A stretch of DNA of 64,000 nucleotides, taken from NCBI GenBank assembly GCA_934663775.1, contig CAKUKU010000003.1, positions 1 through 64,000 of the forward strand. Reading direction: 5' to 3'. This document shows positions 1 through 64,000 of this stretch, one piece after another; position 1 is the first letter of the stretch; every line of letters starts with the position of its first letter. The position numbers and the translations under genes were made by a program. Below the pieces are notes generated by a model. It saw only the letters and a list, made by a program, of their open reading frames with translations, was not told the origin of the DNA and did not search any database. Source of the stretch: an uncultured Ellagibacter sp. GTDB taxonomy: Bacteria; Actinomycetota; Coriobacteriia; Coriobacteriales; Eggerthellaceae.

Positions 1-48
1 GGATAGGGCGTTCCGCTCATGGGCGGCGCTTTTTCTTTCGATCGCGCA

Positions 49-90
49 GGGCCGCGGCCCCGGGGGCGACCCGGGGCCGCGGCCCTTTCT
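49..90 (+). terminator. Intrinsic terminator, perfect 16-bp stem
   Basis: Arms 49-64 and 70-85 are perfectly complementary around a 5-nt loop (GGCGA), followed by TTTCT. It ends transcription of a gene lying left of the window. Positions 91-244 show no gene that I can support. Confidence 0.85.
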
Positions 91-244
91 CGCTTTGCGC
101 TCGCGCGTTCCGAGTGCCCCGGCGGGCCCCGATCCTTGCGGCCCCGACCGCCTTCCATGCCGCTTCCCCCGCGCTCGCTGATCTTTTCTTGATGCGTTCG
201 GCCTTATGCGTTTGCCTACTTAGCGTGTTGATTCTTCGCTCTGT

Positions 245-274
245 TTCACCCATCTCTCTATGGGCGGGTATAAT
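245..274 (+). promoter_or_regulatory. Sigma-70-type promoter of the HEAT-like gene
   Basis: A perfect TATAAT -10 (269-274) lies 18 nt after a weak -35 TTCACC (245-250). It is about 40 nt upstream of the next start codon. Confidence 0.6.
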
Positions 275-315
275 GCTAGCTGTGAATTTGTGCATATTTG
301 AGAGGATTGACATTC

Positions 316-918
316 GTGGCCGAATATAGTGAGACTGTTCTGAACCTTGCAAAAATCTGCATTTTCGATCGCGAGACGCTCGGTAAAATCGTGGATTCAT
401 TAGCAACGGGTACCCGTCGTTCTCGGCAGCAGGCAGCTCAGGTTCTCGGGGCGATTTCACTCACGGATGTTTCCGCTGTTTCCCCTTTTAGCCAGAATCT
501 CGTCGATGCGCTTAACCGACCAGAGGCACAAACGCGATGGGAATGCCTCGATATCTTGACGCGTATCTGCGATGTTGATGCATCTCTTTGCGATGGGGCG
601 ATCGACGGCGCCGAGAACGCGCTTTTCGATGAGGAAAGCGGTACGCTTCATCTTTCCGCCATGCGCTTCCTTTGTAAGTTCGGTTCATTGTCTGAGCAGA
701 ATTCTGAGCGCGTTTGGCCACTCGTTGACGAGGGCATCCAGTGCTGGCACGGCGATTTGGAGTTTCAGGACATGCTCAATGCGCTCATTGAGTTTTCGAC
801 GGGCAAGCTTTCGTCTTCGGTGAAGAGCGAATTTGCCGATCGCATGCGCTTCGACTCGACGAATGGACGCGGTGCGCTCAAACGCAAGGCGACGACCATC
901 GTCGAGAACCTTTCTTAG
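316..918 (+). CDS. HEAT-repeat-like helical protein
   Basis: A 200-residue, mostly helical acidic protein without signal peptide or membrane segment, so probably cytoplasmic. Several stretches resemble HEAT units (helix-turn-helix with conserved Ala/Leu, e.g. RRSRQQAAQVLGAISL and LHLSAMRFLCKFGSL), suggesting a protein-protein scaffold; no catalytic motif is visible. I chose the GTG at 316 because AGAGGA lies 9 nt upstream. A TTG at 298 in the same frame would give 206 residues but has no ribosome-binding site. It stands alone between its own promoter and the dehydrogenase gene. Specific function unknown. Confidence 0.75.
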   Translation: MAEYSETVLNLAKICIFDRETLGKIVDSLATGTRRSRQQAAQVLGAISLTDVSAVSPFSQNLVDALNRPEAQTRWECLDILTRICDVDASLCDGAIDGAENALFDEESGTLHLSAMRFLCKFGSLSEQNSERVWPLVDEGIQCWHGDLEFQDMLNALIEFSTGKLSSSVKSEFADRMRFDSTNGRGALKRKATTIVENLS

Positions 919-1049
919 GGCTCGGTGCTTTCCGCGCTCCCTTGTTTTTCTGCCGCCGACTGCAATGTAACAATCGGCGGCTTTTCATCTGTCTATGCTT
1001 GATTCGTAATTGCGGGCATCGCGTCTGCGATGGACTGATTGGAGGACTT

Positions 1050-2141
1050 ATGGCTCGTCATGCGGTGACTTTAATTCCTGGCGATGGAATCGGCGTTGAA
1101 ACTTCGGCCGCCATGCAGCGCGTCGTCGAGGCAAGTGGCGCTAAAATCGATTGGGAAATTGCCGAGGCCGGCGCGCATTGCCTGGAAACTGAGGGTACGC
1201 CGCTTCCCGAATCGACCATCGAGGCTGTTAAGAGAAACAAGGTCGCCATTAAAGGGCCGATCACGACGCCTGTGGGGACCGGCTTTCGCAGCGTAAACGT
1301 CGCGCTTCGCAAGACTCTTGGACTCTACGTGTGCCTTCGCCCTGTCGTGTCGCTTCCGGGTGCTGGCGGACGCTACGATAACGTCGATCTTGTCATCGTT
1401 CGTGAGAACTCCGAGGATCTTTATGCTGGCGTGGAGTTCGAGGAGGGCTCCGAGGGCGCTCGTAAGCTGATCGATCTTTGTCGCGAGGAAGGTGCGGGCG
1501 CGATTCGCCCCGACTCCGGTATCTCGATCAAGCCGATTTCAGTCACTGCCTCGCAGGATATCGTGCGATATGCCTTCGAGTATGCCTTAAAGCACGGCCG
1601 TAAAAAGGTTACGGCTGCTCACAAGGCCAATATCATGAAGTACTCCGATGGGCTGTTCCTGCGCGAAGCGCGCGAGGTTGCCAAAGAGTACGGGGGTCGA
1701 GTGGCCTTTGACGACCGCATCATCGATGCGTTCTGCATGAATATGGTCACTGAGCCCTCGCAGTTCGATGTGGTGGTGTTTCCGAACCTCTACGGCGATA
1801 TCGCGAGCGACTTGGCGGCTGGCCTCGTGGGCGGTTTGGGCATCGCTCCCGGTGCGAACATCGGCAAGGAATACGCCGTGTTCGAGGCCGTTCACGGATC
1901 GGCTCCCGATATTGCTGGTCAGGATAAGGCGAACCCCACGGCCGAGATTCTTTCTGCTGCTATGATGCTCGATCATCTTGGCGAGCTTGAGACTGCCGCC
2001 CGCATTCGCCGCGCGGTTACTGACGTGTATGCGGCGGGCGAGTGCCTCACGGGCGACATCCGCAAGCTCACCGGCTCGGACAAGCCTGCGGCGAGCTGCA
2101 CCGAATTTACCGACGCGCTTATCAAGGCGCTCGAGAAATAG
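1050..2141 (+). CDS. icd: NAD-type isocitrate dehydrogenase (isocitrate/isopropylmalate dehydrogenase family)
   Basis: A 363-residue beta-decarboxylating dehydrogenase expected to convert isocitrate to 2-oxoglutarate and CO2 in the cytoplasm. Family signatures are the N-terminal LIPGDGIGVE (8-17), the substrate loop RSVNVALRKTLGLYVCLRP (80-98), RENSEDLYAG and NLYGDIASDLAAG. Residues 281-298 (VHGSAPDIAGQDKANPTA) align with the nucleotide-binding loop of E. coli Icd, but Asp287-Ile288 replace its NADP-selecting Lys344-Tyr345, so NAD+ is the expected coenzyme. The ATG at 1050 follows GGAGGA by 3 nt; longer in-frame starts lack support. Homoisocitrate or isopropylmalate specificity is less likely from the RSVNVALRK loop. 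Appears monocistronic. Confidence 0.9.
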   Translation: MARHAVTLIPGDGIGVETSAAMQRVVEASGAKIDWEIAEAGAHCLETEGTPLPESTIEAVKRNKVAIKGPITTPVGTGFRSVNVALRKTLGLYVCLRPVVSLPGAGGRYDNVDLVIVRENSEDLYAGVEFEEGSEGARKLIDLCREEGAGAIRPDSGISIKPISVTASQDIVRYAFEYALKHGRKKVTAAHKANIMKYSDGLFLREAREVAKEYGGRVAFDDRIIDAFCMNMVTEPSQFDVVVFPNLYGDIASDLAAGLVGGLGIAPGANIGKEYAVFEAVHGSAPDIAGQDKANPTAEILSAAMMLDHLGELETAARIRRAVTDVYAAGECLTGDIRKLTGSDKPAASCTEFTDALIKALEK

Positions 2142-2184
2142 CGCGCGAAGCCCGTTTCCTCAGGGTAAAAGGACGGTAACGGAT

Positions 2185-2215
2185 ATGCCCGGTCTCGCGA
2201 GAGGCTGGGCATTTT
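2185..2215 (+). terminator. Terminator after icd
   Basis: 12-bp stem (2185-2196 with 2201-2212, two wobble pairs) with a GCGA loop and a short T tract. A TATAGT -10-like hexamer (2220-2225) immediately follows and may start transcription of the next gene. Confidence 0.7.
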
Positions 2216-2257
2216 CGTGTATAGTGGGGAAAATTACCATCTCAAGGAGGGATTCAC

Positions 2258-4159
2258 TTGAAGCAACCATCCGGACTCGACGCTTTGCTCGAAGCGCTTA
2301 AGCAATCCGGCATGAACACCGACTCGTTCGGCTCGCCGTTCGGCGGCGGCGAAGCCGGCGACTCTTCGCGTGGCGCAGATGATTCGGGCGCCTCCCGTGG
2401 GTCGCAGCGACCGAAAACATCACATGTAGAGGTTCCTAACATTGTGGAAAACATGAAGTCGTGGAGCAGGAAGGCGATTGTCGTTGCGGTTATCGTGCTC
2501 ATCGTTGTGATTCTCGCCGCGTACTGGTGGTTCCATCCACCCATTAACATCCACAGCGTCGACACGTGGCTGTTTGTGGCGGTGTTGGTGTTGCTGCCTT
2601 CGTTCCTGTTCTTCCGCGCCCGCTCGGCGAGCTACAAAGAGGGAAAGGGCAAGCGCGAGCGCAGCGAGGGCAAGGCGAAGACATTCAAGACGCTCTCCTT
2701 CATCCCCGTCGTCGTTGCTGTCGTGGGCGTTGTGGGCGCGATCATGTCGCTCTCGCTTTTCCCGGGCAATGCGGCGAAGTACGCCACCGTGCTCGACACC
2801 GTCGATCATGACTTCGCCTCCGATATCCAGGAGGTGAACTACTCGGAGATCCCGGTGATCGACCGTGACTCCGCGATTCTGCTCGGCAATCGCGAGATGG
2901 GCTCGATCCCCGAGTACGTGAGCCAGTTCGAGATCTCGTCCCTCTACAGCCAAATCAACTATCAGGGCACTCCGGTTCGCGTGAGCCCGCTCGGGTACGC
3001 CGACCTGTTCAAGTGGCTTACCAATCGCGAGTCGGGTATTCCCGCCTATGCGCTTGTGGACATGACGACGCAGGACGCGCAGATCGTGAGGCTCGGCGAC
3101 AATGCGATTTTCTACTCGCAATCCGAGCCGCTTGCGCGCAACATCGATCGCTACGTGCAGTTGAAGTACCCCTTCTACATGTTTGACGAGAAGTCGTTCG
3201 AGATCGATGAGGAGGGCAATCCGTGGTGGGTCTGCCCGGTTCAGTCGCGCACCATCGGGCTGTTCGGCGGCACGACGATCGATCGCGTCGTCATGGTGAA
3301 CGCGACGACGGGCGAGTGCACCGACATTTCAATCGACGACGTCCCCGAGTGGGTCGATCGCGCGTATCCTGCGGAGCTTTTGATCGAGCAGTACAACTGG
3401 TCGGGCGCATACAAGGACGGCTGGCTCAATAGCTGGCTCGGCCAGAAGAACGTGGTGCAGACCACGCCCGGCACCGACGGGAACGTTGGCTACAACTACA
3501 TCGCGAAAGACGATGACGTGTGGGTCTACACCGGCGTCACTTCGGCGACGGCCGACAACTCCATCGTCGGATTCGTGCTGGTGAACCAGCGCACGGCGGA
3601 GTCGCATTTCTACTCGGTCGCGGGCGCTACGGAGGAGTCGGCGATGCAGTCCGCCGAGGGTCAGGTGCAGAACTTGCGCTACACGGCGACGTTCCCGCTA
3701 CTCATCAATGTGGCGAACCAGCCGACGTACTTCATGGCGTTGAAGGACAGCGCGGGGCTTGTGAAGAAGTTCGCGATGATCGATATCCAGCGCTACCAGA
3801 ACGTGGCGGTCGGCGATACGGTCGCGGAGTGCCAGAAGTCCTACGAGGCGCTTCTGGCGACGAACGGCGTCGATACGGGAGATTCCACGCCGACGGACGT
3901 GAAGCAGGCAAAGGGCATCATTGCGACGATGGCGCAGGCGGTCATCGAGGGGAATTCTCACTACTATGTGACGCTTCAGGGCGATTCCTCGATCTACGAT
4001 TTCCCGCTGCCCGGCATGCTCGAGATTGTTGCCTACTCGGCTGGTGATGAGATTTCCTTCACCTACGTCGACGCTGCTACGACGGCATTTCCCGCTCAAT
4101 CTATCGACAGTGTGAAGACGGCGGGAACCGAGCAGAAAATCGTTGACACCACAGTGTAG
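2258..4159 (+). CDS. Unknown membrane protein with large extracytoplasmic domain
   Basis: 633 residues. A polar Gly/Ser-rich segment (1-60) is followed by three hydrophobic helices at about 67-90, 103-122 and 147-168, then a soluble domain of some 460 residues probably outside the membrane. That domain contains YPFYMFDEKSFEIDEEGNPW, typical of a poorly characterised family of large Gram-positive membrane proteins, and two beta-rich segments, but no catalytic motif I recognise. The start is TTG 2258, with AAGGAGG 7 nt upstream. The last codons lie just before the rplJ promoter. Function unknown; a cell-envelope role is only an inference. Confidence 0.75.
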   Translation: MKQPSGLDALLEALKQSGMNTDSFGSPFGGGEAGDSSRGADDSGASRGSQRPKTSHVEVPNIVENMKSWSRKAIVVAVIVLIVVILAAYWWFHPPINIHSVDTWLFVAVLVLLPSFLFFRARSASYKEGKGKRERSEGKAKTFKTLSFIPVVVAVVGVVGAIMSLSLFPGNAAKYATVLDTVDHDFASDIQEVNYSEIPVIDRDSAILLGNREMGSIPEYVSQFEISSLYSQINYQGTPVRVSPLGYADLFKWLTNRESGIPAYALVDMTTQDAQIVRLGDNAIFYSQSEPLARNIDRYVQLKYPFYMFDEKSFEIDEEGNPWWVCPVQSRTIGLFGGTTIDRVVMVNATTGECTDISIDDVPEWVDRAYPAELLIEQYNWSGAYKDGWLNSWLGQKNVVQTTPGTDGNVGYNYIAKDDDVWVYTGVTSATADNSIVGFVLVNQRTAESHFYSVAGATEESAMQSAEGQVQNLRYTATFPLLINVANQPTYFMALKDSAGLVKKFAMIDIQRYQNVAVGDTVAECQKSYEALLATNGVDTGDSTPTDVKQAKGIIATMAQAVIEGNSHYYVTLQGDSSIYDFPLPGMLEIVAYSAGDEISFTYVDAATTAFPAQSIDSVKTAGTEQKIVDTTV

Positions 4160-4170
4160 AAGCGTATCAT
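4143..4170 (+). promoter_or_regulatory. Promoter of rplJ-rplL
   Basis: Consensus -35 TTGACA (4143-4148), 16-nt spacer, -10 TATCAT (4165-4170). The -35 lies inside the 3' end of the preceding gene. Strong match, as expected for a ribosomal protein operon. Confidence 0.8.
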
Positions 4171-4177
4171 ATAAGAG

Positions 4178-4275
4178 CTGCTTTAAAGTAGCATCAGATG
4201 GAATTGTTCCGCTGCCCAAGACAGCAGGCACCGAAAGGTTTAATCGCATGAACATGCGGCCCGCCGAGGTGGTTA
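4178..4275 (+). ncRNA. Ribosomal protein L10 leader
   Basis: The untranslated leader has the hallmarks of the L10 autoregulatory leader: a helix-forming GCTGC/GTAGC pair near 4178-4192, CAAGACAGCAGG around 4218, TTAATC near 4240 and CCGCCGAGGT at 4261-4270. In known systems the L10(L12)4 complex binds this kink-turn RNA and represses its own operon. The downstream hairpin with a T tract at 4294-4334 suggests transcription attenuation. Confidence 0.85.
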
Positions 4276-4293
4276 TCTAAGCGTTGAGCTTTG

Positions 4294-4334
4294 ACGACCC
4301 CTGCTGTCCTGCGACGGTGGGGGTCGTTTCGTTT
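4294..4334 (+). terminator. Attenuator/terminator hairpin of the L10 leader
   Basis: Stem ACGACCCC (4294-4301) with GGGGTCGT (4320-4327), followed by TTCGTTT, 60 nt ahead of rplJ. Its place directly after the L10 leader makes it the likely regulated terminator. Confidence 0.75.
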
Positions 4335-4395
4335 CTTCGAACGCGGCTCCACCCTACGGGGCGGAACTCGAGTTTGAGGAAAAGGAGGTGTACGA

Positions 4396-4917
4396 ATGCC
4401 CAACGCAAAGAATCAAGAAATGCTCGCCAACGTCAAGGCGGACCTCGATTCCACTTCTGCGGTGTGGGTCGTGAACTACTGCGGCCTCACAGTGAAGCAG
4501 ATCCAGGAACTTCGCCGCAACGTGCGCGAGGCGGGCGCTGTCATGAAGGTGTACAAGAACACCCTTATGCACATCGCCCTGTCCGACGCCGAGTTGCCGA
4601 CGCTCGACGACATGCTTCAGGGTCCGAGCGCGTTCGTGTTCTGCGGTGACGATGTGGCGGCTGCTGCTAAGGCCGTCAAAGAGTTCGCCAAGGACAACGA
4701 CGTTCTCCAGATCAAGGGCGGCATCATGGATGGCGCTGCCGTTTCTGCTGCCGAGGTGGAAGCGATTGCTTCTCTGCCTTCCCGCGAAGAGCTCTACGCT
4801 CACATCGCCGCTGCAATCAACGGTGTGGCTCAGGGTCTCGCGACCGCCATCGCCGGCGTGCCGCGCGGCCTGGCTCAGGTCACCAAGGCTGTGGCCGACC
4901 AGAAGGAAGCTGCCTAA
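4396..4917 (+). CDS. rplJ: 50S ribosomal protein L10
   Basis: 173 residues, the normal length. It forms the base of the ribosomal stalk, binding 23S rRNA with its N-terminal half and L7/L12 dimers with its C-terminal helix. Family segments include VWVVNYCGLTVKQIQELR and VMKVYKNTLMHIAL. The ATG follows AAAGGAGGTG. First gene of the rplJ-rplL operon; L10 should bind its own leader at 4178-4275 and repress synthesis. Confidence 0.98.
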   Translation: MPNAKNQEMLANVKADLDSTSAVWVVNYCGLTVKQIQELRRNVREAGAVMKVYKNTLMHIALSDAELPTLDDMLQGPSAFVFCGDDVAAAAKAVKEFAKDNDVLQIKGGIMDGAAVSAAEVEAIASLPSREELYAHIAAAINGVAQGLATAIAGVPRGLAQVTKAVADQKEAA

Positions 4918-4963
4918 CATCAGCTCGTGCGGCCTGAGAGACGCCGCATAACGAAAAAAATTC

Positions 4964-4982
4964 GGTCGGGAAGACCCCGACC
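4964..4982 (+). other. Intergenic hairpin between rplJ and rplL
   Basis: GGTCGGG (4964-4970) pairs with CCCGACC (4976-4982). There is only a weak T tract, so it may be a processing or partial-attenuation site; rplL is usually made in about four-fold excess over rplJ. Confidence 0.4.
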
Positions 4983-5001
4983 CCTTTGAAAGGAAACTAA
5001 C

Positions 5002-5376
5002 ATGGCTGTTACTCGCGAAGAGATCATTGAGGCTCTGAAGGAGATGTCCCTGCTCGAGGCTTCCGAGCTCGTGAAGGACATCGAGGAGACCTTTGGCGTG
5101 TCCGCCGCTGCTCCCGTTGCCGTCGCTGCTGCTCCGGCTGCTGGCGCTGCTGCCGCTGAGGAGAAGTCTGACTTCGACGTCGTCCTCGAGGGCTTCGGCG
5201 ACAACAAGATCGCCGTCATCAAGGTTGTCCGTGAGATCACCGGTCTCGGCCTCAAGGAAGCTAAGGAAGTTGTCGAGAACGCTCCTAAGGCTATCCAGGA
5301 AGGCGTTGCCAAGGACAAGGCTGAGGAAATCAAGGCCAAGCTCGAAGAGGCTGGCGCGGCTGTCACCCTCAAGTAA
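5002..5376 (+). CDS. rplL: 50S ribosomal protein L7/L12
   Basis: 124 residues. The N-terminal dimerisation domain, an Ala-rich hinge (about 34-52) and the conserved C-terminal domain that contacts translation GTPases ([20 protein letters not shown]) are all present. Multiple copies bind L10 to form the stalk. The ATG follows GAAAGGAA. It lies 84 nt downstream of rplJ and is followed by a strong terminator. Confidence 0.98.
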
Positions 5377-5404
5377 CTCGACTCTTTTAGATTCGCAGTT
5401 CGAA

Positions 5405-5431
5405 AGACCCTCCTTCGGGAGGGTCTTTTTT
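5405..5431 (+). terminator. Terminator of the rplJ-rplL operon
   Basis: Perfect 9-bp stem AGACCCTCC/GGAGGGTCT with a TTCG tetraloop, then TTTTT. Confidence 0.95.
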
Positions 5432-5506
5432 ACGCCACGGTAACGAGGGGTGCGGCTTTCCCCGCTTATGCCCTATAGTGGGGCAAACTATGAAAGGAGC
5501 ATCTCG

Positions 5507-6391
5507 GTGCGGCAAGGGTATTTCAAGACGGCATGGAGCGACATCGTTCAGTCGCCGCACTGGGTGACGCGCATCCTTCTGCTGGCGCTTTTGGGATTCA
5601 TCCCCGTGTTCGGTTGGATTGTTATTGCGGGGTATCTTTGGGGCTGGGCCCGCGATGTGGCATGGGGGGTGCGCACGCCGCTCCCCGAGCGCATTTTCGA
5701 GAACTCTGACGGGCTTCTTTACTCGCGCGGCTTCTTCGCGGCGATTATCGCCATCGTGTGCTATGCGGTGGTGAGCCTTGTCCAGGGCCTTGGGCACGTG
5801 ATCTCGTCGGGAAGCGTTGCCGGGGTCACGTTCGTTTGGGGCGACGTGCACTCGATTTACCACGCTTTTGCGCCTTTGGGGGTTGTCTCGGGCGCTCTTG
5901 CGTTGTTCTCGTTCGTTGTGGTGTGTGCCCTCGCGCTCATTATCAAGCTGTTCGAGTGGACGGGTACGATGCGCATGTCGGTTTACGGTCGCCTGTCCGC
6001 CGGATTTCAGGTTTCGCGTCTGTGGGCGATGATTCGCCACGACTACAAGGGTATCCTTCGGGTCCTTGGCATGTTCGTCGTGATTTCGGCCGTGTCGATG
6101 GCGATTCTCTGTCTGGCCGTTGGCCTTGCGCTTCTTGCAGCGGGCCTTTTCGCTGCGCTGTTCGCGACTACGGGCGTGCATATGTCGAACGCTTCGTTTC
6201 TGCTCGTGATTGCGGCGGTGATGCTCGTGCTTCTCACCGTGATCGCGATAGCGGTGCTCGCATCGTTTCTCGGCGTTTTGGGATTCGCGCTTGTTACCCG
6301 CGCGATAGGCTACTGGACAAGCCAGTTCGACGTTGCGAATTGGAAAGGGCAAGACGACCCGATGCCCTTCGAGCTCACGGGTACGCGGTAA
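5507..6391 (+). CDS. DUF4013-like integral membrane protein
   Basis: 294 residues with about six hydrophobic helices and little soluble sequence. The N-terminal part (WVTRILLLALLGFIPVFGW, then GYLWGWARDVAWG and PLPE) resembles DUF4013, a family of bacterial and archaeal membrane proteins of unknown role. The GTG at 5507 has AAAGGAG 7 nt upstream; a longer in-frame reading from 5450 has none. TATAGT at 5474-5479 is a possible -10. It is followed by a bidirectional terminator shared with the convergent metal-efflux operon. Confidence 0.8.
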   Translation: MRQGYFKTAWSDIVQSPHWVTRILLLALLGFIPVFGWIVIAGYLWGWARDVAWGVRTPLPERIFENSDGLLYSRGFFAAIIAIVCYAVVSLVQGLGHVISSGSVAGVTFVWGDVHSIYHAFAPLGVVSGALALFSFVVVCALALIIKLFEWTGTMRMSVYGRLSAGFQVSRLWAMIRHDYKGILRVLGMFVVISAVSMAILCLAVGLALLAAGLFAALFATTGVHMSNASFLLVIAAVMLVLLTVIAIAVLASFLGVLGFALVTRAIGYWTSQFDVANWKGQDDPMPFELTGTR

Positions 6392-6425
6392 GGCGAATAA
6401 TCCCAGGTTGCATGCCCGAAAACGA

Positions 6426-6460
6426 GCGAGGCCGCCCCATCTAGGAACGGCCTCGCTTTT
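6426..6460. terminator. Bidirectional terminator
   Basis: GCGAGGCCG (6426-6434) pairs with CGGCCTCGC (6448-6456). TTTT follows on the plus strand and TCGTTTTC on the minus strand, so it serves both the DUF4013-like gene and the converging P-type ATPase gene. Confidence 0.85.
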
Positions 6461-6493
6461 GTGCGCGGCGGATTTTCGCGTTTCATTTTCGCA

Positions 6494-8407
6494 TTACAGG
6501 TTCTTCACGCTCATGCAGCGCATCGCGTTTAAGATGGCGATGATGGCGACGCCCACGTCGGCGAACACGGCGAGCCACATGTTGGCGATGCCGAGTGCTG
6601 CCAAGATGAGCACGATGAGCTTCACTCCCAGGGCGAAGACGATGTTTTGCCAGGCGATGCCCATCGTTTTGCGCGCGATGCGGATGGCGCGCGCGATGTT
6701 TGAGGGCTTGTCGTCCATGAGCACGATGTCGGCGGCCTCGATGGCAGCGTCCGAGCCCATTGCCCCCATGGCGATGCCGATGTCGGCGCGGGTGAGCACC
6801 GGCGCGTCGTTGATGCCGTCGCCCACGAACGCGAGCGTGCCCTTGCTCGACGTGCTATCGATGAGCCGCTCGACTTCCTCGACTTTGTTCTGGGGGAGAA
6901 GCGAGGCGCGGTATTCGTCAATTCCGAGCTTCTCGGCGACGGCGCGGGCGACATCCTCTCGGTCGCCGGTGAGCATGACGGTGCGCTTCACCCCCGCCGC
7001 CTTCAAGCTTGCGATGGCCTCCGCGGCGTCGTCCTTCACGACGTCGGCGATGACGATGTGACCGATGTAGGAGCCGTCGAGTGAGACGTGCAGGATGGTC
7101 CCCGTAAGCTCGCATTCGTTCCAGGCGATGCTGTCCGCCATCATGAGCTTCTCGTTGCCGACAGTGACGATGTGCTCGTCGACGTGGGCGCGCACTCCGT
7201 GACCGCTTTCTTCTTTGACATCTTTGATGCGCCCGCGGTCGATTTCGCCTGAGTAGGCGGCCCTCACCGACAGTGCGATGGGGTGGTCGGAGTACGTCTC
7301 GGCGTATGCCGCGAAAGAAAGGATGAGGTCGGGGTCGACGCCCGCTTCTGCATGCACGGCCACGACGTTGAAGGTGCCGTTGGTGAGCGTGCCCGTCTTG
7401 TCGAAGACGACGGTCTCGGCCTTGGCGACGGTCTCGAGGTAGTTAGACCCCTTCACAAGGATGCCACACTTCGAGGCGCCGCCGATGCCGCCGAAAAACG
7501 ACAGCGGCACGGAGATGACGAGCGCGCAGGGGCAGCTCACGACAAGGAACGTGAGCCCGCGCAAGATCCAGTCCGACCAGGCGCCTACGCCGAGAAGCGG
7601 CGGGACAACGGCGAGGATCAGCGCTACGATGACGACGATCGGCGTATAGTAGCGGGCGAAGCGCGTGATGAAATTCTCGGTGCGCGCCTTCTTTTCCGAG
7701 GCATTCTCGACAAGCTCAAGGATGCGGCTGACCGTCGATTCGCCGAAGGGTTTCGTCGTGCGGATAGTGAGCACGCCCGTGAGGCTCACGCAGCCGGAGA
7801 ACACCTCGGCGCCCTCTTCGACGACGCGCGGGACGGCTTCGCCGGTGAGTGCCGCGGTGTCGAGCTGGGACGCGCCTTTCACGACGACGCCGTCGATGGG
7901 AATGCGCTCGCCCGCCTTCACGATGATCTCGTCGCCGACTTCCACCTCGTCAGGGTCGACCTCAACAAGTTCGCCATCTTGCATGACGTTCGCGTAGTCG
8001 GGCGCGATGTCCATCATGTCGGCGATGGACTTGCGGCTTTTGCCGACGGCGTAGCTCTGGAAGAGCTCTCCCACCTGGTAGAACAGCATAACCGCGGCAC
8101 CTTCTGCCATGTGCGGCCCCGTTTCGGGGAAAAACACCATGGCGAACGCGCCGACGGTCGCGATGGTCATGAGGAGGTTCTCGTCGAAGACTTGGCCGTG
8201 GCCGATGTTCTTGACGGCTTTGGCGACGACGTCGTAGCCGGCGATGAGGTAGGGGATGAGGAAGAGCGCGAACTCGAGGTAGACGGCGTTCGTCTCGCTG
8301 CCGAGCCACGCGTCAAGCGGAAGGAACTCCGTTGCCGCGAAGACGACGAAGAAGATTGCGAGCGCGACGATGATGCGGTTGCGCCATTTGATCTGCTTTT
8401 TGTTCAT
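6494..8407 (-). CDS. zntA: P1B-type Zn2+/Cd2+/Pb2+-exporting ATPase
   Basis: 637 residues. Motifs in order: actuator TGE (188-190), metal-site SCPCAL with Cys292-Pro-Cys294 in a membrane helix, phosphorylation DKTGTLT (Asp336), HP (375-376), GDGINDAP (529-536), and Lys596 with Asp618-x-Gly in the last helices. CPC plus the late Lys and DxG define the P1B-2 group, which exports divalent soft metals. It lacks the usual N-terminal metal-binding domain and begins only about ten residues before its first helix; a separate HMA protein is encoded upstream at 8637-8855. It is the last gene of the operon beginning at 9365, separated from the others by a 33-bp inverted repeat. Confidence 0.95.
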   Translation of the reverse strand: MNKKQIKWRNRIIVALAIFFVVFAATEFLPLDAWLGSETNAVYLEFALFLIPYLIAGYDVVAKAVKNIGHGQVFDENLLMTIATVGAFAMVFFPETGPHMAEGAAVMLFYQVGELFQSYAVGKSRKSIADMMDIAPDYANVMQDGELVEVDPDEVEVGDEIIVKAGERIPIDGVVVKGASQLDTAALTGEAVPRVVEEGAEVFSGCVSLTGVLTIRTTKPFGESTVSRILELVENASEKKARTENFITRFARYYTPIVVIVALILAVVPPLLGVGAWSDWILRGLTFLVVSCPCALVISVPLSFFGGIGGASKCGILVKGSNYLETVAKAETVVFDKTGTLTNGTFNVVAVHAEAGVDPDLILSFAAYAETYSDHPIALSVRAAYSGEIDRGRIKDVKEESGHGVRAHVDEHIVTVGNEKLMMADSIAWNECELTGTILHVSLDGSYIGHIVIADVVKDDAAEAIASLKAAGVKRTVMLTGDREDVARAVAEKLGIDEYRASLLPQNKVEEVERLIDSTSSKGTLAFVGDGINDAPVLTRADIGIAMGAMGSDAAIEAADIVLMDDKPSNIARAIRIARKTMGIAWQNIVFALGVKLIVLILAALGIANMWLAVFADVGVAIIAILNAMRCMSVKNL

Positions 8408-8424
8408 GGGTGGTAGGCCTGTCC

Positions 8425-8597
8425 GTTTTCTGTCGAGGAGGCGAGGCGGTTTTTGGCTCCCCGCTTCGCTGTTCGGTGAAACGCTTCGCGTTTCACCTCA
8501 TGCGCTGCGCTCTTTCATGCTTTATTCGGCGCGCTTCGCGCGCATTATGTGGCTTTCAAGAGTCGCCAAAAACCGCCTCGCCTCCTCGACAGAAAAC
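8425..8597. repeat. 173-bp palindromic element with 33-bp perfect inverted ends (element A)
   Basis: Positions 8425-8457 and 8565-8597 are perfect reverse complements over 33 bp. The 107-bp interior holds smaller palindromes: GGTGAAACGC/GCGTTTCACC around a TTC loop, and GCGCGC-TTC-type hairpins containing the stable mini-hairpin GCGAAGC three times on the minus strand. No target duplication is visible. It lies in the transcribed spacer between the HMA gene and the ATPase gene, so it should form a long stem in the mRNA. Confidence 0.85.
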
Positions 8598-8636
8598 TAC
8601 TTTGAAAGGAAGCAGGGCTGTTGTTTGCCTGTCGAA

Positions 8637-8855
8637 TTAGCGGACGATGTTGCAGTCGGGTTCGAACTTGTGGATGGTTTTCTGGGCCTCGTCGAGGATT
8701 TCGTCGAAGCGGGTGTCGTCGGCTACGAGCGTCATCTTCTGCATCATGAAGTTGACGGTGCACTTCTCGACGCCGGGCATCTTGCTGATAGCGTCCTGCA
8801 TCTTGGCTGCGCAGTTGGCGCAATCGAGGTCTTCGAGCTTGAACGACTTACGCAT
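8637..8855 (-). CDS. Free-standing HMA-domain metal-binding protein
   Basis: 72 residues forming one heavy-metal-associated domain. The metal-binding loop DCANC (10-14) sits in the usual place, with a ferredoxin-like pattern around it. Such proteins deliver metal to, or replace, the N-terminal domain of P1B-ATPases, and the ATPase encoded downstream has lost that domain. An Asp just before the CxxC is common in Zn/Cd-type HMA domains. Clear AAAGGA ribosome-binding site. It follows the repressor gene by 54 nt and is probably co-transcribed. Confidence 0.9.
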   Translation of the reverse strand: MRKSFKLEDLDCANCAAKMQDAISKMPGVEKCTVNFMMQKMTLVADDTRFDEILDEAQKTIHKFEPDCNIVR

Positions 8856-8909
8856 GGGGGGAGTCCTTTCCTCGGGTTTTATGTGAGCCGGAATTCGGTC
8901 GGTTCCTTA

Positions 8910-9365
8910 TTATTCGCAGATGTGCGTCATGCCCTGGGCGAGCATGGTGTAGACGTGGTTGTCGGAAAGCGAGTAGATGACGTTTTTGCCGTCACGCTGG
9001 AATTTCACGAGGCGGGCTTGCTTCAGCGTGCGCAGCTGATGCGACACGGCGCTTTGCGTTGCGCCGACGATCTCGGCGATGTCCGCGACGCAGCGGTCGT
9101 GCCCCATGAGCGCGTAGAGGATTTTGATGCGCGTGGTGTCGGCGAACACCTTGAACAGGTCGGCCAAATCGTAGAGGAGCTCCTCGTCGGGCATCTCGTC
9201 GAACAGGCAGGATGTCTCCTCGCGATTGCAGCCGCAGGGGCAGGCTTCCTCGGAAGGGGAGGGCGTGCTTGTGCAGGGCGCCTCCGCGGAGTTCGCGCGA
9301 GGCGCGTTCGCGGCGTTCACGATAGACTCTGCCTCCTGCACGATGTGATTGGGGCTTTCCGTCAT
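8910..9365 (-). CDS. ArsR/SmtB-family metal-sensing repressor
   Basis: 151 residues with a winged-helix DNA-binding domain (about 63-135; recognition region GATQSAVSHQLRTLKQARLV). Asp135, His137, His148 and Glu151 have exactly the 2-11-3 spacing of the SmtB/CzrA alpha-5 zinc site (Asp104, His106, His117, Glu120). The N-terminal extension is Cys-rich (C42, C44, C46, C53) and Cys92 stands where CadC has its ELCVCD pair, so a second softer-metal site is possible. I chose the ATG at 9365, with AAAGGAG upstream; an ATG at 9398 lacks a ribosome-binding site. First gene of the metal-efflux operon and its likely repressor. Confidence 0.9.
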   Translation of the reverse strand: MTESPNHIVQEAESIVNAANAPRANSAEAPCTSTPSPSEEACPCGCNREETSCLFDEMPDEELLYDLADLFKVFADTTRIKILYALMGHDRCVADIAEIVGATQSAVSHQLRTLKQARLVKFQRDGKNVIYSLSDNHVYTMLAQGMTHICE

Positions 9366-9408
9366 GAGGGCTCCTTTCGCGATTTTTTGTTTACTCATTC
9401 ATGTAAAC

Positions 9409-9428
9409 ATATGAGCAACTGTTCATAA
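9409..9428. promoter_or_regulatory. SmtB-type operator
   Basis: ATATGAGCA-AC-TGTTCATAA is an imperfect inverted repeat matching the classical ArsR/SmtB operator (ATATGAACA-N2-TGTTCATAT). It lies directly downstream of the -10 on the minus strand, where bound repressor would block initiation. A second palindrome, GTTTAC/GTAAAC (9389-9408), follows. Confidence 0.8.
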
Positions 9429-9455
9429 GTATAGGAATGCCGATGGTGATGTCAA
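9428..9455 (-). promoter_or_regulatory. Promoter of the metal-efflux operon
   Basis: On the minus strand a perfect TTGACA (9455-9450), 16-nt spacer and TATACT (9433-9428). The region 9456-9672 to its right shows no gene. Confidence 0.8.
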
Positions 9456-9672
9456 GGGGCGTGAAGCAAAAAATGAGTGGCACTCGGACGGGGGCTGAAG
9501 AGACAGGTTGGCATCGCCCGATTGAAGCTATGCCCGTGGCGCGCTACCGGGACCGGGCGACCCCCTTAACCGCTTTTTGTCCAGAATAGTTGATTTTCGC
9601 GTCGGGGACAGGAGGGCCGATTGCATATGGGTCCCGAGGTGTTGCTGCAAGGTGCAAGTGAGCTGGGCGCCC

Positions 9673-10320
9673 CTAGATTGGCCTGCGGGCAACTAGGTGG
9701 GCGCGAAAGCCCTTCTGGGCCTCGAGCTTGAGCAGGTCGAACCCGGCCCCCTCGGCGAGCGCGCGAAGCTCGGACATCTTGCAGATCCGGATATCGCCGT
9801 GACCCGCGAGGCGCGCCAGCGGCAGCTCAAAGGTGTTCATGAGCCACACCACGAAGTCGCTCGACGTGTAGTCGCGAAGAATCAGGCGCCCGCCGGGGCG
9901 CAGGACGCGCGCCGCTTCGGCGAAGAACCTCTCGGGGTGCGGATAGTGATGGAAGCTGTTGGAGCAGAGCACGGCGTCGAAGCTTTCCGCCTTAAATGAC
10001 AGCGCCTCCGCGTCTCCGACGACGAAGCGGACGTTTTCGAGCTGCTTGGCGCAGGCGACCTCGATCATTCCGGGCGTGAGGTCGAGCCCCGTCAGGCGCT
10101 TGTCCGGGTATTCTCTGTGCAAAAGCTCCAGGACCGCTCCGGTTCCGCAGCCCACGTCGAGCACGTCCTCGAACGGCTCGAGCCGCAGCTCCTCGAGCAT
10201 CTGCGGATAGTCGTCCTTGCAGATCTCGTAGATTCCGGCGTGGCCGGATTCGTAGATCCGCGCCGCCTCGGTGAATTCCTTGATGGAGAGCTGCTTGAGC
10301 TCGTCTGCAGACCTGGCCAT
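9673..10320 (-). CDS. SAM-dependent class I methyltransferase
   Basis: 215 residues with the Rossmann methyltransferase signature VLDVGCGTGAVLELL (motif I), an acidic end of beta-2 (LTGLDLTPGM), GDAEALSF and a post-motif SFHHYPHPERFFAEAARVLRPGGRL as in UbiE/BioC-type enzymes. Substrate unknown. The ATG at 10320 follows AGGAGG; upstream in-frame sequence belongs to the ABC permease gene. It starts 8 nt after the permease stop codon and is probably translated from the same transcript as the ABC transporter. Confidence 0.88.
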   Translation of the reverse strand: MARSADELKQLSIKEFTEAARIYESGHAGIYEICKDDYPQMLEELRLEPFEDVLDVGCGTGAVLELLHREYPDKRLTGLDLTPGMIEVACAKQLENVRFVVGDAEALSFKAESFDAVLCSNSFHHYPHPERFFAEAARVLRPGGRLILRDYTSSDFVVWLMNTFELPLARLAGHGDIRICKMSELRALAEGAGFDLLKLEAQKGFRAHLVARRPI

Positions 10321-10328
10321 GGGCCCTC

Positions 10329-12995
10329 CTATTCCTGAACCTTGAGCGCCTCGGCGAGACTGACGCGCTTGATGGAACGCGTGTGCAAAAGCGCCACGAC
10401 GAGGTAGGTCGCAAACCCGATGCCCGCGCATTCGGCCATCGACCACCACGGCACGTAGATCTCGATGTTGCCGTTGTAGGCGAGCAGCATCGCGCGGAAG
10501 ATCGCGGTGAGCGAGCCGATGATCACGGGCAGGCTCAGCACGAGCGAGGCCGCCACGCACAGTGTGATCGAACGGATGTAGAGGCGCGAGATCTCGCCGT
10601 CGCGGTAACCGAAGACCTTCATGTAGCTGATGGAGCGCGCGCTGCGGTCGATCACGGCCTTGGTCAGCAGGTACATGAACAGCAGGAAGATGAACACGGC
10701 GAGCCCGACCATCATCCCGATCAGGTCGCTCATCATGCCGATGAACTGGTCGCCCACGGCGCGCATGTCGTCGGGCGTGGTGTCGCCGGCGAAGTAGCGC
10801 GCGTCGAGGTCGAGCTTCTCGTTGCTCGCGTAGCCGTTGAAGTACGAGGCATCGTTGCCGAAGAGCTCGTTGAAGTCGCCGAGGGCCATGTAGACGTTCA
10901 TGTCTGACTTGGAGCCCCAGGCGGAATCGTCGCCGGCGTATTCGAGGGAGTAGTCCTTGTCCTCGTACTTGTCGTGGAGGTCAACCTGTTGCCCTTCTTT
11001 CCAGCCGAACTTATCGAGAAGTCCGCGGCCGAAGACGACGCGGCCGTCGCCGACGTCTAGGTCCTTCCAGTAGCGCGAGTTGGGCGAGACGCCGTAGACG
11101 GTCACGGTTTCGATGCCGTTGCCTTCGCCGCGGTCGTATTGCAGCTGGTAGACGGCGTACTTCTCGGCCTGCGCGATCTTCTCGGCGCCGTTGTCGGTGG
11201 TGTTTATGGGGTGGATGTCGTCGTTGTCGGCATCGATGTTGGAAGCGTCGTCGATAAGGTCGATCACCTCGTCGCGGTTGCAGCCGAGGGTATCTGCGAT
11301 GTCATCGAGGCTCGCGTAGAGGGCGTCCTTCTTTGCCTGGACCTCATCGAGTGCGGCGCTTGCTGCCTGCATGTTGTCGGCGTTAGGCGAGGTCGCGAGG
11401 GCGTCGGCCGCCGCCTGGGCCGCGTCGGCCGCGTCATCGAGCTCGTCCTCGGCGTCCTCGGCGGCGGAAAGAAGGGCGCCGTCGACGGACTGGAGGCGGT
11501 CGAGCGCTGCCCACTGCGCGCGCTGCTCGGCTGTGCCCTCAAGCTCGAGCGGGGCCTTGAGCGTGTACTGGTGCTCGGCCACGAGGCTCGTCTCAAGGTT
11601 GTCGGCGTAGTGCGTCATCGTGGGGAGGATCGCTAGGCCGAAGAGCAGAAGCAGCGAGGCGAAGGCGATGCCCACGAAGAGCGTGGCGAAGTTGCCGAGG
11701 TTTCGCAGAAAGACGCGCAGGCGGAAGCGCGCGACGAAGCCCATGCGCTCGGGCAGCCGCAGTCCGCGTTTGGTGCCTGACTTTCCGCTGGCCTCGTGGC
11801 GCAAAAACTGCAGCGGGGTCTTTCCCATCTTGCGAAGAAGCCCCACAAGCGTGATGAGGATGAGCGCGGCGGCGGGCACCACGGCGCATTTGACGAAGAT
11901 CTCCCAGCTCCAGTACACGTGGAAAGGCGGCAGGCTGTAGGAGCCGTAATAGAGATTGCGCATGGGCTCGGTGAAGAAGGCGACGCCGAGCGCGCACCCC
12001 AGGCCCGCCGCGAAGATGCCCACGATGGCGGGAAGCGCGAGGTAGTGGAGGACGATCTCGCGCTTGCGGTAGCCGCTGGCGAGAAGCGTACCTATGACGG
12101 CGCTCTCCTCTTCGATGGTGGCGTTGGTGAGCACGACGAAGACGAAGGCCATGATCACGATGATGATGTCGAGCAGCGTCGTCCACATGGCGGAGTCGCC
12201 GTCCACGTCGTCGCGCGCGTAGCCGATGCCCTGGTTGGAGTCGGCGTCGATAAGGTCATCCACGCGGGCATCGGCGTCCGTCAAGGCCTCGACCATGTCC
12301 TTTTCGGCATCGGTGCGATCGGCGACGGAGAGGTCGCGGTCGTTGAAGGTGAACGAGTAAGTGTAGGTGGGCGCGCCGCCGGCGTCCTCGAGTGCGGTGA
12401 AGCCGGCGCCCGAGACCTCGGCCACGCCGTAGGTGATGGTGTTCACCGTGAAGTCGGAGTTGTTGGGGAAGAGCGCCTGGCTGTCGGGCTGGGTCATGAT
12501 GCCGCAGATGGTGTAGGTGCGGCCCTCAAGCTCGACCGTGTCGCCGACGGCGAGGCCGTTGTTCGTGGCGAAGACGCGGTCGACGGCGACCTCGTCGCCC
12601 GAGTGGGGCTCGGTTCCCTCGCAGTAGGATGCGATGTCGACCTCGGTGCGGTGGGTGTAGGTGCGCAGTGTACGCTTGGTGCCGTCGTCGCCCGTGGGCT
12701 TCTTTATGGCGGCATCGATCGAGAAGTTCTTATAGAAGGTGACGCCGCCGACGCTCTCCGCGGCGTCCTCGGCGGCCTCGAGCTGCGTGTCGGTGGCTTC
12801 GAACGCCGTCATCATGCGGCCATCTTCGATGGTGTACTCGTCGCGCATGTTGTCGATGAGACAGCCGATGGAGTGGGCGGCGAGCAGGAAGCCCGACGTG
12901 AGGGCGATTGCGCCGCACATGAGCAAGAAGATGCCGAGGTATTTGCCGATGTTGTGCTTGAGCTCGCGAGGGAGCCGCTTTGCGAGAGGTGTCAT
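10329..12995 (-). CDS. FtsX/MacB-like ABC transporter permease
   Basis: 888 residues. An N-terminal helix and periplasm-type domain are followed by a first FtsX-like membrane block (DIIIVIMAFVFVVL, then GTLLASGYRKREIV), a second large extracytoplasmic domain with an Ala-rich coiled-coil segment (DAADAAQAAADAL), and a C-terminal FtsX block (SISYMKVFGYRDGEIS). This two-FtsX layout is typical of Gram-positive lipid or peptide exporters and resistance transporters. The ATG at 12995 lies 7 nt after the ATPase stop; an alternative start further upstream would overlap the ATPase gene. Substrate unknown. Confidence 0.9.
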   Translation of the reverse strand: MTPLAKRLPRELKHNIGKYLGIFLLMCGAIALTSGFLLAAHSIGCLIDNMRDEYTIEDGRMMTAFEATDTQLEAAEDAAESVGGVTFYKNFSIDAAIKKPTGDDGTKRTLRTYTHRTEVDIASYCEGTEPHSGDEVAVDRVFATNNGLAVGDTVELEGRTYTICGIMTQPDSQALFPNNSDFTVNTITYGVAEVSGAGFTALEDAGGAPTYTYSFTFNDRDLSVADRTDAEKDMVEALTDADARVDDLIDADSNQGIGYARDDVDGDSAMWTTLLDIIIVIMAFVFVVLTNATIEEESAVIGTLLASGYRKREIVLHYLALPAIVGIFAAGLGCALGVAFFTEPMRNLYYGSYSLPPFHVYWSWEIFVKCAVVPAAALILITLVGLLRKMGKTPLQFLRHEASGKSGTKRGLRLPERMGFVARFRLRVFLRNLGNFATLFVGIAFASLLLLFGLAILPTMTHYADNLETSLVAEHQYTLKAPLELEGTAEQRAQWAALDRLQSVDGALLSAAEDAEDELDDAADAAQAAADALATSPNADNMQAASAALDEVQAKKDALYASLDDIADTLGCNRDEVIDLIDDASNIDADNDDIHPINTTDNGAEKIAQAEKYAVYQLQYDRGEGNGIETVTVYGVSPNSRYWKDLDVGDGRVVFGRGLLDKFGWKEGQQVDLHDKYEDKDYSLEYAGDDSAWGSKSDMNVYMALGDFNELFGNDASYFNGYASNEKLDLDARYFAGDTTPDDMRAVGDQFIGMMSDLIGMMVGLAVFIFLLFMYLLTKAVIDRSARSISYMKVFGYRDGEISRLYIRSITLCVAASLVLSLPVIIGSLTAIFRAMLLAYNGNIEIYVPWWSMAECAGIGFATYLVVALLHTRSIKRVSLAEALKVQE

Positions 12996-13002
12996 CAGGT
13001 GC

Positions 13003-13719
13003 CTACCAATCGAGCTCGGAGGCGGGCACGGGCGATGCGTTGACTTCATCCTCGGCTAGGCGCCCGTCGCGCAGGCGCAGCACGCGGTCGGCCATGCGGG
13101 CGATGGCGGCGTTGTGCGTCACGATCACGAGGGTGCAGCCGTACTCTCGGTTCACGCGCTCCATGAGCTCGAGCACGTCCTTGGATGTCTTGTAGTCGAG
13201 CGCGCCTGTGGGCTCATCGCACAGGATGAGCCCCGGGTTCTTAACGAGCGCGCGGCCGATGGCGCAGCGCTGTTGCTGACCGCCGGAGACCTGGCGCGGG
13301 AACTTGTTGCGGTGTTCCCACAGGCCAAGCGAGCGCAGGAGGTCCTCCAGGGGAAGCGGGTTCTTGGAGAGGTGCGCCGTGACCTCGATGTTCTCCTTGA
13401 TGGTGAGATCGGGCACAAGGTTGTAGAACTGGAAGACGAAGCCGAGCTCGCGGCGGCGGTACTCGCCGAGGTCTTTGCTTGAAAGCGCGGTAAGCTCGCA
13501 ACTGCCGACAGAAATCGAGCCGCCGTCGGCGCCCTCAAGGCCGCCGATGAGGTTTAAGAAGGTCGATTTGCCCGAGCCGGAGGGGCCGAGCATGACGCAG
13601 ATCTCGCCGCGGTTGACGGCGCAGGTGATGCCATCGAGCACCTGGACTCGGGCCTCGCCGTCGCCGTAGTGCTTGGAGAGTCCTTTGACAACGAGGTAGG
13701 GGGTGGTTGATTTTGCCAT
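13003..13719 (-). CDS. ABC transporter ATP-binding protein (MacB/LolD type)
   Basis: 238 residues with Walker A GPSGSGKS, Q-loop FQFYNLVPDLT, signature VSGGQQQR, Walker B LILCDEPTGALD and H-loop VTHN. It powers the permease encoded immediately downstream; both are needed for the exporter. I took the ATG at 13719; an in-frame TTG at 13746, with AAGGGA ahead of it, would add nine residues. First gene of the operon that continues into the permease and methyltransferase genes, behind the palindrome at 13771-13795. Confidence 0.95.
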   Translation of the reverse strand: MAKSTTPYLVVKGLSKHYGDGEARVQVLDGITCAVNRGEICVMLGPSGSGKSTFLNLIGGLEGADGGSISVGSCELTALSSKDLGEYRRRELGFVFQFYNLVPDLTIKENIEVTAHLSKNPLPLEDLLRSLGLWEHRNKFPRQVSGGQQQRCAIGRALVKNPGLILCDEPTGALDYKTSKDVLELMERVNREYGCTLVIVTHNAAIARMADRVLRLRDGRLAEDEVNASPVPASELDW

Positions 13720-13770
13720 GGGCGTTCTTTCTCGAAAGGGACGCAAGCGATTCCCTTAAGGTTATATTCA

Positions 13771-13795
13771 GCTAACTTATAGCGTAAAAGTTAGC
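13771..13795. promoter_or_regulatory. Candidate operator of the ABC transporter operon
   Basis: GCTAACTT (13771-13778) and AAGTTAGC (13788-13795) form a perfect 8-bp inverted repeat with a 9-nt AT-rich spacer, about 50 nt upstream of the ATPase gene. TATAAG-like -10 hexamers on the minus strand overlap it, so a bound regulator would affect initiation. The regulator is not identified; no regulator gene is adjacent. Confidence 0.5.
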
Positions 13796-14007
13796 CATAT
13801 GCAACGTGCCCCGCCGAGTTTTTGCCTTTTCGAGGGACCTACCGAGTGGCTCTTTCGCATTCGCGATACCGCATCTGGGCGAAAGGGCGAGGCCGAATAC
13901 CCTTCTCTCGTGCGTGAATTCGTTTCGCTCGGGTAAAATAGCCGAACTTCAGTTGTTTTCTGTGCGCGGCGCTCTGCCTGCGCATTTGGTTGGGAAAAGG
14001 GGATCAT

Positions 14008-15390
14008 ATGGCATCTGCGAAAACCGGATCGCGCTCGTCGTGGTCAGGCAAATGGGCATTCATTTTGGCTGCCGCCGCCTCGGCGGTCGGCTTGGGAAAC
14101 ATGTGGCGCTTCCCATATCTGGCGGCGAAGTACGGCGGCGGTACGTTCCTCATCACCTACCTGGTGCTGGTATTCACGTTCGGCGTGTCGCTCTTGCTGC
14201 TTGAGACGGCGATCGGCCGCAAGACGGGCCTCTCGGCCATCGGCGCGTTCCGCCATTTCGGGAAGAAATTCATGTTCATCGGCGTGCTGGCGTCGGTCGT
14301 GCCCTTCATTATCGTGCCGTATTACTGCATCATCGGCGGCTGGGTGACGAAGTATGCCTTCGCCTATATTGCAGCTGGACCTGCGGCTATGGCGGATGGT
14401 GGCACGTTCTTCTCGAGCTTTATCACCGACGGCGTCGACAGCTCGGTCTTCATGCTGATCTTCATGGCTGCGGCGTTCATCATCGTGGCGCGCGGCGTGA
14501 AGGGCGGCATCGAGAAGGCGAACCTCATCTTGATGCCCGCGCTTATCGTGATGGCCATCGCGATCGCCATCTTCACGCTGACGCTGCCCGGGGCCCTCGA
14601 CGGCGCGGCGTACTACCTGATGCCGGATGTCTCGAAGTTCTCGCCGGAGCTGGTCATCGGCGCGCTCGGGCAGATGTTTTACAGCCTGTCGCTTGCTATG
14701 GGCATCATGATCACCTACGGCAGCTACCTCGAGAAGAAGGCGTCCCTGACGCAGTCCGTCACGCGCATCGGCTTCTTCGACCTGGGCGTGTCGTTCCTCG
14801 CGGGCCTCATGATCGTGCCTGCCGCGTTTGTCGCGATGGGCTCGGGCGACGCTGTCGCTCAGAACTCCGGTCCCTCGCTCATGTTCATCATCTTGCCCGA
14901 GGTGTTCGCGGACATGGGTCAAGTGGCGACCATCGTGGGATTCGTCTTCTTCCTCTTGGTGTTCTTCGCGGCGCTCACCAGCGCGATCTCGCTCACCGAG
15001 ACCTGCGTCTCCATCATCCAGGACGGCGCGGGATACTCCCGCCGCAAGTCGCTGGTGATTACCATCGTGTTCATCGTGGTGGCCGGGCTTTTCATCAACT
15101 CGGGCTACAACGTGCTTTCGTTCATCCAGCCCCTAGGCGAAGGCTCCTCGCTGCTCGACTTCGCCGACTTCATCTCCAACTCGGTTATCATGCCGATTGT
15201 TGCGCTTTTGACCTGCGTGTTCGTTGGTTGGATCATCAAGCCGAAGACGATTATCGACGAGGTGCGCATCTCCGCGCCCTTCAAGATGGCGAAAGCCTGG
15301 TCGGTCATGGTGAAGTATGTGGCGCCCGTGCTCGTGGTGGTCATTCTCGTGACCGCGCTTGCCCAATCGCTCGGCATCATGAAGTTCTAG
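14008..15390 (+). CDS. Sodium-dependent amino-acid symporter, NSS/SNF family
   Basis: 460 residues, 11-12 predicted membrane helices. The family signature in helix 1 is intact (AVGLGNMWRFPYLAAKYGGG), including the unwound region that binds substrate and Na+. Bacterial members (LeuT, TnaT, MhsT) import neutral or aromatic amino acids; the exact substrate cannot be read from sequence. The ATG at 14008 has AAAGGGGA upstream. Monocistronic; its neighbour, threonine ammonia-lyase, also concerns amino acids, which may be coincidence. Confidence 0.93.
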   Translation: MASAKTGSRSSWSGKWAFILAAAASAVGLGNMWRFPYLAAKYGGGTFLITYLVLVFTFGVSLLLLETAIGRKTGLSAIGAFRHFGKKFMFIGVLASVVPFIIVPYYCIIGGWVTKYAFAYIAAGPAAMADGGTFFSSFITDGVDSSVFMLIFMAAAFIIVARGVKGGIEKANLILMPALIVMAIAIAIFTLTLPGALDGAAYYLMPDVSKFSPELVIGALGQMFYSLSLAMGIMITYGSYLEKKASLTQSVTRIGFFDLGVSFLAGLMIVPAAFVAMGSGDAVAQNSGPSLMFIILPEVFADMGQVATIVGFVFFLLVFFAALTSAISLTETCVSIIQDGAGYSRRKSLVITIVFIVVAGLFINSGYNVLSFIQPLGEGSSLLDFADFISNSVIMPIVALLTCVFVGWIIKPKTIIDEVRISAPFKMAKAWSVMVKYVAPVLVVVILVTALAQSLGIMKF

Positions 15391-15446
15391 CGGCGCTTGG
15401 AAGACGCCGCGTAGAAGATTGCGCTGCGCTTTCCTTCCAAAAGCAA

Positions 15447-15475
15447 GCAGAGGCGAACCGTTGGTTCGCCTCTGC
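15447..15475. terminator. Hairpin at the convergent end of the symporter and ilvA genes
   Basis: Perfect 13-bp stem GCAGAGGCGAACC/GGTTCGCCTCTGC with a 3-nt loop but no T tract on the plus strand; CTTGCTTTTGG follows on the minus strand. A second stem-loop (15527-15562, GCGCAAAG/CTTTGCGC) sits next to the ilvA stop. Together they probably end both transcripts. Confidence 0.6.
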
Positions 15476-15565
15476 CGTGGGGTGGTGCCGTTGATGCGGG
15501 CGGGGAGTTGCCCTCGCCCGGGCCCTGCGCAAAGGGCGGGGTTTACACTCCGTCCTTTGCGCGCC

Positions 15566-16798
15566 TTACAGGTGCGCTTGGATGACGCGCGGGCGGAAGC
15601 CCTGCCGCTCGAGCGCGTCGACGATCTGCTGCTTGTGCGCGGGGCCGAAGGCCTCGACGGTCACGCGCAGCTCCACCGCCGCGTTGCGGTTGGTAGTGAC
15701 GAACTGGTTGTGATCCAACCGGATGACGTTGCCCTTGTTCTCCGCGATGACCTGCGCGACGTTCACGAGCTCGCCGGGGCGGTCGGGAAGAAGGACGCTC
15801 ACCGTGAAGATGCGGTCGCGCTGGATAAGGCCGTGCTGCACGACCGACGACATGGTGATGACGTCCATGTTGCCGCCCGAGAGAATCGACACGACCTTCT
15901 TTCCCGTGAAGTCGAGATGCCGCAGCGCGGCGACGGTGAGCAGCCCCGAGTTCTCCACGACCATTTTGTGGTTTTCCACCATGTCGAGGAACGCCACGAT
16001 GAGCTCCTCGTCCTCGATCGTGATGATGCCGTCGAGGTTTTTCTGGATATAGGGGAAGATCTTGTCTCCCGGCTCCTGCACGGCGGTGCCGTCGGCGATC
16101 GTGCTCACGTGCGGCAGCTTCACGACGTGGCCGGCTTCGAGTGAGGCCTTCATGCATGCGGCCCCCGCAGGTTCCACGCCGATCACCTTAATGTGCGGGT
16201 TCAGAAGCTTTGCGAGCGTCGACACGCCCGTGGCAAGCCCGCCGCCGCCGATGGGGACCAGGATGCAGTCGACGAGCGGCAGCTCCTGCACGATTTCCAT
16301 CGTGATGGTGCCTTGGCCGGTGGCGACGCCCAGGTCGTTGAAGGGGTGCACGAACGTGAGCCCGCGCTGCTCGGCGATCTCAATCGCGCGCGCGTAGGCG
16401 TCGTCGTAGACGTCGCCAGCGAGCACGACTTCGGCGCCGAGCGCCTTTGTGCGTTCCACCTTGATGTAGGGGGTCGTCGCGGGCATGACGATGGTTGCGG
16501 GCACGCCGTAGCGGCGCGCGGCGTAGGCGACACCCTGCGCGTGGTTGCCGGCGGATGCGGTGATGAGGCCGCGCTCGCGTTCCTCATCTGTTAAGGTGCT
16601 AATCTTATAATATGCGCCGCGCACCTTGTAGGCGCCCGTGCGCTGCATGTTCTCCGGCTTGAAGAAGACGCGGTTGTTGGCGATCTCGCTGAAATACGGG
16701 CTCTCGATGAGCTTGGTTTCCTGGGTGACCTCGCGTACCTTCTGCGCCGCCTGCTCGAAGGCGGGCAGGGTGAGCATCTGCATGACTTCGTCTGACAT
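15566..16798 (-). CDS. ilvA: Threonine ammonia-lyase with C-terminal ACT-like domain
   Basis: 410 residues. A fold-type II PLP enzyme deaminating threonine to 2-oxobutyrate. The PLP lysine lies in AYKVRGAYYKI, the phosphate-binding glycine loop is PIGGGGLATG, and ASAGNHAQGVA is the usual Asn/His substrate loop. Residues from about 330 form one ACT-like domain (FTVSVLLPDRPGELVNVAQVI), giving the 400-410-residue type found in anaerobes, which may be biosynthetic or catabolic. The start ATG 16798 follows AAGGAA. Divergent from ridA, whose product clears the reactive enamine made by this enzyme. Confidence 0.95.
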   Translation of the reverse strand: MSDEVMQMLTLPAFEQAAQKVREVTQETKLIESPYFSEIANNRVFFKPENMQRTGAYKVRGAYYKISTLTDEERERGLITASAGNHAQGVAYAARRYGVPATIVMPATTPYIKVERTKALGAEVVLAGDVYDDAYARAIEIAEQRGLTFVHPFNDLGVATGQGTITMEIVQELPLVDCILVPIGGGGLATGVSTLAKLLNPHIKVIGVEPAGAACMKASLEAGHVVKLPHVSTIADGTAVQEPGDKIFPYIQKNLDGIITIEDEELIVAFLDMVENHKMVVENSGLLTVAALRHLDFTGKKVVSILSGGNMDVITMSSVVQHGLIQRDRIFTVSVLLPDRPGELVNVAQVIAENKGNVIRLDHNQFVTTNRNAAVELRVTVEAFGPAHKQQIVDALERQGFRPRVIQAHL

Positions 16799-16912
16799 TG
16801 TGTTTCCTTGCGTTTCTCTGCGGTTCATAAGCGTTCATCACTATAATCTTCGCGTGCAAGAAACAGCGCAATATTTTTCGAATCTGAGAAAGCTTAAGAA
16901 AGAAGGCACATT

Positions 16913-17290
16913 ATGAAAACCATCTCCACTCAAAGCGCGCCGGCGGCGATCGGCCCCTATTCTCAGGGAAACATCGCAGGTGGGCTTCTGTTCGCGAGCG
17001 GCCAGATCGCGCTCGACCCAAAGACGGGCGAGCTTGTGGGCGCCACCATCGAGGAGCAGACCGCGCAGGTGATGAAGAACGTGGGCGCGCTTTTGGCCGA
17101 GGCGGGCACCGACTTCGACCGCGTGGTGAAGACGACCTGCTTCCTCAACGACATGGACGACTTCGCCGCCTTCAACGCCGAGTACGCGAAATCCTTCGGC
17201 GAGGTGCGCCCGGCTCGCTCGGCGGTTGCTGTGGAGAAGCTTCCCAAGGGCGCGCTCGTGGAAGTCGAAGTGATTGCCGAAGTAAACTAA
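16913..17290 (+). CDS. ridA: RidA enamine/imine deaminase
   Basis: 125 residues, typical of the YjgF/YER057c/UK114 family. RidA hydrolyses 2-aminoacrylate and 2-aminocrotonate released by PLP enzymes such as threonine dehydratase. The start IGPYSQG, SGQIALDP and the C-terminal region RSAVAVEKLPKGALVEVEVIA, with the conserved Arg and Glu, are present. ATG after AAGAAGG. Divergent from ilvA across a 114-nt spacer, a functional pairing. Confidence 0.95.
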   Translation: MKTISTQSAPAAIGPYSQGNIAGGLLFASGQIALDPKTGELVGATIEEQTAQVMKNVGALLAEAGTDFDRVVKTTCFLNDMDDFAAFNAEYAKSFGEVRPARSAVAVEKLPKGALVEVEVIAEVN

Positions 17291-17380
17291 ACGCACGGCG
17301 CCGCGCAGGTTCGGCGTATAATGAAGGAGCAAGGTTCGCGCGCGAGCATAACGCGAACGGTCGTTTGAAAGGAGCGTCTC

Positions 17381-17854
17381 ATGCTGTACAGCAAGATTAT
17401 GGTTCCCTACGATGGTTCTGAGCACGCGAAACATGCTCTCGAGTACGCGAAGGGCCTGGCTGGGGCCTCCGATGCGAAGATCGCGATCGTGCACGTGGTG
17501 CCCTCGGGCGTCATGGGCGTCGACCAGGTCGGCACGGAGGGCTCGCTCGACGGCGTGCCGTTCGGTATGCTGAACTACGACAAGTACGAAGGCGTCGTGA
17601 AGGCGGCGCTCGATCAGGCGAAGGAAAAGGTTGAGGAGAACCTCTCCGGCCTTACCGACGGCATCGATGACGTGGTGATCGACGTGATCGCCGGCACCTC
17701 GCCCGCCGATGCGCTCGCGCGCTACGCCGACAAGAACGGCTGCGACCTCATCGTCATGGGGCGCCGTGGCCTCGGCGCCATCCGCGGCATGCTCGGTAGC
17801 GTGAGCTTCGGGCTTCTGCGCGCCACCGATGTTCCCGTCCTCACCGTAAAGTAG
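17381..17854 (+). CDS. Universal stress protein, UspA family
   Basis: 157 residues with one Usp domain. It begins KIMVPYDGSEHAKHALEYA and carries GRRGLGAIRGMLGSVS near the C-terminus, resembling the ATP-binding motif G-2x-G-9x-G-S/T (one residue shorter in the second gap). Such proteins are ATP- or AMP-binding and linked to stress tolerance. ATG 17381 follows GAAAGGAGCG. The GNAT gene starts 14 nt downstream and may share its transcript. Confidence 0.92.
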   Translation: MLYSKIMVPYDGSEHAKHALEYAKGLAGASDAKIAIVHVVPSGVMGVDQVGTEGSLDGVPFGMLNYDKYEGVVKAALDQAKEKVEENLSGLTDGIDDVVIDVIAGTSPADALARYADKNGCDLIVMGRRGLGAIRGMLGSVSFGLLRATDVPVLTVK

Positions 17855-17868
17855 GGTTTTCGACATAC

Positions 17869-18390
17869 ATGATGCCACTTGATTTTTCAGCTCTCGCGGG
17901 CGATGGCGCGACGATGCGCCTTGCCACGCGAGAGGACATTCCCGTCATTTGCGACTTGCGCGTCGCCCAGTCGCTCGAGTACTGGGGCGTCGATCCCGAG
18001 CCTGCGGAACTCGCGCATTTTCGCAGCGAGACCAAGGCTCATCTCGAGCGCAGCCTCGGGGAGCGCGTGATGTTTCTGTTCATCGAGAAGGACGGCCGGA
18101 TTGCATCCATGTCGGGGGTCGAGGTGTTCGATCGTCTGCCGACCTTCGGCGGCGTGTCCGGCGTGCAGCGCACAGCGACGGTGATTGCCTGCTACACGCG
18201 CCCTGAATTCCGAGGTCAGGGGCATATGGCGGCCATGTTGCGCGCCTGGCCGCTCGTCGCTATCCGCGCAGGGGTCGACGCGATTTACGTGGAGACGCGC
18301 AACGCCTCGATGCGCCATGTTGCCGAGAAGACCGGCTATGAGCACGCCTCCGATCGCTTCAGGATGACGATCGAGGTGGAAGCCGGCTGA
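17869..18390 (+). CDS. GNAT-family N-acetyltransferase
   Basis: 173 residues. RLATREDIPVICDLR opens a GNAT fold and the acetyl-CoA loop is seen around RPEFRGQGHMAAML (R/Q-x-x-G-x-G/A), followed by the typical VETRNASMRHVAEKTGYEH. Acceptor substrate unknown. No ribosome-binding site is obvious before ATG 17869; an internal ATG before RLATRED is possible. It follows the Usp gene by 14 nt. Confidence 0.85.
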   Translation: MMPLDFSALAGDGATMRLATREDIPVICDLRVAQSLEYWGVDPEPAELAHFRSETKAHLERSLGERVMFLFIEKDGRIASMSGVEVFDRLPTFGGVSGVQRTATVIACYTRPEFRGQGHMAAMLRAWPLVAIRAGVDAIYVETRNASMRHVAEKTGYEHASDRFRMTIEVEAG

Positions 18391-18435
18391 CGTGGCCGGT
18401 TGAATGCGGTTGGCGTTTGCGGGCGGGGCCTTCAT

Positions 18436-18467
18436 GCGGCGATAGGGGTTGCGGCCCCTATCGCCGC
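18436..18467. terminator. Bidirectional hairpin between GNAT and TetR genes
   Basis: 13-bp perfect stem: 18436-18448 pairs with 18455-18467 (GCGGCGATAGGGG and its complement). It lies between convergent genes; T tracts are short. Confidence 0.7.
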
Positions 18468-18515
18468 TGTGCGTTTCGGGGCTTGCGCGCGGGGTCGGCA
18501 AACCATTGTTCCCCG

Positions 18516-19109
18516 TCACCCGATGAGCGCGTTGTGGGAGAACAGGGTTGAGGTGAGAAGGTCGTCGAATGCGGCGAAGACGACCTTCTTCGTCTCGCGA
18601 AGCGACATCCCCTGGGCGCGGCATTGGCTGAACATGCCGAACAACCCGTTGCACACGAGCGCCGCCGTGAGTGGCGAGGGGTATTTCGGCTCGAGCGCGT
18701 TGCGGTGATTCTGCACGTAATTCTCCACGACACGCACCACGTGGTTGAAGCATGCCGAATGCAAGTAGGGATTCTTCGTCGACGAGCAGTGGATGAAGAT
18801 ACCGTCTCTCTGTTCGAAAACGCTGAAGATGCAGGTCAAAAGGTTGTGATAACTGTTGGTCGGAATCTTTCGCGGATTGTTCTCCGCCTGGAGCTCGCGA
18901 TAGCGCTCCTCGGCCTTCGCCATGTCGTCGCGGAACAGCTCGTCGGCGAGGGCGTACTTGTCGTCGTAATAGGTGTAGAAGGTGATGCGGCTTACGTCGG
19001 CGGCCCGGCACAGCTCGGTGACGGTGATCTTCTCGAAGGGCATGGTCACGAGCAATTCGACGAGCGTGCGCTTGATGGTGCGCTTGGTTTTCACGACGCG
19101 CTTATCCAT
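18516..19109 (-). CDS. TetR-family transcriptional regulator
   Basis: 197 residues. The N-terminal helix-turn-helix is clear: ITVTELCRAADVSRITFYTYYDDKYALADEL (about 24-54). The C-terminal ligand domain (FIHCSSTKNPYL, then ALVCNGLFGMFSQCRAQGMS) resembles the DhaS-like/TetR_C_8 type common in Gram-positive bacteria; ligand unknown. It is divergent from the DegV gene across a 165-nt spacer with candidate operators, so DegV or its own gene are plausible targets. Confidence 0.92.
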   Translation of the reverse strand: MDKRVVKTKRTIKRTLVELLVTMPFEKITVTELCRAADVSRITFYTYYDDKYALADELFRDDMAKAEERYRELQAENNPRKIPTNSYHNLLTCIFSVFEQRDGIFIHCSSTKNPYLHSACFNHVVRVVENYVQNHRNALEPKYPSPLTAALVCNGLFGMFSQCRAQGMSLRETKKVVFAAFDDLLTSTLFSHNALIG

Positions 19110-19144
19110 ATCGACCTCACATTACGTCGTAACTGTATAAGTAA

Positions 19145-19159
19145 CTGACATTCTGTCGG
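19145..19159. promoter_or_regulatory. Candidate TetR operator
   Basis: GACA-TTC-TGTC (19147-19157) is a perfect palindrome 37 nt upstream of the TetR gene and 118 nt upstream of the DegV gene. Two direct GTTAC-containing repeats (minus strand CAGTTAC, spaced 12 nt) lie at 19124-19147. Autoregulation is inferred from position only. Confidence 0.5.
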
Positions 19160-19274
19160 GCATTGTAGTTGTTGCAGCAATCGGTTTGGCGTACCTTTAA
19201 TGCGAAACAGATAAGCTACGGAAAACCACCGAGCGCTGTCGGCATCAGGTGCGCACGGGCGGCAAGGGGGAACT

Positions 19275-20105
19275 ATGGTGCGCAGGGTCGTCGTCGACTC
19301 TTCGGCGAATTTGTTCGTCGCAGGTACGCAGGATATCGTGTCGGTTCCGATGAAGGTGCGCGTGGGGGAACGGGAATTTCCCGACGACGAGAACCTCGAT
19401 GTGGGGGAGCTCATCGAGGCGTTCTCGGACGAGGCAGCCGAATCGAGTACGTCGTGCCCGAACATCGCGGAATGGACATCCGCGTTCGCGGGCGCGGACG
19501 AGATCGTCGCTCTTGCCCTCACGAGTAAGATTTCGGGCGGGTACAACTCGGCGCAGGCCGCCGCGAAGCACTACCTGTTCGATCACCCCGAGGCGAAGGT
19601 GTTCGTGCTTGATTCCTTGACGACCGGCCCCGAGCTGGAACTTCTCGCACAACGCGCCAATGAGCTCGCGCAAAGTGACATGGACTTCGACGATCTGACG
19701 CATGAGCTGCGCCGTTACGCCTCGCGCACGCATCTCATGTTCTCGCTTGAGCGCATCGACAACTTCGTGCGCAACGGACGTGTGAGCCCGATTGTCGCGA
19801 AGGTCGCGGGCGTGCTCGGCGTGCGCATCGTCGGTCAGGCGAGCGAGGCGGGCGAGCTTGGCGTGCTCAACAGGGCGCGCGGAGAGAAGCGTGCGCTCAA
19901 GCAGCTTTTCGAGAACATGGAGACCGTGGGTTTCGTCGGCGGCCGCGTGCGCATCAGGCACACCGAGAACCCGAAGATGGCCGAGGCACTCGCGGCGAAG
20001 ATTCGCGAGATCTGGCCTTCATGCGACATCAGCATCGGCGCCAACCGCGGCCTGTGCTCCTACTACTGCGAGCCCGGCGGCGTTCTCGTGGGCTTCGAAG
20101 GGTAG
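19275..20105 (+). CDS. DegV-family fatty-acid-binding protein
   Basis: 276 residues. Starts VVVDSSANL as DegV proteins do, has TSCPN in place of the usual TSQPS loop, and SKISGGYNSAQAA, DSLTTGPELELLAQRA, and the C-terminal RIRHTENP and GANRGLCSYYCEPGGVLVGF. DegV proteins bind fatty acids; as FakB they hand them to the kinase FakA for phosphorylation. No fakA is nearby. The Cys in place of Gln in the lipid-loop motif is unusual. ATG 19275 follows AAGGGGG. Confidence 0.9.
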   Translation: MVRRVVVDSSANLFVAGTQDIVSVPMKVRVGEREFPDDENLDVGELIEAFSDEAAESSTSCPNIAEWTSAFAGADEIVALALTSKISGGYNSAQAAAKHYLFDHPEAKVFVLDSLTTGPELELLAQRANELAQSDMDFDDLTHELRRYASRTHLMFSLERIDNFVRNGRVSPIVAKVAGVLGVRIVGQASEAGELGVLNRARGEKRALKQLFENMETVGFVGGRVRIRHTENPKMAEALAAKIREIWPSCDISIGANRGLCSYYCEPGGVLVGFEG

Positions 20106-20129
20106 CTCATCCTGGTTGCGTTATGCCCC

Positions 20130-20176
20130 AAGCCCCGCTTATCCCTCGTTGGAATATGGGACAAGCGGGGCTTTTA
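20130..20176 (+). terminator. Terminator of the DegV gene
   Basis: AAGCCCCGCTT (20130-20140) pairs with AAGCGGGGCTT (20163-20173), with ATCCC/GGGA extending the stem, then TTTT. Confidence 0.9.
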
Positions 20177-20202
20177 TGTTCCATGATGTTGTTGATTACC
20201 AT

Positions 20203-20239
20203 CGTTCAGAATAAAAGTATTCGCGAATATAGCTGAACG
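20203..20239. promoter_or_regulatory. Nested palindrome upstream of modA (candidate molybdenum-responsive operator)
   Basis: TATTCGCGAATA (20218-20229) is a perfect 12-bp palindrome flanked by CGTTCAG (20203-20209) and CTGAACG (20233-20239), also inverted. TTCAGA-N17-TATAGC (20205-20233) would be a promoter inside it; another candidate -35 TTGACT lies at 20253-20258. The core ATTCGCGAATA recurs upstream of moaA (26634). The rest of the spacer to 20423 shows no gene or recognisable riboswitch. Confidence 0.5.
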
Positions 20240-20423
20240 ACAACGATTTTCCTTGACTATATACTTATAAATAAATAACCTAAGTATCGGTACATCGAAA
20301 AGGGATATGACGATGCGTGCTTGGTTTGAATTCGCGCAAGCCGGAGCTGCTTCGCAAAACGATGTGCTGCGGGCCTTCGCCTTTCGGCGGGGCTCGTATT
20401 CGACCACTTAATGGGAGGAACGC

Positions 20424-21326
20424 ATGAAGAAGCAGGTACGCTTGGTGCTGTCCGCCGTGCTCGCGCTCTCGCTCGTCGGGGCGTTCGCGATGTTCGGCTG
20501 CTCCAGCAACACCACCACCGAAAAGAAGGACGACACCGCCAAGACCGAACAGGCCGAGCCGGTTGAGCTCCAAGTATTCGCCGCAAACTCGCTCTCCAAG
20601 GCCATGGAAGACATCCAGAAGGCCTACATCGAGGACGGCCACGACAACGTCACCTTCAAGGACACCCAGTACAAGTCTTCCGGCGAGCTCAACGAGATGC
20701 TTGGCGCCGGCTCTTATGCCGACCTGCTTATCTCCGCTTCCAAGGGCTCCATGGACACCGCGGTTTCCAAGGGCTATGTGGACGAGTCCACACGCGTCGA
20801 CATGTTCAAGAACGATCTCGTGATGGTGTCTAAGGAAGGCGCCGAGATGAAGGGCGTCACGCTGCAGGACATCGCTGATGGCAAGTACACCATCTGCGTC
20901 GGCGACGACTCCGTTCCGGCTGGCAACTACGCTGCTCAGTCTCTCTCCACCGTTGGCGTGTACGCGCCGGCTGGCGACGACGAGGGCAAGACCGGCAAGG
21001 ACATCACCGGCAAGGGCGGCTCCTACAACACCGACGTGGTGAAGGACGGCAAGGTCGTTCTGGACACCTCCGTCGGCAACGTCTGCAAGCATGCGCAGTC
21101 CGGCGACGTCGACATCGCGTTCGTGTACACCTCCGATGTGTATCGCTTCGGTGGCGTGCAGGTCGTCGGCACCGTTCCCGCGAACACCCACAAGAACATC
21201 GTGTACCCGGGCGCCATCACCAAGGACAGCAAGAACGTCGAGGCGACCCAGGAATTCCTGGATTGGTGCCTGAACAGCGAGAAAGCTCAGAAGATTTGGC
21301 AGGACTGGGGCTTCGAGTTGGCGTAG
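20424..21326 (+). CDS. modA: Molybdate ABC transporter, substrate-binding lipoprotein
   Basis: 300 residues. A lipoprotein signal peptide ends in the lipobox AMFGC, so the protein is membrane-anchored outside the cell. The mature part opens LQVFAANSLSKAMEDIQKAY, the ModA signature, and contains SSGELNEML and the C-terminal NSEKAQKIWQDWGFELA. It binds molybdate or tungstate and delivers it to ModB. GGGAGGAACGC precedes ATG 20424. First gene of modABC; a hairpin after it probably makes modA the most abundant product. Confidence 0.95.
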   Translation: MKKQVRLVLSAVLALSLVGAFAMFGCSSNTTTEKKDDTAKTEQAEPVELQVFAANSLSKAMEDIQKAYIEDGHDNVTFKDTQYKSSGELNEMLGAGSYADLLISASKGSMDTAVSKGYVDESTRVDMFKNDLVMVSKEGAEMKGVTLQDIADGKYTICVGDDSVPAGNYAAQSLSTVGVYAPAGDDEGKTGKDITGKGGSYNTDVVKDGKVVLDTSVGNVCKHAQSGDVDIAFVYTSDVYRFGGVQVVGTVPANTHKNIVYPGAITKDSKNVEATQEFLDWCLNSEKAQKIWQDWGFELA

Positions 21327-21367
21327 TATAATCTTCGCTAAGAAGGTTCGTCTTGAAGTAGCAATCT

Positions 21368-21402
21368 GGGGATGGGCGACGCGAATCGCTCATCCCCTTT
21401 CT
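21368..21402 (+). terminator. Partial terminator between modA and modB
   Basis: GGGGATGGGCGA (21368-21379) pairs with TCGCTCATCCCC (21386-21397), then TTTCTT. Inside an operon it is expected to lower modBC relative to modA. Confidence 0.75.
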
Positions 21403-21432
21403 TGTTCATGGGGTGCAAGGAGAAGGGGTTCC

Positions 21433-22881
21433 ATGCGCGCGAGAAAGTTTATCGCAAGTCTTGCTCTGTCGGCCGCGCTCGCGGTTGGCGCGCTGCCGAG
21501 CGCGGCGTTCGCAGACGATGCGCTCGGCGATGTCGAGAGTCCGCGAACGCCGACGACAGCGACGTCAGCGTCGGGCACGTCCGATTCGGCTTCGGGTGAG
21601 TCTGTGTCGGGCGCCGAGGCGACGACAGACGGCGTCGAAGTGTCGCGAGAGGGCTCGGCGGCTCTGAAGGACGGGGCAAGCTTTGCGATAGGCGATTTCT
21701 CGCGTGCTCAGAAGGGCTCGAACCGCGCGATCGACGGCACGTATTACGGGTATTCTTACCTGGTCGGCCAGGAAGAGGGCGCATTCGTGCAGGTGGTTGC
21801 GGCCGACAAGTACGTCGTCGCCTACGTCCCCGCTGCCGCGGTAGCGAAGCTTGGCCTCGACGTGCAGAGCGCATCCGACCAGGCGCAGCTGAAAAGCTAC
21901 TTCGTCGCGCTCGACGAGGGGCAGGCCATGGGCTCTGCCAAGCTCTCCGAGTATGACACGTGGTACTTCACAAGCGACACGACCTTCGATAAAGATGGCG
22001 TTCGCTTCACGTTCGACCAGGTCATCAATGGCAATGTATACGCAAGCGTCATCGGCGTCGACGGGTCTGACCTCACCGATTCGGAGAATTCCCTCTACAT
22101 GAAGCCGTCGTTCGGGGACTTCGGCAAGCTCACTTCGCCTGACGCGGTGAGTATCGAGAAGGCCCCCGAGGGGCTCGCCGCCGTGGGCGAGTTCCTGTCG
22201 AACCTCGACTGGAGCCCTCTGTGGGTCTCGCTTCGCACCACGGGTATCGCCATCGTGTTCATCGTCATCTTAGGTCTTTTGGCAGCGTATTTCTGCCTGA
22301 ACCTCTCCCCGCGCGCGAAGAGCGTCTTCGACGCCATCTTCACCATCCCGATGGTGCTGCCGCCTACCGTGTGCGGCTTCATTCTGCTGTTCGTATGCGG
22401 CTCGAACACGGCGTTCGGCCAGTTCTGGATTGACATCGGCTTCCCGCTGATCTTCAGCCCTGCAGCCTGCGTCATCGCGGCTGTGGTCGTGGCGTTCCCG
22501 CTCATGTACCGCAATGCGCTCGGTGCGTTCGAGGGGCTCGACCGCAACATGCTCGACGCCGCCCGCACGCTTGGCTGGTCGAACGCGAAGATCTTCCGCA
22601 AGCTGATGCTGCCCCTGTCGTGGAGCTCGATCGCGGCGGGCATGGTGCTCGCCTTCGCCCGCGCGCTCGGCGAGTTCGGTGCGACGCTGTTCATGGCGGG
22701 CAACTACATCGGTATCACGCGAACCATCCCGATCGCCATCTATTTCGAGTGGATGAACGGCAACGATTCCACCGCGTGGTTCTGGACGCTTGTCATCATC
22801 GTGTTCAGTCTGATCGTCATCGTGTTCATCAACCTGTGGTCCAACCACACCACGAAGTACCGCAAGAGGGAGCAGAAGTAG
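21433..22881 (+). CDS. modB: Molybdate ABC transporter permease with N-terminal extracytoplasmic extension
   Basis: 482 residues, about twice the usual ModB length (220-230). Residues 258-478 are a normal ModB: five to six helices, PMVLPPTVCGFILL, the ATPase-contact loop ALGAFEGLDRNMLDAARTLG and GEFGATLFMAGN. Residues 1-28 form a cleavable-looking signal peptide (ALPSAAFADD), then a Ser/Thr-rich linker and a 180-residue domain (GTYYGYSYLVGQEEGAFVQVV) outside the membrane with no family I recognise. One continuous frame, so a real fusion rather than two genes. AAGGAGAAGGGG precedes ATG 21433. Confidence 0.92.
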   Translation: MRARKFIASLALSAALAVGALPSAAFADDALGDVESPRTPTTATSASGTSDSASGESVSGAEATTDGVEVSREGSAALKDGASFAIGDFSRAQKGSNRAIDGTYYGYSYLVGQEEGAFVQVVAADKYVVAYVPAAAVAKLGLDVQSASDQAQLKSYFVALDEGQAMGSAKLSEYDTWYFTSDTTFDKDGVRFTFDQVINGNVYASVIGVDGSDLTDSENSLYMKPSFGDFGKLTSPDAVSIEKAPEGLAAVGEFLSNLDWSPLWVSLRTTGIAIVFIVILGLLAAYFCLNLSPRAKSVFDAIFTIPMVLPPTVCGFILLFVCGSNTAFGQFWIDIGFPLIFSPAACVIAAVVVAFPLMYRNALGAFEGLDRNMLDAARTLGWSNAKIFRKLMLPLSWSSIAAGMVLAFARALGEFGATLFMAGNYIGITRTIPIAIYFEWMNGNDSTAWFWTLVIIVFSLIVIVFINLWSNHTTKYRKREQK

Positions 22882-24006
22882 ATGAGCCTTGAAGTAGACA
22901 TTCGCAAGAAGTTCAAGGGCTTCGAGCTGCATAACGCGTTTTCCGCCGGCACGGAGACGCTCGGCCTTCTGGGTGCGTCCGGCTGCGGCAAGAGCCTCAC
23001 GATGCGATCAATCGCGGGGATCGAGCGGCCCGATTCGGGGAAGATCGTCGTGAACGGCACGGTGTTTTTTGACAGGGCGCCGGGCAAGAAGCCCAAGGTC
23101 GACCTGACGCCGCAGCAGCGCAAGACCGCGCTTCTCTTCCAGAATTACATGCTGTTCCCGAACCTGACCGTCGCTCAGAACGTGGCGGCGGGCATCGGCA
23201 AGGACGTGAGCGCGGCCGACCGCGATGCTGCCGTGGCGTGCGAGCTCAAGCGCTTCGGGCTCGAGGGTTTCGACAAACGCTATCCGGCGCAGCTCTCCGG
23301 CGGCCAGCAGCAGCGTGTCGCCTTAGCGCGCATGCTTGCGGCGCGTCCGGGAATTCTCATGCTCGACGAGCCGTTCTCCGCGCTCGACGCGCACCTGAAG
23401 AGCGTGCTCGAGCAGAACCTCGTGAGCTTGTTCGATGCATTCGACGGCACCATTCTGTACGTGAGCCACGACATCGACGAGGCGCTTCGCTTCTGCGACC
23501 GCATCGCCGTGGTGGAGGATGGCCACGTGATGGAAATCGGTACGGGCGACGACTTGGTGAATAACCCGCAGAGCCAGGCGGGTATTAAGCTTTCGGGGTG
23601 CAAGAACGCGACGCGGGCGGAATACGTGGACGACCATCACGTGCGCTTGCCGCGCTGGGGCATCACGGTGGAGACGTCTCGCGAGGTGTCCCGGGACGTC
23701 AAGTGCCTCGGTATGCGTGCTTTCTATCTCGAGCGAGCTGACGGCCCTGGCGAGAACGTCTACCGCGTGCGCGTCGACCGCGTGAGCGACTCGCGCTTCG
23801 AGCGCACGGCGCTTTTGGGATTTGTGGGAGTCAACCGCGACGAGAAGGAAATCCTCGATCGCAACGAGGACGAGATGAAATACCTGCACCAGCACATGTT
23901 CTGGCGCGTGGACAAGCTGCGGGCCGATGAGGCGAGCCTTCCGCATGAGGGCGAGGAGCTTTGGATCCGCATCCCGAAGGATCGCGTCTACCTCGTGTCG
24001 CGGTAG
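22882..24006 (+). CDS. modC: Molybdate ABC transporter, ATP-binding protein
   Basis: 374 residues. Walker A GASGCGKS, Q-loop LLFQNYMLFPNLTVAQNV, signature LSGGQQQRVALARML, Walker B LMLDEPFSALD and H-loop YVSHDIDEAL. The C-terminal 150 residues form a regulatory-type domain less standard than the MOP/TOBE domain. ATG 22882 follows the modB stop with no spacing, indicating translational coupling. Energises ModB; last gene of the operon. Confidence 0.95.
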   Translation: MSLEVDIRKKFKGFELHNAFSAGTETLGLLGASGCGKSLTMRSIAGIERPDSGKIVVNGTVFFDRAPGKKPKVDLTPQQRKTALLFQNYMLFPNLTVAQNVAAGIGKDVSAADRDAAVACELKRFGLEGFDKRYPAQLSGGQQQRVALARMLAARPGILMLDEPFSALDAHLKSVLEQNLVSLFDAFDGTILYVSHDIDEALRFCDRIAVVEDGHVMEIGTGDDLVNNPQSQAGIKLSGCKNATRAEYVDDHHVRLPRWGITVETSREVSRDVKCLGMRAFYLERADGPGENVYRVRVDRVSDSRFERTALLGFVGVNRDEKEILDRNEDEMKYLHQHMFWRVDKLRADEASLPHEGEELWIRIPKDRVYLVSR

Positions 24007-24028
24007 CGTTAGCTTGAACCGAGCGCGC

Positions 24029-24066
24029 GGGGCCGTCTCTCATCACGAGAGGCGGCCCCGTTGTTA
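24029..24066 (+). terminator. Terminator of modABC
   Basis: 13-nt arms, GGGGCCGTCTCTC (24029-24041) with GAGAGGCGGCCCC (24047-24059), then GTTGTTATT. Confidence 0.8.
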
Positions 24067-24083
24067 TTCGAGGGGGTAAGAGT

Positions 24084-24172
24084 CGCTTTCGGGCGCAGGG
24101 CGTGTCCCGCGCGCAGTTCCGCAGCGAAGCGAGGACTGTTTGAGCACGGGATATGCCCTGCGCCCGAAAGCG
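24084..24172. repeat. Nested palindromic element B
   Basis: 26-bp arms at 24084-24109 and 24147-24172 pair throughout in plus-strand RNA, with two G.U pairs and otherwise Watson-Crick. The 37-nt interior holds CAGTTCC/GGACTG around GCAGCGAAGCGA, which includes the mini-hairpin GCGAAGC. It lies at the convergent junction of modC and the carrier gene. Confidence 0.8.
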
Positions 24173-24254
24173 GGGGGAGGGGGCGGCATCGCGTTCGAGC
24201 AGCAGAATGCTAGGTTCCTTGCATTCCTGGCCTCGCCTTCCCGTGCTTCGCCTT

Positions 24255-25190
24255 CTACCCGATGGCCATGACGAGAATCGGGATCGTGACGATCGACAGC
24301 ACGGTCGTCACGAAGGTTCCCTGCGCCATGGTGCGCGAGTCGCCGCCGTACTGGTAACACAGCATCGTGCCGTTCGTGGCGACGGGCATCGCGCACAGCA
24401 CCACCATGATGTCGATGAGTGTGGCGTCGATCGGCAGCATGCGGAAGAGCGCCCATACGACGACGGGCGCCACCACCAGGCGCACGAGCGACGCGATCCA
24501 TAGGCGCGGCCCACCGATGAGCCCTTTTACGGGCAGGTTCGCAAGCGAGGACCCGATGATCAAAAGGGCACCCGGCGTCGTGAAGGAGCCGAGCGTTTCC
24601 GCCGCGTCACCTAAGACGGGCACGCTGTGGACGTTCGCCAAGGTGAGAACGATGGCAACCAGGCACGCGATGTTCGCGGGCGTGAGGAAGGTCTTAAGCC
24701 CCATCTTCACCTTTGCGCCGCGGCCGGAATCCTGCGCGATGAACCAGACGCCCATCGTGAACACGAGGAAGTTGAACGGCAGGTTGAAGATCGATCCGTA
24801 GATAAGCGCCGAGGATCCGAAAATCGCGGTCAGCACGGGAAATCCGATGAACCCGACGTTGCCGAACGTGAGCATGAAGCGGAAGACGCCCTTGTGCCCG
24901 TCGTGGATGCCGAGCAGCTTCGTCACGAGAAGCGCGAGTGCGGTCATGACGGCGAAGCTCGCGCAGGCAAGCCCCATGGTGATGAGGATGTCGATGGGGC
25001 CGGGCAGCTCGTCGGCGGTGAGGACCGAGCCTAAGATCATGGCCGGCAGCGCCGTGTTCAGGATGAGGCTCGATAGCTTTTTGTCCATCACCTCGTCCAT
25101 CACTTTGGCTTTCTTCACGATGTAACCGATCGCGATGACGAAGAAAAGGGTGGCCATCTGGCCAAGGATGCTTAGAAACTCGCTGCTCAT
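24255..25190 (-). CDS. Auxin-efflux-carrier (AEC) family transporter
   Basis: 311 residues with ten hydrophobic helices in the 5+5 arrangement of AEC transporters. The N-terminal half has LILNTALPAMILGSV and FGNVGFIGFPVL, the C-terminal half CAMPVATNGTMLCYQYGGD, both typical. Bacterial members export or exchange organic acids such as malate or malonate; substrate here unknown. The ATG at 25190 gives the family length; a longer in-frame reading to 25415 would add an unsupported Arg-rich segment. Convergent with modC, divergent from the MFS gene. Confidence 0.9.
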   Translation of the reverse strand: MSSEFLSILGQMATLFFVIAIGYIVKKAKVMDEVMDKKLSSLILNTALPAMILGSVLTADELPGPIDILITMGLACASFAVMTALALLVTKLLGIHDGHKGVFRFMLTFGNVGFIGFPVLTAIFGSSALIYGSIFNLPFNFLVFTMGVWFIAQDSGRGAKVKMGLKTFLTPANIACLVAIVLTLANVHSVPVLGDAAETLGSFTTPGALLIIGSSLANLPVKGLIGGPRLWIASLVRLVVAPVVVWALFRMLPIDATLIDIMVVLCAMPVATNGTMLCYQYGGDSRTMAQGTFVTTVLSIVTIPILVMAIG

Positions 25191-25366
25191 GTGCGAAAAC
25201 GCCCCCGATGTGCTTGTGGTCTTCCAGAAAAGTGCCGCACGATGATAACGCCGCTTGCGCCGCCGCAAGAAAAATACTCGGCTCTGTTCGGTGGATGGAG
25301 TAAGCTGTGTCGGCTTAGTGAAGATGGGGCGCTTTGGGAGCGCCCGAGGAAAGGAAGTGGGCGTTC

Positions 25367-26548
25367 GTGTCGCTGAGGTTTTGGATTCCGCTTGTGGGAA
25401 TGACGCTATCGACATTCGTGTTCAACACATCGGAGTTCATGCCCGTCGGTCTTCTTACCGACATAGCCGCCGACTTCAACATGACCGAATCGGCCGCCGG
25501 CATGCTCATCTCCGTGTACGCGTGGGCGGTCATGATCTTGTCGCTGCCGCTTATGCTCTGCGTGACGAAGGTGCCGCCGAAACGGCTGCTTCTGGGCGTG
25601 ATCGTGCTGTTCGGCGCGTGCCAGCTCGCAAGCGCAGCTTCTGTCAACTTTTGGATGCTCATGGCTGCGCGCATCGGCGTCGCCGCAGCTCACGCGGTGT
25701 TTTGGTCGATTATCACGCCGCTTGCGGTGCGGGTGGCGCCCTCTTCGAAGAGTTCGCTCGCGCTTTCGATGGTGGGCATGGGAACCTCGGTCGCCATGAT
25801 CTTCGGCATGCCGTGCGGGCGCATGCTGGGGCTTGCGATCGGGTGGCGCGCGACGTTTCTCGCGGTGGGGATCGTGGCGTTCGCCGTCGCCCTGTGCCTG
25901 GCGTTCGTGTTCCCCAAGCTCGATGCGGGCAAGCCCTTCACGTTGGGAAAGCTGCCGCGCCTTCTGCGCACGCGCTCGCTTATCAGCATGTATCTGGTCA
26001 CCATCGTCGTGATTACGGGGTATTTCGCGGGTTACGGCTACATCGAGCCGTTCTTCCAGCAGGTCGCGGGCCTCTCCGACGGCGCGATCACCTTCGCGCT
26101 CGTGCTCTTCGGCGTGGCGGGCCTTGCGGGAAGCCTCTTGTTCGCGCGTCTGGACAACGTGACGCTTGCGACGTTCGCCCGCTTCGCCTGCGCGGGCATC
26201 GCGGCCTCGCTTCTGATGATGGCCGCGGCGGCTGCAGGCGGCGAGGTCGCGTCGTGCGCCGTGTGCGTGCTGTGGGGGCTTGCGGCGTCGCTGTTCAACG
26301 TGACGTTCAACGCCGCGGTCATCAAATGCTCGCCCGAGGGTGCGAGCTCGGTCGCCATGTCGATGTACTCAGGGCTTTACAACTTAGGGATCGGCACGGG
26401 AACATGGCTCGGCGGTGTGGTCACGGCGAACGCGGGAATCGAGCTTATCGGGTATGTGGGAGGCGCGCTCGCCGTTGCCGGTTTCGCCTACTGCTGTGCG
26501 CGCTTCGTGCCGCTTCTGCGGAAAGTCCGCCATCCGCAGATCGGGTAG
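25367..26548 (+). CDS. MFS transporter, SotB/AraJ-like exporter
   Basis: 393 residues, 12 helices. FVFNTSEFMPVGLLTDIAAD in helix 1 and the following MLISVYAWAVMILSLPLM resemble the DHA1-type sugar/drug exporters SotB and AraJ. Substrate unknown. The GTG at 25367 is preceded by GAAAGGAAG with 9-nt spacing; a TTG at 25334 would add 11 residues. It separates the molybdate transport and molybdopterin genes, with no evident link to them. Confidence 0.88.
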   Translation: MSLRFWIPLVGMTLSTFVFNTSEFMPVGLLTDIAADFNMTESAAGMLISVYAWAVMILSLPLMLCVTKVPPKRLLLGVIVLFGACQLASAASVNFWMLMAARIGVAAAHAVFWSIITPLAVRVAPSSKSSLALSMVGMGTSVAMIFGMPCGRMLGLAIGWRATFLAVGIVAFAVALCLAFVFPKLDAGKPFTLGKLPRLLRTRSLISMYLVTIVVITGYFAGYGYIEPFFQQVAGLSDGAITFALVLFGVAGLAGSLLFARLDNVTLATFARFACAGIAASLLMMAAAAAGGEVASCAVCVLWGLAASLFNVTFNAAVIKCSPEGASSVAMSMYSGLYNLGIGTGTWLGGVVTANAGIELIGYVGGALAVAGFAYCCARFVPLLRKVRHPQIG

Positions 26549-26623
26549 GGGCGCTCATTTCGGGAGTGCGTTCCAAATGTCACTGCGCAAGATGCAGTTT
26601 CGTGAGAAGGTTTCTTCTTGGGG

Positions 26624-26643
26624 TATACTGTTCATTCGCGAAT
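26624..26643 (+). promoter_or_regulatory. moaA promoter -10 and overlapping palindrome ATTCGCGAAT
   Basis: A TATACT -10 (26624-26629) is followed after four bases by the perfect palindrome ATTCGCGAAT (26634-26643), which would cover the transcription start. The same 11-mer ATTCGCGAATA occurs upstream of modA (20219-20229). The -35 is weak. Confidence 0.55.
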
Positions 26644-26662
26644 AGGCTTCTAGGAGGGCACT

Positions 26663-27664
26663 ATGAAAGACGGCCACGGCCGCACAATCGATTACCTGCG
26701 CATTTCGCTGACCGACCGCTGCAACTACCGCTGCGTATACTGCATGCCGGAAGAAGGCGTGGAGCAGCTTTCCCACTTCGATATCCTGCGAATCGAAGAG
26801 GTTGAGCAGGCCGTCCGTGTTGCGACGACGATCGGCATCAAGAGCGTGCGTCTGACGGGAGGCGAGCCGACGGTTCGCAAGGGACTTGTCGATTTGGTGC
26901 GCAACATCGCGGCGATGCCCGAGATCAACAATGTGTCCATGACCACAAACGGCGTGCTGCTGCCGCGGTTGGCGCCCGACCTGAAGGCGGCGGGCCTCTC
27001 GCGCGTGAACATCTCGCTCGACACGCTCGACGCCGAGAAGTTCCACAAGATCACGCGCTGCGGCTCGCTCGACGACGCGCTTGCCGGCATCGACGCGGCG
27101 CTCGAGTCGGGCTTCGACCCGGTGAAGATCAATGCGGTCGCGCTGCGATCGCTTTCCGACGGCTTCCTCGATTTCGCGAAGCTCTCGATCGACCGTCCCT
27201 TGCACGTGCGCTTCATCGAGCACATGCCCATCGGCGACGTGTCGGAGGTCGACGGCATCAGCTGGGGCAAGGACGGCGTCATCTCCTGCGAGGAAGTGTT
27301 CAACATTATCAACGAGGGCGCCCGCGCCGAGGGTATCGGCGAGCTTGTGCCGGCGGGGGAGGACCGCCCGCTTGGCTGGGGCCCGGCGGAGTATTACCAT
27401 TTCCCGGGCACGGCGGGCACGGTGGGCTTCATCAGCCCGCTGTCGCGCCACTTCTGCAGCAAGTGCAACCGCCTGCGCCTGACGGCCGATGGCAAGCTTC
27501 GCCCGTGTTTGTTCTCCGACGTGGAATACGACTTGCGCACTGCGCTGCGCGAGGGCACTGAAGAGGATCAGCGCGCGGTGTTTTTGCAGGCTCTCGGCGC
27601 GAAACCCGACGAGCATCATGACAAGGTCGGCACCGAACGAGGGATGTCCCAGATCGGCGGGTAG
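26663..27664 (+). CDS. moaA: GTP 3',8-cyclase, molybdopterin biosynthesis
   Basis: 333 residues. Radical-SAM enzyme making 3',8-cyclo-7,8-dihydro-GTP, the first step to molybdenum cofactor. The N-terminal cluster motif is Cys20-x3-Cys24-x2-Cys27; the C-terminal second cluster is in FCSKCNRLRLTADGKLRPCL. The protein ends in Gly-Gly, needed for activity in MoaA. AGGAGGGCACT precedes ATG 26663. Followed by moaC after 63 nt. Confidence 0.97.
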   Translation: MKDGHGRTIDYLRISLTDRCNYRCVYCMPEEGVEQLSHFDILRIEEVEQAVRVATTIGIKSVRLTGGEPTVRKGLVDLVRNIAAMPEINNVSMTTNGVLLPRLAPDLKAAGLSRVNISLDTLDAEKFHKITRCGSLDDALAGIDAALESGFDPVKINAVALRSLSDGFLDFAKLSIDRPLHVRFIEHMPIGDVSEVDGISWGKDGVISCEEVFNIINEGARAEGIGELVPAGEDRPLGWGPAEYYHFPGTAGTVGFISPLSRHFCSKCNRLRLTADGKLRPCLFSDVEYDLRTALREGTEEDQRAVFLQALGAKPDEHHDKVGTERGMSQIGG

Positions 27665-27727
27665 CTTTCACCTGCGGGGTTTAGACAGCTGGGCGCGTTG
27701 GCGCCGCGATTTCGAAAGGAATTCACT

Positions 27728-28240
27728 ATGAGTGGCGATACCCATTTGACGCACATCGACGAGAAGGGCGACGTTCGCATGGTTGACGTGTCCCAAAAAC
27801 CGGACACCGAGCGCATCGCGATTGCAGAGGGCTTCATCTCCATGCACCCCGAAACGCTGGCGCTCATCGTGGAAGGCAAGGCTGCGAAGGGCGATGTTTT
27901 GGCGTGCGCGCGCGTGGCGGGCGTCATGGCGGCCAAGCAGACGAGCTCGCTCATCCCGATGTGCCACCCTTTGAACATCACGAAGGCCAAGGTCGAATGC
28001 ACGCCGGTGCGCGAGGGTGAGCGCGAGGACGGCCGCGTGGGCATCCACATCACGACGACGACGGGAGTCACCGGCAAGACCGGCATCGAGATGGAGGCGC
28101 TCACGGCGGCGAGCGTGGCGTGCCTCACTGTGTATGACATGTGCAAGGCGGTCGATCGCGGCATGGAGATTTCCGAGGTTCGCCTGCTCAAGAAGGACGG
28201 CGGCAAGACGGGCTTGTGGCTGCGCGGCGAAAGCGAATAG
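27728..28240 (+). CDS. moaC: Cyclic pyranopterin monophosphate synthase
   Basis: 170 residues. Converts the MoaA product to cPMP. Signature segments: [40 protein letters not shown] (the active-site region) and [21 protein letters not shown]. The in-frame reading begins further upstream, but ATG 27728 has AAAGGAATTC before it. Likely co-transcribed with moaA. Confidence 0.97.
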
Positions 28241-28267
28241 GGCGTCTTCCCGGCAATCTTCCAATAG

Positions 28268-28399
28268 GTGATTTTAGGTGGTTGCCTGTCCCATATTTGG
28301 GGCGGGCAACCCGAAGATGAGCCCTCCATCATCCCCGGAGACGACGACGTTTCCATCGCGGCGTCGACCAACGTCATGCGTGTGGAGCAGATTCGCTAA
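28268..28399 (+). CDS. Candidate small protein (43 codons)
   Basis: GTG 28268 to TAA 28399 encodes an acidic C-terminal half (PEDEPSIIPGDDDV, then SIAASTNVMRVEQIR). The first part overlaps a hairpin with GGTTGCC/GGCAACC arms (28280-28311). No clear ribosome-binding site, so this may be the tail of a decayed gene or chance. It is the only coding signal I see in the 342-nt space after moaC. Confidence 0.25.
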   Translation: MILGGCLSHIWGGQPEDEPSIIPGDDDVSIAASTNVMRVEQIR

Positions 28400-28582
28400 C
28401 GCGCGTGGGGGGGTGCCGGCCCTGCGTTTGGATGCGGTGCTCGAAGGGCGCGCTTTGCCGTGCGGCGGGCGCTCCAGGCTCTCGCACAACATGTTAACTG
28501 CTTCGCAACATAAGATTGGTATCCTCGTATTTCATTGGGGTTGCCAGGTGTTTTTCGGCAAAGCGAGGTCAAGGGGGCAGGG

Positions 28583-29050
28583 GTGCATCGTATTCTGTTT
28601 GTCTGCCATGGGAATATCTGCAGATCAACCATGGCTCAGTTCGTCATGGAGGACCTTGTGCGAAAGGCACGCCTCGGGGGGAAGTTCGCGATTGACTCCG
28701 CCGCGACGAGCACCGAGGAAATCGGGGAGCTGCCGCATCCCGGCACGCTGAAAAAGCTTCGCGAGCAGGGGATTTCTACGCACGCCCACCACGCGCGACA
28801 GGTGCGGGCGGACGAGTACGGCGAGTGGGATTTGTTCGTGTACATGGATGGGGAGAACCTGCGCGGGCTCGAGGCCATCATCGGCGACGACCCGAAGAAG
28901 AAGTTCGTCCATCTGCTCGATTTCCTTCCCGACGACAACCCGCGCCACGGCAAGGACGTGGCCGACCCCTGGTACACCGGCAACTTCGACGCGACCTTCC
29001 GCGACATAGCCGCAGGCTGTCGCGCCCTCTTCGCCAAACTAGAAGGCTAG
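28583..29050 (+). CDS. Low-molecular-weight protein tyrosine phosphatase
   Basis: 155 residues. Catalytic P-loop VCHGNICRS with Cys8 and Arg14, and the general-acid loop DPWYTGNFDATF. Dephosphorylates tyrosine (or sometimes arginine) residues in the cytoplasm; no partner kinase is nearby. The GTG at 28583 follows AAGGGGGCAGGG; an upstream in-frame ATG at 28535 has no ribosome-binding site. Monocistronic. Confidence 0.92.
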   Translation: MHRILFVCHGNICRSTMAQFVMEDLVRKARLGGKFAIDSAATSTEEIGELPHPGTLKKLREQGISTHAHHARQVRADEYGEWDLFVYMDGENLRGLEAIIGDDPKKKFVHLLDFLPDDNPRHGKDVADPWYTGNFDATFRDIAAGCRALFAKLEG

Positions 29051-29212
29051 TGCCAGAGGCTTGTACAGCATCGAATGTGCTGCGAAGGTCCGCCGCGCTG
29101 GCGACATTTTCTCTTCTGCAAATTACGCGTAGGCGGGCTGTGGGGTATTTGTGCAGCTTGCTCTCTGTGCTAAACTATGCGGCTGGTATTTGCATTATCG
29201 GAAGGGACGTAT

Positions 29213-30016
29213 ATGTCAGGTCACTCAAAATGGGCTACAACGAAGCATCGCAAGGCTGCTCAGGACGCTAAGCGCTCTGCTTTGTTCTCCAAGCTTTCCC
29301 GTAACATCACTGTTGCTGCGAAGGAAGGTGGCGACCCGAACCCCGAGAACAACGCGTCGCTCGCCGCTGCTATCGAAAAGGCGAAGGGCTACTCCCTGCC
29401 GAAGGACAAGATCAAGACCGCTATCGACAAGGCGTTCGGTTCCGGTAAGGACGCTGCGAACTACGAAACCGTCCAGTACGAGGGCTATGGCCCGGCTGGC
29501 GTTGCCATCTACTGCGAGGCGCTGACCGACAACCGCAACCGCACCGCCGCCGATGTGCGCAGCGCGTTCACCCATGCGGGCGGCTCGCTCGGCACGTCCG
29601 GTTCCGTCGCGTTCCAGTTCGAGCGCAAGGGCCAGATCATGATTGCCAAGGAAATCGAGACGGGCGACAAGAAGCATCCCATCGGGCCGAACGGCGCTGC
29701 CGCCGATGAGGACGAGTTCATGATGGCCGTCGCCGAGGCCGGCGGAGACGACTACGAGGACGCCGATGAGGAATGGATCGTCTACACCTCGCCGTCCGAC
29801 CTCATGGCCGTGAAGAAGGGCCTCGAGGAGCAGGGCGTTCAGGTGAAGGGCGCCGAGCTCACTATGATCCCGACCACGCCGTCCGAGGTTTCCGTTGCAG
29901 ACGCCAAGAAGGTCATGCGCCTCATCGACCGCCTCGAAGAGCTGGAGGACCTTCAGAACGTGTACCACACGATGGACATCACCGACGAAATCGCCGAGGC
30001 TTTGGAAGAAGAATAG
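29213..30016 (+). CDS. yebC: YebC/PmpR family protein
   Basis: 267 residues. N-terminal MSGHSKWATTKHRKAAQDAKR is the family hallmark, followed by IEKAKGYSLPKDKI, YEGYGPAGVAIYCEALTDNRNRT and a C-terminal acidic domain. YebC proteins are described as DNA-binding regulators and, more recently, as helpers of translation at proline stretches. ATG 29213 follows GAAGGGAC. It precedes ruvCAB, a common arrangement, but a tandem repeat and a separate promoter intervene. Its stop codon is the first few bases of that repeat. Confidence 0.95.
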   Translation: MSGHSKWATTKHRKAAQDAKRSALFSKLSRNITVAAKEGGDPNPENNASLAAAIEKAKGYSLPKDKIKTAIDKAFGSGKDAANYETVQYEGYGPAGVAIYCEALTDNRNRTAADVRSAFTHAGGSLGTSGSVAFQFERKGQIMIAKEIETGDKKHPIGPNGAAADEDEFMMAVAEAGGDDYEDADEEWIVYTSPSDLMAVKKGLEEQGVQVKGAELTMIPTTPSEVSVADAKKVMRLIDRLEELEDLQNVYHTMDITDEIAEALEEE

Positions 30017-30199
30017 TCCTGTGGACTATTCTTTCCCCATCTAGGCGGCCGAGCGGCCGCGCCCTGCTCGCGCGAAGCGTCGAGCAGGGCTTGGAAAGTC
30101 CTGTGGACTATTCTTTCCCCATCCAGGCGGCCGAGCGGCCGCGCCCTGCTCGCGCGAAGCGTCGAGCGGGGCTGGAAAGTCCTGTGGACTATTCTTTCC
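30015..30199. repeat. Tandem ~82-bp structured repeat (element C)
   Basis: Copies at 30015-30096 and 30097-30177 differ at three positions, and a third truncated copy (22 bp) begins at 30178. Each copy contains GTCC-TGT-GGAC, GCGGCC-A-GCGGCCGC and GCCCTGCTCG-N10-CGAGCAGGGC; the second copy changes one base in the last stem but leaves a G.U pair. The mini-hairpin GCGAAGC is in each loop. It begins inside the yebC stop codon. Confidence 0.9.
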
Positions 30200-30281
30200 G
30201 GCATTGGGAATGGAATTGCAAGGCGGCTCCGAGAGGGGCCGCCTTTTTCGTCATGTAATAAAGAAACAATACGAAAGCATG

Positions 30282-30326
30282 TTCGCATTTTGCGGCTCGT
30301 ATGTTATACTACCGAACAAACGTTTG
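30282..30326 (+). promoter_or_regulatory. ruvCAB promoter with LexA/DinR box
   Basis: TTCGCA-N17-TATACT (30282-30310) is followed by CGAACAAACGTTTG (30313-30326), a complete match to the Gram-positive SOS box CGAACRNRYGTTYG, positioned over the transcription start. LexA repression of ruvCAB is thus expected. Confidence 0.8.
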
Positions 30327-30344
30327 TGAATACAGAGGAGCACC

Positions 30345-30848
30345 ATGGCAACGCGCGAGCGCATCATACTCGGGATCGATCCCGGCCTGGCTAATACGGG
30401 CTGGGGAATCGTGTCGCAGCGTGGCGCCGAGCTCTCATGCATCGCTTACGGATGCGTATCGTCTCCCGCGCAGATCGAGCTTTCCTTGCGCTTGCGCAAG
30501 ATTCACGAGCAGATCGGCGCGGTGATCGAGCGCTTCGGTCCCACTTGCGTGGGTATCGAAACGGTATGGTTCGGGCAGAACATCACCGCCGCGTTCGCGA
30601 CGGGGCAGGCTCGCGGGGCGGCACTTGTCGCTTGCGCGGAGAGCAATCTTGCAGTTGGGGAATTCACGCCGCGCCAGATAAAGCTCGCCGTGGTGGGAAC
30701 AGGCAGCGCCGAGAAAGACCAGGTGCAGTATATGGTGAGCCAGCTGCTTTCGCTTGATTCGGTGCCGAAGCCCGACCACGCTGCCGACGCACTGGCTGCG
30801 GCCATCTGCTACACCACCCATGAAGGGTTCGGCGGACTTGCAAGGTAA
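30345..30848 (+). CDS. ruvC: Crossover junction endodeoxyribonuclease RuvC
   Basis: 167 residues. Holliday-junction resolvase; first acidic residue in GIDPGLANTGWG, others in IETVWFG and KPDHAADALAAAIC (the DxxD-type C-terminal pair), giving the four metal-binding carboxylates. ATG follows GAGGAGCACC. First gene of ruvCAB, which together branch-migrate and cut recombination junctions. Confidence 0.97.
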   Translation: MATRERIILGIDPGLANTGWGIVSQRGAELSCIAYGCVSSPAQIELSLRLRKIHEQIGAVIERFGPTCVGIETVWFGQNITAAFATGQARGAALVACAESNLAVGEFTPRQIKLAVVGTGSAEKDQVQYMVSQLLSLDSVPKPDHAADALAAAICYTTHEGFGGLAR

Positions 30849-30857
30849 GGAGTGCCC

Positions 30858-31454
30858 ATGATCGCGTTTTTGAAGGGGAGGCTTGCGGGCAAGACGCCGC
30901 ATGTCGCCTATGTCGACGTGAACGGCGTGGGGTATGCCGTGTGCATGTCGCAGGCGGCCCTCTCGAAGCTGCCGGAGGTTGGCAATAGCGTTACGGTGCT
31001 CACGTATCTCCAGGTGAGCGATACAGGTGTTGCGCTTTACGGCTTTCTGACGGAGGAAGAGAAAGCCACGTTCGAGCGTTTGATCGGGGTTTCGGGCATC
31101 GGGCCGAAGGTTGCGCTGGCGGCGCTTTCCACGTTCTCCCCGCGCGCGCTGGCGGATGCTGTCGCCGCTCAGGACGTCGCGCTCGTGCAGAAGATTCCCG
31201 GTGTTGGCAAAAAGAGCGCATCGCGCATCATTCTCGAGCTGAAAGGCTCGTTCGACGCGAGTTTCGAAAGCCTGCTGTCCGAGCCGTCGGCGCAATCGGT
31301 TATCGACGACAGGGTGAAGGGCGCAACCGAGGCGCTGCTTTCCATGGGCTTCACATCGCAGGAGGCGGAGTTGGCGCTAAAGGGGGCGCCCGAGGGCGCA
31401 ACCGAGGCGGCGCTGCTACAATATGGCCTTAAGCGATTGGGAACGGCTAGCTAG
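30858..31454 (+). CDS. ruvA: Holliday junction branch migration protein RuvA
   Basis: 198 residues. N-terminal OB fold ([12 protein letters not shown]), two helix-hairpin-helix motifs ([16 protein letters not shown] and [19 protein letters not shown]) and a C-terminal RuvB-contact domain. TAAGGAG at 30846-30852 selects ATG 30858 over GTG 30852. Starts 10 nt after ruvC. Confidence 0.97.
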
Positions 31455-31468
31455 ATGAAAAGGACGCA

Positions 31469-32545
31469 ATGGCGGACGGTGTTCAAATAGAGGGAATGGT
31501 GTTCGAGGCGGCTTCCGCGGAAGGTAGTGCTCCCGCGTCTGTGCGCGAGCGGGCGGTAGCGCCCGACTTGCAGGAAGACGATTTGGCACTCGACCGAAGC
31601 CTGCGCCCGAAGTACCTTCGCGACTACCTGGGGCAAACAAAGGTGAAGGAGTCGCTTGCCATCCTGATTGAGGCGGCGCAGCAGCGCAGGGAGTGCGCCG
31701 ACCACATCCTGCTCTCCGGCCCTCCGGGGCTTGGCAAGACCACGCTCGCTACGGTGGTCGCCAACGAACTGGGTGCGAACATCCGCACGACGAGCGGGCC
31801 CGCCATCGAGCGAACGGGCGATTTGGCGGCGATTCTCACCAATCTCGAAGAGGGAGACGTGCTCTTCATCGACGAGATCCATCGCTTGAACCGTATGGTC
31901 GAGGAGGTGCTCTATCCCGCGCTGGAGGATTTCGCACTCGACATCGTGGTGGGGAAGGGCCCTGCCGCGCGTTCAATCAGGCTTGACTTGCCGCATTTCA
32001 CGCTCATTGGGGCGACGACGCGAACGGGCCTGCTCACGGGGCCCCTACGCGATCGATTCGGCATCGCGTTTCGCCTTCAGTACTACACTCCGGAAGAGCT
32101 TTCCGCAATCGTGACGCGTTCAGCCGCCATTTTGAACGTCCCCATCACCGAGGACGGCGCGCTCGAGATCGCCCGAAGGAGCCGCGGCACCCCGCGTTTG
32201 GCGAACCGCATGCTCAAGCGCGTGCGCGATTGGGCGCAGGTGCGGGGCAATGGCGTCATCGACGAGGACGTTGCGGCGCAGGCGACGAGCTTCTTCGAGG
32301 TTGACGACATGGGCCTCGATGCCGTGGACAACCGCATATTGGAACTGCTCGCCGTGCAGTTCGGCGGTCGTCCCGTCGGCCTTACCACGTTGGCCTCGGC
32401 GCTGTCGGAGGACACCGACACTGTTGAGGATGTGTACGAGCCCTATCTCATGCAGCAGGGGTTTATCGTGCGCACGCCAAAGGGGCGCCAAGCGACCGAT
32501 CGCGCATACGAGCATCTCGGGGTCGTTCCGCCAAAATCCAGTTAA
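31469..32545 (+). CDS. ruvB: Holliday junction branch migration ATPase RuvB
   Basis: 358 residues. AAA+ motor: Walker [11 protein letters not shown], Walker [12 protein letters not shown], sensor [18 protein letters not shown], and a C-terminal winged helix ([18 protein letters not shown]). An N-terminal extension of about 25 residues is not unusual. Hexameric ring pumps DNA through RuvA. ATG 31469 follows AAAAGGACGCA. Confidence 0.97.
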
Positions 32546-32567
32546 ACCATCGCGAACGGGGAGCGTC

Positions 32568-32975
32568 ATGTTTGAACAAGATTATCTGATGCGTTTGCTC
32601 ATGCAGTTCATGGAGGCGATGCGGCGTAGCATCGAGCGAGCTGACGACGGTCGCGATCCAGCAGCAGCGGCGGACATGCTCGAGACGGCGATTGGGGACG
32701 CGACCGACCTCGATGGGTCGATGCTTCTCTCTCTTGCGCCCGAGTCGATGGCTTCGGTGCTGCAAGTGTCGGGCGTCGACCCGCATGTCACGGAATACGT
32801 GGCAAACAGCCTTGAGCTGGAGGCCGAGTTCCTCCGCAGCGCGGGAAACGAGGCGCTTGCCGAAGTTCGCGCAGGTCAAGCTCGTGCGGTTGCTACAGCG
32901 TACGGTTTCGAGGTGGCATCGTGCTCGCCTTCCGAGCGCCTAGAGCATCTCGAGGAAGCTCAGGATTCGCTTTAA
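32568..32975 (+). CDS. DUF6483-like protein
   Basis: 135 residues, helical, soluble. The start MFEQDYLMRLLMQFMEAMRR matches a family of small Gram-positive proteins of unknown function (DUF6483). The C-terminal half looks like two TPR-like helices. GGGGAGCGTC precedes ATG 32568, 22 nt after ruvB, so it may be the fourth gene of the SOS-controlled ruv transcript. Confidence 0.75.
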   Translation: MFEQDYLMRLLMQFMEAMRRSIERADDGRDPAAAADMLETAIGDATDLDGSMLLSLAPESMASVLQVSGVDPHVTEYVANSLELEAEFLRSAGNEALAEVRAGQARAVATAYGFEVASCSPSERLEHLEEAQDSL

Positions 32976-33171
32976 GGAGGCCCGGTCGTCCGTCCGCAGT
33001 CTGCCGTAAGTTTCTTTCGAAAAATGCTTCGAATTCGTGCGACTTGCGGGCGGTTTTTCGGACACGATGGCGTATAGTATTCACGTGCCCTCGAGGTGAG
33101 GGCGAGTGTTGCCGCCATGCAACGCGCATTGTTACCTCCCCGGCTTAAGGGGAAGAGAAGAGGATTTTAAA

Positions 33172-33375
33172 ATGGCGGAAGGTACTGTTAAGTGGTTTAA
33201 CCCGGAAAAAGGCTACGGCTTCATCTCCCAGAAGGATGGCGAAGACCTGTTCGTTCATTTTTCCGAGATCAAGATGGACGGCTTCAAGACGCTCGATGAG
33301 GGTCAGGCTGTGTCCTTCGACGTGACCACGGGCCAGAACGGCAAGCTCCAGGCAAGCAATGTGGTGAAGCTGTAA
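33172..33375 (+). CDS. cspA: Cold-shock domain protein
   Basis: 67 residues, a single cold-shock domain. RNA-binding motifs KGYGFISQ (RNP1) and DLFVHF (RNP2). Binds single-stranded nucleic acid as an RNA chaperone. TATAGT at 33073-33078 is a likely -10, giving a leader of about 90 nt with small hairpins (CCCTC/GAGGG at 33089-33105), as is usual for csp genes. AGAAGAGGA precedes ATG 33172. Confidence 0.97.
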
Positions 33376-33401
33376 ATCCTTTTACATTCATACACGCCGA
33401 G

Positions 33402-33430
33402 CGGCCTCGCAATCGCGGGGCCGTTTTTTT
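33402..33430 (+). terminator. Terminator of cspA
   Basis: CGGCCTCGC (33402-33410) pairs with GCGGGGCCG (33415-33423), followed by seven T. Confidence 0.95.
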
Positions 33431-33533
33431 ATGCCCTAACGCTGCCGTCATCCATCGTTTCGCGGCCTTTGCCCCATTAATCCTCAAACGTGTTATCGAA
33501 GGGCTCGTTTTTGCCTTACAATACCGCGTCATT

Positions 33534-34961
33534 ATGATTGAAATCTTGAATGCAATTGACTCAGTCGTGTGGGGGCCCGCTATGATCGCGCTCCTGCTCG
33601 GCACCCACATCTTTCTCACCTTCCGCACGGGCTTCATCCAGCGCAAGCTTCCGCAGGCGCTTCGCATGTCGCTTGGCGGCGGGCATTCCAAAGGCGAGGG
33701 CGACATCTCGAACTTCGGTGCGCTTGCGACGGCTCTCGCCGCGACCATCGGCACCGGCTCGATCGTCGGCGTCGCGACGGCCGTTCTCGCTGGCGGCCCG
33801 GGCGCGGTGTTCTGGATGTGGATCACCGGCGTGTTCGGCATGGCCACGAAATACGTGGAGGTTTACGCCTCGGTGCGCTACCGCGTGCGCGATCATGCGG
33901 GCAACATGCTCGGCGGCGCGATGTACGTGTGGGAGCGCGCCTTCACGCGCAAGGACGGCACGCGCCCTTGGTGGGCTCACGTCGGCGGCGTGGCGTTCGC
34001 GGCGTTCGCCGTCATCGCGACCATCGGCACGGGATCTGCGGTCCAGGCCACGTCCATGACCGGCATCATCACCTCCTCCATTCCGGGCATTCCCGATTGG
34101 GCGGTGGGCATCGCCATCGTGGTGCTGGTGGGCATCGTCATCTTCGGTGGCGTGCAGTCGATTTCAAATGTTTGCGAGAAGCTCGTTCCCATCATGGCCG
34201 TCGCCTATGCGGGCGGCTGCGTCGTGATCCTTTTCATGAACGCGCCGGAGCTCGGTGACGCGATCGGGCTCATCTTCGAATGCGCCTTCACCCCGAAAGC
34301 CGCGTTCGGCGGTGCTGTGGGATCGGGCATTCTCATGGCACTGCAGTTTGGCTGCGCGCGAGGCTTGTTCTCCAACGAGTCGGGCCTGGGGTCGGCCCCC
34401 ATCATCGCGGCGGCGGCTAAGACGAAGAATCCCGCCGAGCAGGCGCTCATCGCGATGACCGGCACCTTCTGGTCTACGGTTGTCATCTGCGCGCTCACGG
34501 GCATCGTTCTCGTGTCCACCATGATTGCGCACCCCGAGATCCAGGCGCAAGTGCTCGCCGATCCGACGTTCTACACTGGCGCCCAGCTCGCTTCGACCGC
34601 GTTCGCGACCATTCCCTATGTCGGCACGCCGATTCTCGTGATCGGCATGGTGTCGTTTTCGTATTCCACGATTCTCGGCTGGTCGTACTACGGCAACCGT
34701 TGTGCCGCCTATCTGTTCGGCAAGCGCGCCATCCTGCCGTACCACATCGTGTACGTCGCGGTGGCGTTCCTCGGCGCGATCGGCGTGGGCAACGTGGTTT
34801 GGACCATATCCGATATCGGCAACGCGCTCATGGCCATTCCCAATATCATTGCGATTCTGCTGCTTTCGGGACTGATTTCCCGCGAGACGAAACACTATAT
34901 TTACGACGGCAGCATCGATGAGGAAGACACGCGCGAGATTCCGCTGATCGCCTCGAAGTAG
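33534..34961 (+). CDS. Sodium/alanine symporter, AGCS family
   Basis: 475 residues with 10-11 helices. Family signatures GPGAVFWMWITGVFGMATKYVE-type (about 80-105), GNMLGGAMYV and FSNESGLGSAPIIAAAAKTK. Imports alanine or glycine with Na+. No ribosome-binding site precedes ATG 33534; a TACAAT -10-like box at 33517-33522 would place the transcript start within a few bases of the ATG, suggesting a leaderless mRNA. Confidence 0.95.
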   Translation: MIEILNAIDSVVWGPAMIALLLGTHIFLTFRTGFIQRKLPQALRMSLGGGHSKGEGDISNFGALATALAATIGTGSIVGVATAVLAGGPGAVFWMWITGVFGMATKYVEVYASVRYRVRDHAGNMLGGAMYVWERAFTRKDGTRPWWAHVGGVAFAAFAVIATIGTGSAVQATSMTGIITSSIPGIPDWAVGIAIVVLVGIVIFGGVQSISNVCEKLVPIMAVAYAGGCVVILFMNAPELGDAIGLIFECAFTPKAAFGGAVGSGILMALQFGCARGLFSNESGLGSAPIIAAAAKTKNPAEQALIAMTGTFWSTVVICALTGIVLVSTMIAHPEIQAQVLADPTFYTGAQLASTAFATIPYVGTPILVIGMVSFSYSTILGWSYYGNRCAAYLFGKRAILPYHIVYVAVAFLGAIGVGNVVWTISDIGNALMAIPNIIAILLLSGLISRETKHYIYDGSIDEEDTREIPLIASK

Positions 34962-35060
34962 GCGACTTTTGATCGGTGCGCAAATGATGGGCACTTTCGG
35001 GTGCCCTTGTTGTTTGCAAGGCGAATGCGCGTCGGGGGAACGCAAAGCCCGTGCATCGCC

Positions 35061-35066
35061 TATACT
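35061..35066 (+). promoter_or_regulatory. -10 element TATACT, 7 nt before an ATG
   Basis: TATACT ends at 35066 and the flavoprotein ATG is at 35074, so transcription should begin at or next to the start codon. The spacer TTTTTCCC has no ribosome-binding site. Consistent with leaderless initiation. Confidence 0.55.
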
Positions 35067-35073
35067 TTTTCCC

Positions 35074-36393
35074 ATGAAAACGATTGCTATCATAGGCGGC
35101 GGAGCTGCGGGTTTGTCTGCGGCGATTGCCGCGGGAAACGAAGTCGCGCGCCTCGGGCTCGAAGGCGCGTGCCGCATCGTGCTGTTCGAGGCCGACCCCG
35201 AGCGCATCGGCCGCTCGATCCTCGCGACGGGAAACGGCCGTTGCAACTTCTCGAACGCCCACATCGACGCGAGCCTCTACCGAAATGCCGCGTTCGTCGA
35301 CGAGTCGTTGCGCGCGCTTGCGAGCGACGAGGGGCTTTCCTCGCTTGGCCGAGCGGGCGACGCGCGTTTCGGGGGCGGCGTTGCCGCAGATCCGGTGCAT
35401 CGATTCCTCGGAAGCTTAGGGCTTTTGTGGCGCGAAGAGGGCGAGGGGCGGCTTTACCCGTCGGCGAACAAGGCATCTTCGGTGCTCGACGTTTTGCGCG
35501 CCGCGCTGAAGGCATCGGGCGCTCAAATCGAGTTCGGCAAGTCGCTTTGCGCCGTAGAAGCTCCCGAACAGGGAAGGGGCCGTTTCCACCTGCGCTTTTC
35601 GGACGGCTCGATCGCCCATGCCGAAGAAGTTGTGCTTGCTGTCGGCGGGCGCGGCATGGATGCCGTCGTGATGCCGCCTGCGATCGAGCGAGTCCCGATG
35701 CGTCCCGTTTTGGGGCCGCTGCGCGCAACGCCGCGCATCGCCCGGCAGCTCAACAACATTCGCGTGAAGTGCGTAGTGAGCCTTCTGCGCGACGGCGATA
35801 CGGTTGCCCGCGAAGAGGGCGAGCTGCTGTTTCGCGATTACGGCGTCTCGGGTGTGTGCGTCTTCAACCTATCGCGAACGGCACAGCCGGGCGATACGCT
35901 CTCGATCGACCTTCTCCCGCAAATCGCGCAGGACGAAAAGGAGCCGTGGCTGTTTGCTCGCCGCAAGCATCTCTGCGCGTCTCCCTCCCGCGACGGCGCG
36001 ATAACGGTCGGGGAAGTGTTGCGAGGTGCATTATTACCCCAGGTCGCGCACGTGGTCGCTCGTGTGGCGGGGACCGATGAAGATGCGGTGATCGCGAAGG
36101 CCGACGTGCCAGCGCTGGCGTATGCGCTTGGGCATCTGGAGCTTGTCGTCGAGGGCATAGGCGACGCGCGCCAGTGTCAGGTGATGCGCGGCGGGCTGCG
36201 CGTCTGCGCGTTCGACCCGCAGACGATGGAGTCGCTCGCGTTGCCAGGGCTGTTCGCGGCGGGAGAAGCGCTCGACGTCGACGCGCCATGCGGGGGCTAC
36301 AACCTGCATTGGGCATGGTCGTCGGGCCTGATTGCGGGCGCGTTTGCCGTACGCCGCATCGTTTCCGGGAGGACTGAGGAGGCAGCGAGATGA
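35074..36393 (+). CDS. HI0933/BaiN-like NAD(P)/FAD-dependent oxidoreductase
   Basis: 439 residues. N-terminal FAD-binding GGGAAGLSAAIAAG, then LATGNGRCNFSN, typical of the HI0933 family, and the C-terminal GLFAAGEALDVDAPCGGYNLHWAWSSG. Members include enzymes reducing steroid or other C=C bonds, but function is not readable here. I start at ATG 35074, matching the family; upstream in-frame sequence is Cys-rich and unsupported. The last four bases overlap the next gene (ATGA), so the two flavoproteins are translationally coupled. Confidence 0.9.
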   Translation: MKTIAIIGGGAAGLSAAIAAGNEVARLGLEGACRIVLFEADPERIGRSILATGNGRCNFSNAHIDASLYRNAAFVDESLRALASDEGLSSLGRAGDARFGGGVAADPVHRFLGSLGLLWREEGEGRLYPSANKASSVLDVLRAALKASGAQIEFGKSLCAVEAPEQGRGRFHLRFSDGSIAHAEEVVLAVGGRGMDAVVMPPAIERVPMRPVLGPLRATPRIARQLNNIRVKCVVSLLRDGDTVAREEGELLFRDYGVSGVCVFNLSRTAQPGDTLSIDLLPQIAQDEKEPWLFARRKHLCASPSRDGAITVGEVLRGALLPQVAHVVARVAGTDEDAVIAKADVPALAYALGHLELVVEGIGDARQCQVMRGGLRVCAFDPQTMESLALPGLFAAGEALDVDAPCGGYNLHWAWSSGLIAGAFAVRRIVSGRTEEAAR

Positions 36394-38372
36394 GTTCGAA
36401 GGGCGCGGGCGGCGGCAACAAGCGAAATCGTGGGGCGCGTGGAGGCGAAAACTGCAGTCGGGGCCGCGGAGCCCAAAACCGCGCACGCCGCGGTGTTGCG
36501 CGTTCGTCTCGACCCGAGCGCGTCCCCTTTGATGCGAGCGTGTTGGAAGGTGCAAGCGCACTTGAGGTATCGAACGTCGCGCTTCCGCTCGATGCGGGGC
36601 TTCGGGGGCCGCATGCCGAGGAGCTCACTCGCGAAGCGCTTGGTCGCGCGCTGGGGATCGCGCCCGAAAAGATCGTCTCGCATTCGCTCGTGAAGCGCAG
36701 CGTCGATGCTCGCAAGAAGGCGAACGTGCACTTCAATGCCACGTTTGAAGTTCATTTGGCAAGCGATGCCTCCGCGCGCAAGCTCTCCCCGGCGCGCGGG
36801 GTTTCCGTGCGCCCGCGCGTTCCGCCTGAGCCCCTCACGATTCCCGATCTTCATGCGCAGGCTGTGCGTGGCGACGAGCGCATCGTCGTTGCAGGTATGG
36901 GACCTGCGGGTCTATTCTGCGCGCTCTATCTGGCTGAGGCGGGGTTGCGCCCGCTTGTGGTCGAGCGCGGAGCCGCAGTCGACGAGCGACTCGCCGCGAT
37001 CGAATCGTTCAATGCGGGCGGTGCTCTCGACACGGCGGCGAACGTGCAGTTTGGCGAGGGCGGGGCGGGCACGTTCTCTGACGGCAAGCTGACCACCGGC
37101 ACGAAAAGCACACACATCCGCCATGTGCTCGAAGCGTTCGTCCAGGCGGGTGCGCCCGCCGAGATTCTCTGGCAAGCGAAACCCCATATCGGCACCGACA
37201 AGCTTCCCGACGTCGTGAAAAACATCAGGGAACGAATTATTTCCGCAGGCGGCGAGGTTCGTTTTCTCACTCGTCTCGCCGACGTCGAGATGGCGAGCGG
37301 GCAGGTGCGTGCAGCCGTGTTGGAAGATTCTCGCACGGGCGCGCGTGAGACGGTTCCCGCTTCGCGGATTGTCGTCGCCTGCGGGCATTCGGCGCGCGAC
37401 GTGTTCGAACTTGCTCGCGATCGCGGCTTCGCGCTCGAGCGAAAGCCCTTTTCGATGGGCGTCCGCATTGAGCACCCGCAGGCGCTCATCAACCGCGCAC
37501 AGTACGGAAGCGCTGCGAATCATGCGGCGCTCGGCGCGGCGGACTATAAGATGGCGGTGCGCGTGCCGGCAGGCAAAGACGCAGGCCAAGCGAGGGAGGA
37601 CGGTCGCGCGGACAGTACCCGAGGCGTGTACACGTTCTGCATGTGTCCAGGCGGGGAAGTAGTCGCTGCGGCAAGCGAAGAGGGCGGCGTCGTCGTGAAC
37701 GGGATGAGTCGTTTCGCCCGCGATGGCGAGAACGCGAACAGCGCCCTGCTCGCCGATGTGCGGCCGGACGACTTGCCGGGCGATGACGTCATGGAGGGTG
37801 TTCGCCTGCAGCGCAAGGTCGAGCGCGCCGCATTCGACCTTGCTGCTCGCAACGGCGGCGCGCCCTATGCGGCACCGGCGCAAACGGTGGGGGACTTCCT
37901 CTCGGTGGGAGCGGCGCACGGCTTGCGGGAGGCGCGTGGCTCTCGCGCGTCCCGCAATGCCGCCGCGCATCCTGTGCGCCCGAGTTATCCTCGCGGTGTC
38001 GTGTGGTGTGACCTGCGCGAATGCCTCCCCGATTTCATAGCCGATGCACTCGGGCGGGGCTTGCCGCTGCTCGATGCGAAGCTGCACGGGTTCGCCGATG
38101 CGGGCGCAGTGCTCACGGGGCCCGAAACGCGCAGCTCAAGCCCGATTCGCATGGTGCGTGGGGCGAACTTCCAGGCGCGGTTGGCTTCTGCATCTGGGCT
38201 TGCCGATGTCTCGCCCGCGCAAGGCGGGGAACTCGATGACGACCCGAGAACGGGCGTTTACCCGTGCGGTGAGGGCGCGGGCTATGCGGGAGGTATCATG
38301 AGCGCTGCGGTCGATGGTCTGCGCGTCGCCGAGACGATAGCGTCGCAGATCCTCTCCACGCAGGGGCGATAA
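36390..38372 (+). CDS. FAD-dependent oxidoreductase (COG2509-like)
   Basis: 660 residues. A basic, low-complexity N-terminus (1-45) and a small alpha/beta domain with the SLVKRSVDARKK pattern precede the FAD domain (VVAGMGPAGLFCALYLAEAG, about 165-190). GEGGAGTFSDGKLTTGTKS and the C-terminal GEGAGYAGGIMSAAVDGLRVAE are the hallmarks of this uncharacterised dehydrogenase family. Longer than the usual 530 residues because of the N-terminal extension. Overlaps the upstream flavoprotein gene by 4 nt. Confidence 0.88.
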   Translation: MSSKGAGGGNKRNRGARGGENCSRGRGAQNRARRGVARSSRPERVPFDASVLEGASALEVSNVALPLDAGLRGPHAEELTREALGRALGIAPEKIVSHSLVKRSVDARKKANVHFNATFEVHLASDASARKLSPARGVSVRPRVPPEPLTIPDLHAQAVRGDERIVVAGMGPAGLFCALYLAEAGLRPLVVERGAAVDERLAAIESFNAGGALDTAANVQFGEGGAGTFSDGKLTTGTKSTHIRHVLEAFVQAGAPAEILWQAKPHIGTDKLPDVVKNIRERIISAGGEVRFLTRLADVEMASGQVRAAVLEDSRTGARETVPASRIVVACGHSARDVFELARDRGFALERKPFSMGVRIEHPQALINRAQYGSAANHAALGAADYKMAVRVPAGKDAGQAREDGRADSTRGVYTFCMCPGGEVVAAASEEGGVVVNGMSRFARDGENANSALLADVRPDDLPGDDVMEGVRLQRKVERAAFDLAARNGGAPYAAPAQTVGDFLSVGAAHGLREARGSRASRNAAAHPVRPSYPRGVVWCDLRECLPDFIADALGRGLPLLDAKLHGFADAGAVLTGPETRSSSPIRMVRGANFQARLASASGLADVSPAQGGELDDDPRTGVYPCGEGAGYAGGIMSAAVDGLRVAETIASQILSTQGR

Positions 38373-38522
38373 CCTTGCTGCCCCGACCGCTTTCTGGGTA
38401 ACGTTGAGCATGGTGGGCAATGTGTCAAGGGACATAATCGTACGGTGGTGCCTTTGCAGGCAATTTCGGCTCAATGCGCTCCTTGCGCCCGCCATATCGC
38501 ATGGTTGAAACGCTCAAACGGG

Positions 38523-38707
38523 AAAAGTGGGTCACGAATCCGCGTTATGCGCAGACATCCTTCTCTGATAGCAATCAATGTACTCGAGTCGGTCGAAGTT
38601 ACTACCCATTTTCATTGAAAATGGGTAGTAACGGAGCATGTTTCTTACGAGTACGTCCGTTAGAAGATATCGGCAATGCGCAGAACGCGGATTCGTGACC
38701 AACTTTT
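38523..38707. mobile_element. MITE-like element E1 (185 bp, 31-bp inverted ends)
   Basis: Ends 38523-38553 and 38677-38707 are inverted repeats with two mismatches; both contain TCACGAATCCGCGTT. The 123-nt interior holds a perfect 16-bp stem (38598-38613 with 38617-38632) and an outer GTACTCG/CGAGTAC pair. The same ends, with an interior of identical length, form element E2 at 61800. Located between convergent genes. The rest of 38373-38813 shows no gene. Confidence 0.85.
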
Positions 38708-38813
38708 GAGCTTTTTGCATTTCGCGGCCCTCAAAACGAATCCTGCAGTGCCATCTGCAGTCGAACTCGCTGCCTTGGTGGCGCGCCTGCCCGCCGTTGC
38801 ACTTGGATGCTGG

Positions 38814-39236
38814 TCAGCTTTCTCCCAGTTCGGCCGCCCAATCGAAGTCGGCGGGCGGCGCGGTCGGGGCGCCCTCGGGCACTCCCTCCAAGTCGCTCGC
38901 GTCCGACGAGAAGCCATCCCATAGGCAGGTGCCCATATCCACGTGGCTCCCATCTGCGAAGATGACGCCTTCTTCCTCGAGCAACGCCTGTTGCACGTCG
39001 GGGCCGCCGAACGCGTAGCCCTCGCAAATACGTCCATCCTTGAACACGACCCGATGGCAGGGGATGCCGGTTTGCGTCTGCGTATCCCAGGGTTCGGGGT
39101 TGTCGTGCATCGCATATCCCACGAAACGCGCCTTGCGCGGCGCCCCGATAAGCCGCGCCACCAGCCCATATGAGGCGACTTTGCCGCGCGGGATGCGCCT
39201 GACCGTATCGTAAACCTTGTCCGAGAACTCGCCCAT
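38814..39236 (-). CDS. MGMT-family DNA alkyltransferase-like protein
   Basis: 140 residues: only the DNA-binding/active-site domain. The helix-turn-helix VYDTVRRIPRGKVASYGLVARLIG and the alkyl-acceptor motif GIPCHRVV with its cysteine are present. It therefore resembles a compact O6-methylguanine-DNA methyltransferase; proteins of this size are often annotated MGMT family or ATL, but true ATLs lack the cysteine. Promoter TTGTAT-N17-TATCCT on the minus strand (39294-39266). ATG 39236. Confidence 0.88.
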   Translation of the reverse strand: MGEFSDKVYDTVRRIPRGKVASYGLVARLIGAPRKARFVGYAMHDNPEPWDTQTQTGIPCHRVVFKDGRICEGYAFGGPDVQQALLEEEGVIFADGSHVDMGTCLWDGFSSDASDLEGVPEGAPTAPPADFDWAAELGES

Positions 39237-39377
39237 GCTGCTCGCTTTCCTTGTCGTACGCGAATAGGATAGCCTAAAAGTGCGAGTGATACAATTCATG
39301 GCACGTCGGTGCGCGGCGCCGTCGCGGTCTCTCGAAGCGATTCGGAGGGGGTTGGCGCCCGCTCCCATGCGAGGGCG

Positions 39378-39405
39378 TTGACTCGCGTCGCTCGACGGCA
39401 ATAAC
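39378..39405 (+). promoter_or_regulatory. tsaC: Probable original promoter of tsaC, cut off by the island
   Basis: TTGACT-N16-AATAAC points rightward and ends 7 nt before the direct repeat at 39412. Joining 39419 to 43983 restores a short leader with AAAAGG before the tsaC ATG (44007). Confidence 0.4.
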
Positions 39406-39411
39406 GCTGAA

Positions 39412-39419
39412 GTAATTTG
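39412..39419. repeat. Left copy of 8-bp target duplication
   Basis: GTAATTTG, identical and in the same orientation at 43975-43982, directly outside the inverted ends of the island. Confidence 0.85.
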
Positions 39420-39421
39420 GG

Positions 39422-39546
39422 GTATGTAAAATAAGTGGTTGGAATTGTTAAGTAGCTGGTTGGAAGATTTTCCCAATCGCTTTGTTAAACCATTGGTTGG
39501 ATTCTCGACCGAGACGACCTGCTTAGTTGTAAAAAACTGGTTGGAA
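39422..39546 (+). repeat. Left-end iterons of the island (4 copies)
   Basis: Direct copies with consensus TTGTTAAacnncTGGTTGgAa at 39422-39444 (GTATGTAAAATAAGTGGTTG...), 39444-39465, 39480-39502 and 39524-39546. Spacing is irregular (21, 37 and 44 nt), unlike CRISPR. The last copy is followed by the inverted CAACCAACC (39550-39558). They match the right-end set. Confidence 0.85.
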
Positions 39547-39570
39547 AGACAACCAACCGAAAGGTCCGCC

Positions 39571-39654
39571 ATGGCTGCCGAGAAGAAGGCCTTCGACTAC
39601 GTCAACGACATCTGGTCTATGGCCGACTCCCTTCCCCACAGGAGAGCTCCTTGA
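39571..39654 (+). pseudogene. 5' stub of a type I restriction-modification methylase gene
   Basis: ATG 39571 opens a 27-residue reading. AFDYVNDIWSMAD is the characteristic N-terminus of HsdM-type subunits, which normally exceed 480 residues. Homology stops near codon 20 and the frame ends at 39654, overlapping the 3' end of the acetyltransferase gene on the other strand. Iterons lie directly upstream, in its promoter region. A broken remnant. Confidence 0.6.
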
Positions 39655-40201
39655 TCACTCTGGCGGGCACTCCGGCCACGACGCAGTTGTCCGGCACGTC
39701 CTTGGTGACGACCGCGCCAGCGGCGATAACCACGTTGCTGCCCACGGTCACGCCGCCCAGGATGGTGCAGTTGCCGCCAACCCACACGTCGTCGCCGAAG
39801 GCGATGGGCTCGCTGATGGCGAGGCGGTCGCGGCGGCCCTGAGGGTCTATCGGGTGCCCGGTCGTCGCTATGAGGGTGCCCGGCCCCACCATGCAGTAGT
39901 CGCCGAAGGTCACGGCCGCGCCGTCGAGGATGGTCACGTTGAAGTTGGCTGTGAAGCGCCTGCCGACGCGTATGTTCCCGCCGTTGTCGCAGTGGAACCC
40001 GGGCTGGATGTCCAGCTCCGGACCCGCCTCGCCGAGGAGCTCGCGCGCCGCCGCCTCGCGCCCGGCAGCGTCGAGCGGGTCGACCGCGTTGAACTTGGCG
40101 CAGCGCATCGACGCGGTGTCCTTCATCTCCACCAGCTCGGGGTCGTCGTAGCGGTACGGAAGCCCCGCCCGCAACTTCTCCATCTCGGTCATGTCGACCA
40201 T
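39617..40201 (-). CDS. Maltose/galactoside O-acetyltransferase-like (hexapeptide repeat)
   Basis: 194 residues. Left-handed beta-helix acetyltransferase of the LacA/Maa/NodL group: N-terminal MRCAKFNAVDP-type cap, catalytic His in ATTGHPIDPQGR, and hexapeptide repeats (GGNCTILGGVTVGSNVVIAAGAVVTKDVPDN-type). Transfers acetyl from acetyl-CoA to a sugar or other hydroxyl. AGGAG 7 nt before ATG 40201. Last gene of the island operon, 3 nt after its neighbour. Confidence 0.93.
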   Translation of the reverse strand: MVDMTEMEKLRAGLPYRYDDPELVEMKDTASMRCAKFNAVDPLDAAGREAAARELLGEAGPELDIQPGFHCDNGGNIRVGRRFTANFNVTILDGAAVTFGDYCMVGPGTLIATTGHPIDPQGRRDRLAISEPIAFGDDVWVGGNCTILGGVTVGSNVVIAAGAVVTKDVPDNCVVAGVPARVIKELSCGEGSRP

Positions 40202-40204
40202 GGC

Positions 40205-40630
40205 CTAGCTCCTCTCTCGCTCGGCGGCCGCGATGGCCGCCTCGGCTGCCCGCACGGCGGCTTCCACCTTGTCCGGGCAGCAAAGCGGGTAGGGCCTGCC
40301 GCCCTCCATGAGCTCGATGCAGCGCGTGGAGCCGAGCTCGCGCTCAAAGCGTTCGCACATCCCGCTCACGGCCCCGTACACCTCGGGCCGAGACACGCCC
40401 GGCAGCCGGTTGACGATGGCGCTCACGGCGCAGGCCGCAGCGGTCACCGCCCCGCACTCCGCCTGCCTGCCACCCAGGCCGCCGCCGAGCCCCTCCGCCA
40501 GGGAGAGCGCTTCGGACAGGCCCAAGCCGACCTCGCTGGCGTACGCGTACATCACCGCCTGGGAGCAGGTGCGCTCGCCCGTGGCGTACGCCGCCCGCGC
40601 GGACTCTACCCTCTTCTCGGGATCCCTCAT
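40205..40630 (-). CDS. C_GCAxxG_C_C family redox-like protein
   Basis: 141 residues. Conserved cysteines are arranged as in this family: TCSQAV near 22-27, GRQAECGAVTAAAC in the centre and a C-terminal YPLCCPDKV. The family is small, often next to oxidoreductases, and of unproven function. AAGGAGG lies 5 nt before ATG 40630; the preceding GTG is too close. Middle of the island operon. Confidence 0.85.
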   Translation of the reverse strand: MRDPEKRVESARAAYATGERTCSQAVMYAYASEVGLGLSEALSLAEGLGGGLGGRQAECGAVTAAACAVSAIVNRLPGVSRPEVYGAVSGMCERFERELGSTRCIELMEGGRPYPLCCPDKVEAAVRAAEAAIAAAERERS

Positions 40631-40685
40631 CACGTCCTCCTTCGTCGCGGGGCGGCGGGGCCGATGCGCCGCCGTCTCGTTGCGG

Positions 40686-41189
40686 CTATTTCAGCACCTG
40701 CGCGATCCTTCCCATGAAATGCGCATGGGGCGGCATGTCACGGTAGTACTGCTCCATGAACTCTTCCGGGATGGCGGCCGGGTCGAGCGGCTGGGCGTAG
40801 ATCTTCTCGCACACCAGCGTCGTGTCGGCCTCCTCGAAGGTCACGGCACCCTCCAGCATCTTCGGCGTCAGCTTCGTCAGCGCCACCTTGTCCCCGTCGC
40901 GGCCCGACTTCGTGCCGAGCGTCATCAGGTCGTCGTGGTACTCGGCCGGGAAGAAGCTCACCGTGAAGCTTCCGTGGCGCTCCAGAAACTCATAGGTATA
41001 GCGCGCCGGCGTGACCCAGCAGTTCACGACCGGCTGCCACCACATGTCGCCCATCGAGCCCCAGGCTATGGTCATGGTGTTCCAGTCCTCGGGCGTGCCC
41101 ACCGTGATAAGCGCCCAGTCGTTGATCAGACGCGGCAGCAGCCCCGCCTGGACCTTCTCTATCTCGTGCTTGTCGGTGATGGCCTTCAC
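40686..41189 (-). CDS. Flavin reductase-like (FMN-binding split barrel) protein
   Basis: 167 residues. INDWALITVGTPEDWNTMTIAWGSMGDMWWQPV and SFTVSFF are typical of FMN-binding flavin reductase domains that use NAD(P)H to reduce flavin or act directly on a substrate. Start GTG 41189, with AAGGAAG 5 nt upstream; the longer in-frame reading overlaps the alcohol dehydrogenase gene. 13 nt after the dehydrogenase stop. Confidence 0.9.
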   Translation of the reverse strand: MKAITDKHEIEKVQAGLLPRLINDWALITVGTPEDWNTMTIAWGSMGDMWWQPVVNCWVTPARYTYEFLERHGSFTVSFFPAEYHDDLMTLGTKSGRDGDKVALTKLTPKMLEGAVTFEEADTTLVCEKIYAQPLDPAAIPEEFMEQYYRDMPPHAHFMGRIAQVLK

Positions 41190-41202
41190 GTCCTCTTCCT
41201 TT

Positions 41203-42363
41203 CTACTTGTAGCTGCGCTCGAGCATGCCGAGCACATCTTCGTCGGTCAGCTTCACCGGGTCGGCGTCGTTGTTGCCGCCCCACACCTCATGGTACTTCG
41301 CCACCACGCCGGGAAGCTCCTCGCGGGTTATGCCGTAGTCGCTCATCCTCAGCTTCGCGCAGTTCACGTCGGCGATCAGCATGTCGAGCGCCGCTACGAA
41401 GTCCGCCCCGCCCGCAGCTCCTTCGACGCCCATGGCGCGGGCCATCTTGGCCATCTGGCCCTCGCAGCACTTGCGCTCGGCGAAGAAGCCGAAGTACTCG
41501 TGGCTGATCATGATGAGCCCGGCGCCGTGCACGAGCTCGGGGTGTGCGCTGCCTAGCGCGTGCTCCATCGTGTGCTCTGACGTGCACAGCATGTAGTAGC
41601 CCGCAAGGGTGTTGGCTATGGCCATGTTGTTGCGGGCCTCCTTGTCGGATCCGTCCGCCACGGCGCGGGGCAGGTACTCCGCGATGAGCTCGATGGCCTT
41701 GAGCGCGAACATCTCGCCGACGACATGCTCGTTCACGTTGATCACCGACTCGGCCGCATGGAAGAAGGCGTCCATGCCCTGCCATGCGGTGAAGGTGGGC
41801 GGCACGCTCATCATCAGGTCGGAGTCAACGACCGAAATGGTCGGGTACATCGAGGCGTAGCCGGTCTTCTCCTGCGTCTCGTCGTTGCTGATGACCGACC
41901 ACATGTCCACTTCCGATCCCGTGCCCGCGCTCGTGGTCACGCACACGAGCGGCAGCGGCGCGGCCTCGGGCGTCTTCTGCCCGCCGGACGCGGAAGGCGC
42001 GTAGTCCCAGCACGAGCCCTCGTTGGTCGCTACTATGGCGATGGCCTTGGCCGCGTCCATCACCGAGCCGCCGCCGAGGGCGACCACGAAGTCGCAGCCT
42101 TCCTCCACGGCGAGCGCGGCGGCGTCGTCGACGTTGCCGGCGGTGGGGTTGGGGCGCACCTGGTCGAACAGGACGTGACCCACTCCGGCGGCGTCGAGCT
42201 CGGCCACAAGCGCGTCGAGCTGCCCGTGGCGCCTCATCGAGCCGCCCTGGCTGATGGCGACGAGCGCCTTGGATCCGGGAAGCTTCTCATCATGCAGCTT
42301 CTTCAATGACCCCGCTCCATACAGGATGCGCGTGGGGATGTCGTAGACGAACTGGTCAACCAT
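41203..42363 (-). CDS. Iron-containing alcohol dehydrogenase
   Basis: 386 residues. N-terminal NAD(P)-binding fold with ALGGGSVMDAAKAIA; C-terminal metal domain with GMDAFFHAAES, SEHTMEHALGSAHPELVHGAGL (the metal-binding histidines). Oxidises an alcohol or reduces an aldehyde/ketone; closest in style to lactaldehyde/butanol dehydrogenases, substrate unknown. ATG 42363 after AGGAGAAAAGCC. First gene of the island operon. Confidence 0.94.
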   Translation of the reverse strand: MVDQFVYDIPTRILYGAGSLKKLHDEKLPGSKALVAISQGGSMRRHGQLDALVAELDAAGVGHVLFDQVRPNPTAGNVDDAAALAVEEGCDFVVALGGGSVMDAAKAIAIVATNEGSCWDYAPSASGGQKTPEAAPLPLVCVTTSAGTGSEVDMWSVISNDETQEKTGYASMYPTISVVDSDLMMSVPPTFTAWQGMDAFFHAAESVINVNEHVVGEMFALKAIELIAEYLPRAVADGSDKEARNNMAIANTLAGYYMLCTSEHTMEHALGSAHPELVHGAGLIMISHEYFGFFAERKCCEGQMAKMARAMGVEGAAGGADFVAALDMLIADVNCAKLRMSDYGITREELPGVVAKYHEVWGGNNDADPVKLTDEDVLGMLERSYK

Positions 42364-42403
42364 GGCTTTTCTCCTATCTCGTTCCTGCTTTCGTTGCTTA
42401 TGT

Positions 42404-42437
42404 CTTACGCCTTCCAGTCCGCCCCGGAAGGCGTAAG
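42404..42437 (-). other. 12-bp hairpin in the leader of the island operon
   Basis: CTTACGCCTTCC (42404-42415) pairs with GGAAGGCGTAAG (42426-42437), between the probable promoter and the dehydrogenase start on the minus strand. No T tract: a structured leader rather than an obvious terminator. Confidence 0.55.
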
Positions 42438-42477
42438 GCCGCGCTTTACCCTTTCTCTTATCTTCTTTACAGTGTAG

Positions 42478-42552
42478 CTTAACTTTCGTTAAGTTCTTAC
42501 TGAATGTAATTCTATAGAGTAAATTGTTTACCATCAATAAAGTTCTAACTTT
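42478..42552. promoter_or_regulatory. Operator region between the island operon and its LacI-type regulator
   Basis: Three short palindromes lie in this AT-rich stretch: CTTAACTTTCGTTAAG (42478-42493), GTAAATTGTTTAC (42519-42531) and AAAGTTCTAACTTT (42539-42552). They are the candidate binding sites for the divergent LacI-family protein. TATAGA/TATAGAG-like -10s lie between them on both strands. Confidence 0.55.
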
Positions 42553-42610
42553 ATTTTTGTTAAGTGTCTGGTAGAATGCCCATGAAGCAAAACGTCGGGA
42601 AGGGCATGGG

Positions 42611-43642
42611 ATGAGGCTCAAGAACAAGGACATAGCGCAGATGCTCGGCATATCGGTCACGGCGGTGTCGCTTGCCATCAACGGCAAGCCGGGGGTGTCG
42701 GACGATACGCGGCGCAAAGTGCTCGCGCTCGTCGCCGACAGCAACCAGCGCGCGCTAGAGGGGGTCATGGCCAAGGTGGAGAAGGCCGGCAGCGTCGCCT
42801 TCGTCGTGCACAAGGCGCACGGCGCCGTCATCAACGAGAACCAGTTCTTCTCGAACCTCGTCGAGGTCGTGCAGCAGGAGGCCCAGGCGCGCGGCTACTC
42901 GCTAACCATCGTGCACTACCGCCCCGGCCAGGACATGGACGCACATCTGGAGTACGTGGGCAACCTCGCCCCCGACGGGCTGCTCCTCCAGGCAACGGAG
43001 CTCACGGAGGAGGCGCTGCGGCGCTACCTGGAGCTGGGGCTGCCCACGGTTCTGCTCGACGGCTACTTCGACCTCGAGCCGGTCGACTCGGTGACGCTCG
43101 ACGACCAGACGTCGATCTACCGGGCCTACGCGTACGCCCGGGACATGGGCCACGAGCGCATCGGCTTCCTCGCTGGCACGCCGCGCATCAAGAACTTCGA
43201 GCACCACCTGGACGGCTTCTGGAAGGGCGTGCACGACCTGGGGCCCGCGGGCGCCGACCATCCCGTCGTCGAGCTCGGCTGCACGTTCGAGGAGGCGCGG
43301 CGCGACATGGCCGCCTTCCTCGCGAATCCGCCCGACGGTTTCCGGATGCCCACGTGCCTGATCGCCGACCTCGACAACATCGCGCTCGGCGCCATGCGGG
43401 CGCTCAAGGACGCGGGCTACTCCATCCCCGGGGACGTGTCGGTCATCGGCTACGGCAACACGGGCATTGCCGCCATCAGCGAGCCGCCCCTCACCACCAC
43501 CCAGATCGAGATGTACGAGAGCGGTCGCCTCGCCATGAGCCTGCTCGCCGAGCGCATGCGAAACCCGCACAAGGCCGCCGTCACGACGACGATGGTCTCC
43601 TCGTACCTCGTCGAGCGCGGCAGCGTCCGCCGCCTGATCTAG
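42611..43642 (+). CDS. LacI-family transcriptional regulator
   Basis: 343 residues. N-terminal helix-turn-helix NKDIAQMLGISVTAVSLAIN and hinge-like SDDTRRKVLALV, followed by a periplasmic-binding-protein-like ligand domain (GSVAFVVHKAHG, DGLLLQATE, PGDVSVIGYGNTGIAA). Ligand probably a sugar or related small molecule. ATG 42611 has GGGAAGGGC upstream. Divergent from the alcohol dehydrogenase operon, which it presumably controls through the palindromes between them. Confidence 0.95.
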   Translation: MRLKNKDIAQMLGISVTAVSLAINGKPGVSDDTRRKVLALVADSNQRALEGVMAKVEKAGSVAFVVHKAHGAVINENQFFSNLVEVVQQEAQARGYSLTIVHYRPGQDMDAHLEYVGNLAPDGLLLQATELTEEALRRYLELGLPTVLLDGYFDLEPVDSVTLDDQTSIYRAYAYARDMGHERIGFLAGTPRIKNFEHHLDGFWKGVHDLGPAGADHPVVELGCTFEEARRDMAAFLANPPDGFRMPTCLIADLDNIALGAMRALKDAGYSIPGDVSVIGYGNTGIAAISEPPLTTTQIEMYESGRLAMSLLAERMRNPHKAAVTTTMVSSYLVERGSVRRLI

Positions 43643-43684
43643 CGATTCGCGCCTTTGAACATGCCCGCATGCTCTATCCGCCTG

Positions 43685-43713
43685 TATAATGGTCGGGTTG
43701 CAAACCCCGACCA
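43685..43713 (+). promoter_or_regulatory. TATAAT box and TGGTCGGG palindrome ahead of the methylase stub
   Basis: TATAAT (43685-43690) overlaps the first base of TGGTCGGG (43690-43697), which pairs with CCCGACCA (43706-43713). GGAG at 43719-43722 then precedes GTG 43731. It looks like the intact control region of a restriction-modification gene. Confidence 0.5.
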
Positions 43714-43730
43714 TGACCGGAGCAGATACC

Positions 43731-43829
43731 GTGGCAAAGAACAAGAGCCTGAACGCCGCCGCCAAAGCCAAGGTACGTTCAACACCGATGTGCACGCACG
43801 ACGTAAATCGTGGTGCACATCGGTGTTGA
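43731..43829 (+). pseudogene. 5' stub of an adenine-specific (EcoRI-type) methyltransferase gene
   Basis: GTG 43731 encodes MAKNKSLNAAAKAK, the typical opening of EcoRI-family adenine methyltransferases (normally over 300 residues). Homology breaks exactly where the 22-bp inverted repeat begins at 43774, and the frame stops at 43829. A remnant. Confidence 0.5.
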
Positions 43830-43834
43830 ACGTA
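43774..43834. repeat. 61-bp near-perfect hairpin
   Basis: Arms 43774-43795 and 43813-43834 are perfect over 22 bp; the loop itself can form CACGA/TCGTG. Only about six bases remain unpaired plus one bulge. It interrupts the methyltransferase stub. Confidence 0.85.
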
Positions 43835-43848
43835 GACAGCGGAGGCCG

Positions 43849-43972
43849 TTTTGTTAAACCCCTGGTTGAATGGGATTCATTCCGGTTGTTAAGTTATAGG
43901 TTGAAAACAAGCAGAGTCTCCAGCAACATTCAACCTGCGGTTTAACAATCTTCAACCAGTAATTTTACATAC
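43849..43972. repeat. Right-end iterons of the island (4 copies)
   Basis: Two copies on the plus strand (43849-43871, 43884-43906) and two on the minus strand (about 43928-43950, 43950-43972), consensus TTGTTAAacnncTGGTTGAa. The outermost, GTATGTAAAATTACTGGTTG on the minus strand, mirrors the first left-end copy. Confidence 0.85.
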
Positions 43973-43974
43973 CC

Positions 43975-43982
43975 GTAATTTG
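43975..43982. repeat. Right copy of 8-bp target duplication
   Basis: GTAATTTG, identical to 39412-39419, directly after the inverted terminus. Confidence 0.85.
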
Positions 43983-44006
43983 ATACCTGCTTGAAAAGGT
44001 GGTCTC

Positions 44007-44615
44007 ATGGCTCGTCTCTCCGACTCGATCGCAGTTACGGCTTCTGTCCTTAAAAAGGGACAGCCGGCGATTTTTCCCACCGAAACGGTGTACGGGCTGG
44101 GCGTTTCGGTGGAGCATGCCGCAACGCCCCAGGTCCTCTACGACCTGAAGCGTCGCGATCGGAAAAAACCCATCTCGTGGCTCATTTCTCGACAAGACGA
44201 CCTCGTCCGTTTCGGTCGCTGTGTGCCGGATTTCGCCTTCGTGCTCGCCCGGACGTTCTGGCCGGGCCCGCTCACGCTTATCGTGAAGGCGTCGGTGGAG
44301 GTGCCCGAGGCGTTCCAATCGAAGGAAGGGACCATCGGTCTGCGCATGCCGAACAATCCCTGCGCGCTTGAGCTCATCGACGCGGTGGGGTGCCCACTCG
44401 CGACGACTTCGGCGAATATATCGGGCGAGCGCTCCGCAAGCTCGTTCGCCGAGCTTGACCCTGCGCTTTGCGCCCGGGTCGCGGCCGTGCTCTCCGATGG
44501 GGTCGACGGTGGCAAAAGCGGCGTCGCCTCGACCGTTATCGACTGCACGCAGGACCACCCCCTGATCGTGCGCGAGGGCGCCATTACCGTCGCGGATATC
44601 AATTCCCTTTCATAG
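44007..44615 (+). CDS. tsaC: L-threonylcarbamoyladenylate synthase
   Basis: 202 residues, YrdC/Sua5 fold. IFPTETVYGLG, KRRDRKKPISWL, FWPGPLTLIVKA and PLATTSANISGE are the family signatures. Makes threonylcarbamoyl-AMP for the t6A37 modification of tRNAs reading ANN codons, an essential step in most bacteria. No Sua5 C-terminal domain. AAAAGGTGG precedes ATG 44007. The island ends 32 nt upstream, so its expression now probably depends on a promoter in the island. Confidence 0.96.
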   Translation: MARLSDSIAVTASVLKKGQPAIFPTETVYGLGVSVEHAATPQVLYDLKRRDRKKPISWLISRQDDLVRFGRCVPDFAFVLARTFWPGPLTLIVKASVEVPEAFQSKEGTIGLRMPNNPCALELIDAVGCPLATTSANISGERSASSFAELDPALCARVAAVLSDGVDGGKSGVASTVIDCTQDHPLIVREGAITVADINSLS

Positions 44616-44693
44616 GGTTGCCTGCTTGCGCGGCTCGCCAGGCCGCTATACTGATGCTTGCTGGGGAAGTTGCTTCTGCTCAAGGAGGGTCTC

Positions 44694-45659
44694 GTGTCCA
44701 AACCGGTTGAGAAGTTGTCGATAGGCTTTAGGTCGTACGATCGGTCTTCCCAGATCAAAGGCGTGCTGTGGCAGCCTGTCGTCACCCACGGCTCATCTTC
44801 CGCCGCACCGCGTGCTATCGTGCAGATCGTGCATGGAATGGCGGAACACAGCGGTCGCTACGAAGAGTTCGCCCGCTATTTGGTCGATGCGGGTTTTGCG
44901 GTGTGCGCCCACGACCACATCGGGCACGGCCGCTCGGTCGCCGATCCGATGGATTTGGGACATATGCCGCTTGATCAGGGGAAAGACACCCTTATCGAAG
45001 ACGTCCACGAGCTGCGCAAGACGGTGAGCGCGCGCTTCTCGCGCAAGACCCCCTACTTCATCTTCGGGCACTCCATGGGGAGCTACGTCACGCGCGCATA
45101 TCTCTCCCGCCATGCGGAGGGTCTTGCGGGCGCCATCATCTGCGGCACCGGAAACGAGCCTGTCGTCAAGTCGAAGATGGGGCACGCGCTCGCGTCCCGC
45201 GTTGCCGCCAAGCAGGGAGAACGCACGCGCAGCAAGCTGCTCCACAACTTGGCTGACGGGTCGTTCTCGAAGGCCGTCAAGCATGCGCGCACGCCGGTTG
45301 ATTGGCTTTCCACCGATCCCGCGGTTGTCGACGCCTACCTCGCCGACGAGCTGTGCGGCCAGATGTTCACGGCCGGCGCCTACGCCACGCTCACGAGCCT
45401 CACCTCCGAGACGGCCACGCTCGATTCGGCGCTCGCCATCCCGCCTGATTTGCCCGTCCTGTTCATCGCCGGCGCGCTCGACCCGGTGGGGAACAAGGGG
45501 CGCGGCGTGAAGAGCGCGGCGGCCCTGTTCGAGCGCGCCGGTATCACCGACGTCGAAGTGAAGCTCTACAAGGGTATGCGCCACGAAATCCTGAACGAAC
45601 CGGGAAAGCGGCAGGTCTACGACGATGTGCTTGCCTGGGTCGACCGTCATATGGGTTGA
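44694..45659 (+). CDS. Alpha/beta hydrolase, monoacylglycerol-lipase-like (serine aminopeptidase S33 type)
   Basis: 321 residues. Oxyanion region HGMAEHSGRYEEFA, nucleophile elbow GHSMGS, acid in AGALDPVGNKG and His in YKGMRHEIL. HGMAEHSGRY and DHIGHGRS are typical of monoacylglycerol lipases and lysophospholipases. GTG 44694 follows AAGGAGG by 5 nt. The next gene, glpK, uses glycerol, the product of such hydrolysis, which supports a lipid-degrading role. Confidence 0.9.
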   Translation: MSKPVEKLSIGFRSYDRSSQIKGVLWQPVVTHGSSSAAPRAIVQIVHGMAEHSGRYEEFARYLVDAGFAVCAHDHIGHGRSVADPMDLGHMPLDQGKDTLIEDVHELRKTVSARFSRKTPYFIFGHSMGSYVTRAYLSRHAEGLAGAIICGTGNEPVVKSKMGHALASRVAAKQGERTRSKLLHNLADGSFSKAVKHARTPVDWLSTDPAVVDAYLADELCGQMFTAGAYATLTSLTSETATLDSALAIPPDLPVLFIAGALDPVGNKGRGVKSAAALFERAGITDVEVKLYKGMRHEILNEPGKRQVYDDVLAWVDRHMG

Positions 45660-45727
45660 TTCGCCCGCCGCCCGTCCTGCCCGCTCCACTCGCCCCGTCC
45701 GCCCTTCAGCTCCTCAAGGAGATGCCA

Positions 45728-47224
45728 ATGTCGAAATCCTACGTTGTCGCGCTCGATCAGGGAACCACGTCGTCCCGCGCCATGCTCGTCGACAAGCTCG
45801 GGCGCGTCGTCGACGTGGTGCAAAACCCGTTCCCGCAGATCTTCCCCGAGCCAGGCTGGGTGGAGCACGACCCGCGCGATATCCTGTCCTCCCAGCTCGG
45901 GGCGCTGACCGAGCTGCTCGTGTCGAACGATCTTGAACTGAGCGACATCGACTCGATCGGCATCACCAACCAGCGCGAGACCACGGTGGTGTGGAATCGC
46001 GAGACCGGTCAGCCGGTGGCGAACGCGATTGTGTGGCAATGCCGCCGCACGGCGCCCATTATCGAGAAGCTGTGCGGAGATCACGTTATCGCTGCGGAAG
46101 TCACGCGCCGCACGGGCCTCATTCCCGACGCGTACTTCTCGGCAAGCAAGATCCGCTGGATCTTAGACAACGTTCCCGGCGCCCGCGAGGACGCGCTGCA
46201 GGGCAAACTCGCCTTCGGCACGATTGACTCATGGCTTTTGTGGGCGCTCACGCAGGGCGAGGTGCATGCGACCGACGTCACCAATGCGAGCCGCACGATG
46301 CTCTTCAATATCCACGACATGAAATGGGACCCGTGGTTGCTCGACCTGTTCGACATCCCCGCGTCCATGCTCCCCGAAGTACGCCCCTCATCAGGAGATT
46401 TCGGGGTGACGAAGAACCCTGCCGCCTTCCCGGGCGTGCCCATCCGCGGCGTCGCGGGCGATCAGCAAGCGGCGCTGTTCGGGCAGTGCTGCTTTGCTCC
46501 CGGCCAGGCGAAAAACACCTACGGCACGGGGTGCTTCCTCCTGATGAACACGGGGCACGAGGCTTGCGAGTCTAAAAACGGCCTGGTCACCACCGTCGCG
46601 GCGAGTGCGCCGGGAACGAAGGGCCCTGAATACGCCCTCGAGGGCAGCGTGTTCATGGCCGGTGCGCTTCTGCAGTGGCTGCGCGACAACATGGGGCTTG
46701 TCGATGACGTCGCCGACACCTGCGAGATCGCGCGCAGCGTCGAGAGCACTGAAGGCGTCTACATCGTGCCCGCGTTCACCGGCCTCGGCGCCCCGTACTG
46801 GGACGCCGAGGCTCGTGGCGCGGTCGTCGGTCTCACGCGCGGGTCGACGCGAGCCCACTTCATCCGCGCGGCGCTCGAATCGCTTGCCTACCAAGTGCAC
46901 GATTTGGTGGTGGCGATGGAGGCCGACTCGGGTGTGTCGCTCTCCGAGCTCAACGTCGACGGGGGAGCGTCGAAAAACGACTTCCTCATGCAGTTCCAAT
47001 GCGATATGCTGCGCACGTCGCTGCATCGCCCGCAGAACGCGGAGACCACAGCGGTGGGGGCGGCGTATCTCGCGGGCCTCTCGACGGGCTTCTGGGAAAG
47101 CACCGACCAGCTGCGCGATCTGCGGCAATCCGACGACGTGTACGAGCCGCAGATGGACCACACGCGCCACGCGGAGCTGCTCGAGGGATGGCGCCGCGCG
47201 GTGGAACACACGAAGACGAAGTAA
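45728..47224 (+). CDS. glpK: Glycerol kinase
   Basis: 498 residues, full length. FGGY kinase with DQGTTSSRAMLVDKLGRVV, SIGITNQRETTVVWNRETG, GVAGDQQAALFGQ and KNTYGTGCFLLMNTG. Phosphorylates glycerol to sn-glycerol 3-phosphate. AAGGAG lies 6 nt before ATG 45728. 68 nt after the hydrolase gene, with no glpF or glpD in the window. Confidence 0.97.
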   Translation: MSKSYVVALDQGTTSSRAMLVDKLGRVVDVVQNPFPQIFPEPGWVEHDPRDILSSQLGALTELLVSNDLELSDIDSIGITNQRETTVVWNRETGQPVANAIVWQCRRTAPIIEKLCGDHVIAAEVTRRTGLIPDAYFSASKIRWILDNVPGAREDALQGKLAFGTIDSWLLWALTQGEVHATDVTNASRTMLFNIHDMKWDPWLLDLFDIPASMLPEVRPSSGDFGVTKNPAAFPGVPIRGVAGDQQAALFGQCCFAPGQAKNTYGTGCFLLMNTGHEACESKNGLVTTVAASAPGTKGPEYALEGSVFMAGALLQWLRDNMGLVDDVADTCEIARSVESTEGVYIVPAFTGLGAPYWDAEARGAVVGLTRGSTRAHFIRAALESLAYQVHDLVVAMEADSGVSLSELNVDGGASKNDFLMQFQCDMLRTSLHRPQNAETTAVGAAYLAGLSTGFWESTDQLRDLRQSDDVYEPQMDHTRHAELLEGWRRAVEHTKTK

Positions 47225-47254
47225 GTAACCTTGCGAAATAAGGGAGTGGAGAAC

Positions 47255-47692
47255 ATGATCATCAGTATCGCAAGCGATCACGCGGGCTTCGAACAGAAGC
47301 AGCTTCTGGCCGCCTATCTCAAGGAGAAAGGCTACGAGGTGCACGATTTGGGCCCCGACAGCGACGACCGCGTCGATTACCCCGACTTCGCCGCCAAGGT
47401 CGCCCACGAGGTGGCAGACGGCGCGGCGACCTGCGGCGTGCTCGTGTGCGGCACGGGAATCGGCATGGCCGTGGCCGCCAACAAGATTCACGGCATCCGC
47501 GCGGTCAACGCCATCAACACGCAGTTCGCCGAGCTGTGCCGCGAGCACAACGACGCCAACATCGTGACGCTGTCCGGCCGCTTCGTCGACGTGGAGGAGA
47601 ACAAGCGCATCCTCGACGTGTTTTTGTCCACCGGCTTCGGCGGAGGCCGTCACGCCGGTCGTGTCGCGAAGATCATGGCGCTTGAGAATTAA
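47255..47692 (+). CDS. rpiB: Ribose-5-phosphate isomerase B
   Basis: 145 residues. SDHAGFEQKQ at the N-terminus, catalytic Cys in LVCGTGIGMAVAANK and the conserved REHNDANIVTLSGR. Interconverts ribose 5-phosphate and ribulose 5-phosphate in the pentose phosphate pathway. ATG 47255, 30 nt after glpK. Confidence 0.96.
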   Translation: MIISIASDHAGFEQKQLLAAYLKEKGYEVHDLGPDSDDRVDYPDFAAKVAHEVADGAATCGVLVCGTGIGMAVAANKIHGIRAVNAINTQFAELCREHNDANIVTLSGRFVDVEENKRILDVFLSTGFGGGRHAGRVAKIMALEN

Positions 47693-47761
47693 CCTCGCTG
47701 ACACCTTATTGTGCTAAAGTTGGCTTCATACACGTAACGAGGCTCTGGAAGGGGCAATATC

Positions 47762-49018
47762 ATGGCGTTGCAATATGTAGGTGAAAGCGATCCCGAAATC
47801 GCCGATGCGCTTCGCGCTGAGCTGGGCAGACAGCGCACGAGTGTCGAGCTGATCGCATCTGAGAACTTCACGAGCCCTGCCGTCATGGAGGCCATGGGCA
47901 GCGTGCTCACCAACAAGTACGCGGAAGGCTATCCCGGGAAGCGCTACTACGGTGGATGCGAGAAGGTCGACATCGTCGAGAACCTCGCGCGCGATCGCGC
48001 CTGCAAGCTCTACGGCGCCAAGTTCGCGAACGTCCAGCCCCATTCGGGCGCGAACGCGAACCTGGCGGCGTACTTCGCGCTGATCAAACCCGGCGACACC
48101 ATCTTGGGCATGGGCCTCGATAACGGCGGCCACCTCACTCATGGTAGCCCCGCGAACTTCTCCGGCAAGCTCTATCATGCGGAATCCTACGGCGTCGACC
48201 CGGAAACCGAGGTCATCGACTACGACGCGCTTCTCGAAAAGGCGAAGGAGGTCCGCCCGAAGGTCATCGTCGGCGGCGCTTCCGCCTATCCTCGCACGAT
48301 CGACTTCCCGCGCATGGCGGAAATCGCCCATGAAGTGGGCGCCTACCTCGTGGTGGACATGGCCCACATCGCAGGCCTCGTTGCCACGGGCGCGCACCCG
48401 AGCCCTGTGCCCTACGCCGACATCGTGACCTCCACCAGCCACAAGACGCTGCGCGGTCCGCGCGGCGGCTTCATCTTGACGAATTCCGAGGAGCTCTTCA
48501 AGAAGATCAACTCTGCCGTGTTCCCCGGCTCGCAGGGCGGCCCGCTCATGCATGTTATCGCCGGCAAGGCGGTCGCGTTCGGCGAGGCGCTCAAACCCGA
48601 GTTCAAAACCTACATCGACCATGTGGTCGAGAACGCGAAGGCGCTCGGCCAGGGCATGATCGACGGCGGCCTGCGCCTGGTGTCGGGCGGCACGGACAAC
48701 CATCTTTGTCTCGTGGATCTCACGCCCGCCGACGTCACCGGCAAGGACGCCGAGAAGCTGCTCGAGCGCGTCGGCCTCACGGTGAACAAGAACACCATCC
48801 CCAACGAGCAGCGCAGCCCCTTCGTGGCGAGCGGCATTCGCGTCGGGTCCGCTGCGGCAACCACGCGCGGCTTCACGAAGGACGATTTCTACGAGGTTGG
48901 CCAGTGCATTGCGGGCACGGTGTTCAACGCTGACGACGACGCGAAGCTTGCCGATATCAGGAAGAAGGTCGACGTGATGCTCGAGGCGCATCCGCTCTAC
49001 CCGGGCATCGAGTACTAG
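47762..49018 (+). CDS. glyA: Serine hydroxymethyltransferase
   Basis: 418 residues. [31 protein letters not shown] and the PLP-lysine motif [14 protein letters not shown]. Converts serine and tetrahydrofolate to glycine and methylene-tetrahydrofolate, feeding one-carbon units to thymidylate synthesis. Preceded by GAAGGGGCAATATC and ATG 47762. Monocistronic or with upp. Confidence 0.98.
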
Positions 49019-49110
49019 ATTGCGCTAGGCTTCGGGCGCTCATCGGGGCGCGGGTTTGCCAATCGCGCCCGTAAGGCGGCGCGATGCTGCTAGAATCGCA
49101 TAAAACGGTG

Positions 49111-49138
49111 GAGGGCTCACGGCTTGCCGCGGGCCCTC
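49111..49138 (+). terminator. Hairpin between glyA and upp
   Basis: GAGGGCTCACGGC (49111-49123) pairs with GCCGCGGGCCCTC (49126-49138), one mismatch, then TTCAATAAAGG. Could end glyA or attenuate upp. Confidence 0.55.
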
Positions 49139-49175
49139 TTCAATAAAGGAGAACCTCGGTCGAAAGAAGGTACGG

Positions 49176-49814
49176 ATGGACATCAATCGCGTTACGCTCG
49201 TCGATCACCCCATGGTGCAGCACAAGCTCTCGATCCTGCGTGACAAGACGACGTCGTGCAAACAGTTCCGCGAGCTCGTGCGAGAACTCGCCCTGTTCGA
49301 GGGCTACGAGGCGACGCGCGATCTGCCGCTTTCGGACGTCGATGTGGAAACGCCCATCTGCACGGCGCACTGCAAGCAGGTGTCGGGCAAGAAGCTTGCG
49401 GTCGTGCCCATCCTTCGCGCGGGTCTCGGCATGGTCGATGGCGTGCTCGACCTGATTCCCGCGGCGCGCGTGGGGCATCTGGGCATGTACCGAAATGAGG
49501 AGACCCACGAGCCGGTTCCCTACTACGACAAGATGCCTGAAGATATCGCCAACCGCACGGTGCTCGTGGTCGACCCGATGCTTGCGACGGGCGGCTCGAT
49601 CATCTCGGCGGTGAGCTACCTGCGTGGCCGCGGCGTCGCCGGCGTGATCAAACTCATGGTGCTCGTTGCGGCGCCGGAGGGCATCGAGGCCGTTCTCGCC
49701 GCCGACGACAACGTGCACATCTACACCTGCGCTATCGACGAGGGGCTCAATTCCGCCGCCTACATCGTCCCCGGTCTCGGCGACGCCGGCGACCGCATCT
49801 TCGGGACAAAGTAG
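49176..49814 (+). CDS. upp: Uracil phosphoribosyltransferase
   Basis: 212 residues. PRPP-binding loop [11 protein letters not shown], uracil-binding C-terminal region [26 protein letters not shown]. Salvages uracil to UMP. GAAAGAAGGTACGG precedes ATG 49176. Next gene, dCMP deaminase, is also in pyrimidine metabolism. Confidence 0.98.
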
Positions 49815-49824
49815 GTGAATGGGA

Positions 49825-49929
49825 GAGAACTCGGCGGCGCTCACGAAGCGAGTTCCGCACGAGCCGAACAGCCCAGTGGGCTGTTCGTGCGAGCAGGACT
49901 GCCGAGCGACTGAGCGTTGCCGAGTTCTC
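49825..49929. repeat. Nested palindromic element D
   Basis: 19-bp arms (49825-49843 with 49911-49929) pair completely in plus-strand RNA if two G.U pairs are allowed. The interior carries GAACAGCCC/GGGCTGTTC within GCAC/GTGC, and AGTTCCGCA and GGACTG in common with element B. It fills the upp to dCMP-deaminase spacer 11 nt after the upp stop. Confidence 0.8.
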
Positions 49930-49952
49930 GCAATGTTAGGGATGGATTTCCA

Positions 49953-50417
49953 ATGACTCAAGACAAAAGACCCAGCTGGGACGAGTACTTCATGACGCTT
50001 GCCAACCAGGTTGCCACGCGCACGACGTGCATGCGGCGCGGGGTGGGGGCCGTCATCGTGAAGGAGCGCCGCATCCTCGCGACGGGATACAACGGCGTGC
50101 CAGCGGGACTTGCGCACTGCGCCGAGACCGGATGTCTGCGCCAGCAGCTCGGCGTTCCCTCGGGGCAGCGCCATGAAATCTGTCGCGGGCTTCATGCCGA
50201 GCAGAACGCCATCATTCAGGCGGCACGCTACGGAATCAACATCGCGGGCGCTTCCATCTACGTGAACACGCAGCCCTGCGTCGTGTGCGCGAAGATGCTC
50301 ATCAACGCCGATATTGAGGAAATCGTGTACCAGAATCCCTATCCCGATGAGCTCGCCATGTCGATGCTCGAGGAGGCGGGAATCAAGCTGCGAGTGTTCG
50401 AGCCAGTGAACAATTAG
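49953..50417 (+). CDS. dCMP deaminase (ComEB-like)
   Basis: 154 residues. Zinc-site motifs HAEQNAI and PCVVCAKM, as in deoxycytidylate deaminases. Makes dUMP for thymidylate synthesis. The CRRG-type [14 protein letters not shown] is typical of the family. ATG 49953 is preceded by GGGATGG. The element D palindrome directly upstream may influence its leader. Confidence 0.93.
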
Positions 50418-50454
50418 GGGCTTGACCTCGCAAAATCGAAAGCAGAAGAATCAG

Positions 50455-50494
50455 AGGAGCGCCGCTTGCAACACGCGAGCGGCGCTCCTTTTCG
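50455..50494 (+). terminator. Terminator of the dCMP deaminase gene
   Basis: 15-nt arms (50455-50469 with 50475-50489), then TTTTC. Confidence 0.9.
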
Positions 50495-50552
50495 GTGAAA
50501 AGCAAGCAAGCTACCGCTCACCCGAAAAAAGCGCGAATTTTGAAGCGGTGTC

Positions 50553-50581
50553 TTCGAGGTATCTCCACATTCGGCTATTAT
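50553..50581 (+). promoter_or_regulatory. Promoter of the atp operon
   Basis: TTCGAG-N17-TATTAT, about 45 nt upstream of the first atp-operon gene. Confidence 0.6.
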
Positions 50582-50631
50582 ACGGAAGGCTTAAGAGGGC
50601 GCAGTATGCGCAAGGGTCAGGAAAGAAGGAC

Positions 50632-50913
50632 ATGGCAGCAGCAATCATCGTCGCGGTGCTCGTTGGCTTGGTGAGCGTCATCCCGTTCAACATCGCCATC
50701 AAGAAGATCCGTACGGTCGATCCCACCAAGTCGCTGAATCTCCTCGGCCCGTTTCTTTTGACCATCGCCGCCTCGTTCGTCATCCTCGTGGTCGGTATGG
50801 TCGCGTGCAAGCTCATCGCCCCGGACGTGGCAATCGCGTTCGCGGTCGCCGAGTTCGCCGCCTTCGTTGTCGGGGTCATTGTCTTCGGCGTGTTTCTGTC
50901 GAAGCGCCGATAG
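50632..50913 (+). CDS. Small membrane protein at the head of the atp operon (AtpI-like position)
   Basis: 93 residues, three hydrophobic stretches (about 3-22, 37-58, 65-86). Position before atpB and size recall AtpI/UncI, which helps c-ring assembly, but I see no AtpI signature. GAAAGAAGGAC precedes ATG 50632; 21 nt to atpB. Confidence 0.75.
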   Translation: MAAAIIVAVLVGLVSVIPFNIAIKKIRTVDPTKSLNLLGPFLLTIAASFVILVVGMVACKLIAPDVAIAFAVAEFAAFVVGVIVFGVFLSKRR

Positions 50914-50934
50914 AGTAGAAAAAAGGAGAGGTAC

Positions 50935-51738
50935 ATGGCTTTTGAACTAACGGGCAATCCCCTGAACGATATTGCCGAGCCTATTGAGGAGCTCAGCAAG
51001 TCGTTCAACTCGACGCTCGTCTTCGATTTCGGCAATGGCGTCGGAATCACCCAGTACACCTTTTGGATGTTCATCATCTGCGCGATTGTGATCGTTGGCG
51101 TGCTCGTGGGCGTTCGCAAGATCAAGGTTGTCCCCGAGGGCAAGTTCGCGGGCCTTGTTGAATGGGGCTACGACGCGGTTCGCCGCAACATGGGCGAGGG
51201 CGCTATCGGCCATGGCTACAAGAAGCACATCCCGTTCATCGCGACCATGTTCTTCTTCATCCTGATCTCCAACGTGATCGGTCTTATCCCGGGCGCGAAG
51301 ACGCCGACTGGCACCCTGTCCGTCACGTTCGCGCTTGCACTGCTCTCGTTTCTGTACTTCAACTTCTACGGCATCAAGGCCAAGGGCGGCTGGGGCTACA
51401 TCAAGTCCATCGCCCCGTCGGGCCTTCCCAAGCCGATGGTTCCCATCATCTGGTTCTTCGAGTTTTTCTCCCTGGTCATCCGCCTGCTGACCCTCGCCGT
51501 TCGACTCTACGGCAACATGTTCGCCGGCCACATGATCCTCGGCATCTTCGCGATCATGACCCAGTTCTTCATTCTCGATCTGATCTCGTTTGCCAATCCC
51601 GCAGGCGTTGCCGCGATTGCATGGGCCGTGTTCCTCATTGCCATGTACGCGCTCGAATGCCTCGTTGCCTTCCTGCAGGCATACGTGTTCTCCGTGCTGA
51701 GCGCCGTTTACATCGGCCTCGCCCAGGGCGAGCACTAA
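50935..51738 (+). CDS. atpB: ATP synthase Fo subunit a
   Basis: 267 residues. The essential arginine is in RLLTLAVRLYGNMFAGHMIL. IKVVPEGKFAGLVEWGYDAVRRN and GLIPGAKTPTGTLSVTFALAL are typical. Forms the proton channel with the c ring. AGGAGAGGTAC precedes ATG 50935. Confidence 0.97.
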   Translation: MAFELTGNPLNDIAEPIEELSKSFNSTLVFDFGNGVGITQYTFWMFIICAIVIVGVLVGVRKIKVVPEGKFAGLVEWGYDAVRRNMGEGAIGHGYKKHIPFIATMFFFILISNVIGLIPGAKTPTGTLSVTFALALLSFLYFNFYGIKAKGGWGYIKSIAPSGLPKPMVPIIWFFEFFSLVIRLLTLAVRLYGNMFAGHMILGIFAIMTQFFILDLISFANPAGVAAIAWAVFLIAMYALECLVAFLQAYVFSVLSAVYIGLAQGEH

Positions 51739-51874
51739 GCACGCGCGGGCCGCGCCCGCATCGCGCCGAAGGGCGCACCGATTTCGGTTTCAACGACGTT
51801 TCCGTTAGAAACGCCGAGAGACATAAGTAAAGCAGTTTTTGAGAAAAGGCTCAGAAACGAAAAAAGGAGGAAAA

Positions 51875-52093
51875 GTGGAAACGACTCTCGTTATCGCAGC
51901 CCTGAAGGTTGTCGGCTACGGCCTTGGCACCATCGGCCCAGGCATCGGTCTTGGTCTTTGCGGCTATGGCCTGTGCGTTGGCTCTGCGCGTCAGCCCGAG
52001 CTCGCCGGCAAGCTCTTCACCAACGCGCTTATCTTCGGCGCTCTGGCTGAGGCACTCGCCCTTATCGGCTTCGTTCTTACCTTCATCTTCTAA
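51875..52093 (+). CDS. atpE: ATP synthase Fo subunit c
   Basis: 72 residues, two helices. Gly-rich first helix (GLGTIGPGIGLGLCGYG), polar loop ARQPE and the proton-carrying Glu in GALAEALALIGF. The residue after this Glu is Ala and no Gln stands in helix 1, so the Na+ site is absent and H+ is expected. GGAGGAAAA precedes GTG 51875. Confidence 0.96.
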   Translation: METTLVIAALKVVGYGLGTIGPGIGLGLCGYGLCVGSARQPELAGKLFTNALIFGALAEALALIGFVLTFIF

Positions 52094-52141
52094 ATCGGCT
52101 GTATCGTTTTAGAAATACACGCTGAGAGAGAAGGTGGATGA

Positions 52142-52753
52142 GTGAAAGCAAAACTGAAGACGAAGTTGGCAAAGGCTGGTGTCGCCGCTGCATCTGCAGC
52201 TAGCCTTGCATGTGCTTTCCCCGCCCTCGCATTCGCTTCTGAGGAAAAAGAAGGCATCGCGGTGCTCATTCCCGACATGAATGAGTTCATTCCGATGCTC
52301 GTTGCCTTCATCATCATCCTCATCGTGCTGGCCAAGTTCGGTTGGCCCGTGGTTGATGGAATCATCACGAAGCGCGAGAGCACCATCAAGGAAGCCCTCA
52401 AGAAGTCCGAGGAAGCCCAGGCGGAAGCCGAGCGCACGCTTGCCGAGTACAAGCAGCAGCTCGAGGACGCCAAGGCTCAGTCCGCGAAGATCATCGCAGA
52501 CGCGAAGACGACGGGCGAGGCTGTCAAGGCCGACATCACCAACAAGGCCCAGGCTGAGTCTGCCCAGATGATCGAAAAGGCTCGCGGTGCGATCGAGGCC
52601 GAGAAGAAGGCCGCCATCGCCGAGCTGCAGGGTTCGATTGCTGATCTGTCCGTCGATGTGGCTTCCCGCCTCATCGGTCACGACCTGAACGACGACGAGC
52701 ACCGCAAGATCATCGAGCATTACGTGAACGAGGCGGGCAGTTTCAATGCCTAA
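52142..52753 (+). CDS. atpF: ATP synthase Fo subunit b with N-terminal signal-like segment
   Basis: 203 residues. The stator helix (IPMLVAFIIILIVLAKFGWPVV, about 46-67) and long polar coiled coil are normal. Ahead of it the first 38 residues look like a cleavable signal peptide (basic start, AGVAAASAASLACAFPALAFA then SEE), an unusual addition also seen in some actinobacterial b subunits. GTG 52142 follows AAGGTGG. Overlaps atpH by 8 nt. Confidence 0.95.
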   Translation: MKAKLKTKLAKAGVAAASAASLACAFPALAFASEEKEGIAVLIPDMNEFIPMLVAFIIILIVLAKFGWPVVDGIITKRESTIKEALKKSEEAQAEAERTLAEYKQQLEDAKAQSAKIIADAKTTGEAVKADITNKAQAESAQMIEKARGAIEAEKKAAIAELQGSIADLSVDVASRLIGHDLNDDEHRKIIEHYVNEAGSFNA

Positions 52754-53323
52754 CAACCGCCTCATCACCAAAGAGAAGATCGCCGCGTACGCATCGGTGA
52801 TGCTCGATGCCGCGAACACTTCCGGCGGCCAAGACGCCGTGCTCGAAGTGCGCGAACAGGCGGAGAAGATCGTCTCCGTGATGCGGACGAATGTCGATCT
52901 TTCAGGCGCTCTGGAAGACGCGGCGTACACGCCCGAGCAGAGGGCCCAAATCGCACGCGCGGCGTTTGCGCAGTGCAACCCGGTGTTCACTGAGGTTCTG
53001 GCCGTTATGGCCGAGCGCGGCGACATCAAGTTGCTCCCGCAGGTGCGCGCGAGCTATGAAGACCAGGTGGAAAGCAAGCTCAAGCTGTGCATCCTCGATG
53101 TGACCACGGTTGTTGAGCTCGATGACCATCTGCGCGACATCATCAAGCAAAAAGCCGAATCCGAGTTGGGCATGAAGGTCGTTCTCCGCGAACGCATCGA
53201 CAAGTCCATCTTGGGAGGCATCATTATGAGCGCGGGCGACAAGCGCATCGACGCGAGCGTGGCTAGCCAGCTCAACAATGCGCGCTTCGTGCTCAAGAAG
53301 AAGACAGATGGAGGTGAATGCTA

Positions 53324-53324
<1 letters not shown>
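52746..53324 (+). CDS. atpH: ATP synthase F1 subunit delta
   Basis: 192 residues. Helical N-terminal domain and the C-terminal [24 protein letters not shown], the delta/OSCP signature. Connects the b stalk to the alpha3beta3 head. ATG 52746 lies inside atpF; translational coupling. Confidence 0.95.
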
Positions 53325-54889
<1,565 letters not shown>

Positions 54890-54901
54890 GGTAGGTATCG
54901 T

Positions 54902-57724
<2,823 letters not shown>

Positions 57725-57751
57725 GCTTATCGCAGCCATCACTTGAAAGAG

Positions 57752-57785
57752 AAGGCCGACTCCTGATGAGGGGGTCGGCCTTTTT
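57752..57785 (+). terminator. Terminator of the atp operon
   Basis: AAGGCCGACTCC (57752-57763) pairs with GGGGGTCGGCCTT, followed by TTT. Confidence 0.9.
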
Positions 57786-57849
57786 GGTTGCTGCTCAGAT
57801 TGCGGCCCGACGGGCGGGTTCCTGTTTTCGCTACGTGGCAGCCGCATGG

Positions 57850-57891
57850 AACGAAAGAGCCCACAGCATTTGTGTCGCTGCGGGCCCTCTT
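57850..57891 (-). terminator. Terminator of the COG0523 gene
   Basis: On the minus strand AAGAGGGCCCGCAGC pairs with GCTGTGGGCTCTT, then TCGTT. It lies 27 nt after the stop codon. Confidence 0.7.
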
Positions 57892-57917
57892 GAACTTGAC
57901 GAAGTCGGTTCGGTTCC

Positions 57918-59048
57918 TTACTTATGCCAATCGACGAGGCACGCATCGAGGCTGGCGATGAGGGCCTCCTTGTCCATGTGCCGCCCGATGAAGCAAATCT
58001 TGTTCATGCGGTCGCCCACTTCGGGGTCCCAGTCTTCCATGATCTCGGGGTACTCGGTAATCGCCTGCTCTCGCTCGTCTTCGGTCGCGGCGTCGACGAA
58101 CATGCTGCTCTCGTCCATCGTCATCTGACGGCCCGCCTGCTCGAACACGAATGCGGTGTCGGGGTGCTCGGTGACCCACATGATGCCCTTCGCGCGGATG
58201 ATGCTCGTGGGCCAGCTTTCCGCGTATTCGTTGAGTTTATCGAGGTCGAAGGGCTTGCGGCGCTTGTAGATGAACGTTTCGATGTCGTATTCCAAAACCT
58301 CGGGGTCTTCGTGTTCCTCGGGGTGCTCCATGGCCTCGGCCCAGGCGGCGGAGTTGTAGGCGCGCTCGAAATCGAAGCGACCGGTGTCCAAAAGCTCGTT
58401 CATAGGGGCATCTCCGCGCGTGGCCTCCACGATCACGGCGTCTTTCTGCAGGCTGCGAACAATCGCCTTCAACTCGGCCATCTGCTCGGGTGTTACCGTA
58501 TCGGCCTTGTTCAGGATGAGCGTCGAGCAGAACTCGATTTGCTGGATGAGCAGGCTCTCGATGTCGTCCTCGTCGATGTCCTCCTCAAGCAGGTCGCGCC
58601 CGCCGTTGAACTCGTCGTACATACGCGCGCAGTCCACCACGGCGACGATGTTGTCCAAGTCGAGCGGCGCGTGCCCATCGTTTTTCGTTTGGTCGCAGAA
58701 GTCGGAGATGATATACGCGATAGGGATGGGCTCGCAGATGCCCGACGCCTCGATGAGGATGTAGTCGTATTTGCCGGCATTCGCGATGTCAGTTAGCTGT
58801 TTAGCCAGGTCATCGGAGAGCGTGCAGCATAGACACCCATTTGTGAGCGGAATTAGGTCGCCGTCCATCTCTGAAAATCCATTTGAGTCGATGAGCGCCG
58901 CGTCGACGTTCACTTCTCCGATGTCGTTCACGATGACGGCGGCGCGGATGCCCTCCTCGTTCGCGAGGATGTGGTTCAAAAGCGTGGTTTTACCCGCCCC
59001 CAAATACCCGGTGAGCAGGATGATCTTGATCGGCTTCTCTTCTGCCAT
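57918..59048 (-). CDS. COG0523 (CobW/ZNG1-type) GTPase metallochaperone
   Basis: 376 residues. Walker A GYLGAGKTT (14-22), the hallmark metal motif GCLCC (71-75), LIEASGICEP and NKAD. C-terminal CobW_C domain (FIYKRRKPFDLDKLNE, then ILWV-like GIMWV). Such GTPases insert Zn or Co into client proteins. No client or Zur site is apparent nearby. ATG 59048. Confidence 0.93.
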   Translation of the reverse strand: MAEEKPIKIILLTGYLGAGKTTLLNHILANEEGIRAAVIVNDIGEVNVDAALIDSNGFSEMDGDLIPLTNGCLCCTLSDDLAKQLTDIANAGKYDYILIEASGICEPIPIAYIISDFCDQTKNDGHAPLDLDNIVAVVDCARMYDEFNGGRDLLEEDIDEDDIESLLIQQIEFCSTLILNKADTVTPEQMAELKAIVRSLQKDAVIVEATRGDAPMNELLDTGRFDFERAYNSAAWAEAMEHPEEHEDPEVLEYDIETFIYKRRKPFDLDKLNEYAESWPTSIIRAKGIMWVTEHPDTAFVFEQAGRQMTMDESSMFVDAATEDEREQAITEYPEIMEDWDPEVGDRMNKICFIGRHMDKEALIASLDACLVDWHK

Positions 59049-59210
59049 GAAGCGCTCCTATCTCTGCGGCAGCTCTGTTTGCTTTCGATTACTTTACTCC
59101 AAAGGCGCCTGGTTCGCGCCTTGCATGGACGAAACGTCACGCAATCGAACAAAAGCTGTGGCTTTCGCGCAGCGTCTGCACCTGCCGAGACGGCGCTTCT
59201 ACGCCTGCGA

Positions 59211-59270
59211 TACAATGCAGGGACGACACATGAATCGATGCTGGCCGCGCAAGGTTTTTCTTGCGCGGCC
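59211..59270 (+). promoter_or_regulatory. -10 and leader hairpin of pcrA
   Basis: TACAAT (59211-59216) is a likely -10 for pcrA. The leader then forms GGCCGCGCAAG/CTTGCGCGGCC (59243-59270), a perfect 11-bp stem with GTTTTT loop, 51 nt before the start codon. Confidence 0.5.
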
Positions 59271-59321
59271 GCGTTGCGCATCCGCGCATTTCCCGTTCGC
59301 AGTATGCAGGAGAAGATACCT

Positions 59322-61706
59322 ATGCCCGTAGACATCGCCACGTTAAACGGCCCGCAGGCTGAAGCCGTTCAGTGCACGGAAGGCCCGCTTTTGGTACTTG
59401 CAGGCGCGGGCTCGGGCAAGACGCGCGTGCTCACCTACCGCATCGCACATCTGGTGGAGGATCTGCACGTGGCCCCGTGGGGAATCCTCGCAATCACCTT
59501 CACCAACAAAGCAGCTGCCGAAATGCGCGAGCGCCTTCAGGGCATCATCGGGCCGCGCTGCCGCGGCATGTGGGTGTCCACCTTCCACAGCATGTGCGTG
59601 CGCATGTTGCGTGCCGATGCCGAGCGCCTAGGCTTCACGAAGGGCTTCACCATCTACGACACCGACGATCAGAAGCGCCTGTACAAAGAAATCATGGCCG
59701 AACTCGACATCGACTCGAAGCGCTTTCCTGTAAACGCCCTGATGGGGCGCATTTCCCAGGCGAAAAACGAGCTTGTCGTGCCAGATGAGTTCGAAAAGAA
59801 GGCGATCGACCCGGTGGGGAAGGTGGCCGCCCGCGTATACACGCGCCTGCAGGAGCGCTTGCGCGCCGCGAACGCCTTCGACTTCGACGACTTGCTTGTG
59901 TATGCATACTTGCTGCTGAAAAACCACCCCGATGTGCTTGAGGCTTACCAAGACCGCTTCCGCTATATTATGGTCGATGAGTATCAGGACACGAACCATG
60001 CGCAGTACGCGATCACTGCGCTTCTCGCGCAAAAGTACAAGAACATCATGGTCGTGGGCGACGACGACCAGTCAATTTACTCTTGGCGCGGCGCTGACAT
60101 CCGCAACATCCTCGAGTTCGAGCAGGATTATCCCAACTGCCGCACGGTGAAGCTCGAGCAGAACTACCGCAGCGTGGGCAACGTGCTCGCCGCAGCGAAC
60201 GCTGTCATCGCGAACAACCAGCACCGCAAGGCGAAAAAGCTCTTCACTTCCGCCGAGGATGGCGAGAAAATCCACGTCTACCTGGCTACCGACGAGCGCG
60301 ACGAGGGCCGCTGGATTGCGGGAGAGATCGAGAAGCGCCGCTCGGAGGGCATCTCGTACAACCAGGTTGCCGTGTTCTATCGCACGAACGCCCAGTCGCG
60401 CATGCTTGAAGATATGCTTCTGCGCGCGGGCGTGCCGTACCGCATCGTCGGCGGCACGAAATTCTTCGACCGCGCGGAGATCCGCGACGTCATGGCGTAT
60501 CTCACCTTGGTCGTGAACCCCGCCGACGACATCGCCGCGAAGCGCGTGATCAACGTGCCGCGTCGGGGCATCGGCAAGACCACGATCGAGCGCATCGAGC
60601 AGTTCGCCCGCGAGATGGACATGACGTTCATGCAGGGTGCCGAGCTCGCCGTGCTCGACCCCGACCTGCGCGCTTCTACCCGACGCGCGGTGGGGGAGTT
60701 CGTCGAGCTTATCAAGGAAGCTCAGGATTACTCAGGCGAGCTGCGCCGTGTGGTGGAGATGATCGTCGATCGCGCGGGGCTTATCGCCGCGCTCACCAAC
60801 GAGAACACCGACGAGGCGCGCGGGCGCATCGAGAACATCCAGGAATTCATGGGCGTCGTCGACGAGTTCTCTGATACGCATGAAGAGGACGACGCCGAAT
60901 ATGCTGCGCCGACCGAGGAGGGCACTATCGGCGGCGACGCCGAGCCCGTGCGCGTGCTGCGCGGCGACTCGCTTGCCGACTTCATCGAGTGGGTTCGCCT
61001 GCGTACCGACCTCGATACCATGGCTGAAGACGGCAAGGCCGTCACGCTCATGACCGTGCACTCCTCAAAGGGCCTCGAGTTCGACTGCGTGTTCGTGGCG
61101 GGAATGGAGGAAACGCTGTTCCCGCACATGAACAGCGTGAACGACCCTGCGGGCATCGAGGAGGAGCGAAGACTCGCCTACGTCGCAATCACGCGCGCGC
61201 GCAAGGTGCTCTATCTCACCTGCGCGCAGCAACGCCAGATTTTCGGTCAGACGTCGGCGAATCCCGTGTCGCGCTTCATTCACGAGATCCCCGCTGAGCT
61301 TCGCCAGACTTCGGGACTTGGTTCCGTGGGCTTCTCGGGCACAGGCTGGGAAAAGCGCGGGAGCCGCCGAGGCATCGCGGGAAGCGGCACCGAAGCGGGT
61401 GGCGGGCGCGTGTTCGGTCGCTCGAGCGCATCGGGAAGCGCCGGCCATGGCGATCGCAATCGCGCAGGTCGGAGCGGGCACACGGGGTCGAGCGTTCACA
61501 GTTCGGGCGGGTACGCCAACCCGAACGCTGGCAAGAAGGCCGCCGCAAGCGTCACCTTTTCCGTAGGAGACGCGGTCGACCACAAGACGTTCGGCCGAGG
61601 TAAGGTGGTCAAGGTCGATGGCGACACGCTCCATATTCGCTTCGCGAAGTCCGGCCAAACGAAAAAGCTGTTGAAAGACTACGCTCCCATCGTGAAAATC
61701 GGGTAA
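59322..61706 (+). CDS. pcrA: ATP-dependent DNA helicase, UvrD/PcrA type
   Basis: 794 residues. Superfamily 1A: Q-motif LNGPQAEAVQ, Walker A GAGSGKT (28-34), DEYQDTNHAQY, VGDDDQSIYSWRGA, LEQNYRS, TVHSSKGLEFD, and RLAYVAITRARK. A Ser/Gly-rich linker and a C-terminal Tudor-like domain (VGDAVDHKTFGRGKVVKVDG), typical of PcrA, bind RNA polymerase in other species. ATG 59322 has AGGAGA 8 nt upstream. Works in excision repair and replication-conflict clearing. Confidence 0.96.
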   Translation: MPVDIATLNGPQAEAVQCTEGPLLVLAGAGSGKTRVLTYRIAHLVEDLHVAPWGILAITFTNKAAAEMRERLQGIIGPRCRGMWVSTFHSMCVRMLRADAERLGFTKGFTIYDTDDQKRLYKEIMAELDIDSKRFPVNALMGRISQAKNELVVPDEFEKKAIDPVGKVAARVYTRLQERLRAANAFDFDDLLVYAYLLLKNHPDVLEAYQDRFRYIMVDEYQDTNHAQYAITALLAQKYKNIMVVGDDDQSIYSWRGADIRNILEFEQDYPNCRTVKLEQNYRSVGNVLAAANAVIANNQHRKAKKLFTSAEDGEKIHVYLATDERDEGRWIAGEIEKRRSEGISYNQVAVFYRTNAQSRMLEDMLLRAGVPYRIVGGTKFFDRAEIRDVMAYLTLVVNPADDIAAKRVINVPRRGIGKTTIERIEQFAREMDMTFMQGAELAVLDPDLRASTRRAVGEFVELIKEAQDYSGELRRVVEMIVDRAGLIAALTNENTDEARGRIENIQEFMGVVDEFSDTHEEDDAEYAAPTEEGTIGGDAEPVRVLRGDSLADFIEWVRLRTDLDTMAEDGKAVTLMTVHSSKGLEFDCVFVAGMEETLFPHMNSVNDPAGIEEERRLAYVAITRARKVLYLTCAQQRQIFGQTSANPVSRFIHEIPAELRQTSGLGSVGFSGTGWEKRGSRRGIAGSGTEAGGGRVFGRSSASGSAGHGDRNRAGRSGHTGSSVHSSGGYANPNAGKKAAASVTFSVGDAVDHKTFGRGKVVKVDGDTLHIRFAKSGQTKKLLKDYAPIVKIG

Positions 61707-61722
61707 ATCATCCGACTCGCAG

Positions 61723-61764
61723 CGCGCAAGCGGGCGGCCTCGGCGCCGCCCGCTTGCGCGTTTT
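61723..61764 (+). terminator. Terminator of pcrA
   Basis: Perfect 16-bp arms (61723-61738 and 61745-61760) followed by TTTTC. Confidence 0.95.
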
Positions 61765-61799
61765 CAGGCGGAGGGGAACTCCCGATTCCGCGATCGCCG

Positions 61800-61982
61800 A
61801 AAAGTGGTCACGAATCCGCGTTATGCGCACCGGGTTATGGCCTTGCGGGCGCAGTGAGGGGCGGGATAAGCTAGTTACACCCCAAATCATGTATAAATGT
61901 GGCGAAACGATAGCCGTTCGGCCTGCAATTCAACCTGGATACCAGTTGCGAATGCGCATAACGCGGATTCGTGACCACTTTT
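61800..61982. mobile_element. MITE-like element E2 (183 bp, 30-bp perfect inverted ends)
   Basis: 61800-61829 and 61953-61982 are perfect inverted repeats; the same sequence forms the ends of E1 at 38523. Interiors are both exactly 123 nt and share AGTTAC at offset 44 with about 23 of 37 identical bases there. Located between the convergent pcrA and L-serine dehydratase genes. No reading frame inside. Confidence 0.9.
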
Positions 61983-62010
61983 TTCGATTCAGGCGTTTGA
62001 GGGGGCTCGG

Positions 62011-63639
62011 TTAGTCCCCGCACATGTGCTCTTCGCACCAGGCGCAGGCCGAAGGAGTGGCGGCAAGGCCGCCGAGCGCGCTTTCGCGCAACTCGAAGGG
62101 CAGGCTCTTGCCCACGGCGTACATCGCGTCGACCGTCTGGTCGAAGTCGACTAAGTTCCCGATGCCGGCGAGCGCGATTTCGGCGCTCACGAGGGCGACG
62201 GCGGCGCCTGTCGCATTGCGCTTCTGGCACGGCACCTCCACAAGCCCCGCCACGGGGTCGCACACAAGCCCCATCAGGCTCGAAAGCGCATTCGCCGCCG
62301 CATTCAGACATTGAGCGGGCGTGCCGCCTGCAAGCTCGCAGGTCGCTGCGGCAGCCATGGCGCACGCGGCACCGACCTCGGCCTGGCATCCGCCCTCCGC
62401 GCCTGCGACCGTGGCGTTTCTCGTGATGAGATATCCCACGGCTGCGGCGCAGGCAAGCCCGCGTGCCAAATCGCCGTCGGAGAACCCGCGCTCCTCGCCG
62501 AGTGCCATCAAAACGCCCGGCACCACGCCCGCGCTGCCTGCGGTGGGGGCGGCAACGATGCGCCCCATCGACGCGTTCGTCTCCAGCACGGCCATCGCAT
62601 ACGCCGCCGCCTTCGCCGTCACATCGCCGCATACGCTGCTCCCCGATGCGTGGAATGCGCTCATACGCTGCGCCTCGCTGCCCAAAAGCCCGCCCATCGA
62701 GCTTGCGGGTTCCTCGATCGGGCGCAGAGTCGAGGTTCGCATCACGTCGAGCGCGCACTTCAGGTACTCCTGCGTGTGGGCGGGGCGGCCCTGTGAGGCG
62801 CCAAGCGCGTCCTCGCGTGCGCAAAACGCCTGGGAAATGGTCTCCTCGTGAGCGTTGCACCAGGCCACAAGTTCTTTTCCGCTTGTGAAGTCGAGCGCTT
62901 CGAAGCTCTCGAGCGTGTGCCCGTCGCCGCCCTCGCACGCGTCGGCGCCGCTGCCCTCGACCGCGCTGTCGGCGGGGATCACGCGGACGTCGAAGATGCC
63001 GGGGTGCGCGGCGATCGCGCGGCGCACCTCAGCGCTCACTATCTGGTCGCATTCGAGTACGGTGTATGCCACCTGCCCGCGGCGCTCGCGGAACATGCGC
63101 GCGATCGCGATGTTCACGCGCGCGTCCGCGATGCATTGCGCGATATGCGCGAGCACGCCCGCCTCGTCGCGTTGGCGCACGACCACGCTCGTGTGCTCGC
63201 CGGTGATCTGCACGTCGATGCCGTCGAGCCGCGTAATCACGGCCGCGCCGCCGCCGATGCTCTCGCCGCGCACGCAGACCACGCAACCCGCCTCGTCGGT
63301 TACCGTGATGTCGATCGTGTTGGGGTGGGAAAAGTCGTCGGCCTGCGCGTCGGGCGCGAAGGAATACTCGAGCCCCTCCGCGACGGCCCACTGGAAGGAG
63401 TCGCGTACCCGCAGGTCATCGGCTGCAAACCCGAGCATGCCGGCGACGAGCGCCTTGTCGGTCCCGTGCCCGCGGAAGGTGTGTGCGAAAGACCCCAGAA
63501 GGCGAAACTCCGCCTTGCGCGGAGCCGATGCGCAAAGATTCCTCGCCATGAGTGCGATGCGCAGTGCGCCCGCAGTGTGCGAGGACGAGGGTCCCACCAT
63601 AATCGGGCCGATGATGTCGCGAAGTCCAAGCGTCTTCAT
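62011..63639 (-). CDS. sdaA: L-serine ammonia-lyase, fused beta-alpha form
   Basis: 542 residues. N-terminal beta part with IIGPIMVGPSSSHTAGALRIA and an ACT-like region (VQITGEHTSVVVRQRDEAGVLAHIA); C-terminal alpha part with PTAGSAGVVPGVLMA, GCQAEVGAACAMAAAA, CDPVAGLVEVPCQKRN, and a C-terminal cysteine, giving the [4Fe-4S] ligands. Deaminates serine to pyruvate and ammonia. AAGGAGCGC precedes ATG 63639. Upstream region is shared with the divergent lipoprotein. Confidence 0.96.
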   Translation of the reverse strand: MKTLGLRDIIGPIMVGPSSSHTAGALRIALMARNLCASAPRKAEFRLLGSFAHTFRGHGTDKALVAGMLGFAADDLRVRDSFQWAVAEGLEYSFAPDAQADDFSHPNTIDITVTDEAGCVVCVRGESIGGGAAVITRLDGIDVQITGEHTSVVVRQRDEAGVLAHIAQCIADARVNIAIARMFRERRGQVAYTVLECDQIVSAEVRRAIAAHPGIFDVRVIPADSAVEGSGADACEGGDGHTLESFEALDFTSGKELVAWCNAHEETISQAFCAREDALGASQGRPAHTQEYLKCALDVMRTSTLRPIEEPASSMGGLLGSEAQRMSAFHASGSSVCGDVTAKAAAYAMAVLETNASMGRIVAAPTAGSAGVVPGVLMALGEERGFSDGDLARGLACAAAVGYLITRNATVAGAEGGCQAEVGAACAMAAAATCELAGGTPAQCLNAAANALSSLMGLVCDPVAGLVEVPCQKRNATGAAVALVSAEIALAGIGNLVDFDQTVDAMYAVGKSLPFELRESALGGLAATPSACAWCEEHMCGD

Positions 63640-63883
63640 GGGAAATGCGCTCCTTCAAGGTTTAAGGACAAGGTGGCGCGCCGCTCGCGCCGCAAAGAAC
63701 GAAACAAGCATCCCCAACTACCGATTCGCGACAGACGTCAACTCGCTGTTTACACAAAAAAGGCAGCAGTTGCCAGGGCGAAGTACGGGTAAACTATACG
63801 CTCATTGAGGATTCTTGGCATAAGAGCTAGGTAGCGAATGGCGCGGCGTTTCGCGAGTTCGCGTTTGCATTTGGAGGAGAGGG

Positions 63884-64000
63884 ATGACGCGAAGAACGCT
63901 CGCATCATTGGCGCTCGCATTGGCAATGGCGCTTTCATGCGCGCTCTTTTTCGGGTGTTCCCCACAATCCGACTCGCAGGCTTCCACCGACGGTCTGCCC
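63884..64000 (+). CDS. Lipoprotein, N-terminal part only (runs off the window)
   Basis: ATG 63884 begins a signal peptide MTRRTLASLALALAMALS ending in the lipobox LFFGC, then a Ser/Gln-rich linker. 39 codons are visible. GGAGGAGAGGG precedes the start and TTGCCA (63770-63775) with TATACG (63795-63800) may be its promoter. Probably a membrane-anchored extracytoplasmic protein such as a binding protein; not identifiable. Confidence 0.8.
   Translation, partial: MTRRTLASLALALAMALSCALFFGCSPQSDSQASTDGLP

Follow-up and report, generated by a model that had tools for sequence, protein, structure and literature searches.

Mobile insertion cassettes of the MIC231 type consist of insertion sequence (IS) ends around passenger genes, without a transposase. 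Repeats of 8 bp are made by the ISL3, IS66 and IS1595 families, and the ends of Mu and Tn7 each hold several transposase sites in an asymmetric arrangement, with 5-bp duplications and TG..CA tips. Furuta et al. reportedly described in 2010 restriction-modification (R-M) genes lying between inverted repeats with short target duplications. According to a passage in PMC3129680, mobile insertion cassettes that lack a transposase can be activated by a cognate one, and IS6 elements have been reported with 8-bp repeats in a section of PMC7986276. Mutator-type elements (p-MULT: IS256, ISLre2/TnGBS, ISKra4 and others) are characterized in an excerpt of PMC3942029 by duplications of 8-9 bp, inverted repeats of 18-39 bp and a conserved terminal C.

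The element analyzed here occupies positions 39420-43974 of the window (the whole stretch of DNA analyzed, 64,000 nucleotides) and is a variant of an already known kind, the mobile insertion cassette. It shares with such cassettes IS-like inverted ends around passenger genes, the lack of a transposase, and a duplicated target, two different 8-bp duplications having been found; it is distinguished by arrays of 19-bp sites within its ends and by two cargos in two lineages with a leftover hsdM start in common. We consider it very probable that this is a non-autonomous cargo transposon of the mobile-insertion-cassette type, moved in trans by a DDE transposase encoded elsewhere.

Boundaries of the element

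The 4555 bp of the element are exactly bracketed by two copies of GTAATTTG, the left at 39412-39419 and the right at 43975-43982, precisely where the sequence-only reading had claimed a target duplication. The inverted termini that it had placed just inside these repeats are likewise present, with the tip GGGTATGTAAAAT at 39420-39432 (+) and 43962-43974 (-), and the inverted repeat extends further than the tip, to 25 bp (39420-39444 on the plus strand and 43950-43974 on the minus strand; 21/25 identical). All 25 positions of the right terminal repeat are identical to the right tip of a second element, found in the prophage contig L006. At up to 2 mismatches, GGGTATGTAAAAT matched only these two places in the 64-kb window, where 0.22 matches were expected from shuffling. 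An exact 10-bp inverted repeat closely adjoined on the outside by an exact direct repeat of 8 bp, with the two ends 0.5-10 kb apart, occurred once in the window, and 60 dinucleotide shuffles gave 2 such arrangements in total; the real pair is in fact 13+8, a combination counted on the real sequence alone. A weaker 8+6 criterion did not set the window apart (11 vs. a shuffle mean of 7.2). Five intact genes fill most of the element and have Pfam matches, none of them to a transposase or integrase, so the claimed absence of such an enzyme stands.

Downstream lies tsaC (Sua5/YciO/YrdC; 44007-44615, plus strand), its start codon 24 bp past the right duplication, and excision of 39420-43974 together with one GTAATTTG copy would plausibly restore the tsaC leader. 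An island that arose without any mobility, through deletion and recombination around tsaC with repeats present by chance, would agree with the fact that no natural empty site was seen. That account runs against the repeat statistics (the 10+8 criterion vs. shuffles) and is contradicted by the second copy with a duplication of its own; we regard it as extremely improbable.

A second element in prophage contigs

A scan of viral contigs with the end pattern identified the second element in L006, a segment of a prophage record of 40 kb, where it occupies L006:2927-4021 (1,095 bp; tips at 37175 and 38269 of the record) with the 8-bp duplication CAAATAAA on both sides. Its cargo differs from that of the window and consists of a cut-down hsdM followed by a conserved gene for a 218-aa protein. 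There are thus two independent insertions with common ends at different 8-bp targets, GTAATTTG in the window and CAAATAAA in L006. The element is mobile, since the same ends frame different cargo in L006 with its own 8-bp duplication, and the claim that the locus is a cargo transposon without a transposase is borne out by this second element at another site. Because the same ends surround different genes and neither copy includes a transposase, the cassettes appear to be moved by an enzyme encoded outside them.

The L006 prophage shares 96% identity over 1994 bp with Bifidobacterium phage Bbif-1, and its host genus is probably Bifidobacterium. Neither the L006 element nor its left neighbor had a match in Bbif-1 itself, and the tip was missing there even with 1 mismatch allowed. 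In a related prophage, L008/L016, the insertion recurs at the identical site, again between two copies of CAAATAAA, so L006 and L008/L016 were counted as one insertion event. Two other prophage records (L039 and L040) have a 74% identical copy of the GmrSD-type gene that stands beside the L006 element; no element follows the stop codon of that gene, and neither whole record has a tip at up to 1 mismatch. Their flanks beyond the gene differ, so these records support insertion yet do not provide an exact empty site.

The GmrSD_N-type gene lies directly to the left of the prophage element in both contigs (L006:1649-2917; L008:4613-5950, the latter being the copy that was scanned), and the L006 reading frame departs from the L008 copy near its 3' end. 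Separately, L008:6064-6219, inside the hsdM remnant, holds an inverted duplication of ∼110 bp that is 90% identical to L006 in reverse, and is either a genomic quasi-palindrome or an assembly artefact.

Site arrays and the candidate transposase

The ends contain a feature that the earlier reading had missed. The motif TGTWAA-N6-GGTTGRA occurs 7 times in the 64 kb, always within the two ends of the element, and 0 times in 60 shuffles. The left array (39425-39545, plus strand) comprises sites at 39425-39443, 39446-39464 and 39483-39501 and a degenerate fourth at 39528-39545 that was read by eye, all four in one orientation. The right array (43852-43969, entered on the minus strand) comprises two sites on the minus strand (43951-43969 and 43929-43947) and two on the plus strand (43887-43905 and 43852-43870). 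The order of the right-end sites is the same in L006, and their spacing is 22/42/35 bp in the window vs. 22/42/36 bp in L006; between the two right ends, 64 of 76 site positions are identical, as compared with 29 of 51 spacer positions. Conservation of this geometry while the spacers drift is the pattern expected of protein-binding arrays, and both arrays are putative transposase-binding sites. In the left end of L006, ∼100 bp are missing, so that the first site is joined to the fourth-site region and the second and third sites are gone.

Relatives were sought with an end pattern that has four N between GGGTATGTAAAAT and GGTTG, as in the window ends, and with two internal-site patterns. In viral_contigs, the four-N end pattern gave 18 stretches, 2 of which were the known prophages; the other 16 were dismissed as chance, since none had internal sites within 160 bp. 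Both matches to a first internal-site pattern in viral_contigs were the known prophages, and the 4 matches to a second were these prophages and two chance stretches. Neither viral_contigs nor plasmids nor phages yielded an autonomous element that has such ends. At 1e-5, blastn of the ends found nothing among plasmids and phages, and with relaxed limits it gave only short and weak matches; among plasmids, the sole match to the left end of L006 was a 63-bp piece of hsdM in 4 Salmonella plasmids. This left end carries one extra G and is hence matched by a five-N pattern. Because the five-N pattern misses normal four-N ends, a genome_contigs scan made with it does not show absence from the 85,000 genomes; its two hits, L001 and L002, each had a single tip match and no internal sites, and were attributed to chance.

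Other candidates were discarded as well. Five HsdM relatives (L009-L013, 47-55% identical) had no internal sites in the stretch examined, and a single tip-like match, with 1 mismatch, was present in 1 of the 5 records, that of L012, which was also the one record with such a match among the 8 further records checked. L041 and L042 looked repetitive or coding by eye, and neither had the tip when 1 mismatch was allowed; at 2 mismatches, L041 had one distant match to it. No exact empty site was found in the records examined, L019 being a chance match of 13 bp without a tip, and the tip sequence was not found in the open-licence literature.

As to the family of the ends, the sequence-only reading had mentioned IS256 and IS66 and had assigned the element to neither. 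That doubt was lifted only in part. The 8-bp duplication, the 25-bp inverted repeat (21/25) and the terminal C (the ends read ...CCC) all lie within the traits that the excerpt of PMC3942029 gives for Mutator-type elements of the IS256 superfamily, and 4 and 7 IS256-family copies are reported for two B. longum genomes in a section of PMC2430713. The mover may thus be a p-MULT transposase that an IS of the same cell provides, which would make the cassette a bacterial analogue of Pack-MULEs, and we entertain this as a tentative possibility. Against it, the searches of viral_contigs, plasmids and phages turned up no IS that has these ends, and left/right-asymmetric arrays of 19-bp sites do not figure in the description given in that excerpt of PMC3942029. 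The element also differs in its extra internal sites. Because it contains no transposase, it is not classified as a p-MULT member, but only as possibly moved by one.

The site arrays, their asymmetry and their fixed spacing could instead mark the ends of an undescribed transposase, with multiple sites per end in the manner of Mu and Tn7, and with an 8-bp stagger and GGG tips. Mu and Tn7 themselves are both unfit, as their likeness in having several sites per end and asymmetric ends is accompanied by duplications of a different length (5 bp) and by TG tips; the element is therefore placed in no transposase family. No protein was found for such an enzyme, the case being drawn from end architecture, and we consider it possible though doubtful.

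Two further groups of movers were weighed. The tips of IS66 (GTAA) and ISL3 (GGCTCTT) are unlike those found here. IS6 comes closer, since besides the 8-bp repeat its tips start with GG and hold cTGTt (part of PMC7986276), and by eye GG and TGT stand in the same places here; however, the same part of PMC7986276 describes elements of 0.7-0.9 kb that have inverted repeats of 14 to 20 bp, so that size disagrees, and by eye the caaa block is out of register. A transposase of the IS6, ISL3, IS66 or IS1595 type is accordingly a quite unlikely mover. Even less probable is a tyrosine-recombinase trio of the RIT or mobile integrase cassette type, for which the 8-bp repeats would be crossover sequence. 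The B. longum cassettes share the probable host genus of L006 and repeats with TTGTTAA; in a section of PMC2430713, their repeat holds TTGTTAAGCC and their palindrome holds TTAAACC/GGTTTAA, which by eye loosely resemble the sites here. Nevertheless, neither three contiguous tyrosine recombinases nor the 20-bp palindrome is present here (the window lacks the palindrome even with 3 mismatches allowed, and viral_contigs lacks its exact form), the site spacing differs, and coupling sequences would hardly give two different perfect 8-bp duplications. Helicobacter TnPZ is also alike in its large cargo, inverted repeats and short duplication, but it has a conserved 7-bp target of its own, AAGAATG, and encodes XerT (passages in PMC2731543).

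In the preferred reading, i.e., movement in trans of a mobile insertion cassette, a DDE-type transposase from elsewhere, perhaps of a Mutator-like class, would bind the 19-bp sites arrayed at either end, bring the ends together and cut at the GGG/CCC tips. The ends would then be joined to a target opened with a stagger of 8 bp, the fill-in of which would produce the 8-bp duplication, and the content between the ends would be free to change. Staggered insertion by such a trans-acting enzyme would explain how two elements that encode no enzyme have two different perfect 8-bp duplications.

Cargo, remnants and neighboring genes

The left ends of the two elements have 79 identical bp in common (window 39539-39617), a stretch that runs from GGTTGGAAAG into the first part of hsdM; such identity of a Coriobacteriia-type chromosome with a Bifidobacterium-type prophage points to recent transfer. 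The start remnant of this type I methyltransferase gene in the window (39571-39631, plus strand) gave no match in an HMM search, for which it is too short; the longer remnant of L006 matches HsdM_N. By eye, homology with L006 ends near 39631, where the antisense gene for a maltose O-acetyltransferase-like protein begins (39617-40201, minus strand), and the last codons and stop of this gene are read from the opposite strand of the hsdM remnant. Since homology stops there and the tail of the acetyltransferase gene is built from the remnant, hsdM is where the junction arose, and R-M cargo gave way to the metabolic cluster. Because hsdM starts inside the left end in both copies, R-M cargo probably came first. 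The ancestral cargo would have included, as a minimum, a type I methyltransferase gene whose start lay inside the left end. In the lineage of the window, the alcohol dehydrogenase/flavin reductase cluster would have supplanted hsdM, one of the junctions falling within that gene; in the prophage copy, hsdM would have been cut down, with the conserved 218-aa gene behind it. The elements of Furuta et al. are reportedly alike in having an R-M gene between inverted repeats with a short duplication, whereas here there is an R-M remnant, replaced by metabolic cargo in one lineage.

These cassettes might even constitute an undescribed Actinomycetota transposon family with Mu/Tn7-like site arrays, GGG tips, an 8-bp stagger and movement only in trans, i.e., an exchangeable vehicle for R-M genes in one lineage and a metabolic operon in another that crosses between Coriobacteriia chromosomes and Bifidobacterium prophages, although we judge this unlikely. 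Metabolic operons and defence genes can travel between distantly related Actinomycetota in such cassettes, which standard annotation misses because no transposase is carried. The tip GGGTATGTAAAAT together with TGTWAA-N6-GGTTGRA arrays is a direct handle on the whole family and its enzyme.

The 218-aa protein of the prophage cargo (L006:3195-3848) has 89 metagenome homologues, and an R-x4-H motif is invariant in the 33 proteins aligned (the query and 32 of the 89). Its structural model is good (mean pLDDT 86), but every PDB match listed for it, HEPN entries included, had an E value above 1, so that it could not be accepted as a proven HEPN protein; it is possibly a HEPN-like defence protein. 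It had no Pfam, PADLOC or plasmid match, and its two viral matches under E 0.001 were unnamed or uncharacterised.

In the window, the acetyltransferase gene is followed by genes assigned by Pfam to a C_GCAxxG_C_C family redox protein (40205-40633, minus strand), a flavin reductase-like protein (40686-41192, minus), an iron-containing alcohol dehydrogenase (41203-42363, minus) and a LacI-family regulator (42611-43642, plus). PADLOC identified no defence gene among the five, giving one weak match (E 0.0066) on the LacI protein. The GC content is 0.64 for the whole element and 0.66 for the cargo, and the two ends are AT-rich (0.43 and 0.42). The alcohol dehydrogenase has relatives at 99% and 91%, and its two nearest named relatives (82 and 81%) are from Curtanaerobium and Tractidigestivibacter, both Coriobacteriia; the nearest named relative of TsaC is from Arabiibacter (Eggerthellaceae; 67%). 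The host is therefore probably a member of the Coriobacteriia. Searched whole against plasmids, the element matched 45 records, the best of which covered 5% of the query, and among the 20 plasmid matches listed the named features were acetyl- or acyltransferases.

Toward the right end, a 14-codon gene-start remnant, MAKNKSLNAAAKAK (43731-43772, plus strand), is preceded by a GGAG motif and looks like the beginning of an adenine methylase of the EcoRI type; it had no HMM match and no plasmid match. Directly after it stands a 61-bp hairpin with perfectly complementary 22-bp arms (43774-43834), which has no further copy in the window even when 3 mismatches are allowed. A promoter and terminator scan gave nothing above shuffles (1 vs. 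1.0; 2 vs. 3.0), Rfam had no match in 38000-44700, and a tRNA scan of the window found none.

Outside the element, eight other window genes that were checked are ordinary chromosomal ones, including ruvB, SHMT, FGGY kinase and ATP synthase A. The divergent left neighbor encodes an MGMT-like DNA-binding protein (38814-39224, minus strand; Pfam). To the left of that gene, 38470-38730 forms a long foldback with an RNA folding energy of -106.8 kcal/mol and a central 16-bp perfect stem; it resembles a MITE-type or foldback element and, by eye, bears no relation to the transposon ends.
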